DNA of 45,023 nucleotides. Origin: Pseudomonadota bacterium. Its GTDB lineage: Bacteria; Pseudomonadota; Alphaproteobacteria; Sphingomonadales; Sphingomonadaceae. Below, piece by piece: positions 1 to 45,023 of the stretch. Every line of letters starts with the position of its first letter. Position 1 is the first letter of the stretch. A program made the position numbers and the translations under genes. Under the pieces are notes generated by a model, which saw only the letters and a program-made list of their open reading frames with translations, was not told the DNA's origin and did not search any database. The stretch spans positions 1 through 45,023 of the forward strand of contig CAUJIW010000024.1 of the NCBI GenBank assembly GCA_963205175.1, in the 5' to 3' direction.

Positions 1-139
1 AACCCGATCTCCCCGCGCCAAGCCCGCACCCTCCAGGTGATCCATGAAACGCGCCCCTCGCAGCCGTCAACGCCATGATTTATATGCGAAATATCACGAT
101 TACGACAGCGAAATCAGCGACTTACTTGGAGAATGTGGG
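1..139. other. Left-edge segment not homologous to the adjoining gene
   Basis: The reading frame of the molybdoenzyme fragment that starts near 140 stops matching its family to the left, and has an in-frame TGA at 38-40. The segment 60-135 is clearly more AT-rich than the rest of the window. On the minus strand a short open frame begins with ATG at 43-45, preceded by a GAGGGG ribosome-binding-like sequence, and runs off the edge after 15 codons. It could be the start of a divergent gene, or part of an insertion sequence. No terminal inverted repeat can be recognised. I cannot identify the origin of this segment. Confidence 0.5.
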
Positions 140-355
140 ATGATGCCCGCCATCGACTTCTCGACCCACCCGGTGCCCAACCCCAACAACCCGCTGGGGG
201 TGAAGGGCTGCGGCGAGGCCGGCACCATCGGCGTGCTGGCGGCGGTGATGAACGCCATCATCGACGCGCTCGACGGCCAGCCGATCGACATGCCAGCGAC
301 GCCGGAGGTGGTCTGGCGCGCATTGCGGAGCCTCGCCCCCGCCAGCGCCGCCTGA
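140..355 (+). pseudogene. C-terminal fragment of CO dehydrogenase/xanthine dehydrogenase-type molybdoenzyme large subunit
   Basis: The 71 codons from 140 to the TGA at 353-355 match the end of the molybdopterin-binding subunit of the xanthine oxidase/CoxL family. The signature is [13 protein letters not shown], whose Glu is the family's active-site base, followed by the usual VMNAIIDAL and [12 protein letters not shown] ending. A full protein would be about 750-800 residues, so more than 90% is missing. Homology ends abruptly near 140, and upstream codons in the same frame are unrelated and interrupted by a stop. The fragment is therefore a truncated remnant or the product of a junction at the edge of the window. 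Whether the parent oxidised CO, an aldehyde or an N-heterocycle cannot be told from this part. Confidence 0.85.
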
Positions 356-478
356 ACCCACCCCGCCACCCGCCAGGCGACGCCCTGTCGCGCGACATCT
401 TGCCTCATGGTCAGAATGTGTTAACCTCGCGGGCAACGGGGCGGACATGACCCCGCACAAGATGTGGGGAGTATCGCA

Positions 479-691
479 ATGGCTGAAGCCGCCTTTCTTC
501 TGGCTCTTGGTGCCGGCCTCCTGCTGGTGGTGGCATTTCTGACGCATGTCACCCGCATGGCGATGGCCAACCGGGTGTTCCTGCCGCAGGATCTGGACCG
601 TCGTGGCAGGGTGCTGAGCTATCTGCTCTATGGCACCATGTCGGCCGGCGTCGGCTCGCTGATGATCCTGACGCTCGCCGGCGTCATCTGA
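479..691 (+). CDS. Small two-helix membrane protein, unknown function
   Basis: This is a 70-residue protein. ATG 479 is preferred over the in-frame ATG at 464 because a GGGGAG ribosome-binding site at 466-471 lies 7 bases before it and would be inside the longer version. Two hydrophobic stretches, about residues 4-24 and 46-69, are joined by a basic and polar loop (LPQDLDRRGRVL), so an integral inner-membrane protein is likely. I recognise no family motif. It stands alone: the gene to the left is a remnant, and the next gene is convergent. They share a bidirectional terminator at 765-798. Confidence 0.65.
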   Translation: MAEAAFLLALGAGLLLVVAFLTHVTRMAMANRVFLPQDLDRRGRVLSYLLYGTMSAGVGSLMILTLAGVI

Positions 692-764
692 CCCCCCCCC
701 GCGGCCCGCAGGCCGCCCCCCCGCCGGGGCGGTGTCCCGCCGCCGGACAGCCGCCTAGAACGAG

Positions 765-798
765 ACCGGCGCCGGAATCCCTGGATTCCGGCGCCGGT
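765..798. terminator. Bidirectional hairpin terminator between convergent genes
   Basis: A perfect inverted repeat with 16-base arms (765-780 ACCGGCGCCGGAATCC and 783-798) flanks a 2-base centre. It lies between a rightward gene ending at 691 and a leftward gene ending at 834. The plus-strand exit is moderately T-rich (GTTGTTTG), and the minus-strand exit has no clear T-run. It fits best as a terminator serving the rightward gene, possibly both. Confidence 0.7.
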
Positions 799-833
799 TG
801 TTTGCCCGCAACGTGCAGGTCCGAACGATAATG

Positions 834-1355
834 TCAGCCCTTGTTCTGGCCGTAGGTGATCTGCACCTGCGTCGTGCCGCCATCGCCTGGCGTGATCACG
901 ACCGCCGCACCACCCTTACCGCCCGGCTCACCAATCGACAGCATCCGGGTACCGTTCATGTTGGCGTCCATCGTTTCCTTAAGACCCGACGCGGCGAACT
1001 TCTCCTTGTAGAAGGCCGCGACCTTGTCGGCGGAGTCGCCGGTTTCCAGGCCAACCATGCCTCCCGTGCCGTCAGCGCTCATGCCGGCCATGGTGTGCGT
1101 GATCTTGGCGCCCGGATAAAGCGGCGCATAGGGCGGCAGATCCTTGGGCGCCTCGCCACCCCCGCCGGTGATGACGGTAGCGGTCTTGCCGTCCTCGCCC
1201 TGGACGACAATACGCGACTGGTCGCCATCCTCGCTGACCGTGGCCGTGGTGGTCTCGCCGGTGTCCGCATCCTTGACCGTATAGGTCTTCTCGTCGCTGC
1301 CGCAGGCGGCGAGCAACAGGACGGCCGTGGTCAGGCCAATGGTTCGCAGTGCCAT
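834..1355 (-). CDS. Outer-membrane-type lipoprotein, unknown function
   Basis: This is a 173-residue precursor. The start at 1353-1355 is chosen because it follows GAGGGG at good spacing and gives a classic lipoprotein signal. The signal has a short basic N-terminus, a hydrophobic core and the lipobox LAAC, with the lipidated Cys at residue 18. The longer in-frame opening to 1676 overlaps the TetR gene and is not needed. The mature part begins polar and Thr/Gly-rich. It then has a region around PPYAPLYPGAKI and VAAFYKEKFAASGL that resembles a repeated pattern in alphaproteobacterial lipoproteins of unknown role. It probably sits in the periplasm, anchored to a membrane. No enzymatic motif is visible. 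Confidence 0.75.
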   Translation of the reverse strand: MALRTIGLTTAVLLLAACGSDEKTYTVKDADTGETTTATVSEDGDQSRIVVQGEDGKTATVITGGGGEAPKDLPPYAPLYPGAKITHTMAGMSADGTGGMVGLETGDSADKVAAFYKEKFAASGLKETMDANMNGTRMLSIGEPGGKGGAAVVITPGDGGTTQVQITYGQNKG

Positions 1356-1441
1356 GAATATCCCCTCAAGAAATCCAGATTTGGTGAGGAGGATCATAGC
1401 GATACCCGATGACAACCGGAAGCTACGAAACGCTGGCGGAA

Positions 1442-2152
1442 TCAGCCTGCCAGCTCGACCCTGGCGAGCATCGGAGAGGCGGCCGACAGACCGAGCATCT
1501 CCTTCAAGCGCGCCTTGAGGTAATCGCGGGTACGCCGGTAGCGCGGGTGATCCCCGCCCAACCAGATATGGATCGCCATGCCTTCCATCAGGAACTGGGT
1601 AAGGTCCATGGCGATATCGAAGTCGACACCTGCCTTGTTCCATTCCGGAAACACGGATCGGGCGACATCGTACCACTCGCGTTCCATGGCAGTGACCGCC
1701 GGCCGCAGCATCTCCTCCAGCTCAGGGTCCGTGCGCGCCGCCCCCAGCAATTCCCGAAAGGCGACGAAATCCGGGCTGATCAGGTGCTGCCAGTAGGCTT
1801 CGATGCCCGCCTCGGTATGGTTGACATCAGTAGGGATCGACGAGATGCGCCGGCGGAAATCCTCCAGCCGCTTGGTGTTGAGATGCTCGATGGCTGCCTT
1901 CACCAGTTCGCGCTTGCTCTGGAAATGGTGGACCATGGCGCCGCGCGACAGGCCGGCGACGCGAGCGATCTCGCTGGTGGTGGTGCGCGCGTAGCCCAGA
2001 CGAATGAAGCACTCGATCGCCGCATCGAGAATGTCGATACGGGCGATCTCGCTCTTCCTGGCCTGCCAGCCCCCGCTGCCATCGTGCCCGCTCTTGAGAC
2101 GGGCCAGGCGACGGCGGCGTTTTTCCTGAGTCACTTCGTTCAAACCGTCCAT
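1442..2152 (-). CDS. TetR/AcrR-family transcriptional regulator
   Basis: This is a 236-residue protein if the ATG at 2152 is used. A GTG at 2173 would add seven residues, and neither start has a strong ribosome-binding site. After a basic, disordered N-terminal stretch comes the TetR DNA-binding domain (about residues 38-85). It reads ILDAAIECFIRLGYARTTTSEIARVAGLSRGAMVHHF, split here only by helices. The C-terminal two-thirds is helical, with the usual TetR ligand-binding composition. The gene is divergent from the acyl-CoA synthetase at 2254, and a GTCGA-N3-TCGAC inverted repeat lies between them. By analogy with such pairs it probably represses itself and the neighbouring acyl-CoA, SDR, receptor or aldehyde genes until an acyl or related ligand binds. 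The ligand is unknown. Confidence 0.9.
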   Translation of the reverse strand: MDGLNEVTQEKRRRRLARLKSGHDGSGGWQARKSEIARIDILDAAIECFIRLGYARTTTSEIARVAGLSRGAMVHHFQSKRELVKAAIEHLNTKRLEDFRRRISSIPTDVNHTEAGIEAYWQHLISPDFVAFRELLGAARTDPELEEMLRPAVTAMEREWYDVARSVFPEWNKAGVDFDIAMDLTQFLMEGMAIHIWLGGDHPRYRRTRDYLKARLKEMLGLSAASPMLARVELAG

Positions 2153-2184
2153 GACGCGCTCGTTACCGTGCACAAACCCACACT

Positions 2185-2197
2185 GTCGATAGTCGAC
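2185..2197. promoter_or_regulatory. Candidate TetR operator
   Basis: A 13-bp inverted repeat, GTCGA-TAG-TCGAC, lies in the 100-bp region between the divergent TetR gene and acyl-CoA synthetase gene. Its size and position suit a TetR-family dimer site. The arms are only 5 bp and do not extend further, so chance is possible. Confidence 0.35.
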
Positions 2198-2253
2198 TTA
2201 TGGCGCGCAAGCGCAAACTATCATTTTCATATGGAAATCCAGGGAGACCATGC

Positions 2254-3828
2254 ATGACCGCAGCAGCGGTAACCACGATTGACGAAATGCTGACCCACGC
2301 CCAACCGCTGCACGCGACCCGCACCGCCCTGGTGTTCGGCGACCGGCGCACCAGCTACGCCGACCTCGACCGACTGGCCTCGCAAGTGGCCTCGGGCTAC
2401 GCCGCGCTGGGCCTGAAGCCGGGTGACCGGGTCGGCTATCTGGGCACCAACACCGATTTCTACTTCGAGATGCTGTTCGGTGCCGCACGCGGTGGCCAGG
2501 TAATCGTCGGCGTCAACTGGCGGCTCGCCCCGCCGGAGATCGAGTATGTCCTTAACGATGCCGGCATCCGCCTGCTGGTGGCCGACCGCGACTTCCTGCC
2601 GGTGCTCGACGAGCTACGGGCGCGCTGCCCCTCTCTCGGCACCGTGCTGATCGCCGATGCCGCCGCCGGCGAGTCCGGCGGTTACACCCACTGGCGCGAC
2701 AGCCACGCCGACACGCGGGTGGCCGGCGTCGCCCGCCCTGAAGATGTGCTGGTGCAGATGTACACCTCCGGCACCACCGGCTTTCCCAAGGGCGCGCTGC
2801 TCACCCATGCCAGCATCCTGGCCTGCATCACCAAGGGGCCGCTGACCGGCGAGGACTGGGGCCGCTGGGATCCCGAGGACGTGTCGCTGGTGGCGATGCC
2901 GCTGTTCCACGTCGGCGGCACCTGCTGGGGCCTGCAGGCGCTGACCTCGGGCGCCTCGGCGGTCATCCTGCCCCGCCCCGATGTCGAGCCGATCATCGCC
3001 GCCATCCAGGCGCACAAGATCACCAAGATGTTCATCGTGCCGGCGGTGCTGCTGGCCATTCTCAACCATCCGCTGGCCGACAAGGCGGATTTCTCGTCGA
3101 TGCGCGAGATCATCTATGGCGCCTCACCGATCCCGCTCGATGTGCTGAAACGGGCACTGAAAGTGATCGGCTGCGCCTTCGTGCAGAATTACGGCATGAC
3201 GGAAAGCAGCGGCACCGTGGTCTATCTGCCACCCGAGGATCATCACCCCGATGGCCATCCGCGCATGGCCTCGTGCGGCAAGGCGCTGCCCGGCGTGGCG
3301 CTGGCGATCGTCGACACCCAGGGTCGCCATCTGCCCACCGGCGAGGTCGGCGAGATCATCCTGCGCTCCGACACCATGATGGCCGGATACTGGAACAAGC
3401 CGGAGGAAACCGCCAAGGCGCTGCGCGACGGCTGGTATTATTCCGGCGACGCCGGCTACATGGACGCCGACGGCTATCTCTACATCCATGACCGGGTGAA
3501 GGACATGATCGTCTCCGGCGGCGAAAACATCTACCCGGCGGAAGTGGAAGGCGCGTTGCATGGCCACCCGGACGTGCGCGACGTCGCGGTGATCGGTGTG
3601 CCGGACGATCGCTGGGGCGAGGCGGTGAAGGCGATCGTCGTGCGCCGCGCGGGCGCCGACCTTGACGAAAGCACGCTCATCCAGTTCGCCCGCACCCGCA
3701 TTGCCGGCTACAAGGTGCCCAAGTCGGTGGATTTCGTGGCGGAACTGCCGCGCAATCCCTCCGGCAAGATCCTGAAGAAGGACTTGCGCGAACCCTACTG
3801 GCAGGGCCGCGCCCGCCGGGTCAACTGA
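2254..3828 (+). CDS. Long/medium-chain acyl-CoA synthetase (AMP-forming)
   Basis: This 524-residue enzyme of the ANL superfamily activates a carboxylic acid to its CoA thioester through an acyl-adenylate. The start at 2254 follows AGGGAGA at 2241-2247, and the longer in-frame start at 2200 has none. Visible motifs in order are the P-loop-like YTSGTTGFPKG (from residue 170), NYGMTES, YYSGDAGYMDADGYLYI and RVKDMIVSGGENIYP. PSGKILKK follows, with the adenylation Lys at 505. Length and motif order match fatty acyl-CoA ligases rather than acetyl-CoA synthetase, but the chain length of the substrate cannot be read. It is divergent from a TetR gene and close to an SDR, a TonB receptor and an aldehyde dehydrogenase. 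The acid product of the dehydrogenase could be its substrate. Confidence 0.93.
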   Translation: MTAAAVTTIDEMLTHAQPLHATRTALVFGDRRTSYADLDRLASQVASGYAALGLKPGDRVGYLGTNTDFYFEMLFGAARGGQVIVGVNWRLAPPEIEYVLNDAGIRLLVADRDFLPVLDELRARCPSLGTVLIADAAAGESGGYTHWRDSHADTRVAGVARPEDVLVQMYTSGTTGFPKGALLTHASILACITKGPLTGEDWGRWDPEDVSLVAMPLFHVGGTCWGLQALTSGASAVILPRPDVEPIIAAIQAHKITKMFIVPAVLLAILNHPLADKADFSSMREIIYGASPIPLDVLKRALKVIGCAFVQNYGMTESSGTVVYLPPEDHHPDGHPRMASCGKALPGVALAIVDTQGRHLPTGEVGEIILRSDTMMAGYWNKPEETAKALRDGWYYSGDAGYMDADGYLYIHDRVKDMIVSGGENIYPAEVEGALHGHPDVRDVAVIGVPDDRWGEAVKAIVVRRAGADLDESTLIQFARTRIAGYKVPKSVDFVAELPRNPSGKILKKDLREPYWQGRARRVN

Positions 3829-3860
3829 CCGGCAACCATCATCCGCCGGGTCAACTGACC
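3813..3860 (+). repeat. 30-bp-period duplication over the acyl-CoA synthetase stop codon
   Basis: CCGCCGGGTCAACTGACC occurs at 3813-3830 and again at 3843-3860, exactly 30 bp apart. The first copy contains the last codons and TGA of the acyl-CoA synthetase, and the second lies outside the gene. Each copy holds the small palindrome GGTCA-AC-TGACC. It looks like a local tandem duplication. Confidence 0.8.
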
Positions 3861-3870
3861 CGCACAGCCA

Positions 3871-3905
3871 AACGGCGGGCGAGGCTTGTCGCCCTGCCCG
3901 CCGTT
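3871..3905. terminator. Hairpin terminator between convergent acyl-CoA synthetase and SDR genes
   Basis: The arms AACGGCGGGC (3871-3880) and GCCCGCCGTT (3896-3905) are perfectly complementary, with a 15-base loop. There is no long T-run, although TTTTCTT follows about 15 bases later on the plus strand. Position between two convergent gene ends supports a terminator role. Confidence 0.6.
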
Positions 3906-3934
3906 CATGCCCTGCGCTTTTCTTGAAAGCCGCG

Positions 3935-4747
3935 TCACATGGCGGTGGTGCCGCCGTCGATCACCAGTTCACTGCCGGTCATGAAGCTGGCGTCGGCGCT
4001 GGCAAGGAAGGCGACACCGGCGGCGATTTCCGCTGGCAGGCCGAGCCGGCCGATGGCGGTCTGCGCTTCCAGAATGGCGACGAAATCGTCGGCCTTGGCC
4101 ACCCGCCCCTCGGCGGCGAAATTGTCGGCGCCCGTCTCCAGCATCGGCGTGCGGATAAAGCCCGGATGCACCGAGTTCACCCGTACCGGCCGGCGCGTCT
4201 GGCCGAATTCGATGGCGGCACTCTTGGTGAACAGCCGCACGGCGCCCTTGCTGGCGTTGTAGGCGCCGCTCTCCATGGCGCCGACAATACCGTAGATCGA
4301 CGAGATATTGACGATGGACGCCCCGCCCGCCACGTCGGCGCCCGAGCGCGTCATCAACTCGGTGAAGGTGCGGGTGCCCAGAAACACGCCGGTGGTGTTG
4401 ACCGCCATCACCATGTTCCAGTCCGCCAGCGAAAAGGTCGCCAGCGGCCCGGTGGTGCCGACGCCGGCGTTGTTGACCAGGATGTGCAGCGCGCCCCAGT
4501 TGGCTTCCACCCAGCCCAGTGCCGACGCCCATGCCTCCTCGCTGGTGACGTCCAGCGGCAGGTAGGCGACCATGTTGCCCAACCGGGCGGTGAGATCGAC
4601 GACCGCCGGATGATCGGCCGCATGGCGGTCGGTGGCCAGCACCACGGCACCCTCGGCGATCAGCCGCTCCACGGTTGCCCGGCCGATGCCGCTGACGCCG
4701 CCGGTCACCAGCGCCCGCCGTCCGGCGAGCCGTCCTTCGCATGTCAT
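3935..4747 (-). CDS. Short-chain dehydrogenase/reductase (SDR)
   Basis: This 270-residue classical SDR is an NAD(P)-dependent alcohol/ketone oxidoreductase. The Rossmann motif TGGVSGIG starts at residue 15. NNAG follows, then the catalytic Ser in NISSIYG, and Tyr163 and Lys167 in YNASK. The C-terminus reads MTGSELVIDGGTTAM, typical of the family. The acidic residue after the second strand (ATDRHAAD) favours NAD over NADP. The start at 4747 is preceded by AGGGAGA at suitable spacing. The longer in-frame start at 4816 would run into the terminator hairpin of the upstream receptor gene. It follows that gene on the same strand but is separated by the terminator. A role in oxidising the substrate taken up by the receptor is an inference. 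Confidence 0.92.
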   Translation of the reverse strand: MTCEGRLAGRRALVTGGVSGIGRATVERLIAEGAVVLATDRHAADHPAVVDLTARLGNMVAYLPLDVTSEEAWASALGWVEANWGALHILVNNAGVGTTGPLATFSLADWNMVMAVNTTGVFLGTRTFTELMTRSGADVAGGASIVNISSIYGIVGAMESGAYNASKGAVRLFTKSAAIEFGQTRRPVRVNSVHPGFIRTPMLETGADNFAAEGRVAKADDFVAILEAQTAIGRLGLPAEIAAGVAFLASADASFMTGSELVIDGGTTAM

Positions 4748-4767
4748 CACGCATTCTCCCTGGCATG

Positions 4768-4801
4768 AAAAAGGGGCCGCGACCAACATGGTCACGGCCC
4801 C
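4768..4801 (-). terminator. Rho-independent terminator after the TonB-dependent receptor
   Basis: On the minus strand, GGGGCCGTGACC pairs with GGTCGCGGCCCC with one mismatch, around a short loop. It is followed directly by five T (4772-4768). It lies 21 bp beyond the receptor stop codon, and before the SDR start. Confidence 0.85.
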
Positions 4802-4822
4802 GCGATGGATGGTCAAGCCGGC

Positions 4823-7045
4823 TTAGAACTCATAGCCGAGCTGGACACCGAAGGTGCGCGGCTCGCGTGCCGAGGCGAACGACCACAGGCCGGCGACGGT
4901 GAACGCCGCGTTGGGGCCGCGATCGTCGGCGAGGTTGCGCCCGTATACGGTGACGCGCGCCCGGTTTTTGCCGACATCGAACAGCAGCGTGGTGCTGGCA
5001 TCGATCAGGCCCTGGCGGTCCGAGCGTACGCGCGGATCGTTGCTCAGCACATGGACGACGCCGTCGATCACCTGAACCGGACCGATCGAGATCTGCTGGT
5101 CATAGCGCGAGATATAGCGGTAACCGACGGAGGTGTTCCACTCGCCGAAGCTGGTCGGGTAGCTGTATTCCGCGTTCAGCGACGCCGTGACCTTCGGCGA
5201 ATAGATCATGTCCACCGCCGAATAATTATAGTCGATCAGATTATCCTCGGAATCCGGCGCCTGGGTGAGAAAGTCCTTGAACTTCGACTTCATCAGGCCG
5301 AGCGCGCCGGAGATGGTGAGGCCGCGCGCCGGGCGGGCGGTGAAATCGACCTCGATGCCCTTCACCGTCGCCGAGCCGACATTGGTCACCACCGTCTCGT
5401 TGTTGACGGCACCATCGACCGGAATGGTCGTGTTCTGCTGGAGATCCTTGTAGTCGGAATAGAAGGCCGCCACGTTGAACAGCAGCTTGCGATCGAAGAA
5501 CGAGGTCTTGAAGCCGGCTTCGTAGGAGTCGACGGTTTCCGGTCCGAACGGCGTCGTCGAGGAGATCAGCGTCTGGCCGCGGCCGGAGAAGCCGCCCGAG
5601 CGATAGCCGCGCGACCACGAGGCGTAGAGCATCACGTCGTCGTTGGGGCGGTAGTCGACGCCGACTTTCGGCGTGAACTTGTTGCCGGTGTACTTGACGT
5701 TGGGGAACTCGTCCGGGCCGACACGGTTGTAGTTCTGCTTCTCGTCGTGGGTCCAGCGACCGCCGAACGACAGGCGCCACTGGTCGGTGATGACCCAGTT
5801 GAAGTCGCCGAAGAAGGCCAGCGACTGCGACTTGCCGGTCGTGGTCTGGTCAGCGTCTGGATTCTCCGCGCCGAACAGGCGGGTCTGCTGGAAGAAGTCG
5901 TATTTGTGGTCGTAGAAATAGCCGCCGACCACATAATCGAAGGAGTCGGTCAGCTTGCCGGCCGCCCGCAGTTCCTGGCTGAACTGGCGGAAGTCCTGGA
6001 CGCGGCTGGTGTAGTAGAGGTCCGCTGTCGAGGCGTCGAAGTCCTGGGTCTGGGATTCATCGGACTCGCGATAACCGGTGACCGAGGTCAGCTGCACCGC
6101 ACCCAGATCGTAGTTCATTTCCAGCGTCACCGCCGGCGATTCATAGTTCGAATGCGCCGGATCGTTGAACACGGTGTAGAGGTCGGACGTGGTGTTGCGG
6201 TTGCACTGCTCTTCCGGCTCGAACAGGCAGAACAATTCGCCGGTCTTGGCGATGTTCGAGTTGACCGGATCAAAGTCCTGCACCTGCTTCTCCAGCGTCA
6301 GCAGCGCATCGAAGTTGTCGCTGGGCTGAAACAGGAAGGAGATGCCGAAGTTTTCGTTGTTGCTGGCGCCAACCCGCTTCCCGGTGACGCCGTGACGATA
6401 ATAGCCGTCCGATTCATTGTGGAAATAGAAGGCCTTGGCCGACAGCGTCTCGGTCAGCGGCGCGTTCAGCACCACACGACTGGTAAGCGTGTTGAACTTG
6501 CCGTAGCCCACTTCCAGCTTGCCGCCGAGCTCGCCGGTCGGACGGGTGCGCTTGATGCTGATCACGCCGCCGATGGTGTTGCGGCCAAACAGCGTACCCT
6601 GCGGACCGCGCATGACTTCCAGCTGCTCGACGTCGAAGAAGTCGAAGAACTGGCCAGTGCTGGTGCCGATGAACACGCCATCGACCACCACGGCGACGGT
6701 GGGATCGAAAGACTTTTCCACGTCGGCGAAGGTGAGGCCACGGATCGAGATGTTGGCGGCCGCCGCACCCGAATTCTGGTTGGTGATCAGCACGTTGGGC
6801 GCCGCGCCCTGGAGGTCGCCGAGGTTCAGCGTCCCCTTGGCTTCGAGCTGGCCGGTGGACAGCGCGGTAATGGCGACCGGCGTCTGCTGGATCGATTCAT
6901 CGCGCCGGCGGGCGGAGACGATGATCTCCTCCAGCGCCTGAATGCTGGTGGACTCCACCTCCTGCCCCAGAGCCGGCATGGCGAAGGCAGAAAGCGCGGT
7001 GGAACCCAGCGCGAGCATGAGGGCATGGCAACGTACAGATGTCAT
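4823..7045 (-). CDS. TonB-dependent outer-membrane receptor
   Basis: This 740-residue precursor starts after GGGAGGAAA. A signal peptide of about 27 residues ends at PALGQ. A TonB-box-like stretch, EEIIVSARRRDES, follows. The plug domain (about residues 40-160) carries IRGL, VDGVFIGT and VEVMRGPQGTLFGRNTIGG-type family motifs. The rest is a 22-strand barrel with frequent aromatic/polar alternation, ending in the outer-membrane signature LGYEF with terminal Phe. Such receptors import siderophores, vitamins, or in sphingomonad-like bacteria many organic substrates, powered by TonB-ExbBD. No siderophore synthesis or iron box is seen nearby. The neighbours are an SDR, an acyl-CoA synthetase and an aldehyde dehydrogenase, so an organic substrate is the better guess. 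Confidence 0.93.
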   Translation of the reverse strand: MTSVRCHALMLALGSTALSAFAMPALGQEVESTSIQALEEIIVSARRRDESIQQTPVAITALSTGQLEAKGTLNLGDLQGAAPNVLITNQNSGAAAANISIRGLTFADVEKSFDPTVAVVVDGVFIGTSTGQFFDFFDVEQLEVMRGPQGTLFGRNTIGGVISIKRTRPTGELGGKLEVGYGKFNTLTSRVVLNAPLTETLSAKAFYFHNESDGYYRHGVTGKRVGASNNENFGISFLFQPSDNFDALLTLEKQVQDFDPVNSNIAKTGELFCLFEPEEQCNRNTTSDLYTVFNDPAHSNYESPAVTLEMNYDLGAVQLTSVTGYRESDESQTQDFDASTADLYYTSRVQDFRQFSQELRAAGKLTDSFDYVVGGYFYDHKYDFFQQTRLFGAENPDADQTTTGKSQSLAFFGDFNWVITDQWRLSFGGRWTHDEKQNYNRVGPDEFPNVKYTGNKFTPKVGVDYRPNDDVMLYASWSRGYRSGGFSGRGQTLISSTTPFGPETVDSYEAGFKTSFFDRKLLFNVAAFYSDYKDLQQNTTIPVDGAVNNETVVTNVGSATVKGIEVDFTARPARGLTISGALGLMKSKFKDFLTQAPDSEDNLIDYNYSAVDMIYSPKVTASLNAEYSYPTSFGEWNTSVGYRYISRYDQQISIGPVQVIDGVVHVLSNDPRVRSDRQGLIDASTTLLFDVGKNRARVTVYGRNLADDRGPNAAFTVAGLWSFASAREPRTFGVQLGYEF

Positions 7046-7189
7046 CGATATTTCCTCCCAAGGTCCGTAGGGGACGTTACTTGCATCGCCGGCTTCGTTG
7101 CGGCCGGTGTTGTTGATTACTTTTTAGCAACTGCGCGGATCATCCAGACCTGCGCTTTATGTGAGGCCCATTTCATGCCTCGGCCGCAT

Positions 7190-7237
7190 CGGGGGGTGAG
7201 CAGCCCCCCTCCACGAATGGGGCTCGGCATCGAGCCC
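7190..7237 (+). promoter_or_regulatory. Two adjacent hairpins in the receptor/aldehyde dehydrogenase divergent region
   Basis: GGGGGG (7191-7196) pairs with CCCCCC (7204-7209). Ten bases on, GGGCTCG (7220-7226) pairs with CGAGCCC (7231-7237) over a 4-base loop. A TATAGT hexamer at 7248-7253 follows and could be a -10 element, but no matching -35 is visible. The function is unclear. The hairpins may be a terminator for stray leftover transcription or part of a leader. Confidence 0.3.
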
Positions 7238-7293
7238 TGCTTCTCTCTATAGTGAGGCATCATACCACCACGGTTGGGGAAGGATGTTCCGTT

Positions 7294-8727
7294 ATGCAGC
7301 AGGCCACCAAGTTCTACATCAATGGCGAATGGGTCGATCCGGTCGAACCTCGGACAATGGAGGTCATCAACCCGGCGACCGAACAGGCGATCGGGATCAT
7401 TTCACTGGGCTCGGCTGCCGATGTCGACCGCGCCGTCGCCGCCGCCCGCGCCGCCTTCCCGGCCTGGAGCGCCACCAGCCGCGAGGAGCGCCTGGCCGTG
7501 CTCGGCCGTATCATCGAGGCCTACAAGGCCCGCTATGAGGATATCGCCACCACCATCAGCCAGGAGATGGGCGCGCCGATAACACTCGCCCGCAAGGCGC
7601 AGGCCGCCATGGGCCTGGCCCACCTGGCCACCACCATGGAAGTGCTGAAGAACTTTGCCTTCGACGAGGATCACGGCACCACCGTCATCACCCGTGAGCC
7701 CATTGGCGTCGTGGGCATGATCACGCCGTGGAACTGGCCGATCAACCAGATCGTCGCCAAGGTGGCGCCGGCACTGGCCGCCGGCTGCACCATGGTGCTG
7801 AAGCCCACCGAGATCGCGCCGCTCAACGCCATGCTGTTCGCCGAAGTCATGCACGCCGCCGGCGTGCCCAAGGGCGTGTTCAACCTGGTCAACGGCGACG
7901 GCCCGTCGGTCGGCACTGCCATGTCGAGCCACCCGGACATCGACATGATGTCGTTCACAGGCTCGACCCGCGCCGGCATCCAGGTCGCCAAGAACGGCGC
8001 CGACACGGTCAAACGGGTGGCGCTGGAGCTGGGCGGCAAGTCGCCCAACATCATCCTTGACGATGCCGACTTCCCGTCGGCCATCGCCGGCGGCGTGCTG
8101 GCCTGCTTCATCAACACCGGCCAGACCTGTACCGCCGCCACCCGGATGCTGGTGCCGCGCGGCCGGCAGGAGGAGGCGGTGGCCATCGCCAAGGCGACGG
8201 CCGAAGCCCAGAAGTTCGGTGACCCGACCGACCCCGCCACCACCCACGGTCCGCTGGTCAGCCTCGCCCAGTGGGAGAAAGTGCAGCGCCTGATCCAGGT
8301 CGGCATCGACGAGGGCGCCCGACTGGTAACCGGCGGCATCGGCAAGCCGGAGGGCATCAACGCCGGCTACTTCGCCCGGCCGACCGTTTTCGCCGACGTC
8401 ACCAACAGCATGACCATCGCACGCGAGGAGATCTTCGGTCCGGTGCTCTCCATCCTGCCCTACGACAGCGAGGAGGAAGCCATCGCGGTTGCCAACGATA
8501 CCCCCTATGGCCTCGCCGGCTATGTATCGTCCGGCAATGTCGAGCGTGCCCGCAAGGTCGCCCGCCAGATCCGCGCCGGCAACGTCCACATCAACGGAGC
8601 GCCAATGGACGTCACCGCGCCGTTCGGCGGCTACAAGCAATCGGGTATCGGCCGCGAGTTCGGCGAGCACGGCCTGGTGGAGTTCCTTGAGGTCAAGGCC
8701 ATGCTGGGCTACAACAGCCGCAAGTAA
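7294..8727 (+). CDS. NAD(P)-dependent aldehyde dehydrogenase
   Basis: This 477-residue member of the ALDH superfamily oxidises an aldehyde to the acid. The start at 7294 follows GGGGAAGGA at 7276-7284. The earlier in-frame start at 7252 lacks a site. Visible motifs are ITPWNWPINQ, FTGSTRAG (cofactor turn), ELGGKSPNI with general-base Glu245, and the nucleophile Cys279 in TGQTCTAATRM. EEIFGPVLSI and PFGGYKQSG appear near the end. The length and motif set match the broad-substrate ALDH family. The substrate is unknown. It is divergent from the TonB receptor and followed by a terminator, so it is probably monocistronic. Confidence 0.93.
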   Translation: MQQATKFYINGEWVDPVEPRTMEVINPATEQAIGIISLGSAADVDRAVAAARAAFPAWSATSREERLAVLGRIIEAYKARYEDIATTISQEMGAPITLARKAQAAMGLAHLATTMEVLKNFAFDEDHGTTVITREPIGVVGMITPWNWPINQIVAKVAPALAAGCTMVLKPTEIAPLNAMLFAEVMHAAGVPKGVFNLVNGDGPSVGTAMSSHPDIDMMSFTGSTRAGIQVAKNGADTVKRVALELGGKSPNIILDDADFPSAIAGGVLACFINTGQTCTAATRMLVPRGRQEEAVAIAKATAEAQKFGDPTDPATTHGPLVSLAQWEKVQRLIQVGIDEGARLVTGGIGKPEGINAGYFARPTVFADVTNSMTIAREEIFGPVLSILPYDSEEEAIAVANDTPYGLAGYVSSGNVERARKVARQIRAGNVHINGAPMDVTAPFGGYKQSGIGREFGEHGLVEFLEVKAMLGYNSRK

Positions 8728-8738
8728 ACCATAATCGC

Positions 8739-8774
8739 TGGCCGCCGGTGTCCGACTGGCGGCCACACCTTTTT
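8739..8774 (+). terminator. Rho-independent terminator after the aldehyde dehydrogenase
   Basis: TGGCCGCC (8739-8746) pairs with GGCGGCCA (8758-8765). Four bases later come five T (8770-8774). It lies 11 bp after the stop codon. Confidence 0.85.
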
Positions 8775-8995
8775 CGCAAGTGCAGCGAATCGGATGCAGT
8801 CGCGACCAACGTCGTATAGCCATCGTCAACCATGGTTGTTTACGGCATCCTGTACCAAATCGGACAATGACAGTGTCGCCTACGGTGGTTTTGCCCGGAT
8901 TCTCGGGCCGCCTACTGTTGGTTCTTGATTTGCTGTTCGCCGGTCGTCAGAAGGGCTGCGATTTCGGCACTACGCACTTGAACACGGAGGATGCG

Positions 8996-10597
8996 GTGAG
9001 CGTCAGCGGGAAACCCTCGACTTTTGGTCTCGACAAACTTGGCGTTTCGGGACACGCCGCCGAATACTGGAACCTGGGCACCGCGCCGCTGGTCGAGGAG
9101 GCGGTCCGTCGTGGCGAGGGCCTGCTGGCCAAGGACGGCCCGCTGGTGGTCGAGACCGGCAAGCACACCGGCCGTTCCGCCAACGACAAGTTCACGGTGA
9201 AGGACGCCGTCACCCAGGACGTGATCTGGTGGGGCAAGACCAATCAGGCCATGGACCCGGCCCACTTCGAGGCGCTGGAGGCCGATTTCCGTGCCGCGCT
9301 GAAGGGCAAGGAACTGTTCGTCCAGGATCTTTACGGCGGCTCGCAGCCGGAATACCGGGTCAACGTCCGCGTCATCAACGAATATGCCTGGCACTCGCTG
9401 TTCATCCGCACCCTGCTGGTCCGCCCGGCGGCGGACGAGCTGGCCGGTTTCGTGCCGGAATTCACCATCATCGACCTGCCGAGCTTCAAGGCCGACCCCG
9501 CCCGTCACGGCTGCCGCTCGGAAACAGTCATCGCGGTCAACTTCACCAAGAAACTGATCCTCATCGGCGGCACCGCCTATGCCGGCGAAATGAAGAAGTC
9601 GGTGTTCTCGATCCTCAACTTCCGCCTGCCGGAACAGGGCGTGATGCCGATGCACTGCTCGGCCAACATCGGCCCCAACGGTGACACCGCCGTGTTCTTC
9701 GGCCTGTCCGGCACCGGCAAGACGACGCTGTCGGCCGACGCCTCGCGCACGCTGATCGGTGACGACGAGCATGGCTGGTCCGACACCGCGGTGTTCAACT
9801 TCGAGGGTGGCTGCTACGCCAAGATGATCCGCCTGTCGCCGACCGCCGAGCCGGAGATTTTCGCCACCACCAAGCGTTTCGGCACGGTGCTGGAGAATGT
9901 GGTCATCGACCGCCAGACCCGCGAGATCGACCTCGACGACGCCACGCTGGCCGAGAACAGCCGCGGCTCCTACCCGATCGACTTCATCCCGAACGCGTCG
10001 AAGGACAACCTCGGCCCGGTGCCGAAGAACATCATCATGCTGACGGCCGACGCCTATGGCGTGCTGCCGCCGATCGCCCGGCTGACCCCGGAGCAGGCGA
10101 TGTACCACTTCCTGTCGGGCTACACCGCCCGCGTCGCCGGCACCGAGATCGGCGTCAAGGAACCGCAGGCCACCTTCTCGACCTGCTTCGGCGCGCCGTT
10201 CATGCCGCGTCATCCCAGCGTCTACGGCAACCTGCTGAAGGAGCGCATCTACGCCGGTGGCGTGAAGTGCTGGCTGGTCAACACCGGCTGGACCGGCGGC
10301 GGCTACGGCGTCGGCCACCGCATGCCGATCGCCGCCACCCGCGCCCTGCTCAACGCGGCGCTGGATGGTTCGCTCAACACCGCCACCTTCCGCGTTGACC
10401 CGAACTTCGGCTTCGAAGTGCCGGCCGCCTGCCCCGGCGTCGATCCGCACATCCTCAACCCGCGCGACACCTGGGACAGCAAGGAGGCCTACGACGCCAC
10501 CGCCCAGAAGCTGGTGAAGCAATTCATCGAGAACTTCGCCCAGTTCGAGGACCATGTCGACGAGGGCGTCCGGAACGCCGCGCCCAAGGCCGCGTAA
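8996..10597 (+). CDS. pckA: Phosphoenolpyruvate carboxykinase (ATP)
   Basis: This 533-residue enzyme converts oxaloacetate and ATP to phosphoenolpyruvate, the first committed step of gluconeogenesis. I place the start at GTG 8996, five bases after GGAGG (8986-8990). The frame is open back to 8780, but those codons do not look like the family. The protein then has the usual length for the ATP-dependent type. Seen are [25 protein letters not shown], the kinase-1a P-loop GLSGTGKTT from residue 236 followed by LSAD, and FAAT-like [13 protein letters not shown]. It lies alone between two strong terminators, with 220 bp of upstream sequence for regulation. No clear promoter hexamers could be chosen. 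Confidence 0.96.
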
Positions 10598-10619
10598 CGC
10601 GCCAGCAGGCGATGAGACC

Positions 10620-10656
10620 AGGCGGGCCGGAGGCAACTCCGGCCCGCCTTATTTTT
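10620..10656 (+). terminator. Rho-independent terminator after pckA
   Basis: A 13-bp perfect stem, AGGCGGGCCGGAG (10620-10632) with CTCCGGCCCGCCT (10637-10649), has a GCAA tetraloop and is followed by TATTTTT. It is 22 bp after the pckA stop codon. Confidence 0.95.
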
Positions 10657-10695
10657 GCGCGCGATCCCCCGCCACACGAGAAAAGCGAGACCGCC

Positions 10696-11157
10696 ATGCC
10701 CGCTGAAAGCCCCGCCTTCCCGCCCCGCTGCTTTGCCAGCGAGGCCGATATCGCCCGCCTGGCCACCGGCCTGCTCGACCACGGCCTGACCCGCGAGGAC
10801 TGGACCCATGAGGCGCATTTCGCCGCCACCGCCTGGCTGCTGCGCCACCGGCCGGACATCGACCTGACCCGCGAACTGCCCGGCATCATCGCCCGCTTCA
10901 ACGTCGCCGTGGGCGGCCAGAACACCGACAGCGCCGGCTATCACGAGACGCTGACCCAGTTTTATATCCGCGCCATCCGGGCCTACCTCGCTGGCCGGGC
11001 GGCGGACGAGGCGCTGCTGGCCAGCGTCAACGCGCTGGTGGCCGATACGCTGGCCGAGCGGGGCTTTCCGTTGCGCTTCTGGCGCCGGGAGACGCTGTTC
11101 TCGGTCGCCGCGCGGCGGGGCTGGGTCGAGCCCGATCTGGCGCCGCTGCCCTGGTAG
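10696..11157 (+). CDS. Conserved protein of unknown function
   Basis: This is a 153-residue soluble, helical protein with no signal peptide. ATG 10696 is used because upstream in-frame codons overlap the pckA terminator; only a weak GCGAGA precedes it. Notable are two His-containing patches that might bind a metal or ligand: WTHEAHFAA (residues 36-44) and, further on, AGYHETLTQFYIRA. I have a vague recollection of similar HEAH...YHETLT proteins in unrelated bacteria, but I can assign no function. It sits between pckA and a J-domain gene on the same strand, with about 80 bp before the latter. Confidence 0.7.
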   Translation: MPAESPAFPPRCFASEADIARLATGLLDHGLTREDWTHEAHFAATAWLLRHRPDIDLTRELPGIIARFNVAVGGQNTDSAGYHETLTQFYIRAIRAYLAGRAADEALLASVNALVADTLAERGFPLRFWRRETLFSVAARRGWVEPDLAPLPW

Positions 11158-11239
11158 GGCGTATCGTCGTGCGCTGTCACCCTTGATTCACCCCCGCGTG
11201 CCACCCTAGATGAACAATTCCACACGACGGGAGACAGCG

Positions 11240-11752
11240 GTGGCGCGATTCACGCGCAACATGGACTGGGGTTTTCCCCGCTGGCGCGCCTATGGCCAGG
11301 AGCGCCAGGCCGAGCGCGTGCGCCTGTGCGACCATGAAGGCTGCGACAAGCCCGGCGACTGCCCGGCGCCCAAGTCCCCGCATTCCAACGAGAAATGGTG
11401 GTTCTGCGCCGACCATGCCGCGCAGTACAACAAGAACTGGAACTATTTCGCCGGCCTGTCCGACGAGGAAGCGCAGGCCCGGGCCCGCGAGGAGGAAACC
11501 CGCGCCCGCGGCTACCGCCAGTCGTCCCACTGGGGCTGGTCGGGCGACGACGGCGGCACGGCCGCCGAACGCCAGGCATTCGCCGTGCTGGGGCTGGAGG
11601 CAACCGCCACCGCCGCCGAAATCAAGAGCGCCTATCGCAAGCTGGCCAAGACGCACCATCCCGACGCCAACCCGGACGACGCCCAGGCCGCCGAGCGCTT
11701 CCACGGCATCCAGAAGGCCTATGACCTGCTGAGCAAGCGGCCGGCAAAGTAA
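11240..11752 (+). CDS. J-domain (DnaJ-like) protein with Cys/His-bearing N-terminus
   Basis: This is a 170-residue protein from GTG 11240, chosen because GGGAG at 11229-11233 is correctly spaced. An ATG at 11210 would add ten residues. The C-terminal 60 residues are a J-domain: AFAVLGLEATATAAEIK, then YRKLAKTHHPDANPDD with the HPD motif that stimulates DnaK ATPase, then FHGIQKAYDLL. The N-terminal half has Cys and His residues in CDHEGCDKPGDC and WWFCADH that could bind zinc, and an aromatic stretch (KNWNYFAGL). This order, with the J-domain last, differs from DnaJ itself and occurs in alphaproteobacterial DnaJ-domain proteins. It probably recruits DnaK to particular clients. Confidence 0.9.
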   Translation: MARFTRNMDWGFPRWRAYGQERQAERVRLCDHEGCDKPGDCPAPKSPHSNEKWWFCADHAAQYNKNWNYFAGLSDEEAQARAREEETRARGYRQSSHWGWSGDDGGTAAERQAFAVLGLEATATAAEIKSAYRKLAKTHHPDANPDDAQAAERFHGIQKAYDLLSKRPAK

Positions 11753-11772
11753 CGCCAGGGAACCGGCGCAAC

Positions 11773-12177
11773 TCACCGCGCCGGCTGGCGCACGTGCAGA
11801 ACCCGCAGCACATGCTCCTGGCCATCGCGGTCCGGCCAGCGGATGCTCTGCCCTTCTCGCAGACCGATCAGGCCAGCACCGACGGGGGTCAGGATGGAGA
11901 TCCGTCCAGCGGCGATGTCCGCCTCCTGCGGATAGACAAGCTGCACCGCGCGGCGGCTGCCGGAGTTTTCATCGGTGAACTCCACGGTCGACATCATCGT
12001 CACCACGTCGGCCGGCATCTCGTCCGCCCGCCGCAACTCGGCGCGATCAATTTCCTCCAGCAGCAGCGCGGCAACCTGGGGCAGCCGCGCCTCCGCGCCG
12101 AGCGCGAGGGCCGCCAGCGCGTCGGCTTCGCTGTCGATCATGTAGACAGGGGGGCGTGAAGTGTTGCTGGTCATCAT
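11773..12177 (-). CDS. rnk: Rnk-type GreA/GreB C-terminal-domain protein
   Basis: This 134-residue protein starts at one of two adjacent ATGs (12177 or 12174). Its length equals that of Rnk, the regulator of nucleoside diphosphate kinase that binds RNA polymerase. The C-terminal half has the GreA/GreB beta domain with VVTMMSTVEFTDENSG, VQLVYPQEAD and ISILTPVGAGLIGLREGQ. The N-terminal half is a short helical part, instead of the long coiled coil that cleaves RNA in GreA. It converges with the J-domain gene, 20 bp away. Its upstream side is the 315-bp gene-free stretch at 12178-12492. Confidence 0.88.
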   Translation of the reverse strand: MMTSNTSRPPVYMIDSEADALAALALGAEARLPQVAALLLEEIDRAELRRADEMPADVVTMMSTVEFTDENSGSRRAVQLVYPQEADIAAGRISILTPVGAGLIGLREGQSIRWPDRDGQEHVLRVLHVRQPAR

Positions 12178-12492
12178 GGTCACAAACTGGTCTCCAGCCC
12201 GTCCCGTGGCGGCAAGCGGCGGTCGGAACAGGCAAGCATGGTTCAACGGACAGTAGCGCGCGGCAGCAAGGCCGCGTCATTGAAGTCATGAAATGAGGGC
12301 GCCCCGGAACTCCTCAGGGCACACCACGAGGAGACCCGGGGCTAGACGCCCGCGAGGAATTGACCCGCATGGAGGCGGAAGCGACGAAAGGTCAACTCGG
12401 ATGCCATGGCCACAAGATGGCGATGCGGGGCGCACGAGTCAAATCCCGCGCTGGCGGACAAGGCCAGCCGCCGTTACACCGCCAGACGGGCG
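12178..12492. other. 315-bp gene-free, hairpin-rich region
   Basis: No convincing gene is present on either strand. It lies downstream of a thioesterase gene and upstream of rnk, both leftward. Besides the strong hairpin at 12297-12351, TTGACC (12360-12365) and GGTCAA (12390-12395) form an inverted repeat around a purine-rich stretch. GCCAT/ATGGC and CTGGC/GCCAG arms follow before 12480. The density of pairable arms suggests structured RNA, a leader for rnk or terminators, but I recognise no known RNA family (not RNase P, tmRNA, 6S or SRP RNA). Confidence 0.45.
12297..12351. promoter_or_regulatory. Three-part nested hairpin, possible structured RNA or terminator
   Basis: Three successive complementary blocks are nested. 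GGGCG (12297-12301) pairs with CGCCC (12347-12351), CCCCGG (12302-12307) with CCGGGG (12336-12341), and CTCCTC (12310-12315) with GAGGAG (12328-12333). Small internal loops separate them, and the end loop has 12 bases. On the minus strand it would lie in the 5' region of rnk, about 120 bases before its start. No T-run follows on the plus strand and only a weak one on the minus strand. Confidence 0.5.
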
Positions 12493-12945
12493 TCAGGCGA
12501 CGTCCACCACGACATTGAGCACGGCGGTGGCGATCGGCCGCTCGCGGTCGCTCTGCCAGGCTTCGGCGCGCACATTGGCGACCCGACGACCCAGCCGCGT
12601 CACCTCGGCGGCGGCGAAAATGTCGTGAGGCTTGCCCTCACGCAGGAAATCCACCGTGATGCCGATCGGCTTCGGCAGGCCGGATGGCAGTTCGCCGGCC
12701 TGGCTCAGCTTCTGCATCACGCAGAAAAGCCCGGCATACTCCAGCAACCCACCGATGACGCCACCATGCAGGCGGGCGGGAATCGGACTGCCGATCAGTT
12801 CGTCACGATAGGGCAGGATCAGCATCAGATCGCCATGGACCACGCGGTAGCGGAAGCCGAACCGCCGGGCGAACGGCGACTGCACCACGTCGCCCTCAGC
12901 GAACGGCTGGCTGACGATGTCGGTGATGAGTTGGCGAAGCGGCAT
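12493..12945 (-). CDS. PaaI-type hotdog thioesterase, copy 2
   Basis: This 150-residue protein has the hotdog fold of the PaaI/YdiI-like acyl-CoA thioesterase family. The pattern PARLHGGVIGGLLEYAG is the helix-start motif of the family, where HGG(V/A) contributes to thioester binding. It is followed by PIGITVDFLREG and later VANVRAEAWQ. It is the downstream member of a tandem pair: the stop of the preceding hotdog gene is 7 bp before its start. The pair follows sufE. Substrates are unknown. No good ribosome-binding site precedes the start, which suggests translational coupling. Confidence 0.82.
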   Translation of the reverse strand: MPLRQLITDIVSQPFAEGDVVQSPFARRFGFRYRVVHGDLMLILPYRDELIGSPIPARLHGGVIGGLLEYAGLFCVMQKLSQAGELPSGLPKPIGITVDFLREGKPHDIFAAAEVTRLGRRVANVRAEAWQSDRERPIATAVLNVVVDVA

Positions 12946-12952
12946 GTCGGGC

Positions 12953-13372
12953 TCAATCTGACATCATGAAAGTGCCGGAAACGTGCGCTACCGGATGCTC
13001 GGGGTCGTCATTGTAGGCCATCCCCCGCACGAAGGCGACACGGCGGGTCAGCTTGTAGCACTCGACCCGGGAAATCACGTCCTGCTCGGGCGTTGAGGGT
13101 CGCAGATAGTCGAGCCGCAGGTCCAGCGTCGCCATTGGCACCCAGCCGCCGCGCGCGGTCATCACCGCCATGCCGGCGCTGACGTCCATGAGCGTGAAGA
13201 TGGTGCCGCCGGCCAGTACGCCAGTATCGGAATATCCAACCAGATCAGCGTGATACGGCAACACCAGCGAGGCCCAGCCGTCACCGTGGGCGACATAGCG
13301 AATGCCGAGCGCCTGGTTGTAGGGGATGATGTTGACGAGAAACTCGACACTGAGGTCGGCGGGCTTGATCAT
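12953..13372 (-). CDS. PaaI-type hotdog thioesterase, copy 1
   Basis: This is a 139-residue hotdog protein. Its start overlaps the sufE stop by four bases (ATGA, 13369-13372), which implies coupled translation. Family features are GVLAGGTIFTLMDVSAGMA, where the position usually occupied by HGG is AGG, then MATLDLRLDYLRP and RRVAFVRGMAYND. The His normally present at the start of the central helix is missing here, although the paralogue downstream keeps it. The two proteins may form a heteromeric hotdog assembly or act on different acyl-CoAs. That is inference. Confidence 0.82.
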   Translation of the reverse strand: MIKPADLSVEFLVNIIPYNQALGIRYVAHGDGWASLVLPYHADLVGYSDTGVLAGGTIFTLMDVSAGMAVMTARGGWVPMATLDLRLDYLRPSTPEQDVISRVECYKLTRRVAFVRGMAYNDDPEHPVAHVSGTFMMSD

Positions 13373-13791
13373 GCGGTGACCGCCTCCTCGGCCAGCGCCC
13401 GGATGCGGGCGACCATCGAGTAGAGGCCGTTGGTGCGGGTGGGCGACAGGTGCCCGGCCAGCCCCAGCGTCTCCAGTTCCTGCCGGGCATTCACCGCGAG
13501 GATTTCCGCCGGCGTCCGGTCCTGGACCAGTAGGAACAGCAGCGCCACCAACCCGCGCACGATATGCGCGTCGCTGTCGCCAAGGAAGTGCAGGCGGCCG
13601 TCGGCGCGCCGTTCGGCATAGAGCCAGACCTGGCTGGAACAGCCGCGCACCTTGGTGGCAGGCGTCTTCAGCGCGTCCGGCATCGGCTCCAGATGGCGGC
13701 CGAGGTCGATCAGCGCGCGGTACTTGTCCTCCCAGTCGTCGAACAGTTCGAAGTCGGCGCGGAGGTCGGCGAAGGTCGGGTGCGCGGTCAT
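13369..13791 (-). CDS. sufE: Cysteine desulfuration protein SufE
   Basis: This 140-residue protein accepts sulfur from the desulfurase SufS and passes it to the SufBCD Fe-S scaffold. The sulfur-accepting Cys lies in KVRGCSSQVWL. The following region, with GRLHFLGDSDAHIVRGLVAL, is typical. The start at 13791 follows GGAAGGGCC. The longer frame to 13827 would overlap the ABC ATPase gene. It lies 32 bp downstream of that gene, and its stop overlaps the start of a hotdog thioesterase. It is therefore separated from any suf operon, a common arrangement for sufE in alphaproteobacteria. Confidence 0.93.
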   Translation of the reverse strand: MTAHPTFADLRADFELFDDWEDKYRALIDLGRHLEPMPDALKTPATKVRGCSSQVWLYAERRADGRLHFLGDSDAHIVRGLVALLFLLVQDRTPAEILAVNARQELETLGLAGHLSPTRTNGLYSMVARIRALAEEAVTA

Positions 13792-13823
13792 GGCCCTTCC
13801 TTGGACCATGGGCCGCGCCCGCG

Positions 13824-14530
<707 letters not shown>

Positions 14531-14534
<4 letters not shown>

Positions 14535-15778
14535 GCGGCTCCCCGCAGAATATCGACCGGCTGCACCCGGCCACCCTTGCGGGCGGGCAGCCAGGCGGCG
14601 CCGACCGCCGAGCCCATGGCAAAGGCGATGGCCAGCACGAACTGGTCAACACCCCAGTACAGCGGCAGCTTGACAACCTCGGCGACACCCGGCGGCTTGA
14701 TGGGAATCTGCACCAGCACCCACATGATGAACATGCCGAGCAGCACGCCCAGCAAACTGCCGATGGCGCCAACGACGGCGCCCTCGATGACGAAGATGCG
14801 GCGGATGTCGCGGGCGTGGAAGCCCATCGATTTCAGGATGGCGATGTCGCGGGTCTTTTCCAGCACCACCGTCGAGATGACGTTGTAGATGCCGAAGGAC
14901 GCCACCACCAGGATCGCCAGAACGACGCTGTACATGATGATGTTGCGCACCAGCAGCAGGCTCATGATGTCCTCGCTCGCCTCCTGCCAGGATACCGCCT
15001 TGTAGCCGATGCGCCGCTCGATCTCGGCGGCGATGGCACGCGCCCGATAGGGGTCGTCGGCGCGCAGGATGAAGCTGTTGGCGATATTGGGCCTGTCCAT
15101 CAGCGCCTGCACCCGCTTGAGCGCCGCGAACGTCTGGGATTCATCGTAGGCCTGGTTGCCGGTACGGAACATGCCGACCACCTTGAGCGTGCGCACCTGC
15201 CCCTTGGGCGAGGCCAACAGCAGGTTGTCGCCCATCGAGATACGGTAGCGCTCCGCCAGACCCTCGCCGATGATGACGCCATTGGGGTTGGCGTCGAGAT
15301 CGTCGAGGGACCCCTTGGTGATGTCCTTCTCGATCGAGCTGACGCCCTTCATGCGCGCCGGCACCACACCGGAGAGGGTGACGCCGACATCGCGGCCAGC
15401 GAAGGTGATGATCGCCTGGCCGGCCAGCACCGGCGCCACCTGGATACCAGCGATGCTGTCCACCTGGGACAGCTTCGACTTGTACTGGCGGATGCCGCGC
15501 ACCTCGGTCTTGGGCTTGACGCTGCGGATTTCCACCGCGCCACCGGGGAACCGCCGTTCCGCCGGCTGCACCGGCGCCTGGCGGAACTCGTCCGACACCG
15601 TGACGTGCGGCTGGTTGTTGACCAGCCGGTCGAGAAAATCCTGCTCCGACCCCCGCATCAGCGACGACACGGCGAGAAAGAACGCCACCCCCAGCACGAT
15701 GCCCATCAGCGACACCAGCGTCTGCCGGGTGCGGCTGGTGAGATGGCTGAGCGCGATCTGGGTGTGGACGGAAACCAT
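14531..15778 (-). CDS. ABC transporter permease, FtsX/MacB family
   Basis: This is a 415-residue permease. It has the family layout: one N-terminal membrane helix (about residues 20-42), a large periplasmic domain (about 45-285), then three helices near 290-315, 340-370 and 375-400. SLMGIVLGVAFF at the start and VVLEKTRDIAILKSMGF plus FVIEGAVVGAIGSLLGVLLG near the end are typical of the FtsX domain. It is of single-unit type, without the fused ATPase seen in MacB. The gene lies between membrane fusion protein and ATPase with a four-base overlap to the latter. The substrate is unknown. Lipid, peptide or macrolide export are family possibilities. Confidence 0.92.
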
Positions 15779-15789
15779 GACCGGACGCC

Positions 15790-16836
15790 TCAGCCCGCCC
15801 TGGCGTTGGTTTCGGCCCCGTTCTTCAATGCGGTCTCGACCCGCACCCGCTGACCTTCCCGCAAGGTATCGGCCGGCGTCAGCACCAGGGTCTCGTCCCC
15901 TTTCAGGCCTTCAAGCACCTCGACGCTGTCGTCGCCGCGCGCGCCCAGCGTCACCGTCCGGCGTGTCAGCCTGCCATCCCGCACCAGCCACAACGCACTG
16001 TCGGCAACCGCCGAGGCCGGCACCAGCAGCGCGTTGGCCCGCTCGGCGACAATGATGTTGGTCTCGGCGGTCATGCCGATCTGCAGCGGCACGTCGGCAC
16101 CAAAGGTGATCCGCACCCGGTAGCTGCGGGCGGTGGAGTCGCCGCGCGGCGTCACTTCCTTCACCATCCCGTCGTAAACCGCGTCGGGGAAGGCATCCGC
16201 GCGGATCAGCACCTTCTGGCCGACCCGGATCAGCGGGATATCCTCCTCGTCCACCTCGGCCGCGATGCGCAGCGGCGCGCAGCAGGCCATGTAGAAGATC
16301 GGCTGGTTGACCGGCACATAATCGCCCACCTCGCCGTCGCGGCGGATCACCAGGCCGTCGGCCGGCGCCCTCAGCCACATGTAGCCGCGCTGGGCACGCG
16401 CCTGCTCGACGGCGGCACGGGCGGCATCACGCTCGGCACGCGCCGAATCCAGCGCCGCGCGGGTGGACCAGCCCTGCTGGAACAGCCGGGCGATGCGCTC
16501 GTGCTGCTGCCGGGCATAGGTGGCGCGCGCCTCCAGCTGCGCCATCGACGAAGCCAGATCATTGTCCTCCAGCCGCGCCATGACTTCGCCGGCCTTGACC
16601 CGGCGCCCCTCGTCGGTGCGCAGCTCGACCAGCCGTCCGGCGACGCGCGGCGCGATCCTGACCTCGACGCTGGGCTCAACCGTGCCGGTGGCGTAGACCG
16701 CCTGGATCGCCGGGCCGCGCTGCGGCGTCGCCACCGTCACGACCGGGGGGCCCAGCAGCCGCCAGGCGGCGAACGCGACCAGCGCCAGCACACCTGCCAA
16801 GACCAGCCACCGACCCAAGCCCTTGCCAGACATCAT
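15790..16836 (-). CDS. Membrane fusion protein (MacA/HlyD-type periplasmic adaptor)
   Basis: This is a 348-residue adaptor. I prefer ATG 16836 because GAGGGA lies about 9 bases upstream, although ATG 16854 is possible. One N-terminal membrane helix (LVLAGVLALVAFAAWRLL) precedes the periplasmic part. That part has a lipoyl/barrel-sandwich half-motif (VEVRIAPRVAGRLVEL), a short coiled-coil hairpin (about residues 95-160, rich in Ala, Arg and Gln), and a second lipoyl half (LRAPADGLVIRRDGEVG). Beta-barrel and membrane-proximal domains end the chain. The hairpin is short, as in ABC-type rather than RND-type adaptors. It is the first gene of the leftward set, 12 bp before the permease, so promoters for the set should lie in 16837-17012. 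Confidence 0.9.
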   Translation of the reverse strand: MMSGKGLGRWLVLAGVLALVAFAAWRLLGPPVVTVATPQRGPAIQAVYATGTVEPSVEVRIAPRVAGRLVELRTDEGRRVKAGEVMARLEDNDLASSMAQLEARATYARQQHERIARLFQQGWSTRAALDSARAERDAARAAVEQARAQRGYMWLRAPADGLVIRRDGEVGDYVPVNQPIFYMACCAPLRIAAEVDEEDIPLIRVGQKVLIRADAFPDAVYDGMVKEVTPRGDSTARSYRVRITFGADVPLQIGMTAETNIIVAERANALLVPASAVADSALWLVRDGRLTRRTVTLGARGDDSVEVLEGLKGDETLVLTPADTLREGQRVRVETALKNGAETNARAG

Positions 16837-17012
16837 TGTCGCACCATCCCTCATGTGGGCGGCACCTTAGCGCGACACGGCTCCGACGCCAGCCCTTGCA
16901 GCGCAACAAATCATGTCTGGATCCCGTCAGCGAGAGCCTGTGCGACGTTATTGCACAGGGAGTTGATCGATCTACCGGGCCGCACCCTGAGGACGCCTAC
17001 CCGGCACGAGCT

Positions 17013-17228
17013 TCAGTGCACACCGTCGGCGATCGCCTCCAGCGTCCGCACCCGCTCGCGCAGGGCGGTGAACTCGCTGGTGGAGCAGGCGAGCGCCGCT
17101 GCCTGTATGTCCAGTTCCCGATGCCGCAGACCCATCAGCCGGCGGATCGTCCACACCCACAGCCCGGCGCCGATCGACAGCACCCCCAGACTGAAGGCAA
17201 CACTCATCCATGCGATGGAATTCGCCAT
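17013..17228 (-). CDS. Small membrane/coiled-coil protein, last in psp operon
   Basis: This is a 71-residue protein whose start follows GGAGCGGGAACA. It has one N-terminal membrane segment (about residues 6-28) and a helical C-terminus. The tail TALRERVRTLEAIADG resembles the tails of the two genes upstream and of PspB. It is probably anchored in the inner membrane with the helix on the cytoplasmic side. It has no recognised family. It is the most distal gene of the leftward psp set, about 90 bp from the preceding one. Confidence 0.6.
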   Translation of the reverse strand: MANSIAWMSVAFSLGVLSIGAGLWVWTIRRLMGLRHRELDIQAAALACSTSEFTALRERVRTLEAIADGVH

Positions 17229-17320
17229 TGTTCCCGCTCCGATTAATCCGGCACGACGGGTGCCTCACCCGTCGTCCGCCAGACCCTCAACCCCGTCACC
17301 GGTACTGGTGCGGGGGAGGA

Positions 17321-17551
17321 TTATCCACGCAGACTGTCAATCTCGTCGGCCAGGCGCCTGGCTGGATCAATGGCCAGTTTCTCCAGCACCTGGACACGCT
17401 CATGCAACTGGTCAACCCGGTGCCTGAGGGCCGCCATTTCGGCCTCGGCAGCATCGCCGTCCCCGCTCTCCCGATGCCGGAAGCGTGCCTTGAGCACAGT
17501 GCCAATGGTTACGATGAGGACGATGCCAAGCACCATCTCGAACGGATTCAT
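17321..17551 (-). CDS. Small membrane/coiled-coil protein in psp operon
   Basis: This 76-residue protein starts at ATG 17551, well placed after GAGGGGAACATTC. A membrane segment (residues 4-22) is followed by a short basic linker. A helical tail, LRHRVDQLHERVQVLEKLA, follows with heptad spacing, ending in RRLADEIDSLRG. The same DEI(D/E)xLR ending occurs in the gene upstream and in PspC. The fold plan (one helix plus coiled coil) is that of PspB, which suggests an origin by duplication in this operon. Function unknown. Confidence 0.65.
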   Translation of the reverse strand: MNPFEMVLGIVLIVTIGTVLKARFRHRESGDGDAAEAEMAALRHRVDQLHERVQVLEKLAIDPARRLADEIDSLRG

Positions 17552-17609
17552 GAATGTTCCCCTCATGCGGCCCGCCGCTATTGGTCAGGGCCCAACCCCC
17601 TGGTCAATT

Positions 17610-17876
17610 TCAGTTCAGCGGCTCGTTACGAAGCCGCTCAATCTCATGAGCGAGATCGGCGGAGCGATCGGTGAGGATGCGCTCCAGCACCCGCACCCGC
17701 TGCTCCAGCCGCTCCACGGTGGCGCTGTTGCGCGCCGCCTGCTCGCTGGTCTGTTGCGCCAGAATGTCCAGCTGGCGCTCGCGCAGCTTGAACCAGCGGC
17801 GGGCAACGTCGGCCAGCACCCCGAACACCACGGGCACGGCGACGACAACCACGAAAAACCAGATCCACGGTGGCAT
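17610..17876 (-). CDS. PspB-like small membrane/coiled-coil protein
   Basis: This 88-residue protein starts after GGAGGGGTGAGG. The first 24 residues (MPPWIWFFVVVVAVPVVFGV) form a membrane helix. A basic stretch, RRWFKLRERQLD, and a long heptad-type helix follow. The tail VERLEQRVRVLERILTDRS and the ending LAHEIERLRNEP closely parallel the tail of PspB (LDARLHSIERILDAE) and the end of PspC (LSAEIDRLR). It follows pspC by 48 bp. I read it as a third PspB-type partner, with function inferred only from context. Confidence 0.7.
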   Translation of the reverse strand: MPPWIWFFVVVVAVPVVFGVLADVARRWFKLRERQLDILAQQTSEQAARNSATVERLEQRVRVLERILTDRSADLAHEIERLRNEPLN

Positions 17877-17924
17877 TGCCTCACCCCTCCTGGCTTCAAC
17901 CCCGCCCCGTCGACCCGGCCGCGC

Positions 17925-18302
17925 TCAGCGCAGCCGGTCGATCTCGGCCGACAGGCTGCGGTTCGACGACGTCATGTAGGCCTCGACATCGCGCAGGCGA
18001 CGATCAATGTCGCGGAAGCTGCCACGCGTGTCGCGGATCGTCACCGATGGCGAGGTCCGCACACGACGCCAGAAGGCCTGCTCGTCGGCGGGAATGTCAT
18101 AGAGCTCGCGTGGCTTGGCATCCGCGACAATGCCAATGATCGGGTAGATCAGGATCGGCCAGCCGCCGGCGAACAGCGTGAGCAGCACCACCGCCACCCG
18201 CACCCACATCACGTCGATGCCAAAGTAGTCGGCGAACCCGGCGCACACGCCCATCAGCTTGCCATTGCGCTTGTCGAGATAAAATTTGGTCCTGCTGATC
18301 AT
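17925..18302 (-). CDS. pspC: Phage shock protein C
   Basis: This 125-residue inner-membrane protein is of the PspC family. The PspC domain occupies residues 1-62, with KFYLDKRNGKLMGVCAGFADYFGID leading into a hydrophobic hairpin that ends at PIIGIVADAKP. The C-terminal part is polar and helical (FRDIDRRLRDVEAYM ... LSAEIDRLR). In E. coli, PspC with PspB senses envelope damage and binds PspA, freeing PspF. The start at 18302 follows AAGGGATC. The longer frame to 18338 overlaps pspB. pspB ends 17 bp before this start. Confidence 0.93.
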   Translation of the reverse strand: MISRTKFYLDKRNGKLMGVCAGFADYFGIDVMWVRVAVVLLTLFAGGWPILIYPIIGIVADAKPRELYDIPADEQAFWRRVRTSPSVTIRDTRGSFRDIDRRLRDVEAYMTSSNRSLSAEIDRLR

Positions 18303-18319
18303 CGTGGTGATCCCTTGTC

Positions 18320-18544
18320 TCAGTTCTCGCGCCGCCACTGAGGGTTTTCGGCATCGAGAATGCGTTCGATGGAATGGAGCCTGGCATCGAGCCGGCGGGC
18401 CGTTTCATGGAGATCGTCGAGCAACTGTTCATCGTCGCCGGAAATGGTGCGCATCCGCTTCCACTGGGTGACGTAGTGGAAAATCATCCCTGGCAGACCG
18501 ATGAACAGGATGCCGACGATCAGCACCGGCATGAGTTCGTCCAT
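18320..18544 (-). CDS. pspB: Phage shock protein B
   Basis: This is a 74-residue protein of the PspB type. A membrane helix (residues 5-27, LMPVLIVGILFIGLPGMIFHYV) is followed by a charged amphipathic helix, LHETARRLDARLHSIERILD. PspB cooperates with PspC in stress sensing at the inner membrane. It lies 12 bp after pspA and 17 bp before pspC, and a GGGGAT precedes the ATG. Length and position match the usual pspA-pspB-pspC order. Confidence 0.9.
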   Translation of the reverse strand: MDELMPVLIVGILFIGLPGMIFHYVTQWKRMRTISGDDEQLLDDLHETARRLDARLHSIERILDAENPQWRREN

Positions 18545-18556
18545 GTCGTATCCCCG

Positions 18557-19225
18557 TTACTTGCTGTCGCCGCCGACCTTGGCTTTGAGCGCCGCCAGCT
18601 CCGCCTCGACGGCATCACTGGCCTTCAGCTCGGCGAACTCTTCCTCCAGCGTCTTGGTCTTGCCGAGATCATAGGACTCAACACGACCTTCCGCCAGATC
18701 GACCCGCCGTTCCATCAGCGCGAACCGCTGGAAGGCCTCGTCGATCTTCGGGCTCGACATCATCCGGCGCATCCGCGACCGGTTTTCCAGTGTCTCCAGC
18801 CGGTTGAGGATGCTGGTCTGGCGCGTCCGCGCCTCGCGCAGCTTGGCCTCAAGCTTCTGGATATCCTCCTCATGCTTGGCCAGTGCTTCATCCAGCACGC
18901 TCATATCATGGAGGATCTGGTCGGCCATCTGGCCCAGCTTCTGCTTTTCGACCAGTGCGGCCTTGGCGAGATCCTCCCGCCCCTTCGACAGCGCCAGTTC
19001 GGCTTTTTCGGCCCACGATGACTGGGCGGCATCAAGCCGCTGCAGCGTACGCCGGGCCTCCTTCTGGTCGGCGATGGCACGGGCGGCGGAGGCGCGCACC
19101 TCCACCAGCGTTTCCTCCATCTCCAGGATGATCATGCGGATCATCTTGGCCGGATCCTCGGCCTTGTCGAGCAGGTCGCTGACGTTGGCCGAGATGATGT
19201 CGCCGAGGCGGGAAAAGATACCCAT
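18557..19225 (-). CDS. pspA: Phage shock protein A (PspA/IM30)
   Basis: This 222-residue protein of the ESCRT-III-like PspA/Vipp1 family is nearly all alpha-helical. It opens with the amphipathic membrane-binding helix MGIFSRLGDIISANVSDLLD, then EDPAKMIRMIILEMEETLVEVR, as in the family. Start 19225 is preferred over the longer frame to 19270 because MGIFSR is the family start. PspA binds and inhibits PspF when unstressed, and assembles on damaged membrane to preserve proton-motive force under stress. It is the second gene of the leftward transcript. The first is a short secreted peptide gene. Confidence 0.96.
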   Translation of the reverse strand: MGIFSRLGDIISANVSDLLDKAEDPAKMIRMIILEMEETLVEVRASAARAIADQKEARRTLQRLDAAQSSWAEKAELALSKGREDLAKAALVEKQKLGQMADQILHDMSVLDEALAKHEEDIQKLEAKLREARTRQTSILNRLETLENRSRMRRMMSSPKIDEAFQRFALMERRVDLAEGRVESYDLGKTKTLEEEFAELKASDAVEAELAALKAKVGGDSK

Positions 19226-19294
19226 GGACAAGCTCCTACTGGTTGATTTCTGAGCGGGCGGACCCGCCATGACGGAAAAGCGGACGCCCGCGCC

Positions 19295-19465
19295 TTACAG
19301 CGCGAACAGGATGCGACCATGCGCCGGAGCCGGCACCGGATTGGCGGCGCCATTGGCCGCGGCCGGACCGGCGGCGATGGTGAGCGCGAGACCGCCGGCG
19401 ATCAGCGCCGCGAGGCCGCACAACAGGGTCTGCTTGATGGACCCGATCAGGCTGGTGGTGGTCAT
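19295..19465 (-). CDS. Short secreted or membrane peptide, first gene after the sigma-54 promoter
   Basis: This is a 56-residue open frame with GAGGGG 8 bases before ATG 19465. It has a basic N-terminal part and a hydrophobic core (LLCGLAALIAGGLALTIAAG). A possible signal-peptidase site, PAAANG, follows, leaving a mature peptide of about 20 residues (AANPVPAPAHGRILFAL). It lies between the sigma-54 promoter and pspA, so it would be the first product of the psp transcript. No homologue is known to me. It may be an unrecognised psp component or a leader peptide. Confidence 0.55.
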   Translation of the reverse strand: MTTTSLIGSIKQTLLCGLAALIAGGLALTIAAGPAAANGAANPVPAPAHGRILFAL

Positions 19466-19524
19466 TGGTCGTCCCCTCATCGAAATTGTGATGCGGCATC
19501 CGTGCCGCTGATGCCAAGGGTAAC

Positions 19525-19540
19525 AGCAGGAACCGTGCCA
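19525..19540 (-). promoter_or_regulatory. Sigma-54 (RpoN) promoter of the psp operon
   Basis: On the minus strand, TGGCACG (19540-19534), GTTC, then CTGCT (19529-19525) matches the sigma-54 consensus TGGCACG-N4-TTGCW with one difference. The -24 GG and -12 GC are both present at the exact spacing. Transcription should start near 19514, about 50 bases before the first start codon. The divergent pspF encodes the matching activator. Confidence 0.85.
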
Positions 19541-19615
19541 ACTCGCGACGGCGCTTCAACGCATTGTTTTTCATGCATAATATGAAGACGACCTTGCAGG
19601 CGACGAAAAATAGAT

Positions 19616-19652
19616 TTGCCAATATTTAGCGTTATTTGCTAATCTTTGGCAA
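19616..19652. promoter_or_regulatory. Twin PspF-type upstream activating sites
   Basis: Two 13-bp inverted repeats of the form GCYAA-N3-TTRGC lie at 19618-19630 (GCCAA-TAT-TTAGC) and 19638-19650 (GCTAA-TCT-TTGGC). Their centres are 20 bp apart, two DNA turns. Together they form one larger perfect-armed palindrome. They lie about 110 and 130 bp upstream of the expected psp transcription start. The second abuts the pspF start codon. This is the spacing expected of paired enhancer sites for PspF, and also suits negative autoregulation of pspF. Confidence 0.7.
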
Positions 19653-20689
19653 TGGCACCGGACATTCAGCGCCTCATCGGCCAGAGCGGCCCCTTCCTCG
19701 ACGTGCTGGAGCATGCCTCCCGCATCGCGGCCCTCAACCGGCCGGTGCTGGTGATCGGCGAGCGCGGCACTGGCAAGGAGCTGATCGGCGAGCGCCTGCA
19801 CCGACTGTCGCCGCGCTGGGAGGAGCCGTTCATCCAGCTCAACTGCGCCGCCCTGCCGGAGAATCTGATCGACGCCGAGCTGTTCGGTTATGAGCCGGGC
19901 GCCTTCACCGGCGCCACCCGCGCTCGCGCCGGCCGGGTCGAGGAAGCCGACGGCGGCACCCTGTTTCTGGACGTGATCGCCACCCTGTCGGCCCAGGCCC
20001 AGGAGAAACTGCTGCGGGTGATCGAATACGGCCAGCTGCAGCGACTGGGCGCCAACAAGACCATCGAGGTCGACGTACGGGTGATCGGCGCCACCAACGA
20101 GGATCTGCCGGGACTGGTGGAGCGCGGCCGCTTCCGCGCCGATCTGCTCGACCGGCTGTCGTTCGACGTCCTGACCCTGCCACCGCTGCGGGCGCGCGCC
20201 GACGACATCCCGTTGCTGGCCGATTTCTTCGGCCGGCGCATGGCGCTGGAGCTGGGCTGGGACGGCTTCCCCGGCTTCACGGCCGAGGCCGCCACCGCCC
20301 TGAACCAGCAGAGCTGGCCCGGCAACGTGCGCGAACTGAAGAACGTGGTGGAGCGCGCGGTTTACCGCTGGGGCGACGCGGAAAACCCGGTGGCGCACAT
20401 CGTCTTCGATCCCTTCGAGTCGCCGTTCCGCCCCGCCAGCCCATCATCCCCGACGGCTGTGCCCCGGCCCGTCACAGACGACTCGACGCCTCCCCTCGCC
20501 TCCCTGGCCGGCGCTCCTGCCAGTCCTCCGGTCCCGGACTTTCGCAAGGCGGTGGCGGCCTACGAGGCCAGCATCCTGTCAGCAGCCCTGGCACGGGCAC
20601 GCTTCAACCAGCGCGAGGCTGCCGCCGCGCTCAACCTCAGCTACGACCAGTTGCGCCATGCGCTGAAAAAACACCGGCTGCTGGACTGA
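19652..20689 (+). CDS. pspF: Psp operon transcriptional activator PspF (sigma-54-dependent)
   Basis: This 345-residue enhancer-binding protein lacks an N-terminal receiver domain, as PspF does. The AAA+ domain fills residues 1-245, starting IQRLIGQSGPFLDVLEHAS. It has Walker A GERGTGKE, the sigma-54-contacting loop EPGAFTGATRA, Walker B GGTLFLDVIA and WPGNVRELKNVVERA. After a Pro/Ser-rich linker, a Fis-type helix-turn-helix (REAAAALNLSYDQLRHALKKH) ends the chain. No ribosome-binding site is visible before ATG 19652 or the TTG at 19646, so expression may be low. It is divergent from the psp operon and probably held inactive by PspA. Confidence 0.94.
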   Translation: MAPDIQRLIGQSGPFLDVLEHASRIAALNRPVLVIGERGTGKELIGERLHRLSPRWEEPFIQLNCAALPENLIDAELFGYEPGAFTGATRARAGRVEEADGGTLFLDVIATLSAQAQEKLLRVIEYGQLQRLGANKTIEVDVRVIGATNEDLPGLVERGRFRADLLDRLSFDVLTLPPLRARADDIPLLADFFGRRMALELGWDGFPGFTAEAATALNQQSWPGNVRELKNVVERAVYRWGDAENPVAHIVFDPFESPFRPASPSSPTAVPRPVTDDSTPPLASLAGAPASPPVPDFRKAVAAYEASILSAALARARFNQREAAAALNLSYDQLRHALKKHRLLD

Positions 20690-20820
20690 GCAGGCATGCG
20701 ATTACCCGCGCCGACCAGCGATCGATTGCGCCTGATCGGGAATTTCCATTAAGAACGCCCTGTCATTCGCCGCCCCGTCCGCTATCTAGCGGGGGACAGT
20801 CAAACGAGGAGGTTTCACCC

Positions 20821-21420
20821 ATGGCATTCACCCTGCCTGAACTGCCCTACGCGCCGACGGCGCTTGAGCCGCACATGTCGGCCAACACCTTCAGCTTCCA
20901 CCATGCCAAGCACCACAACGCCTATGTGGTGAACCTCAACAACCTGCTGGCCGGCAAGCCACTGGCCGAGGCCGATCTCGAAACGGTGATCAAGGAAGCC
21001 GCCAAGGATCCGGCGATGGCCGGCGTGTTCAACAACGCCGCGCAGGTGTGGAACCACACCTTCTTCTGGAACAGCATGAAGCCGGGTGGCGGCGGCAAGC
21101 CGACCGGCGCCATCGCCGCCAAGATCGACGCCGACCTCGGCGGCTATGATGCCTTCGTCGAGCAGTTCAAGGCCGCCGCCACCACCCAGTTCGGCTCGGG
21201 CTGGGCCTGGCTGGTGCTGGAGAACGGCAAGCTGAAGGTCACCAAGACCGGCAATGCCGACCTGCCGCTGGTGCATGGCCAGACCGCGCTGCTGACCGTC
21301 GACGTGTGGGAACATGCCTACTACCTCGACTACCAGAACCGCCGGCCGGATTTCGTGCAGGCCTACCTCGACCATCTGGTCAACTGGGACTTCGCCAACG
21401 CCAACCTGGCCTCGGCGTAA
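20821..21420 (+). CDS. sodB: Iron-type superoxide dismutase
   Basis: This 199-residue cytoplasmic enzyme converts superoxide to oxygen and hydrogen peroxide. Metal ligands are recognised in FHHAKHHNAYV, VWNHTFFWNSM and DVWEHAYYLDYQ. The pattern FNNAAQVWNH, with GSGWAWLV, is usual for the Fe type, although Mn or cambialistic use cannot be excluded from sequence alone. The ATG follows GAGGAGG at 6-10 bases, a strong site. A terminator lies 44 bp after the stop. Confidence 0.95.
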   Translation: MAFTLPELPYAPTALEPHMSANTFSFHHAKHHNAYVVNLNNLLAGKPLAEADLETVIKEAAKDPAMAGVFNNAAQVWNHTFFWNSMKPGGGGKPTGAIAAKIDADLGGYDAFVEQFKAAATTQFGSGWAWLVLENGKLKVTKTGNADLPLVHGQTALLTVDVWEHAYYLDYQNRRPDFVQAYLDHLVNWDFANANLASA

Positions 21421-21464
21421 GCTCCCGCCAGCCGGCCCGTCGGGCTGGCGCAGGCGTCCAGCGC

Positions 21465-21494
21465 GGCTGCCGGTCACCCGACCGGCAGCCGTTT
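21465..21494 (+). terminator. Hairpin terminator after sodB
   Basis: Ten-bp perfect arms, GGCTGCCGGT (21465-21474) and ACCGGCAGCC (21481-21490), enclose a six-base loop, followed by GTTTCC. The T-run is short. A weaker hairpin, CCAGCC with GGCTGG, lies just upstream. Confidence 0.7.
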
Positions 21495-21558
21495 CCGCGT
21501 CAGGCCGAACGAACGGGCGGACCTTGCCTCCGCCGGTGGCGCCGCTACCATTCCGCTC

Positions 21559-22098
21559 ATGAACACCTCCCTGCCCGAGCACCACCGCTTCACCCGCCGC
21601 GTCCCCGACGGCGACAGCCTTGAGCGCCGCGTCTGCGACTCCTGTGGTTTCATCGACTATGAAAACCCCAAGGTGGTGGTGGGTGCCGTGGTCACCCAGG
21701 GCCCGCGCATCCTGCTGTGCCGGCGCGCCATCGAACCGCGCCACGGCTACTGGACGCTGCCCGCCGGCTTCATGGAACTGCACGAGACCGCGGAGGAAGG
21801 CGCCCGGCGCGAGGCCCGCGAAGAAGCCTGCGCCGACATCCGCATCACCGGCGTGCTGGCGGTCTATTCCATCCCGCGCATTTCGCAGGTGCAGATCATC
21901 CATCGGGCGGAACTGGCCTCCCCCGACATCGCGCCGGGCGCGGAAAGCCTGGAGGTGCGGCTGTTCGACTGGGCGGACATCCCGTGGGACGCGCTGGCCT
22001 TCCCCTCGGTGCGCTGGGCGCTGGAGCATCATCGCGATTTTCTTGCCGGCAAGCCAACACCGTTCATCAACCCGTCAGGAGACTTGGGCGACTATTGA
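21559..22098 (+). CDS. Nudix hydrolase with N-terminal Cys pair
   Basis: This 179-residue enzyme carries the Nudix box [21 protein letters not shown], read over residues 72-92, in which the last Gly of the consensus is replaced by Ala or Cys. A CDSCGF pair just before ([11 protein letters not shown]) resembles half of the zinc ribbon found in NudC-like and related Nudix proteins, but only one CxxC is present. The substrate is a nucleoside diphosphate linked to some other moiety; ADP-ribose or NADH are possibilities. The C-terminus, [20 protein letters not shown], is usual for the family. It is followed 23 bp later by an esterase gene on the same strand. Confidence 0.9.
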
Positions 22099-22121
22099 CC
22101 ACCCTTTCACCGGAGGCTCCC

Positions 22122-23063
22122 GTGACGATTGCTCGCCATCTCGCCCGCGCCAGCCTGCTAGCCACCCTCGCCCTGACCGCCGTCATCCCACCCGCCATCA
22201 CCCCGCCCGCAACAGCCGGCCCGCTACGCGACCGGCTGGCCGCCCGAATGGCGCCCGGCGGCGAGGCGGCGCGAAAGATCGACCCCGCCAGCCTGCCTAC
22301 GGGCAGCCGCGTGCTCGCCAACCAGCATTACGGTGAGGATGCCGCGGAGACCTACGACGTCTATCTGCCGCCAGCGCCGCGCAACGCCCCCATCCTGTTT
22401 ATGGTTCATGGTGGTGGCTGGGCACACGGCGACAAGGCGATGAGCCGAGTCGTCACCAACAAGGTGAATCACTGGCCGCCCAAGGGCTATGTTCTGGTGT
22501 CGATCAACTACCCGATGCTGCCGCAGGCCGACCCGTTGGCCCAGGCGGACGCGGTGGCCCGGGCCGTGGCGCAGGTCCAGCAGGCCGCCCCCGGCTGGGG
22601 CGGCGACCCGGCCCGGATGGTGCTGATGGGCCATTCCGCCGGCGCCCACCTGGTGTCGCTGGTCAGCGCCGACCCCGGCTATGCCGCCAAGGCGGGCGCC
22701 CGGCCGTGGCTCGGCACCGTGGCGCTGGACAGCGCCGCCTTCGACGTGGTGGCGATCATGGAGCAGCGCCACTTCAAGCTCTACGACACCGCCTTCGGCA
22801 CTGATCCAGCTTTCGGGCGCGCCGCCTCGCCCGATCATCAACTCTCGGGCAAGCCGGCGCCGATGCTGCTGGTGTGTTCGTCGAAGCGGGCGGATTCCTG
22901 CGCCCAGGCGCGGCGGTTCACACAGGCGATGACCGCACGCGGCGCCAGCGCCCGGGTGCTGCCAGTCGCACTCAGCCACGGCGACATCAACGGCACGCTG
23001 GGCGCCGACTCCGCCTACACCCGCGATGTCGACGCCTTCCTCGGCGGGCTCGGCCTGCCCTGA
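22122..23063 (+). CDS. Secreted alpha/beta-hydrolase (BD-FAE/HSL-like esterase)
   Basis: This 313-residue precursor starts at GTG 22122, five bases after GGAGG (22112-22116). An N-terminal signal peptide (ARASLLATLALTAV...PATAG) suggests export to the periplasm. The oxyanion-hole motif HGGGW, nucleophile Ser172 in GHSAGA, and the likely catalytic His in ALSHGDIN follow. An Asp in the region VCSSKRADS probably completes the triad. The HGGGW form is typical of the hormone-sensitive-lipase and BD-FAE (carbohydrate feruloyl esterase) group; the substrate is unknown. The frame is open further upstream, but those codons overlap the Nudix gene and have no signal peptide. Confidence 0.88.
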   Translation: MTIARHLARASLLATLALTAVIPPAITPPATAGPLRDRLAARMAPGGEAARKIDPASLPTGSRVLANQHYGEDAAETYDVYLPPAPRNAPILFMVHGGGWAHGDKAMSRVVTNKVNHWPPKGYVLVSINYPMLPQADPLAQADAVARAVAQVQQAAPGWGGDPARMVLMGHSAGAHLVSLVSADPGYAAKAGARPWLGTVALDSAAFDVVAIMEQRHFKLYDTAFGTDPAFGRAASPDHQLSGKPAPMLLVCSSKRADSCAQARRFTQAMTARGASARVLPVALSHGDINGTLGADSAYTRDVDAFLGGLGLP

Positions 23064-23120
23064 CAGCCCCCGACACTCCCCCCTCTTGCCACGAGCGTGC
23101 CCGCCCCGGTAGCATTCGCC

Positions 23121-24599
23121 ATGTCAGAGACGCCCGCCGCCATCCGTGACGCCGTCAACACCGTGCTGGACCAGCTGGAGGCCCTGCACGACGATGCCGT
23201 CGAGGCTCTACGGGCCGTACTGGGCCGCTACGTCGAAACGCGCGAGCCGCCGACGCCCGGTGAACGCGCGCGGTTCCGTTACCCCGAACTGCGGCTGACC
23301 TACCGGCCGGAAGGCGTGCCGCCGCCCAGCCATCGCGCCTTCGCCAAGGTGCAGACCCCCGGCGTCTATGCCACCACCGTCACCCAGCCGGCGCGCTTCC
23401 GCGCCTATCTCTCCGAGCAGCTCGAAGCCCTGGTGGCCGACTACGGCGTCACGCTGGCGGTGGCGCCGGGCCGGCAGGCCATCCCCTACCCCTATGTGCT
23501 GGAAGGCCAGGACGAACTGGGGGTGGGCGACATTCCGCCCTCGGAACTGGCCCAGCACTTCCCCACCCCCGACCTGACCCAGGTCGGCGACGAAATCGCC
23601 GACGGTCTGTGGGAGCCGGCGATGGGCGGCGGCCCGGACGCGCCGCGACCGCTGGCGCTGTTCGATGCCGTGCGGGTGGACTATTCGCTCAAGCGGCTGG
23701 TCCACTACACCGGCACCGACTGGCGGGCGGTGCAGCCGTGGATCCTGTTCACCAACTACCACCGTTATGTCGACGAGTTCATCCACTGGGCGATCGGCCA
23801 GCTGGTCGCCGACAGCCCCTATGTGGCGCTGGTGGCGGCCGGCGGCGTGCGCATCGAGCGCGGCTGCGTGCCGGACAACGCCTTCGAGCGAGTCGCCGCC
23901 GCACCCTGGCGGCGCCACCAGATGCCGGCCTATCATCTGCTCACCGCCGACGATCAGGGCGTCACCCTGGTCAACATCGGTGTCGGCCCGTCCAACGCCA
24001 AGACCATCACCGACCATCTGGCGGTGCTGCGGCCGCACTGCTGGCTGATGGTCGGCCATTGCGGCGGCCTGCGCGCCAGCCAGCGCATCGGCGACTATGT
24101 GCTGGCGCACGCCTATCTGCGCCAGGACCATATCCTCGACGACGCCCTGCCGCCGGCGGTGCCGATCCCGGCGCTGGCGGAAATCCAGGTGGCGTTGCAG
24201 GAGGCCGCCGCCCAGGTGACCGGCGATCGCGGCACCGAACTCAAGACCCGCCTGCGCACCGGCACGGTGGTGACCGACGACGACCGCAACTGGGAACTGC
24301 GCTGGAGCCAGGAACGCCGGCTGATCAACCTGTCGCGCGCCATCGCCATCGACATGGAAAGCGGCACCATCGCCGCCCAGGGCTACCGGCTGCGGGTGCC
24401 CTATGGCACGCTGCTGTGCGTCTCCGACAAGCCGCTGCACGGCGAGATCAAGCTGCCGGGCGCCGCCAATGCCTTCTACGAACGCGCCATCGGCGAACAT
24501 CTGATGATCGGACTGAAGGCGCTCGACCTGCTGCGCGGCGAAGTCGCCAGCCTGCACTCCCGCAAGCTGCGCAGCTTCGACGAGCCGCCGTTCCGCTGA
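23121..24599 (+). CDS. amn: AMP nucleosidase
   Basis: This 492-residue enzyme hydrolyses AMP to adenine and ribose 5-phosphate and so tunes the adenylate pool. ATG 23121 is preferred to the GTG at 23097. Neither has a good ribosome-binding site. The N-terminal half has the Amn-specific domain (RFRYPELRLTY, YVLEGQDELGV, YTGTDWRAVQPWILFTNYHRYVDEF). The C-terminal half is a purine-nucleoside-phosphorylase fold with GVGPSNAKTI, MVGHCGGLRASQRIGDYV, AIDMESGTIAAQGYR and LLCVSDKPLHGE. The length matches the E. coli enzyme (484). The next gene is convergent, 26 bp away. Confidence 0.95.
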   Translation: MSETPAAIRDAVNTVLDQLEALHDDAVEALRAVLGRYVETREPPTPGERARFRYPELRLTYRPEGVPPPSHRAFAKVQTPGVYATTVTQPARFRAYLSEQLEALVADYGVTLAVAPGRQAIPYPYVLEGQDELGVGDIPPSELAQHFPTPDLTQVGDEIADGLWEPAMGGGPDAPRPLALFDAVRVDYSLKRLVHYTGTDWRAVQPWILFTNYHRYVDEFIHWAIGQLVADSPYVALVAAGGVRIERGCVPDNAFERVAAAPWRRHQMPAYHLLTADDQGVTLVNIGVGPSNAKTITDHLAVLRPHCWLMVGHCGGLRASQRIGDYVLAHAYLRQDHILDDALPPAVPIPALAEIQVALQEAAAQVTGDRGTELKTRLRTGTVVTDDDRNWELRWSQERRLINLSRAIAIDMESGTIAAQGYRLRVPYGTLLCVSDKPLHGEIKLPGAANAFYERAIGEHLMIGLKALDLLRGEVASLHSRKLRSFDEPPFR

Positions 24600-24625
24600 C
24601 GCCGCGCCATCAGGGGAACAGGCGG

Positions 24626-25087
24626 TCACGCGACGGAGGCGAAGTCCCGCTGACGCGCCTGGTGCAGCTCCACCCCCATGGCCAGGCTCTGGGCGATGCG
24701 CTGGGCGCGGTCGATGAAATAGTCGGTCACCGCCGGATTGGGCGAAATATCCTGCAAGGTGGCGTGAAACAGCGCCAGCCAGTGCTCGAAATGCGCCGGC
24801 GTCAGCCCGCCGATCGCCACATGCGCCGGCATCGGCCGGCCATGATAGCGGCCGGTGCGCAGGGCAACGCCGGACCAGAAATCCTTCATCTTGGCCAGAT
24901 GCGGCTCCCAGTCGTTGATCACCCGGCCGAAGATCGGCGCCAGCAGCGCGTCGTCGCGGATGCGGGCGTAGAAGCTCTCCACCAGCCTGTCGATGAAGGC
25001 CTCCGTCACCCCCATCGCGATGGCGACCTCTGCCTCGGCCCGGCGCACCCGCTCGGCGTGCGCCATCAGCGCCTGATTGTCCGTCAT
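24626..25087 (-). CDS. Group III truncated haemoglobin
   Basis: This 153-residue protein starts after GGGAGACGGACC. The truncated (2-on-2) globin fold is suggested by VESFYARIRDDALLAPIFGRVI, MKDFWSGVALRTGRYHGRPM and the following PAHVAIGGLTPAHFEHWLALF, with heme-binding His residues in the expected helices. The absence of the Gly-Gly motifs and the W at FW match group III. These proteins bind oxygen or nitric oxide; their role is not fixed and may be NO detoxification or electron transfer. It is transcribed alone or from its own promoter at 25088-25193. Confidence 0.9.
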   Translation of the reverse strand: MTDNQALMAHAERVRRAEAEVAIAMGVTEAFIDRLVESFYARIRDDALLAPIFGRVINDWEPHLAKMKDFWSGVALRTGRYHGRPMPAHVAIGGLTPAHFEHWLALFHATLQDISPNPAVTDYFIDRAQRIAQSLAMGVELHQARQRDFASVA

Positions 25088-25193
25088 GGTCCGTCTCCCG
25101 GGCGCCGGTCATTCGGCGGCGATTGATGTGCGCCCTCAGCGCCGCCCACACCAGAGCCCGTGTTGTCGCAGGGTCGCAAGGTGTCCTCGCCTT

Positions 25194-26708
<1,515 letters not shown>

Positions 26709-26812
26709 GACCTCATAGCAGGGTCGTCATATGCCCCAAGAGTCACGATACGGTAAAGACGCAGCCTCAGGTTTTTTAACCATAGGGAACGATGCAACCT
26801 ACCGGCGCGGGA

Positions 26813-27475
26813 TCAGTTTTCAGTCGATACAATCTCCCACGTGCCGTCCGGCTGCTGGCAGGCGGTGCCATAGGCGGCTTCCTGCTTGCCGGCGATGGTG
26901 ATGGTCTGGCGGAACTCGCGGCAGTAGCGCCCCGTGCTGCTGCGGCCCTCGCGCGTCGTCGTCACCGAACCCGAGGCATCGCCATCGGCCCAGGTGATCG
27001 TCTCCTTCACCGGTGCCGTGGTGGCGCGGATCTGCGCGTCCTCATGGGCGCGCTGCTGGGATTCGCTGAGCTGGTCGAGCAGCACCAGGGTGATGGCGGT
27101 GAAGGCGAGCCAGGCCAGCGCTGAATCGTCGCTGTAATAGTGGCCATAGCCGTAATACCAGTGGCCGTGGGGCCGGATAACGGTGACGTCGTGATAGTGG
27201 CGCACACGCCCGGCTGGCACCGTATAGGCCGGCCCGCGATAGATCGGCCGGTAATCGCGGCTGCCATTGGGACCCCCATCCGGCCGCCCGCCATCCGAGT
27301 GGCCACCAGCGGGCCGGCCACCATCGCCATGCCGCCCCTGCGGTCCACCCTGTGGCCCGCTCTGCGGCTTATGCCGGTCGGGCTGAGCCGCCAGCGCCGG
27401 GGTGACGCTCGCCAGCGCCAACGAGGCGCAGCCCAGCGACAGCGCGACCGTACGAACCTTGGACATCATGGTCAT
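26813..27475 (-). CDS. RT0821/Lpp0805-type surface protein, His/Gly-rich
   Basis: This is a 220-residue precursor. ATG 27475 has AGGAG 9 bases upstream. The signal peptide (KVRTVALSLGCASLALASVTPALAA) is followed by a low-complexity region of Gly, Pro, Asp, His and Gln, then a His/Tyr-rich stretch (HGHWYYGYGHYYS). A hydrophobic segment, ALAWLAFTAITLVLLDQL, follows. The C-terminal domain has YCREFRQTITIAGKQEAAYGTACQQPDGTW, spread over about 30 residues. That pattern matches the surface-antigen domain of the RT0821/Lpp0805 family and explains the two conserved Cys. It is an envelope protein, divergent from ffh; its function is unknown. Confidence 0.8.
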   Translation of the reverse strand: MTMMSKVRTVALSLGCASLALASVTPALAAQPDRHKPQSGPQGGPQGRHGDGGRPAGGHSDGGRPDGGPNGSRDYRPIYRGPAYTVPAGRVRHYHDVTVIRPHGHWYYGYGHYYSDDSALAWLAFTAITLVLLDQLSESQQRAHEDAQIRATTAPVKETITWADGDASGSVTTTREGRSSTGRYCREFRQTITIAGKQEAAYGTACQQPDGTWEIVSTEN

Positions 27476-27623
27476 GGTGACAAACTCCTGGAGCGGCGGC
27501 CCCGCGACGGGGGGTCGAAGGGCGAGGACCGGGGACGGTTCGGCCGCAAGCATGGCCAGCGACCGCGGCAACCGCCTTGTTCTGAATCATACATACGCGC
27601 CGGCCGGCCGCATTCCGTCGCAT

Positions 27624-27652
27624 TTGACTCTCGCGGCCTGTCCGCTTATAGC
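27624..27652 (+). promoter_or_regulatory. Candidate sigma-70 promoter of ffh
   Basis: TTGACT at 27624-27629 and TATAGC at 27647-27652 have a 17-base spacer, close to consensus. The start codon of ffh is 120 bp downstream. A CCCACCGGT direct repeat (around 27699 and 27720) lies between. Confidence 0.65.
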
Positions 27653-27771
27653 GCCCAGGCTTCCACAGAAGCGCGAGATTTGATTGCGTCCACGGATGCC
27701 CACCGGTCAGCGAGGTTTCGCCCACCGGTGCCATACGTGTTTTTGTCGCGGCAAGGTTAGGCGGACGACCA

Positions 27772-29253
27772 ATGTTTGAGTCCTTGAGCGAGCGCTTAGG
27801 CTCCGTGTTCGACAAGCTCAAGCGCCGTGGCGCGTTGAGCGAGACGGACGTGGCGGAGGCCATGCGCGAGGTGCGCGTGGCGCTGCTTGAGGCCGACGTC
27901 GCCCTCCCCGTGGTCAAGGACTTCATCGCCAGGGTCTCGGCCCAGGCGATCGGCCAGGACGTCATCAAGTCGGTGACGCCGGGCCAGATGGTGGTCAAGA
28001 TCGTCCACGACGCCCTGGTCGACATGCTGGGTGGCGAGGCCGACACTGCCGGCCAGCTTGATCTCGCGGTGGCGCCGCCGGCGGTCATCATGATGATCGG
28101 CCTGCAGGGCTCGGGTAAGACCACCTCGACCGCCAAGATCGCCCGGCGCTTGCAGACCCGCGAGCGCAAGAAGGTGCTGATGGCCTCGCTCGACGTGCAG
28201 CGCCCGGCGGCACAGGAACAGCTGCGGGTGCTGGGCGAGCAGGCCCAGGTCGCCACCCTGCCGATCATCGCCGGCCAGATGCCGGTGGACATCGCCAAGC
28301 GCGCCCTGCAGGCCGCCCGCCTGCAAGGCTTCGACGTGCTGATGCTCGACACCGCCGGCCGCCTGCACATCGACGCTGGCCTGATGGCGGAGCTGGCCGC
28401 CGTGAAGGCCGAGGCCCAGCCGGCGGAAGCCCTGCTGGTGGTCGACAGCCTGACCGGCCAGGACGCCGTCAACGTCGCCAGGCAGTTCTCCGACCAGGTG
28501 GGGCTGACCGGCGTCGTGCTGACCCGCATGGACGGCGACGGCCGGGGCGGCGCCGCCTTGTCGATGCGGGCCGTCACCGGCCAGCCGATCAAGTTCGTCG
28601 GTGTCGGCGAGAAGCTGGACGCACTGGAGGAATTCCACGCCGGCCGGGTCGCCGGCCGCATTCTCGGCATGGGCGACGTCGTCAGCCTGGTCGAGAAGGC
28701 GGTCGAGGCGGTCGAGGCCGACGAGGTCGAGAAGCTGGCCAAGAAGATGGCGGCCGGCAAGTTCGACATGGACGACCTGCGCATGCAGTTCAGCCAGATG
28801 AAGCGCATCGGCGGCCTGAAGGGCGTGATGGGCCTGCTGCCAGGGCTCGGCAAGATGCAGAAGCAGGTCGATGCCGCCGGCGTCGACGACCGGGCGCTGG
28901 CGCGGCTGGAGGCGATCATCCTGTCGATGACGCCGAAAGAACGGACCAAGCCGGAAATCCTCAACGCCAAGCGCAAGATCCGCATCGCCAACGGCTCCGG
29001 CACCACGGTGCAGGAGGTCAACAAGCTCATCAAGATGCATCAGGACATGGCCACCGCCATGAAGAAGCTGAAAAAGATGGGCGGCCTCGGCGCGCTGGGC
29101 GCGATGCTCGGCAAGGGTGGCGGCTTGGGCGGCATGCTGGGCGGTCTGCCCGGCGGTGGGCTTCCCGGTGGCGGCCTGCCCGGCGGCATGCCGGGCCTGG
29201 GTGGCGGCATGCCGAAGCTGCCCCCCGGCTGGGACAAGTTCGGCAAGAAATGA
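27772..29253 (+). CDS. ffh: Signal recognition particle protein Ffh
   Basis: This 493-residue GTPase binds 4.5S RNA and delivers ribosomes making membrane proteins to FtsY. The N domain (residues 1-90, ADVALPVVKDFI) precedes the G domain, with P-loop GLQGSGKTT from residue 110, DVQRPAAQEQL, DTAGRLHID, TRMDGDGRGGAALS and GVGEKLDALEEF. The methionine-rich M domain (MDDLRMQFSQMKRIGGLKGVM...) ends in a Gly/Met/Pro-rich tail of about 55 residues, GGLPGGGLPGGMPGLGG. No good ribosome-binding site is visible right before the ATG (AAGGTTAGGCGG). It heads the cluster with rpsP, rimM, trmD and rplS. Confidence 0.96.
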   Translation: MFESLSERLGSVFDKLKRRGALSETDVAEAMREVRVALLEADVALPVVKDFIARVSAQAIGQDVIKSVTPGQMVVKIVHDALVDMLGGEADTAGQLDLAVAPPAVIMMIGLQGSGKTTSTAKIARRLQTRERKKVLMASLDVQRPAAQEQLRVLGEQAQVATLPIIAGQMPVDIAKRALQAARLQGFDVLMLDTAGRLHIDAGLMAELAAVKAEAQPAEALLVVDSLTGQDAVNVARQFSDQVGLTGVVLTRMDGDGRGGAALSMRAVTGQPIKFVGVGEKLDALEEFHAGRVAGRILGMGDVVSLVEKAVEAVEADEVEKLAKKMAAGKFDMDDLRMQFSQMKRIGGLKGVMGLLPGLGKMQKQVDAAGVDDRALARLEAIILSMTPKERTKPEILNAKRKIRIANGSGTTVQEVNKLIKMHQDMATAMKKLKKMGGLGALGAMLGKGGGLGGMLGGLPGGGLPGGGLPGGMPGLGGGMPKLPPGWDKFGKK

Positions 29254-29260
29254 CGACCCA

Positions 29261-29461
29261 GACCGGCGACAATGCGTGACGCGAGATTGCCCGGTCGAAA
29301 ACGAAGACCTCGACCGGCGACAATGCGTGACGCGAGATTGTCCGGTCGAAAACGAAGACCTCGACCGGCGGCAATGAGCGACGCGAGATTGCCCGGTCGA
29401 AAACGAAGACCTCGACCGGCGGCAATGAGCGACGCGAAATAGTCCGGTCGAAAACGAAGAC
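29261..29461. repeat. Four tandem copies of a 51-bp palindrome-containing repeat
   Basis: Units start at 29261, 29312, 29363 and 29414. The last is cut at 48 bp, 27 bp before rpsP. Copies 1-2 share GACAATGCGTGAC at one place and copies 3-4 GGCAATGAGCGAC, so they were probably doubled in two steps. Each unit has outer arms GACCGG and CCGGTC, with CAAT/ATTG and GCG/CGC arms inside, so each can fold as an imperfect hairpin. The period is 17 codons, so both strands stay open in some frames. There is no evidence that this is translated. Confidence 0.9.
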
Positions 29462-29487
29462 AGAAGACACGAGAGAAAGGAAACATC

Positions 29488-29883
29488 ATGTCCGTATCCA
29501 TTCGTCTGGCCCGTGGCGGCGCCAAGAAGCGGCCCTACTACCGCATCGTCGTCGCCAACTCGCGCGCCCCGCGCGACGGCAACTTCATCGAGAAGGTGGG
29601 CACCTACAACCCGCTGGTCGCCAAGGACTCGCCGGAGCGCGTGAAGCTCGACGTCGAGAAGATCAAGGAATGGCTGGCCAAGGGCGCCCAGCCGACCGAC
29701 CGCGTGCTGCGCTTCCTCGACGCCGCCGGCATTGTCAGCCGTCCGGCCCGCAACAACCCGAAGAAGGGTGTGCCGGGTCAGAAGGCCCGCGAGCGCGCCG
29801 AGGAAAAGGCCCAGAAGGCCGCCGAAGCCGCTGAAGCCGCCCAGGCCGCGGCGGAAGCCCCGGCTGAAGCCGCCGCCGAGTAA
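29488..29883 (+). CDS. rpsP: 30S ribosomal protein S16
   Basis: This 131-residue protein is preceded by GAGAGAAAGGA at good spacing. The S16 core occupies about residues 1-80, with [34 protein letters not shown], and [19 protein letters not shown]. Beyond that is a basic then Ala/Glu-rich extension ([20 protein letters not shown]), common in alphaproteobacterial S16. The downstream gene starts 6 bp after its stop. The hairpin at 29888-29932 may reduce readthrough. Confidence 0.97.
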
Positions 29884-29887
29884 GCGC

Positions 29888-29932
29888 GCATGTCCGTCCG
29901 CACGACGCCTCAGTCCGGGCGGACGGACATGC
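29888..29932 (+). promoter_or_regulatory. Hairpin spanning the rimM start codons
   Basis: Perfect 14-base arms GCATGTCCGTCCGC (29888-29901) and its complement at 29919-29932 enclose a 17-base loop. Both candidate ATGs of rimM (29890 and 29929) lie inside the arms. In RNA this should mask the start region, and it could also slow transcription after rpsP. There is no T-run behind it. Confidence 0.7.
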
Positions 29933-30468
29933 CTTCGGCATCGGGGCCGGCGGACACGCCTGCCTCGAATGACCGGCTGATCGCGCTGGGCGTCGTCACC
30001 AGCCCGCAAGGGCTGCAGGGCGAGGTCCGCCTCAAGCCCTTCACCGACGACCCGGCCAGCCTGAAGCGGTTCCGCGAGGTCCGGCTGGGCGGGCGCCCGA
30101 TGACGCTCAAGGGCGTGCGGGTGCAGCCCAACGGGGTCATCGTCCGCTTCGCCGAGGTGACCGACCGCACCCAGGCGGAAGCCCTGCGCGGCCTGGAACT
30201 GGCGGTGCCCCGCACCGCCCTGCCGGCGCTGGACGACGGCGAGGTCTATCACGCCGACCTGATCGGGCTGGCGGTGACGACCCCCGACGGCCAGCCGGCT
30301 GGCCAGGTGGTGGCGGTGACCAACTATGGCGCCGGCGACATTCTGGAAATCGAACGGACGGACGGCAGGATCGTGCTGGTCCCCTTCCGCCCGTTCGCGG
30401 TACCGGATGTCGACGTCGCCGGCCGCCGCCTGACGGTGGAGCCGGATTTCCTCAGCGAGGGCGCGTGA
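29890..30468 (+). CDS. rimM: Ribosome maturation factor RimM
   Basis: This 192-residue protein starts at 29890. An alternative ATG at 29929 would give 179 residues and has a GGACGG upstream. It binds S19 and helps maturation of the 30S head. The RimM N-domain ([25 protein letters not shown]) and PRC-barrel ([19 protein letters not shown]...VLVPF) are clear. It is between rpsP and trmD as in most bacteria, and its stop overlaps the trmD start by four bases (30465-30468). Both possible start codons are within the arms of a hairpin (29888-29932). Confidence 0.93.
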
Positions 30469-31250
30469 ACTGGCAGGCGACCGTGCTGACCCTGTTCCCG
30501 GACATGTTCCCGGGACCGCTGGGTATGAGCCTGGCGGGGCAAGCGCTGCAGGGCGGCACATGGGCGCTAAAAACGCTGGACATTCGCGCCTTTGCAATGG
30601 ATAAGCACCGCTCCGTCGATGACACCCCCGCCGGTGGCGGCCCAGGCATGGTCCTGCGCGCCGATGTGGTGGGGCGAGCCGTCGAGGAGGCGATCGCCCA
30701 GCAACCGGGCACGCCAGTGATCGCGCTGACCCCTCGGGGACGGCCATTGACCCAGCAACGGGTCAGGGCACTCGCTCAAGGGGACGGCGTTGTTTTGCTG
30801 TGCGGCCGGTTCGAGGGGTTCGACGAACGCCTGTTCGAGCATGTGTTCCCAGGGGACACGCGGATCGAGCAGGTCTCCGTGGGAGACGTGGTTCTCTCCG
30901 GCGGCGAACTGGCGGCGATGGTCGTGCTGGACGCCTGCGTGCGCCTGCTGCCTGGTGTGATGGGCAGCGACGTCAGCGGCGACAGCGAGAGTTTCGAGGG
31001 GGGCTTGCTTGAGTACCCCCACTACACCCGGCCACGCGAGTGGCAGGGGCGCACGATCCCGGAGGTGCTGCTCTCCGGAAATCATGCGCGAATCTCGGCC
31101 TGGCGTCAGGCTCAGGCCGAGGAGAGAACCCGGCTATGGCGGCCGGACCTGTGGGAACGCTTTCTGGCCGCGCGGTCAGGGCTGAACCCGGTCACCGGAC
31201 GGTCGCCCTCTGGCGAGCAGCAGATGAAAAGAGAAGGACAGGACCAATGA
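30465..31250 (+). CDS. trmD: tRNA (guanine-37-N1)-methyltransferase TrmD
   Basis: This 261-residue SPOUT methyltransferase makes m1G37 next to the anticodon of several tRNAs and prevents frameshifting. The start is GTG 30465, overlapping the rimM stop. Motifs are [45 protein letters not shown] and [21 protein letters not shown] (knot, S-adenosylmethionine site), with [12 protein letters not shown] following. The C-terminal helical part binds tRNA. The stop overlaps the rplS start by four bases (31247-31250), which couples the two. Confidence 0.96.
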
Positions 31251-31627
31251 ACCTGATTCAGCAGCTCGAACAAGAGCAGATCGCCAAGCTGACCGAGGCG
31301 AAGAAGATTCCGGAATTCCGCGCTGGCGACACGCTGCGCGTGGGTGTGAAGGTGAAGGAAGGCGAGCGTAGCCGTACCCAGTTTTACGAAGGCGTGTGCA
31401 TCGCGCGTTCGAACAAGGGCATCGGCTCCAACTTCACCGTCCGCAAGATTTCCTTCGGCGAGGGCGTCGAGCGCGTCTTCCCGCTGTACGGCCCGACGGT
31501 CGAGTCGATCGACGTCGTGCGCCGCGGCGACGTGCGTCGCGCGAAACTTTACTACCTTCGCAGCCGTTCGGGTAAATCCGCCCGTATCGCGGAGCTTCGC
31601 GAGAACACCGGCGGCGGCGAGGGCTGA
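31247..31627 (+). CDS. rplS: 50S ribosomal protein L19
   Basis: This is a 126-residue protein. ATG 31247 overlaps the trmD TGA and follows GAAGGACAGGA. The L19 core shows [43 protein letters not shown] and [28 protein letters not shown]. The C-terminus ends in ENTGGGEG. It is the last gene of the ribosomal cluster, 34 bp before a strong terminator. Confidence 0.97.
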
Positions 31628-31660
31628 GCCCGCTTCAGCGGACCCAGGCTGGATACAAAA

Positions 31661-31697
31661 GCCGCGCCGGTGGACCTCTCCGCCGGCGCGGTTTTTT
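31661..31697 (+). terminator. Rho-independent terminator after rplS
   Basis: GCCGCGCCGG (31661-31670) pairs with CCGGCGCGG (31683-31691) and runs into six T (31692-31697). AAAA before the stem extends the pairing. It marks the end of the ffh-rplS cluster. Confidence 0.95.
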
Positions 31698-31839
31698 CAT
31701 GCCCGCCTGTCATCGCCCCCCGCCCCGCCCGCTCGACGGACGGGCACCGACCACCGGACCCGGCGCGACCCGCGCGCCAAGCCTGTACTGACGCCCCGCC
31801 ATCGTCCGGCGGGGACGGAACACCAGCCGAGGACTGACC

Positions 31840-33267
31840 ATGAGCAACCCGCGTACCCTGTATGAAAAGATCTGGGACGACCATGTGGTCGAGCGCCGCG
31901 ACGACGGCACCTGTCTGATCTACATCGACCGCCACATCATCCACGAGGTCACCACCCCGCAGGCGTTCGAGGGGCTTCGCGCCACGGGTCGCAAGCTGCG
32001 CCGGCCGGACATGACGCTGGCGGTGCCGGATCACAACGTGCCGACCACCACCCGGATCAAGGACGGCAAGCTGCTGCCGATCGACGACCCGGAGTCAGCG
32101 ACCCAGGTGGCGACGCTCAAGGCCAACTGCGCCGCGTTCGGTGTCGAGCACATCGAGATGACCGCGCCGGAACAGGGCATCGTCCACGTCGTCGGCCCGG
32201 AACAGGGTTTCACCCTGCCGGGCACCACCGTGGTGTGCGGCGACAGCCACACCGCCACCCACGGCGCCTTTGGCGCGCTGGCGTTCGGCATCGGCACCTC
32301 GGAAGTCGAGCATGTGTTCGCCACCCAGACGCTGTTGCTCAAGCAGTCGAAGCCGATGGAAGTGCGGGTGGAGGGCAGCCTCGGCTTCTCCGTCGCGCCC
32401 AAGGACGTGGCACTGGCCATCATCGGCGAGATCGGTGCCGCCGGCGGCACCGGCTTCGTCATCGAATATACCGGCTCGACCATGCGCGACATGAGCATCG
32501 AGGGCCGGATGACGGTGTGCAACATGGCGATCGAGGGCGGCGCCCGCTCCGGCCTGGTCGCCCCCGACGACAAGACGCTGGCCTATTTCATGGGCCGCCC
32601 GCGCGCGCCCAAGGGCGCGGAGTGGGAGATGGCGGCCGCCTACTGGCGCACCCTGCCCTCCGACCCCGGCGCCACTTACGCCCGCTCGGTGTTCATCGAC
32701 GCCACCAAGATCGCGCCGCTGGTCACCTGGGGCACCAGCCCTGAGGACGTGGCGCCGATCACCGGCGTCGTGCCGTCGCCGGCCGACTTCGCCGAACCGT
32801 CGAAGCAGGCGGCGGTGGAAAAGGCGCTAGCCTATATGGGCCTGACGCCGGGTCAGCGGCTGGAGGACGTGGAGGTGCAGGACATCTTCATCGGCTCGTG
32901 CACCAACAGCCGCATCGAGGATCTGCGCGCGGCCGCCGCCGTGCTGAAGGGCCGCAAGCTCGCCAGCAACATCCGCCAGGCGCTGGTGGTACCGGGCTCG
33001 GGCCTGGTCAAGCTGATGGCCGAGGACGAGGGGCTGGACCGCATCTTCATCGAGGCCGGCTTCGAGTGGCGCGAGCCGGGCTGTTCGGCCTGCCTCGGCA
33101 TGAACCCGGACAAGGTGCCCTCGGGCGAACGCTGCGCCTCCACCAGCAACCGCAACTTCGTCGGCCGTCAGGGCCCCGGCGCGCGCACCCACCTGGTGTC
33201 GCCGGCGATGGCGGCGGCCGCGGCCGTCACCGGCCGTCTGACCGACGTGCGCCAGCTGATCGGCTGA
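31840..33267 (+). CDS. leuC: 3-isopropylmalate dehydratase large subunit
   Basis: This 475-residue aconitase-family enzyme isomerises 2- to 3-isopropylmalate in leucine synthesis, together with LeuD. The [4Fe-4S] ligands are in [18 protein letters not shown] and [10 protein letters not shown]. Other family pieces are [24 protein letters not shown] and [18 protein letters not shown]. The ATG has weak purines (AGGACTGACC) before it. 140 bp separate the rplS terminator from it, which is where its own promoter should lie. leuD starts 11 bp after its stop. Confidence 0.97.
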
Positions 33268-33278
33268 GGAGACAGACC

Positions 33279-33905
33279 ATGGACGCTTTCAAGACCCTCA
33301 CCGGCACCGCCATCCCGTTCGGGCAGCGCAATGTCGACACCGACGTCATCATCCCGGCCGAGTATCTGAAGTCGATCTCGCGCTCGGGGCTGGGCCGTGG
33401 CGCCTTCAAGACCATCCGCTTCAACGCCGATGGCTCGGAGAACCCGGAAGCCATTTTCAACCAGCCGCAGTACAAGGGCGCGCCGATCCTGATCGCCGGC
33501 GACAACTTCGGCTGCGGCTCCAGCCGTGAGCATGCCGCCTGGGCGCTCGCCGACCTCGGCGTCAAGGCGATCATCGCGCCGTCCTATTCCGACATCTTCT
33601 CCGGCAACGCCTTCAAGAACGGCCTGCTGGCGGTGGTGCTGCCGCAGGACGCCGTCGACCGGCTGCTGGAGGTGGCAACGGAGGCTGAAATCACCATCGA
33701 CCTGGAAAACCAGGTGGTGACGACGCCGTTCCAGGACCGCTTCAGCTTCGAGATCGACCCGTTCCGCAAGCACTGCCTGATGAACGGGCTCGATGAGATC
33801 GGCATCACCTTGCAGATGGGCGACAACATCGCCGCCTACGAGGCGACGCAGAAGGCGACCAAACCCTGGCTGTCGGGCAAGGCCGGCATCGAGCGCCAGG
33901 GCTGA
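33279..33905 (+). CDS. leuD: 3-isopropylmalate dehydratase small subunit
   Basis: This 208-residue protein is the swivel subunit of the LeuCD dehydratase. The start at 33279 is chosen from GAGGAGACAG just before it. The longer open frame in this phase belongs to leuC in another frame. Typical pieces are [41 protein letters not shown] and [16 protein letters not shown], with the C-terminal [17 protein letters not shown]. It ends 110 bp before leuB. Confidence 0.97.
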
Positions 33906-34015
33906 AGCCCGACACACTCTTCCGGCGCCAGGCCCGGACCGGCTCCGGGCCTCCATGCGCCTGCCGCCGGTCATGACGGCCGGGCACACACACCAAGACA
34001 GACAGGATGTCCCAC

Positions 34016-35122
34016 ATGACCTTCTCCCTCCTCCTTCTCCCCGGCGACGGCATCGGTCCTGAAGTGGTGGCCGAAGCCAAGAAGGTGCTGGCCTGGTTCC
34101 AGGCCAACCGCGGCCTCGACGTCACCACCTCGGAGGACCTGCTGGGCGGCGCCTCCATCGACGCCCATGGCGTGCCGCTGACCGACGCGGCGCTGGCCAG
34201 GGCCCGCGCCGCCGACGCCGTGCTGATGGGCGCGGTGGGCGGCCCGAAGTGGGTCGGCCAGAGCTATGACAAGCGCCCCGAGGCCGGCCTGCTCGGCCTG
34301 CGCAAGGAGCTGGAGCTGTTCGCCAACCTGCGCCCGGCGATCTGCTTCCCGGCGCTGGCGGATGCCTCGTCGCTGAAGCGCCAGTTCGTCGAGGGCCTCG
34401 ACCTGCTGTTCGTGCGCGAACTGACCGGCGGCGTCTATTTCGGCACCCCGCGCGGCATCGAGACCCTGGCCAACGGCGAGCGTCGCGGCGTCAACACCCA
34501 GGTCTACACCACCAGCGAGATCCATCGCGTGGCACGGGTCGCCTTCGAGCTGGCCGCCAAGCGGCGCGGCAAGGTGACCTCGGCGGAGAAATCCAACGTC
34601 ATGGAGTCCGGCCTGCTGTGGAAGGAGGAAGTGAGCGCGCTGCACGCGGCGGAATATGCCGCCATCCAGCTCGACCACATGCTCGCCGACAACTGCGCCA
34701 TGCAGCTGGTGAAGAACCCCAAGCAGTTCGATGTCATCCTCACCGATAACCTGTTCGGCGACCTGCTGTCGGACGAGGCGGCGATGCTGACCGGCTCGCT
34801 CGGCATGCTGCCGTCGGCGTCGCTCGGCGCCAAGGACCCCGCCACCGGCAAACAGGCGGCGCTGTACGAGCCGATCCACGGCAGCGCGCCGGACATCGCC
34901 GGCCAGGGCCTGGCCAATCCGTGCGCCACCATCCTCAGCCTGGCCATGTGCCTGCGCTTCAGCTTCAACCGCGGTGACGACGCCGACCTGCTGGAACGGG
35001 CGGTCTCGGCGACGCTGGACGCCGGCATCCGCACCGGCGACGTGTTCGCGGAAGGCTGCACGCGGGTCGGCACCGCCGGCATGGGCGACGCCATCATCGC
35101 CACGCTGGATAAATTGAAATAA
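34016..35122 (+). CDS. leuB: 3-isopropylmalate dehydrogenase
   Basis: This is a 368-residue NAD-dependent dehydrogenase that also decarboxylates, the last specific step before the leucine transaminase. The start at 34016 follows AGGA (34004-34007) by 8 bases. ATG 34007 is possible but not needed. Seen are [39 protein letters not shown] and [15 protein letters not shown]. The metal and substrate Asp residues lie in [27 protein letters not shown], and [12 protein letters not shown] binds NAD. It is followed by inverted repeats and then asd. Confidence 0.97.
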
Positions 35123-35123
35123 T

Positions 35124-35191
35124 CTTGCGTTTTAACGCAAGGATCAAAAAGAAATCTTGTCAAATACGCAACGGGGGATCATATGCCCCCG
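35124..35191 (+). promoter_or_regulatory. Two inverted repeats between leuB and asd
   Basis: The 18-bp perfect palindrome CTTGCGTT-TT-AACGCAAG lies at 35124-35141, right after the leuB stop. CGGGGG (35172-35177) pairs with CCCCCG (35186-35191) over an 8-base loop just before the asd ribosome-binding site. The first could be a weak terminator or an operator; no T-run follows on the plus strand. The stretch between them is A-rich, promoter-like. Confidence 0.45.
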
Positions 35192-35216
35192 CACTCGAAG
35201 TTCTGGAGAGACCAAC

Positions 35217-36245
35217 ATGGGTTATCGTGTCGCTGTGGTCGGCGCCACCGGCAACGTGGGCCGCGAAATGCTCAACATCCTGGCCGAGCGCCAGTTCCCC
35301 GCCGATGAGATCGCGGCGCTCGCCTCGTCGCGCTCGGTGGGCAACGAGGTGGAGCTGGGCGAAAGCGGCAAGACGCTGAAGTGCAAGAACCTCGAACACT
35401 TCGACTTCACCGGCTGGGACATCTGCCTGATGTCGGCCGGCTCCGAGGTGTCGAAGGTGTGGGGCCCGAAGATCGCCGCCCAGGGCTGCGTCGTCATCGA
35501 CAACGCCTCTTACTTCCGCATGGACCCGGATGTGCCGCTGATCGTGCCGGAAGTGAACCCGGACGCCATCGACGGCTACAAGAAGAAGAACATCATCGCC
35601 AACCCCAACTGCTCGACCGCGCAGATGGTGGTGGCGCTGAAGCCGCTGCACGATCTGGCCGGCATCAAGCGCGTCGTCGTCTCGACCTACCAGTCGGTGT
35701 CGGGCGCCGGCAAGGACGGCATGGACGAGCTGTTCGAGCAGACCCGGGCGATCTTCGTCGGCGACCAGCGGGAGGCGCGCAAGTTCTCCAAGCAGATCGC
35801 CTTCAACGTCATCCCGCACATCGATACCTTCCTGGAGGACGGTTACACCAAGGAAGAGTGGAAGATGGCGGCCGAGACCAACAAGATCCTCGATCCCGAC
35901 ATCAAGGTGACCGCCACCTGCGTGCGCGTGCCGGTGTTCGTCGGCCACTCGGAAGCCATCAACATCGAGTTCGAACGGCCGATCACCGACGCCCAGGCGC
36001 GCGCCGCCCTGCGCGAGGCGCCGGGCGTGATGGTGGTCGATAAGCGCGAGGCCGGCGGCTACACCACGCCGATCGAGTGCGTCGGCGACTTCGCCACCTT
36101 CGTCAGCCGCATCCGCAAGGACCCGACGGTCGACAACGGCCTGGCGCTGTGGTGCGTGTCCGACAACCTGCGCAAGGGCGCGGCGCTAAACGCCGTGCAG
36201 ATCGCCGAACTGCTGGGTCGCCGCCACCTCAAGAAGGCGGCCTGA
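35217..36245 (+). CDS. asd: Aspartate-semialdehyde dehydrogenase
   Basis: This 342-residue NADPH-dependent enzyme reduces aspartyl phosphate to aspartate semialdehyde, on the way to lysine, diaminopimelate, threonine and methionine. ATG 35217 follows TGGAGAG. The 20 codons upstream in frame are not family sequence. Seen are VAVVGATGNVGREML, the active-site Cys132 in ANPNCSTAQM, STYQSVSGAGKDGMDEL, and the catalytic His in RVPVFVGHSEAINIEF. The length is normal. A large hairpin terminator lies 95 bp after the stop. Confidence 0.97.
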   Translation: MGYRVAVVGATGNVGREMLNILAERQFPADEIAALASSRSVGNEVELGESGKTLKCKNLEHFDFTGWDICLMSAGSEVSKVWGPKIAAQGCVVIDNASYFRMDPDVPLIVPEVNPDAIDGYKKKNIIANPNCSTAQMVVALKPLHDLAGIKRVVVSTYQSVSGAGKDGMDELFEQTRAIFVGDQREARKFSKQIAFNVIPHIDTFLEDGYTKEEWKMAAETNKILDPDIKVTATCVRVPVFVGHSEAINIEFERPITDAQARAALREAPGVMVVDKREAGGYTTPIECVGDFATFVSRIRKDPTVDNGLALWCVSDNLRKGAALNAVQIAELLGRRHLKKAA

Positions 36246-36340
36246 TTGCCGGCGGCGCGCGACTGGTTCCGACCAGGATCGCGCCGCTCAGTCATGACCC
36301 CGGCGGTTCGTAGCAGACGAGCGGCGGAGCCCGCAGCCAT

Positions 36341-36375
36341 GACGCCCCGCGCGCCGCAGTCGGCGCCGGGGCGTC
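36341..36375 (+). terminator. Long hairpin terminator after asd
   Basis: GACGCCCCG (36341-36349) pairs with CGGGGCGTC (36367-36375). Inside it, GCGCC pairs with GGCGC over GCAGTC. Only one C is bulged, so the stem is 14 bp. It is followed by GCTGTTCCC. The remaining 36376-36484 carries no clear element apart from a ribosome-binding-like AGAGG before the kinase gene. Confidence 0.75.
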
Positions 36376-36484
36376 GCTGTTCCCAACCAGGCTGTTCGCA
36401 GCAGGAACGCGACCGGCAAGCGCCATGCATTGATGGCCCTCACCCTGTCATGTTAGACAACGCTAAAGAAGAGGTCCGGCAGCC

Positions 36485-39055
36485 ATGACGGCGCGTGCCG
36501 GGCGAATGCTCAGGGCAGGCATACATGATCAAAACCGGGACAACCGCATCAACCAGAGCATTCATCTGGTGATTCCCGCCGAGCAGCCCATGCGCGAATC
36601 GAGCCCGCTGTGGTCGGACTCCGCATCCCGCGGCCTGCTGGGCCTGGTGGCCGTCATGGCCGTGATGACCGTCGCCGCGTTCGTCCTGCCACTGCCCGAC
36701 CACTTCATTGATCGGTCCAGCTACGCCATGCTGCACCTGATGATGGAGATCTGCGCCATCGTCATCGGCGTGCTGGTGTTCGGCGTGAACTATCACCAGC
36801 TCTCGACCCAGCAGCCCGGCCGCATGGTCATGGTCGCCTGCGCCATGCTGGGCGCCGCGGTGTTGGACCTTGGCCATGCCATGTCCTTCCCCGGCATGCC
36901 GGATCTGGTGACGCCCGCCGGCGCCGAGAAAGGCATTGCCTTCTGGCTGCCCGCACGCCTCTTCATCGCGGCGACACTGGCACTGGTCGCCTTTCTGCCC
37001 TACGGCCCGCTGCGAACGCCCTGGCTGCGCGTCGGCCTGCTGGGCTTTTATCTGTCAGTCGCGGGCGCCATTTTTGGCCTCGTCCTGTTCGCGCCGGAGA
37101 CGCTGCCGGATACCTACATGCCCGGCACAGGGCTCACCGACTTCAAGATCCGCGCGGAAATACTGATCACCGCGCTGTTCACCATCGCGGCACTCGCCTT
37201 CCTGTGGCGCGCGCATCGCCGGCAACCAGGCGAGAACATGCTGATGTTCGCCGCCGCGGCCATCTCTGCACTCGGCGAGGCGCTGTTCACCCAGTACCGG
37301 GTGACCAACGACGTCTTCAACCTGATGGGTCATGGCTACAAGGTGGTCGCCTACCTCATCCTGTATCGTGCGGAGTTCGTGCTCAGCCTGCGCGCGCCCT
37401 ATGTCGAGCTGCAACGTGAGCGCGAGAACCTCGCCAAGGCCAACAGCCGCTTCCAGCAGATATTTGATCTTACCGCCGTCGGCATGACCCAGGTCGAACC
37501 AGTGTCGGGACGGATACTCCAGGTCAACCGCCGCTTCTGCACCTTCCTCGGCTATCGGCCAGAGGAGTTGCTTGGCCGCTGGTTCGGCGAATTCACCTTC
37601 GAGGAGGACCGCCCCTCCAACCTCGCGATGTATGACAGGCTGCTCAGGGGTGAGGTACCCGAACTCACGCTGGAGAAACGCTATCGGCGCAAGGACGGCA
37701 AACTGGTGTGGGGCTTCATAACCTCCACGTTGTTGCGCGACGACAAAGGCCGGCCGATTCTGGGCCTCACCGCCATTGCCGACATCACCGCCCTGCGCGA
37801 GGCGGAAGTCGAACGGTTGCAATTGCAGCAGCAGTTGCAGCAGTCCCAGAAAATGGAAGCGCTGGGCCAGTTGACCGGCGGCATCGCGCACGACTTCAAC
37901 AACATCCTGGCGACCATCATGGGCTATGCCGATCTGGCGCTTGAGCGGATGGTCCCCGACAAATCATCGAAACTGGCGCATTATCTGCGCGAGATTGGCA
38001 ATGCCAGCGAACGCGCGCGCGACCTGGTGGCGAAACTGCTGGCCTACAGCCGCACCCAGGTGCGCCCCATCGCCACGCCGCTCGCCGTCGAACCGGCAAT
38101 CCGCCAGACCATCGCCATGCTGCACCCGACCATGCCCTCCGGCATCTCGCTGGAATCTCGGGTGCAGCCCGGTCTACCCCCGGTGGCGATCGATATCGTC
38201 GACCTTCAGCAGGTTCTGATGAACCTCCTCATCAATGCCCGAGACGCCATTGGCGAACACGGCTGCATCATCATCGAGGCGCGTCGTTATCAGCCGCCCG
38301 AACTGGATGGCCTGCCCACCGAACTGCCACCAGAGCCTGAGCGCATCGAGCTGCTGGTCAAGGACACCGGTCACGGCATCGATGAGGAGATGTTGCCGCG
38401 CATCTTCGACCCCTTCTTCACCACCAAAGGCGTCGGCAAGGGCTCAGGCCTCGGCCTGTCCGTGGTACAGGGCATCGTCCGCAATGTCGGTGGTCATATA
38501 TCGGTACGCAACCGCCGCACCGGCGGCGCGTGCTTCAGCGTGCTGCTGCCCGCCGTGCCCGCGACTGCGGACGCCCCTGCGGCGGCGTCGCCGCCGCCGC
38601 CAAGCGCCCACAACCCGGCTGCTGGTTCCCTCTCGATGGCCGACAAGACCCGCCAGGTGATCTGGATCGTCGAGGACAAGGGATCGCTCGCCAATTTCCT
38701 CCGGGAGTTGCTGGAGGGCAGCGGCTATCAGGTGGTGGTCTTCAGCAACGCCCGCGATGCACTGGCGACCTTCGACATCGCCGCCGACACGGTCGATCTA
38801 GTGCTGACCGATCAGACCATGCCGGAAATGTCGGGCGCGGACCTGGCCCGGGCGATGCTGGCGATCCGCCCCCGGCTACCGATCATTCTGGCCACGGGCT
38901 ACAGCGACTCCATTGATGCCGAAAGCGCGCGGCGGCTCGGCATCCGCCGGTTCCTCAAGAAGCCAATGAGTGCGCAGGCTCTGCTGGCCGCCGTCAGCGA
39001 GGTTCTGGCGATGCCGTCGTCCGACGTGCCGGACCTGGCCGCGCCGGAAGCCTGA
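36485..39055 (+). CDS. MASE3-PAS hybrid sensor histidine kinase with receiver domain
   Basis: This 856-residue membrane kinase starts at ATG 36485, with AGAGG 9 bases upstream. The order is as follows: a basic N-terminus, and about seven membrane helices (residues 50-300) resembling the MASE3 sensor (AYAMLHLMMEI-like, FGVNYHQLS). A PAS domain follows (about 320-435, FDLTAVGMTQVEP, LGYRPEELLG, YRRKDGKLVWG) with PAC ending. Next come a coiled linker (QLQQQLQQSQ), HisKA with phosphoacceptor His469 in GGIAHDFNN, and HATPase with NLLINARDAI and GSGLGLSVVQGI. A Pro-rich linker leads to a receiver with Asp776 in VLTDQTMPEMSG and FLKKP. It probably uses a partner phosphotransfer protein. Its signal and output are unknown. 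Confidence 0.93.
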   Translation: MTARAGRMLRAGIHDQNRDNRINQSIHLVIPAEQPMRESSPLWSDSASRGLLGLVAVMAVMTVAAFVLPLPDHFIDRSSYAMLHLMMEICAIVIGVLVFGVNYHQLSTQQPGRMVMVACAMLGAAVLDLGHAMSFPGMPDLVTPAGAEKGIAFWLPARLFIAATLALVAFLPYGPLRTPWLRVGLLGFYLSVAGAIFGLVLFAPETLPDTYMPGTGLTDFKIRAEILITALFTIAALAFLWRAHRRQPGENMLMFAAAAISALGEALFTQYRVTNDVFNLMGHGYKVVAYLILYRAEFVLSLRAPYVELQRERENLAKANSRFQQIFDLTAVGMTQVEPVSGRILQVNRRFCTFLGYRPEELLGRWFGEFTFEEDRPSNLAMYDRLLRGEVPELTLEKRYRRKDGKLVWGFITSTLLRDDKGRPILGLTAIADITALREAEVERLQLQQQLQQSQKMEALGQLTGGIAHDFNNILATIMGYADLALERMVPDKSSKLAHYLREIGNASERARDLVAKLLAYSRTQVRPIATPLAVEPAIRQTIAMLHPTMPSGISLESRVQPGLPPVAIDIVDLQQVLMNLLINARDAIGEHGCIIIEARRYQPPELDGLPTELPPEPERIELLVKDTGHGIDEEMLPRIFDPFFTTKGVGKGSGLGLSVVQGIVRNVGGHISVRNRRTGGACFSVLLPAVPATADAPAAASPPPPSAHNPAAGSLSMADKTRQVIWIVEDKGSLANFLRELLEGSGYQVVVFSNARDALATFDIAADTVDLVLTDQTMPEMSGADLARAMLAIRPRLPIILATGYSDSIDAESARRLGIRRFLKKPMSAQALLAAVSEVLAMPSSDVPDLAAPEA

Positions 39056-39069
39056 TCGGGCAACGCGGC

Positions 39070-39624
39070 TCAGCGCGGGGTGATGACCCCGCAGGCCACC
39101 CGCGGCCCGGCATTGCCGGCGGGATCAGACCTGTTGTCATCCGGATCGGCATGCACGATGAACGCCGCGCCATCGGCGTCGAGCACGGCCGGCAGCCCGC
39201 CCTCGCCGGCAATGCTCACGCCCTGCAGCATCTGGTGGACCTTCGCCGTGCCATCCGGGCCAACCGCGATGTTGGACAGGTCACCGGCGTGACGACCCTG
39301 CGGGTTGTCGCGACCGTGCTGTCTGCCGGCAGGGTTGAAGTGACCGCCGGCTGACGTGAACGGCGCTTCGCAAACACCTTTCTCGTGAATGTGGAAGCCA
39401 TGTTCACCCGGCGTCAGTCCGCTCAGGTCGCCCCTCACCATCAGATGCCCGTCCGTCGCCCCGTGCAAGGTCAGCATGCCGACAAGATTGCCGGCGGCAT
39501 CGTGCAGCAGCGCCGATGCCCGAGCGGCCTCGGCGTGATGGTGCTCGGCCGTGCCCGCGACAACAGCGGCGGGGGCAGACAGGACGAGCACTGCGGCGAT
39601 GACGAAACGAGGGGCGTGCAGCAT
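39070..39624 (-). CDS. sodC: Periplasmic Cu/Zn superoxide dismutase
   Basis: This is a 184-residue precursor. GGGAGGAG lies 6 bases before ATG 39624. The longer frame to 39777 has no signal sequence. The signal peptide ends near VVAGT. A His-rich stretch (AEHHHAEA) follows, perhaps a metal loading site. Copper and zinc ligands are visible in HGFHIHEKG, GGHFNP, GRHAGDLSN and IVHADPDD. The two disulfide Cys are in KGVCEAPF and RVACGVI. It removes superoxide outside the cytoplasm, whereas SodB at 20821 acts inside. It converges with the hybrid kinase gene, 14 bp apart, and is divergent from the ATP-grasp gene. Confidence 0.95.
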   Translation of the reverse strand: MLHAPRFVIAAVLVLSAPAAVVAGTAEHHHAEAARASALLHDAAGNLVGMLTLHGATDGHLMVRGDLSGLTPGEHGFHIHEKGVCEAPFTSAGGHFNPAGRQHGRDNPQGRHAGDLSNIAVGPDGTAKVHQMLQGVSIAGEGGLPAVLDADGAAFIVHADPDDNRSDPAGNAGPRVACGVITPR

Positions 39625-39787
39625 GGTAATCTCCTCCCGTGCGACTCTCATCTGAACAATCCACACCAGATAAGCCGAATGCAGGTCGTCGCCCAACCGA
39701 ATTGCGACAGAAGGCTGCTTGACGGGCGCGTGACATCGCTTCACTCTGCCAATGCTGCACCGCAACACGAGACGCATCGGGAGGGCT

Positions 39788-41209
39788 ATGGCGGGCGCTT
39801 ACGACGAGATGGGGGGCACTGACGGCCAGCTTCGGTCGCAGTACGAAGTGGTCCAGGCCTGGCTGGACGACACGCCACCGGACCTGCTGGAACTCAAGCG
39901 CCGCGAAGCCGACGCGCTGTTCCGCCGAATCGGCATCACTTTCGCGGTCTATACCGAGGGCGGCGACCCCGAACGCCTGATTCCCTTCGACATGATCCCC
40001 CGCGTGCTGGACGCCACCGAGTGGGCGTCCCTGCGCCGGGGCCTTGAACAGCGGGTGAAGGCGCTCAACGCCTTCATCGGCGATATCTACAACGGCCAGG
40101 AAATCCTGCGCGCCGGGCGCGTGCCGGAGCGGCTGATCCTCACCAACCCGCAGTTCCGTCCCGAAATGATGGGCTTCCAGCCACCGCAGGGCGTCTATAC
40201 CCATGTCGCGGGCATCGACATGGTGCGCACCGGCCCCAACGACTTCTACGTGCTGGAGGACAACTGCCGCACACCCTCCGGCGTCTCCTACATGCTGGAG
40301 AACCGGGAAGTGATGATGCGGCTGTTCCCGGACCTGTTCCGGCGCGCCCACGTGGCGCCGGTCGCCCATTACCCCGAGGAACTGTTCGAGACGCTGCGCT
40401 CGGTGGCGCCGCCCCGGTGCCGGGGTGAACCCCGCATCGCGCTGCTGACGCCGGGCATCTACAACAGCGCCTATTACGAGCACAGCTTCCTCGCCGACGA
40501 GATGGGCATCGAGCTGGTGGAAGCCGCCGACCTCGTGGTGGAGGACAATGTCTGCTACATGCGCACCACGCGCGGACTGACCCGGCTCGACGTGCTCTAC
40601 CGGCGCATTGACGATGACTATCTCGACCCCCTGGTGTTCCGGCCCGACTCGATGCTGGGCGTACCCGGCCTGATGCACGCCTACCGTGCCGGCAACCTGA
40701 CGTTGGCCAACGCGCCGGGTGCGGGCATCGCCGACGACAAGGCGGTCTACTGCCATGTGCCGGAGATGATCCGCTTCTACCTCGGCGAGGAGCCGATCCT
40801 GCGGAACGTCCCGACCTGGGAATGCGCCAAGCCGGACGACCTGAAATACGTGATCGAGCATCTGGCCGAACTGGTGGTCAAGGTGGTGCACGGGTCGGGC
40901 GGCTACGGCATGCTGGTCGGCCCCCATGCCAGCACCGCCGAGCGGGAAGCCTTCGCCGCCAGGATCAAGGCCCGGCCGGCCGACTACATCGCCCAGCCGA
41001 CCCTGGCACTGTCCACCGTGCCGACCTTCGTCGACGCCGGCGTCGCGCCCCGGCATGTCGACCTGCGGCCGTTCGTGCTGGTGGGACAGGAGGTGCGGCT
41101 GGTGCCCGGCGGTCTGACCCGGGTGGCGCTGAAGGAAGGTTCGCTGGTGGTCAACTCCAGTCAGGGTGGCGGCACCAAGGATACCTGGGTGCTGGAGGAG
41201 ATGGACTGA
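39788..41209 (+). CDS. Circularly permuted ATP-grasp protein
   Basis: This 473-residue protein starts at ATG 39788, just after CGGGAGGG. It belongs to the family formerly called DUF404/DUF407. Characteristic pieces are IPFDMIPRVLDATEWASLRRGLEQRVKALNAFIGDIY, followed by GVYTHVAGIDMVRTGPNDFYVLEDNCRTPSGVSYMLENR. Further on are NAPGAGIADDKAVY and LVVKVVHGSGGYGML, whose Lys and Gly-rich loop fit ATP binding. Such ATP-grasp enzymes form amide bonds by an acyl-phosphate; the substrates are unknown. In many bacteria it is adjacent to an alpha-E gene, a transglutaminase gene and Anbu, as here. Its stop overlaps the alpha-E start by one base. Confidence 0.92.
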   Translation: MAGAYDEMGGTDGQLRSQYEVVQAWLDDTPPDLLELKRREADALFRRIGITFAVYTEGGDPERLIPFDMIPRVLDATEWASLRRGLEQRVKALNAFIGDIYNGQEILRAGRVPERLILTNPQFRPEMMGFQPPQGVYTHVAGIDMVRTGPNDFYVLEDNCRTPSGVSYMLENREVMMRLFPDLFRRAHVAPVAHYPEELFETLRSVAPPRCRGEPRIALLTPGIYNSAYYEHSFLADEMGIELVEAADLVVEDNVCYMRTTRGLTRLDVLYRRIDDDYLDPLVFRPDSMLGVPGLMHAYRAGNLTLANAPGAGIADDKAVYCHVPEMIRFYLGEEPILRNVPTWECAKPDDLKYVIEHLAELVVKVVHGSGGYGMLVGPHASTAEREAFAARIKARPADYIAQPTLALSTVPTFVDAGVAPRHVDLRPFVLVGQEVRLVPGGLTRVALKEGSLVVNSSQGGGTKDTWVLEEMD

Positions 41210-42153
41210 TGCTCGCCCGCACCGCCGAGAACCTGTTCTGGCTCGCCCGCTACATGGAGCGTGCCGAATATGTCGCCCGCCTGATCCAGGTCGCCCAGCG
41301 GCTCACCGGCACCACCGCCAGCAACGGCGACGCCAACGAATGGCATTCGGCGATCGTCGCCGCCGGCTGCGAGGAAGGCTTCGTCGCCAGGCATGGCGAG
41401 GAGGTGACACCGGAGGCCGCCATCGACTATCTGGTGCGCGACCCCGACAACAACTCCTCCATCCTGTCCTGCTTCGAGACCGCCCGGCGCAACTCCCGCT
41501 CGGTGCGCACGGCGCTGACCGCCGACATGTGGGATGCCATCAACACCACCTGGCTGGAGGTGCGCGAGTTCGACGTCGAGGCGCTGCTGCGGGCCGAGAA
41601 CCTCACCCGCTTCCTGGAATGGACCAAGGAGCGCGCCGGCCTGTTCAACGGCGCCTACGCCAACTCCATGCTGCGCAACGACGCCTTCTACTTCACACGG
41701 CTTGGCACCTTCATCGAGCGGGCCGACAACACCGCGCGCATTCTTGACGTCAAATATCATGTGCTGCTGCCCCAGGAAGCCAAGGTCGGCGGCGTCATCG
41801 ATTACTACCAGTGGGCCTCCATCCTGCGCGCCGTCTCGGCGCTGCGCGCCTATCGCTGGGTCTATCCCGGCCGGATGCACCCCTGGCAGGTGGCCGAGCT
41901 GCTGATCCTGCGCCCCGAACTGCCGCGTTCCCTGCTGTTCTGCTTCGAGCAGATCACCGCCAATCTCGATCTCATCGGGCAGGGGCATGGCCGGCCAACG
42001 GAGGCGCAGCGGCTGGCTGGCCAGATGTATGCCAAGCTGCGTTATGCCCGCATTGACGACATTTTTCAGGAAGGCCTGCACGAATTCCTAACCGAGTTCA
42101 TCGACAGTACGATTGTGCTGGGCCAGGAGGTCGGCAAACAGTATCTGGCATGA
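41209..42153 (+). CDS. Alpha-E domain protein (former DUF403)
   Basis: This is a 314-residue, wholly alpha-helical protein. The family opening, LARTAENLFWLARYMERAEYVARLI, has a conserved ARYMERAE core. A second repeat-like segment, FYFTRLGTFIERADNTARILDVKYH, occurs near residue 160-185. Function is unknown. It is strictly associated with the circularly permuted ATP-grasp protein and is thought to work with it. The start overlaps the ATP-grasp stop by one base (TGATG), so translation is coupled. The C-terminus, FLTEFIDSTIVLGQEV, is also usual. Confidence 0.93.
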   Translation: MLARTAENLFWLARYMERAEYVARLIQVAQRLTGTTASNGDANEWHSAIVAAGCEEGFVARHGEEVTPEAAIDYLVRDPDNNSSILSCFETARRNSRSVRTALTADMWDAINTTWLEVREFDVEALLRAENLTRFLEWTKERAGLFNGAYANSMLRNDAFYFTRLGTFIERADNTARILDVKYHVLLPQEAKVGGVIDYYQWASILRAVSALRAYRWVYPGRMHPWQVAELLILRPELPRSLLFCFEQITANLDLIGQGHGRPTEAQRLAGQMYAKLRYARIDDIFQEGLHEFLTEFIDSTIVLGQEVGKQYLA

Positions 42154-42174
42154 TGTGCCAGCTTGGAACATGTC

Positions 42175-43005
42175 ATGCGACTGAAAGTCCGTCACACGAC
42201 CGTCTATACCTACGCGGAACCGTTCGCCTACCTGATCCAGGCGATCCGGCTGACGCCGCGTCCCCACGATGGACTGGCCATCCATCGCTGGCAGGTGACC
42301 GGCACCGACGGTCGCGCCCTGCCCGCCACCGCTGACGGTTTCGGCAACGTCGTGCTGACCCAGACCATCACCCGGGAAACCGACACGGTGGAGATCAGCG
42401 TCGAGGGCGACGTCGAGACCCGCGATACCTTCGGCGTCGTGCGCGGCGCACCCGAGCCGCTGCCGCCGCTGGCCTTCACGCAGCCGACCAACGCCACCCA
42501 GACCGATGCCGCCATCGCCGACCTGGCCGACTGGGCCGCCGCCGGGCGCGCCAATGATCTCGACCGCCTGCACCGGTTGATGCGAGCCATCGGCGAGCGC
42601 ATCGCCCGCGCGCCCGACAGCGCCGACGCGCAGCCGACCGCCGCTGCGGCTTTGACCGCCGGGCGCGGCGTGCCGGCCGACCACAGCCATGTGATGATCG
42701 CCGCGGCCCAGCATCTGGGCTACCCTGCGCGCTACGTCTCCGGCTATCTGTGGACCAGCGATGACGACGTGGCGCCAGCCAACCACGCCTGGACCGAAGT
42801 GCATGTCGCCGACCTCGGTTGGGTCGGCTTTGATCCCGCCAACGGGCTGTGCCCCACCGAGGCCTATGTTCGCGTGGCGACCGGACGCTGCTATGATGAT
42901 GCCGCACCGGTGCGGGGCATCCGTCGGGGTGGCGCATCGGAACGGTTGTCGGTCGCAGTGCAGATCGCCGCCGGCATTCAGGCGCAACAGCAACAGCAGC
43001 AGTGA
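42175..43005 (+). CDS. Transglutaminase-fold protein lacking the catalytic Cys
   Basis: This 276-residue protein has an N-terminal beta domain (MRLKVRHTTVYTYAEPFAYL, LTPRPHDG) and the papain-like transglutaminase core in residues 120-235. ATG 42175 gives the usual family start. The family motif G-V-C-Q-D at the nucleophile is replaced by RGVPADHSHV, with Pro167 where Cys is expected. His204 in NHAWTEV and Asp220 in VGFDPANG remain. It should therefore lack ordinary cysteine peptidase or transamidase activity and may be a binding or regulatory member. The C-terminus ends in a run of six Gln. It lies 21 bp after the alpha-E gene. Confidence 0.9.
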   Translation: MRLKVRHTTVYTYAEPFAYLIQAIRLTPRPHDGLAIHRWQVTGTDGRALPATADGFGNVVLTQTITRETDTVEISVEGDVETRDTFGVVRGAPEPLPPLAFTQPTNATQTDAAIADLADWAAAGRANDLDRLHRLMRAIGERIARAPDSADAQPTAAAALTAGRGVPADHSHVMIAAAQHLGYPARYVSGYLWTSDDDVAPANHAWTEVHVADLGWVGFDPANGLCPTEAYVRVATGRCYDDAAPVRGIRRGGASERLSVAVQIAAGIQAQQQQQQ

Positions 43006-43060
43006 TCACCCGATCAGGGTTGCGCGAACATAACGATAACAGTGACGGGAAGTATCGAGC

Positions 43061-43801
43061 GTGCGTGTACGGAGTTTTGATGGCGTTGAACTGGCAGTGC
43101 GGGATGAGGGCGCGGGCCGCCCGGTCATCCTGGTCCATGGATTCTTGTCGACCGCCCGGGTCAACTGGGAGGCGTTCGGCACCGCCCGCGCGCTGAATGA
43201 AGCCGGCTTCCGCACCCTGCTGCCCGACCTGCGCGGCCACGGCGACTCCGACGCCCCCACCATTGCCACTGCCTATCCGCCGGACGTCCTGGCACTGGAC
43301 CTCGCGGCCATTGTGCGCCATTTCGAGCTGACCGACTACGACCTGGTGGGCTACTCGCTGGGCGCCCGCACGGTGGTGCGCGCCGTGGTCGCCCATGATC
43401 TGGCCCCGCGCCGGATGATCCTCGGCGGCATGGGCGCGACCGGGATCATCGCCGGCCAGGCCCGCGCCGCCTGGTTCGTCAGCGCCATCGCGGAACGGGC
43501 CACCGCCAAGCCACTGTCCGACAAGGGCCGGGTGGCGCGCTTCCTGGCCTCCACCGGCACCGATCCGGACGCCGCCATGCACATCATGGGCTCCTACGTC
43601 GAGACGACGTCGGAAATGCTGCGCGCCATCGCCACCCCGACACTGGTGCTCGCCGGCCAGGACGACCACGACAACGGCTCGGCGGAAGAGCTGGCCCGAC
43701 TGCTCCCCAACGCGCGCTACAAGGCAATCCCCGGCGACCATATGAGCGCCGTCACCCGGGCGGAATTCAGGCAGGCGATTGTTGATTTCCTGAGCGCTTG
43801 A
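43061..43801 (+). CDS. Alpha/beta-fold hydrolase
   Basis: This 246-residue protein starts at GTG 43061 after CGGGAAG. The fold is clear from VILVHGFLSTARVNW, LLPDLRGHGDSD, nucleophile Ser99 in GYSLGA, and ATPTLVLAGQDDHDNGSAEELA. The catalytic His is in PGDHMSAV. It has no signal peptide and is cytoplasmic. It is most like small esterases and carboxylic-ester or peptide-ester hydrolases; the substrate is unknown. It lies between the transglutaminase-fold gene and the Anbu gene, 41 bp upstream of the latter, and may belong to the same pathway. Confidence 0.88.
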   Translation: MRVRSFDGVELAVRDEGAGRPVILVHGFLSTARVNWEAFGTARALNEAGFRTLLPDLRGHGDSDAPTIATAYPPDVLALDLAAIVRHFELTDYDLVGYSLGARTVVRAVVAHDLAPRRMILGGMGATGIIAGQARAAWFVSAIAERATAKPLSDKGRVARFLASTGTDPDAAMHIMGSYVETTSEMLRAIATPTLVLAGQDDHDNGSAEELARLLPNARYKAIPGDHMSAVTRAEFRQAIVDFLSA

Positions 43802-43842
43802 GGGAACAAGCGTTGATGCGCGACTGGAGCGGGGGCACGGCC

Positions 43843-44583
43843 ATGACCTATTGTGTTGGACTCTATCTGGAAGACGGCCTGGTGATGCTGGCCGACACCC
43901 GCACCAACGCGGGCGTCGACAACATCGCCACCTTCTCCAAGATGCATGTGTTCGAGAAGCCGGGCGAGCGAGTGATCGTCGCCATGACCGCCGGCAACCT
44001 CGCCATCTCGCAGGCGGTGGTCAACATGATCACCGAGGGCGTCGAGGATCCCGAGACCGGCCACATCGAGACCATCTACACCGTGCCGTCGATGTTCCGC
44101 GCCGCCCAGCTGGTGGGCGACACCATCCGCAAGATCTACAAGACCGACGGCGAGGCGATGCAGGCGCAAAACGTGCGCTTCGACGTGTCGATCATCCTTG
44201 GCGGCCAGCTCAAGGGCCGCACCATGCGGCTGTTCCACATCTATTCGGCGGGCAACTTCATCCAGGCCACCGCCGACACGCCGTTCCTGCAGATCGGCGA
44301 GAACAAGTATGGCAAGCCGATTCTGGACCGCGCCGCCACCCACCAGACCGCGCTGACCGACGGCATCAAGCTATGTCTGGTGTCGATGGACTCCACCCTG
44401 CGCTCCAATCTGACGGTCGGCCTGCCGGTCGACCTGCTGGTCTACAAGAAAGACAGCTTCCAGGTGGCCATGCAGCGGCGCATCGGCGAGGACGACCCCT
44501 ATTTCAAGATGATCCGCCAGCGCTGGTCGAGCGCGCTGCGCAAGGCCTATCGCGCGATTCCGGCGCCCGACTGGGGCGTCTGA
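43843..44583 (+). CDS. Anbu-type proteasome-fold peptidase
   Basis: This is a 246-residue Ntn-hydrolase of the Anbu family, an HslV- and proteasome-related self-assembling peptidase. Start 43843 is chosen so that Thr follows Met directly: after Met removal the chain opens TYCVGLYLEDGLVMLADTR. The new N-terminal Thr1 is the nucleophile, and Asp17 and Lys32 or 33 (FSKM) complete the family's active site. The start is supported by GGGGGC upstream; the frame is open from 43798 but lacks a site there. No ATPase unfoldase gene is seen in the window, so peptides or loosely folded proteins are likely substrates. Confidence 0.93.
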   Translation: MTYCVGLYLEDGLVMLADTRTNAGVDNIATFSKMHVFEKPGERVIVAMTAGNLAISQAVVNMITEGVEDPETGHIETIYTVPSMFRAAQLVGDTIRKIYKTDGEAMQAQNVRFDVSIILGGQLKGRTMRLFHIYSAGNFIQATADTPFLQIGENKYGKPILDRAATHQTALTDGIKLCLVSMDSTLRSNLTVGLPVDLLVYKKDSFQVAMQRRIGEDDPYFKMIRQRWSSALRKAYRAIPAPDWGV

Positions 44584-44695
44584 GGCCCGCGCGTCACGCT
44601 TCCTGTCCCCCCACCCTTGTCCTGCCACGCCGTCACGCTACTCTGGGCAAAACTGAGTAGCGCGCAAAATCGCGCCGAAGGGGAAGGAACGGGCA

Positions 44696-44889
44696 ATGGC
44701 GGCTGAGCACCATCCCAGAAGCTGCATCATCGGCGCCGGCGCCGCCGGCCTCACCACCGCCAAGCGCCTGAAGGACTGGGGCCTGCCCTACGACTGCTTC
44801 GAGATGTCAAACGACATCGGCGGCACCTGGTACTACAAGAACCCCAACGGCCGCTCGGCCTGCTACGACAGCCTGCACATCGACACCTG
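44696..44889 (+). pseudogene. N-terminal fragment of flavin-containing monooxygenase
   Basis: The ATG follows AAGGGGAAGGA. The first 64 codons match a Baeyer-Villiger or flavin-containing monooxygenase: SCIIGAGAAGLTTAKRLKDWG is the FAD-binding Rossmann motif, and GGTWYYKNPNGRSACYDSLHIDT continues the family. After HIDT the family sequence should go on for another 400 or so residues. Here it changes to unrelated codons and reaches a stop at 44921-44923. The break is at about 44889. It may be a disruption by an inserted element or a junction at the contig edge. Confidence 0.85.
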
Positions 44890-45023
44890 GACACCCGCAA
44901 CAACCGTGATTTTGGCGACTTGATTGGCCGCGGTGCGGCATGATGCCTACAGGATGACCGTTTGTGCGGACAGATTGTCCTTTTTGCGCTGGTTTTGATG
45001 GGCTTTTCATCCGCTGCTGCGGA
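44890..45023. other. Right-edge segment breaking the monooxygenase gene
   Basis: This 134-bp stretch follows the point where the monooxygenase stops matching its family. It has a different base composition, with TTTT runs and several short stops. It contains GCGGCATGATGCC and CGGACAGATTGTCC, the latter with small inverted arms, but no clear coding frame and no terminal inverted repeat that I can name. It could be the edge of an insertion sequence or a rearranged segment. It does not match the left-edge segment in either orientation. Confidence 0.5.

Follow-up and report, generated by a model that had tools for sequence, protein, structure and literature searches.

The psp locus of the window analysed here, a 45,023-nt stretch of DNA from a member of the Sphingomonadaceae, continues beyond pspC, which raises the question of what the small genes behind pspC encode and whether they belong to the Psp system. 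The core genes were recognised by models scoring above their cut-offs: pspF, encoding the sigma54 enhancer-binding activator (19646..20689, + strand; TIGR02974, E = 1.1e-143), and, divergent from it on the − strand, pspA (18557..19225; TIGR02977, E = 1.6e-82), pspB (18320..18544; PF06667, E = 6.6e-26; TIGR02976, E = 2.1e-21) and pspC (17925..18299; TIGR02978, E = 3e-35). The start of pspC is uncertain between ATC, GTG and ATG, with the ATG at 18302-18300 adding one residue. The original prediction, which covered 17013-18544 and so left pspA outside, had placed three small genes of 88, 76 and 71 residues after pspABC, and all three were found intact. They follow pspA, pspB and pspC on the − strand as ORF88 (17610..17876; 88 aa), ORF76 (17321..17551; 76 aa, or 81 aa if an upstream ATG is taken as the start) and ORF71 (17013..17228; 71 aa), and are separated from pspC and from each other by 48, 58 and 92 nt (calculated from the coordinates). 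A purine-rich, Shine-Dalgarno-like stretch precedes the start of each. The possibility that they are spurious open reading frames was rejected, as the frames are open and are kept across some 57 genera.

A predicted sigma54-type promoter (TGGCACGGTTCCTGC; 19526..19540, − strand) lies 315 nt upstream of pspA and occurs only once in the window. A pattern search showed that 100 of the 115 psp loci have a TGGC-N8-TGC site 5' of pspA, and rpoN was found in the source genome. With a divergent pspF, a sigma54 promoter before pspA and closely spaced genes, the locus has the layout of a sigma54/PspF-controlled psp operon. A search of 16500-19800 gave no sigma70-type promoter and no terminator-like site, thus pspA through ORF71 likely form one operon.

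Several further features were observed within and around this operon. The 92-nt gap between ORF76 and ORF71 (17229-17320, − strand) is predicted to form two strong hairpins with no T-run (−50.1 kcal/mol, z −3.8; 1 of 200 shuffles was equally good), which might serve in RNA processing or attenuation. A 56-residue ORF containing a single hydrophobic stretch (MTTTSLIGSIKQTLLCGLAALIAGGLALTIAAGPAAANGAANPVPAPAHGRILFAL; 19295-19465, − strand) is located downstream of the sigma54 site and ahead of pspA. A similar ORF of 40-70 residues, often with a terminal ELA, occupies this position in many Sphingomonadaceae loci, and its counterpart in Sphingomonas parapaucimobilis is annotated as a hypothetical protein; in loci of other families the position is taken by a different small ORF. 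Downstream of the small genes, 13824-16854 (− strand) appears by eye from its ORFs to encode an HlyD/MacA-like protein, an FtsX/MacB-like permease and an ABC ATPase. A superoxide dismutase-like gene, also recognised by eye, follows pspF (20821-21420, + strand), and a superoxide dismutase likewise adjoins pspF in S. parapaucimobilis.

In order to establish how widespread the additional genes are, 114 psp loci were fetched and the genes after pspC were chained. By its own terms, the original prediction would have been refuted had relatives lacked any conserved gene at these positions; it survived this check, as at least one extra gene follows pspC in 63 of the 64 loci from the family (GTDB Sphingomonadaceae), in largely fixed order. 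Their number ranges from none (1 locus) through 1-3 (15 loci) and 4 (23 loci) to 5-8 (25 loci), with a mean of 4.2, a commonest value of 4 and a maximum of 8. A relative of ORF88 is present in 52 of 59 family genomes (genera), and the genera among the named GTDB loci include Sphingomonas, Sphingopyxis, Sphingobium, Novosphingobium, Hephaestia, Stakelama, Pacificimonas and Altererythrobacter. The two family genomes without pspA (G017 and G035) also gave no ORF88-type match. In the annotated record of S. parapaucimobilis, the three genes after pspC (classes H, A2 and Z) are all labelled as hypothetical proteins.

The array genes fall into five classes with a largely constant order of H, Y, A1, A2 and Z, some clades having more A1-like genes in front; classes were delimited using motifs and the best profile, and for divergent genes the assignment to H/Y or A1 is approximate. 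ORF88 belongs to class A1, ORF76 to class A2 and ORF71, the final array gene, to class Z. Class Z closes the array in 57 of 63 loci and is never found at another position, while A2 is next to last in most family loci. Spacing is tight, with gaps of at most 60 nt for 258 of 271 array genes, 87 of which either abut or overlap their neighbour. Only 2 of the 271 find their best match within their own locus, indicating that the duplications are old and that the classes are orthologous across genera. Recent tandem amplification or gene conversion in the source genome was rejected on the same count. By these comparisons, the expansion consists of distinct paralogs of long standing that occur throughout the family; it is neither specific to one genome nor recent.

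Outside the Sphingomonadaceae, a plain pspABC with pspB and pspC only is the usual arrangement in the order and class. The exceptions include a second PspB in one locus (L092) and, in another family of the class, two loci (L240, L241) in which adjacent genes combine similar anchors with one PspC-type and one PspB-type tail. Four loci from one other family of the order (L101, L111, L113, L133) carry an A2-like gene together with a tail-less mini-PspC (62-84 aa), which stands beside the normal pspC, downstream of it; in L074 and L090 a tail-less mini-PspC sits between pspB and pspC. The PspC domain and its tail therefore appear to be separable in this order too. Sampling across the phylum also revealed single-anchor proteins with an LExIVTD-type tail in genomes from beyond the class (L230-L237, L242-L247), and no pspA, pspB or pspC was found within about 2 kb of these genes. 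The anchor-plus-tail design thus seems to be wider than the Sphingomonadaceae, and the orderly array seems special to that family.

Hydropathy analysis showed that ORF88, ORF76 and ORF71 each have one N-terminal hydrophobic segment with a K/R-rich stretch immediately after it. They thereby share the single N-terminal membrane helix of PspB and its helical tail, which in the three proteins is charged. In 265 of the 271 array proteins the region following the membrane segment is richer in K/R than the region preceding it, so by the positive-inside rule the tails would be cytoplasmic, as for PspB. An AlphaFold2 single-chain model, which is silent on partners, renders ORF88 as one helix over residues 3-84 (pLDDT 84.5) and fits an anchored coiled-coil strand.

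The tails are the conserved part of these proteins. The strings quoted in the original prediction, RVRVLERIL for ORF88 and RLHSIERIL for PspB, are present as stated, and ORF76 (RVQVLEKLA) and ORF71 (RVRTLEAIA) have corresponding strings. An ending had also been proposed to be common to two of the new genes and PspC. This sharing holds for ORF88 (HEIERLR), ORF76 (DEIDSLR) and PspC (AEIDRLR), but the pattern is xEI(D/E)xLR rather than (D/E)EI(D/E)xLR. The tails of the extra proteins, which the original prediction called PspB-like, also end in the manner of PspC and not only of PspB. The mean frequency of the commonest residue is higher in the tail than in the anchor and linker for A1 (0.73 vs 0.48), A2 (0.65 vs 0.52) and Z (0.88 vs 0.49), and the alignments of these three classes contain residues that are invariant across genera. 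Linkers differ between classes, with that of class Y carrying an NGYPL segment. By sequence, a conserved tail module of 20-30 residues is common to the array proteins and PspB, and its last part seems to be common to the end of PspC as well.

Whether the resemblance to PspB and PspC exceeds chance was examined with standard models and independent profiles. ORF88 and ORF76 match TIGR02976 (PspB) at E = 4.9e-6 (26.7 bits) and E = 0.0019 (18.4 bits), below the cut-off of 51.7, and PF06667 (PspB) at 10.1 and 17.9 bits, below its cut-off of 25.6; ORF71 matches neither. ORF88 also matches the end of TIGR02978 (PspC; E = 0.0023), no match to the PspC domain PF04024 was found in any of the three, and no Pfam or NCBIfam model scores above its cut-off for any array class. 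Profiles of PspB, PspC and the PspC tail were built solely from other-family loci without an array, plus Escherichia coli K-12. At E ≤ 0.01 they matched 91, 108 and 98 of 280 array genes, respectively, and 0 of 5,442 other ORFs in the family's loci. The 280 genes had been gathered by iterated profiles seeded with the window proteins and are not an independent sample, hence it is the lack of matches among the other ORFs that carries the information here. Profile-profile alignment (hhalign) agreed: A1 and A2 aligned with other-family PspB at 96% over 63-68 columns, and with the PspC tail at 44% and 84%, respectively, while the H and Y classes reached 90-92% with the PspC tail. Decoys (reversed profiles or PspA) reached at most 39%, this value coming from one reversed decoy, and PspA at most 4%. 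Class Z aligned with A1 and A2 at 86-93% and with PspB and PspC at only 5-7% (PspB 7%).

Because profiles free of any array match the array genes only, these comparisons identify ORF88 and ORF76 as divergent members of the PspB superfamily whose tails end in the PspC manner. ORF71 is tied to PspB and PspC only indirectly, by way of ORF88 and ORF76; its class alignment, the last position of its class and profile comparison to those two place it in the array. For ORF88 and ORF76, independent profiles and profile-profile alignment both support the proposal that a PspB-like helical partner with a membrane anchor was duplicated, and the link extends to ORF71 only through them. Naturally fused genes, joining array members to one another or to PspB or PspC, would have spoken for contact, but none occurred in 115 loci.

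What might such an array do? We give about an even chance to the reading that ORF88, ORF76 and ORF71, as old PspB-superfamily paralogs at the 3' end of a sigma54/PspF-driven psp operon, widen the PspBC switch. Upon release of PspF, the array proteins would be made as co-induced inner-membrane anchors, presenting PspB/PspC-type docking helices to PspC, PspB or PspA. Their tails could form coiled coils with the homologous PspB and PspC tails and/or bind PspA. The array might then set the amount of PspC tail that is free to take PspA from PspF, or might give PspA additional membrane docking sites, and the different anchors may be tuned to different membrane damage or partners. Given that copies of the tail on anchors of their own lie in the same operon, competition or cooperation with the PspB/PspC tail would be the simplest outcome, and we consider the chances of this to be roughly balanced.

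Several observations favour a widened switch: array-free PspB/PspC-tail profiles match array genes only; conservation lies in the tail rather than the anchor; the K/R bias and short gaps are consistent, and the genomes without pspA gave no ORF88-type match; and L240 and L241 place PspC-type and PspB-type tails on similar anchors. In E. coli the leucine-zipper region of PspC is required for interaction with PspA (PMC3068692), and the tail module that the array proteins seem to have in common with PspB and PspC lies at or beside such functional regions. PspB and PspC form an inner-membrane complex in Yersinia. However, PspB-PspC binding in an E. coli two-hybrid assay needed the membrane segments and not the leucine zippers (PMC3068692), so proteins with the same tail do not necessarily pair through it. 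Also weighing against a switch role are the tail of ORF71, which is short and without detectable direct similarity to PspB or PspC, and the fact that PspB and PspC suffice in E. coli and in most other families. A combinatorial Psp sensor, in which paralogous anchors tuned to different membrane states or damaged partners compete through one tail code for PspC and PspA, is doubtful; if it were true, one operon would read several kinds of inner-membrane stress.

Other explanations must be weighed against a widened PspBC switch. The array proteins could instead form homotypic or mixed coiled-coil patches that stabilise the inner membrane or engage damaging proteins, leaving PspA-PspF unaffected. 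PspBC have a protective role separate from regulation, acting against mislocalised secretins (PMC5596341), and a scaffold of this kind would also suit the distal, effector end of the operon and the Gammaproteobacteria in which similar proteins of anchor and tail are encoded at a distance from psp genes and a role in PspA-PspF is less obvious. Its tail module, however, seems to be the very one of PspB and PspC, and no ORF88-type gene was found in the two family genomes that lack pspA; we regard the scaffold as fairly unlikely. It is improbable that the genes arose by psp duplication and now serve other partners with the tail as a generic oligomerisation helix, given that they nearly always stay close behind pspC and keep their order throughout the family. 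The differing linkers of the classes (class Y, for example, has the NGYPL segment), the old divergence seen in the paucity of own-locus best matches and the barely detectable relation of class Z to PspB would nevertheless fit such a history.

The resemblance might also be one of composition, between charged low-complexity helices without common origin. Charged helices do yield spurious matches, weak Pfam matches to unrelated coiled coils were seen, and one reversed decoy reached 39%. Yet the independent profiles matched none of the other ORFs, PspA, itself a coiled-coil protein, stayed at 4% or less in the profile comparison, and residues are invariant across genera, which together make chance look-alikes very improbable.

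Whichever role the array has, it makes the part played by the PspB/PspC tail testable. Most knowledge of the Psp response comes from enterobacteria, which have a single PspB and a single PspC. With around four more anchored copies of the tail in nearly every member, the family offers a natural variant series that would reveal invariant residues, exchangeable anchors and losable copies, and suggests a larger sensor complex than that of E. coli. It also provides a predicted function class for conserved genes annotated as hypothetical in S. parapaucimobilis. Zymomonas mobilis, an industrial ethanol producer, is placed near the Sphingomonadaceae in the NCBI taxonomy. Ethanol stress increases psp gene expression in this organism (PMC3495753), and the array may therefore be relevant to stress tolerance.

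The type of event is already known. PspB duplicates in a psp operon have been noted in one sentence with one example, along with a divergent PspB domain ending PspC (PMC11237479); these are likewise extra PspB genes beside pspABC, and the main text of that report does not give their classes, gene order, taxonomic extent or age. Another survey reports many PspC paralogs and, in the parts consulted, describes no PspB array (PMC9239133). A literature search for Sphingomonas or Sphingomonadales with PspB or the psp operon found nothing, and the extent and organisation of the array appear not to have been described in the literature consulted. Gammaproteobacterial PspD and PspG are likewise small extra proteins of the psp regulon, and PspG is an inner-membrane protein. 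With the C-terminal tail of PspC (TIGR02978) the array proteins seem to share the tail module up to the EI(D/E)xLR end in Sphingomonadaceae, the counterpart of which in E. coli PspC is ETRLREMERYVTSDTFTLRSRFRQL; unlike PspC, they have a single anchor and no PspC domain (PF04024). PspB (PF06667/TIGR02976) likewise has one N-terminal membrane helix followed by K/R residues and a helical tail with an RxxxLExI-type motif, and is also encoded in the psp operon. The D-A-E-x-P-x-W-R type ending of PspB (DAENPQWR in the window, DAEHPNWR in E. coli) is absent from ORF88, ORF76 and ORF71, and the array tails instead extend to L..EI(D/E)xLR. Unlike a plain PspB, moreover, they occur as several classes per operon alongside a true pspB.
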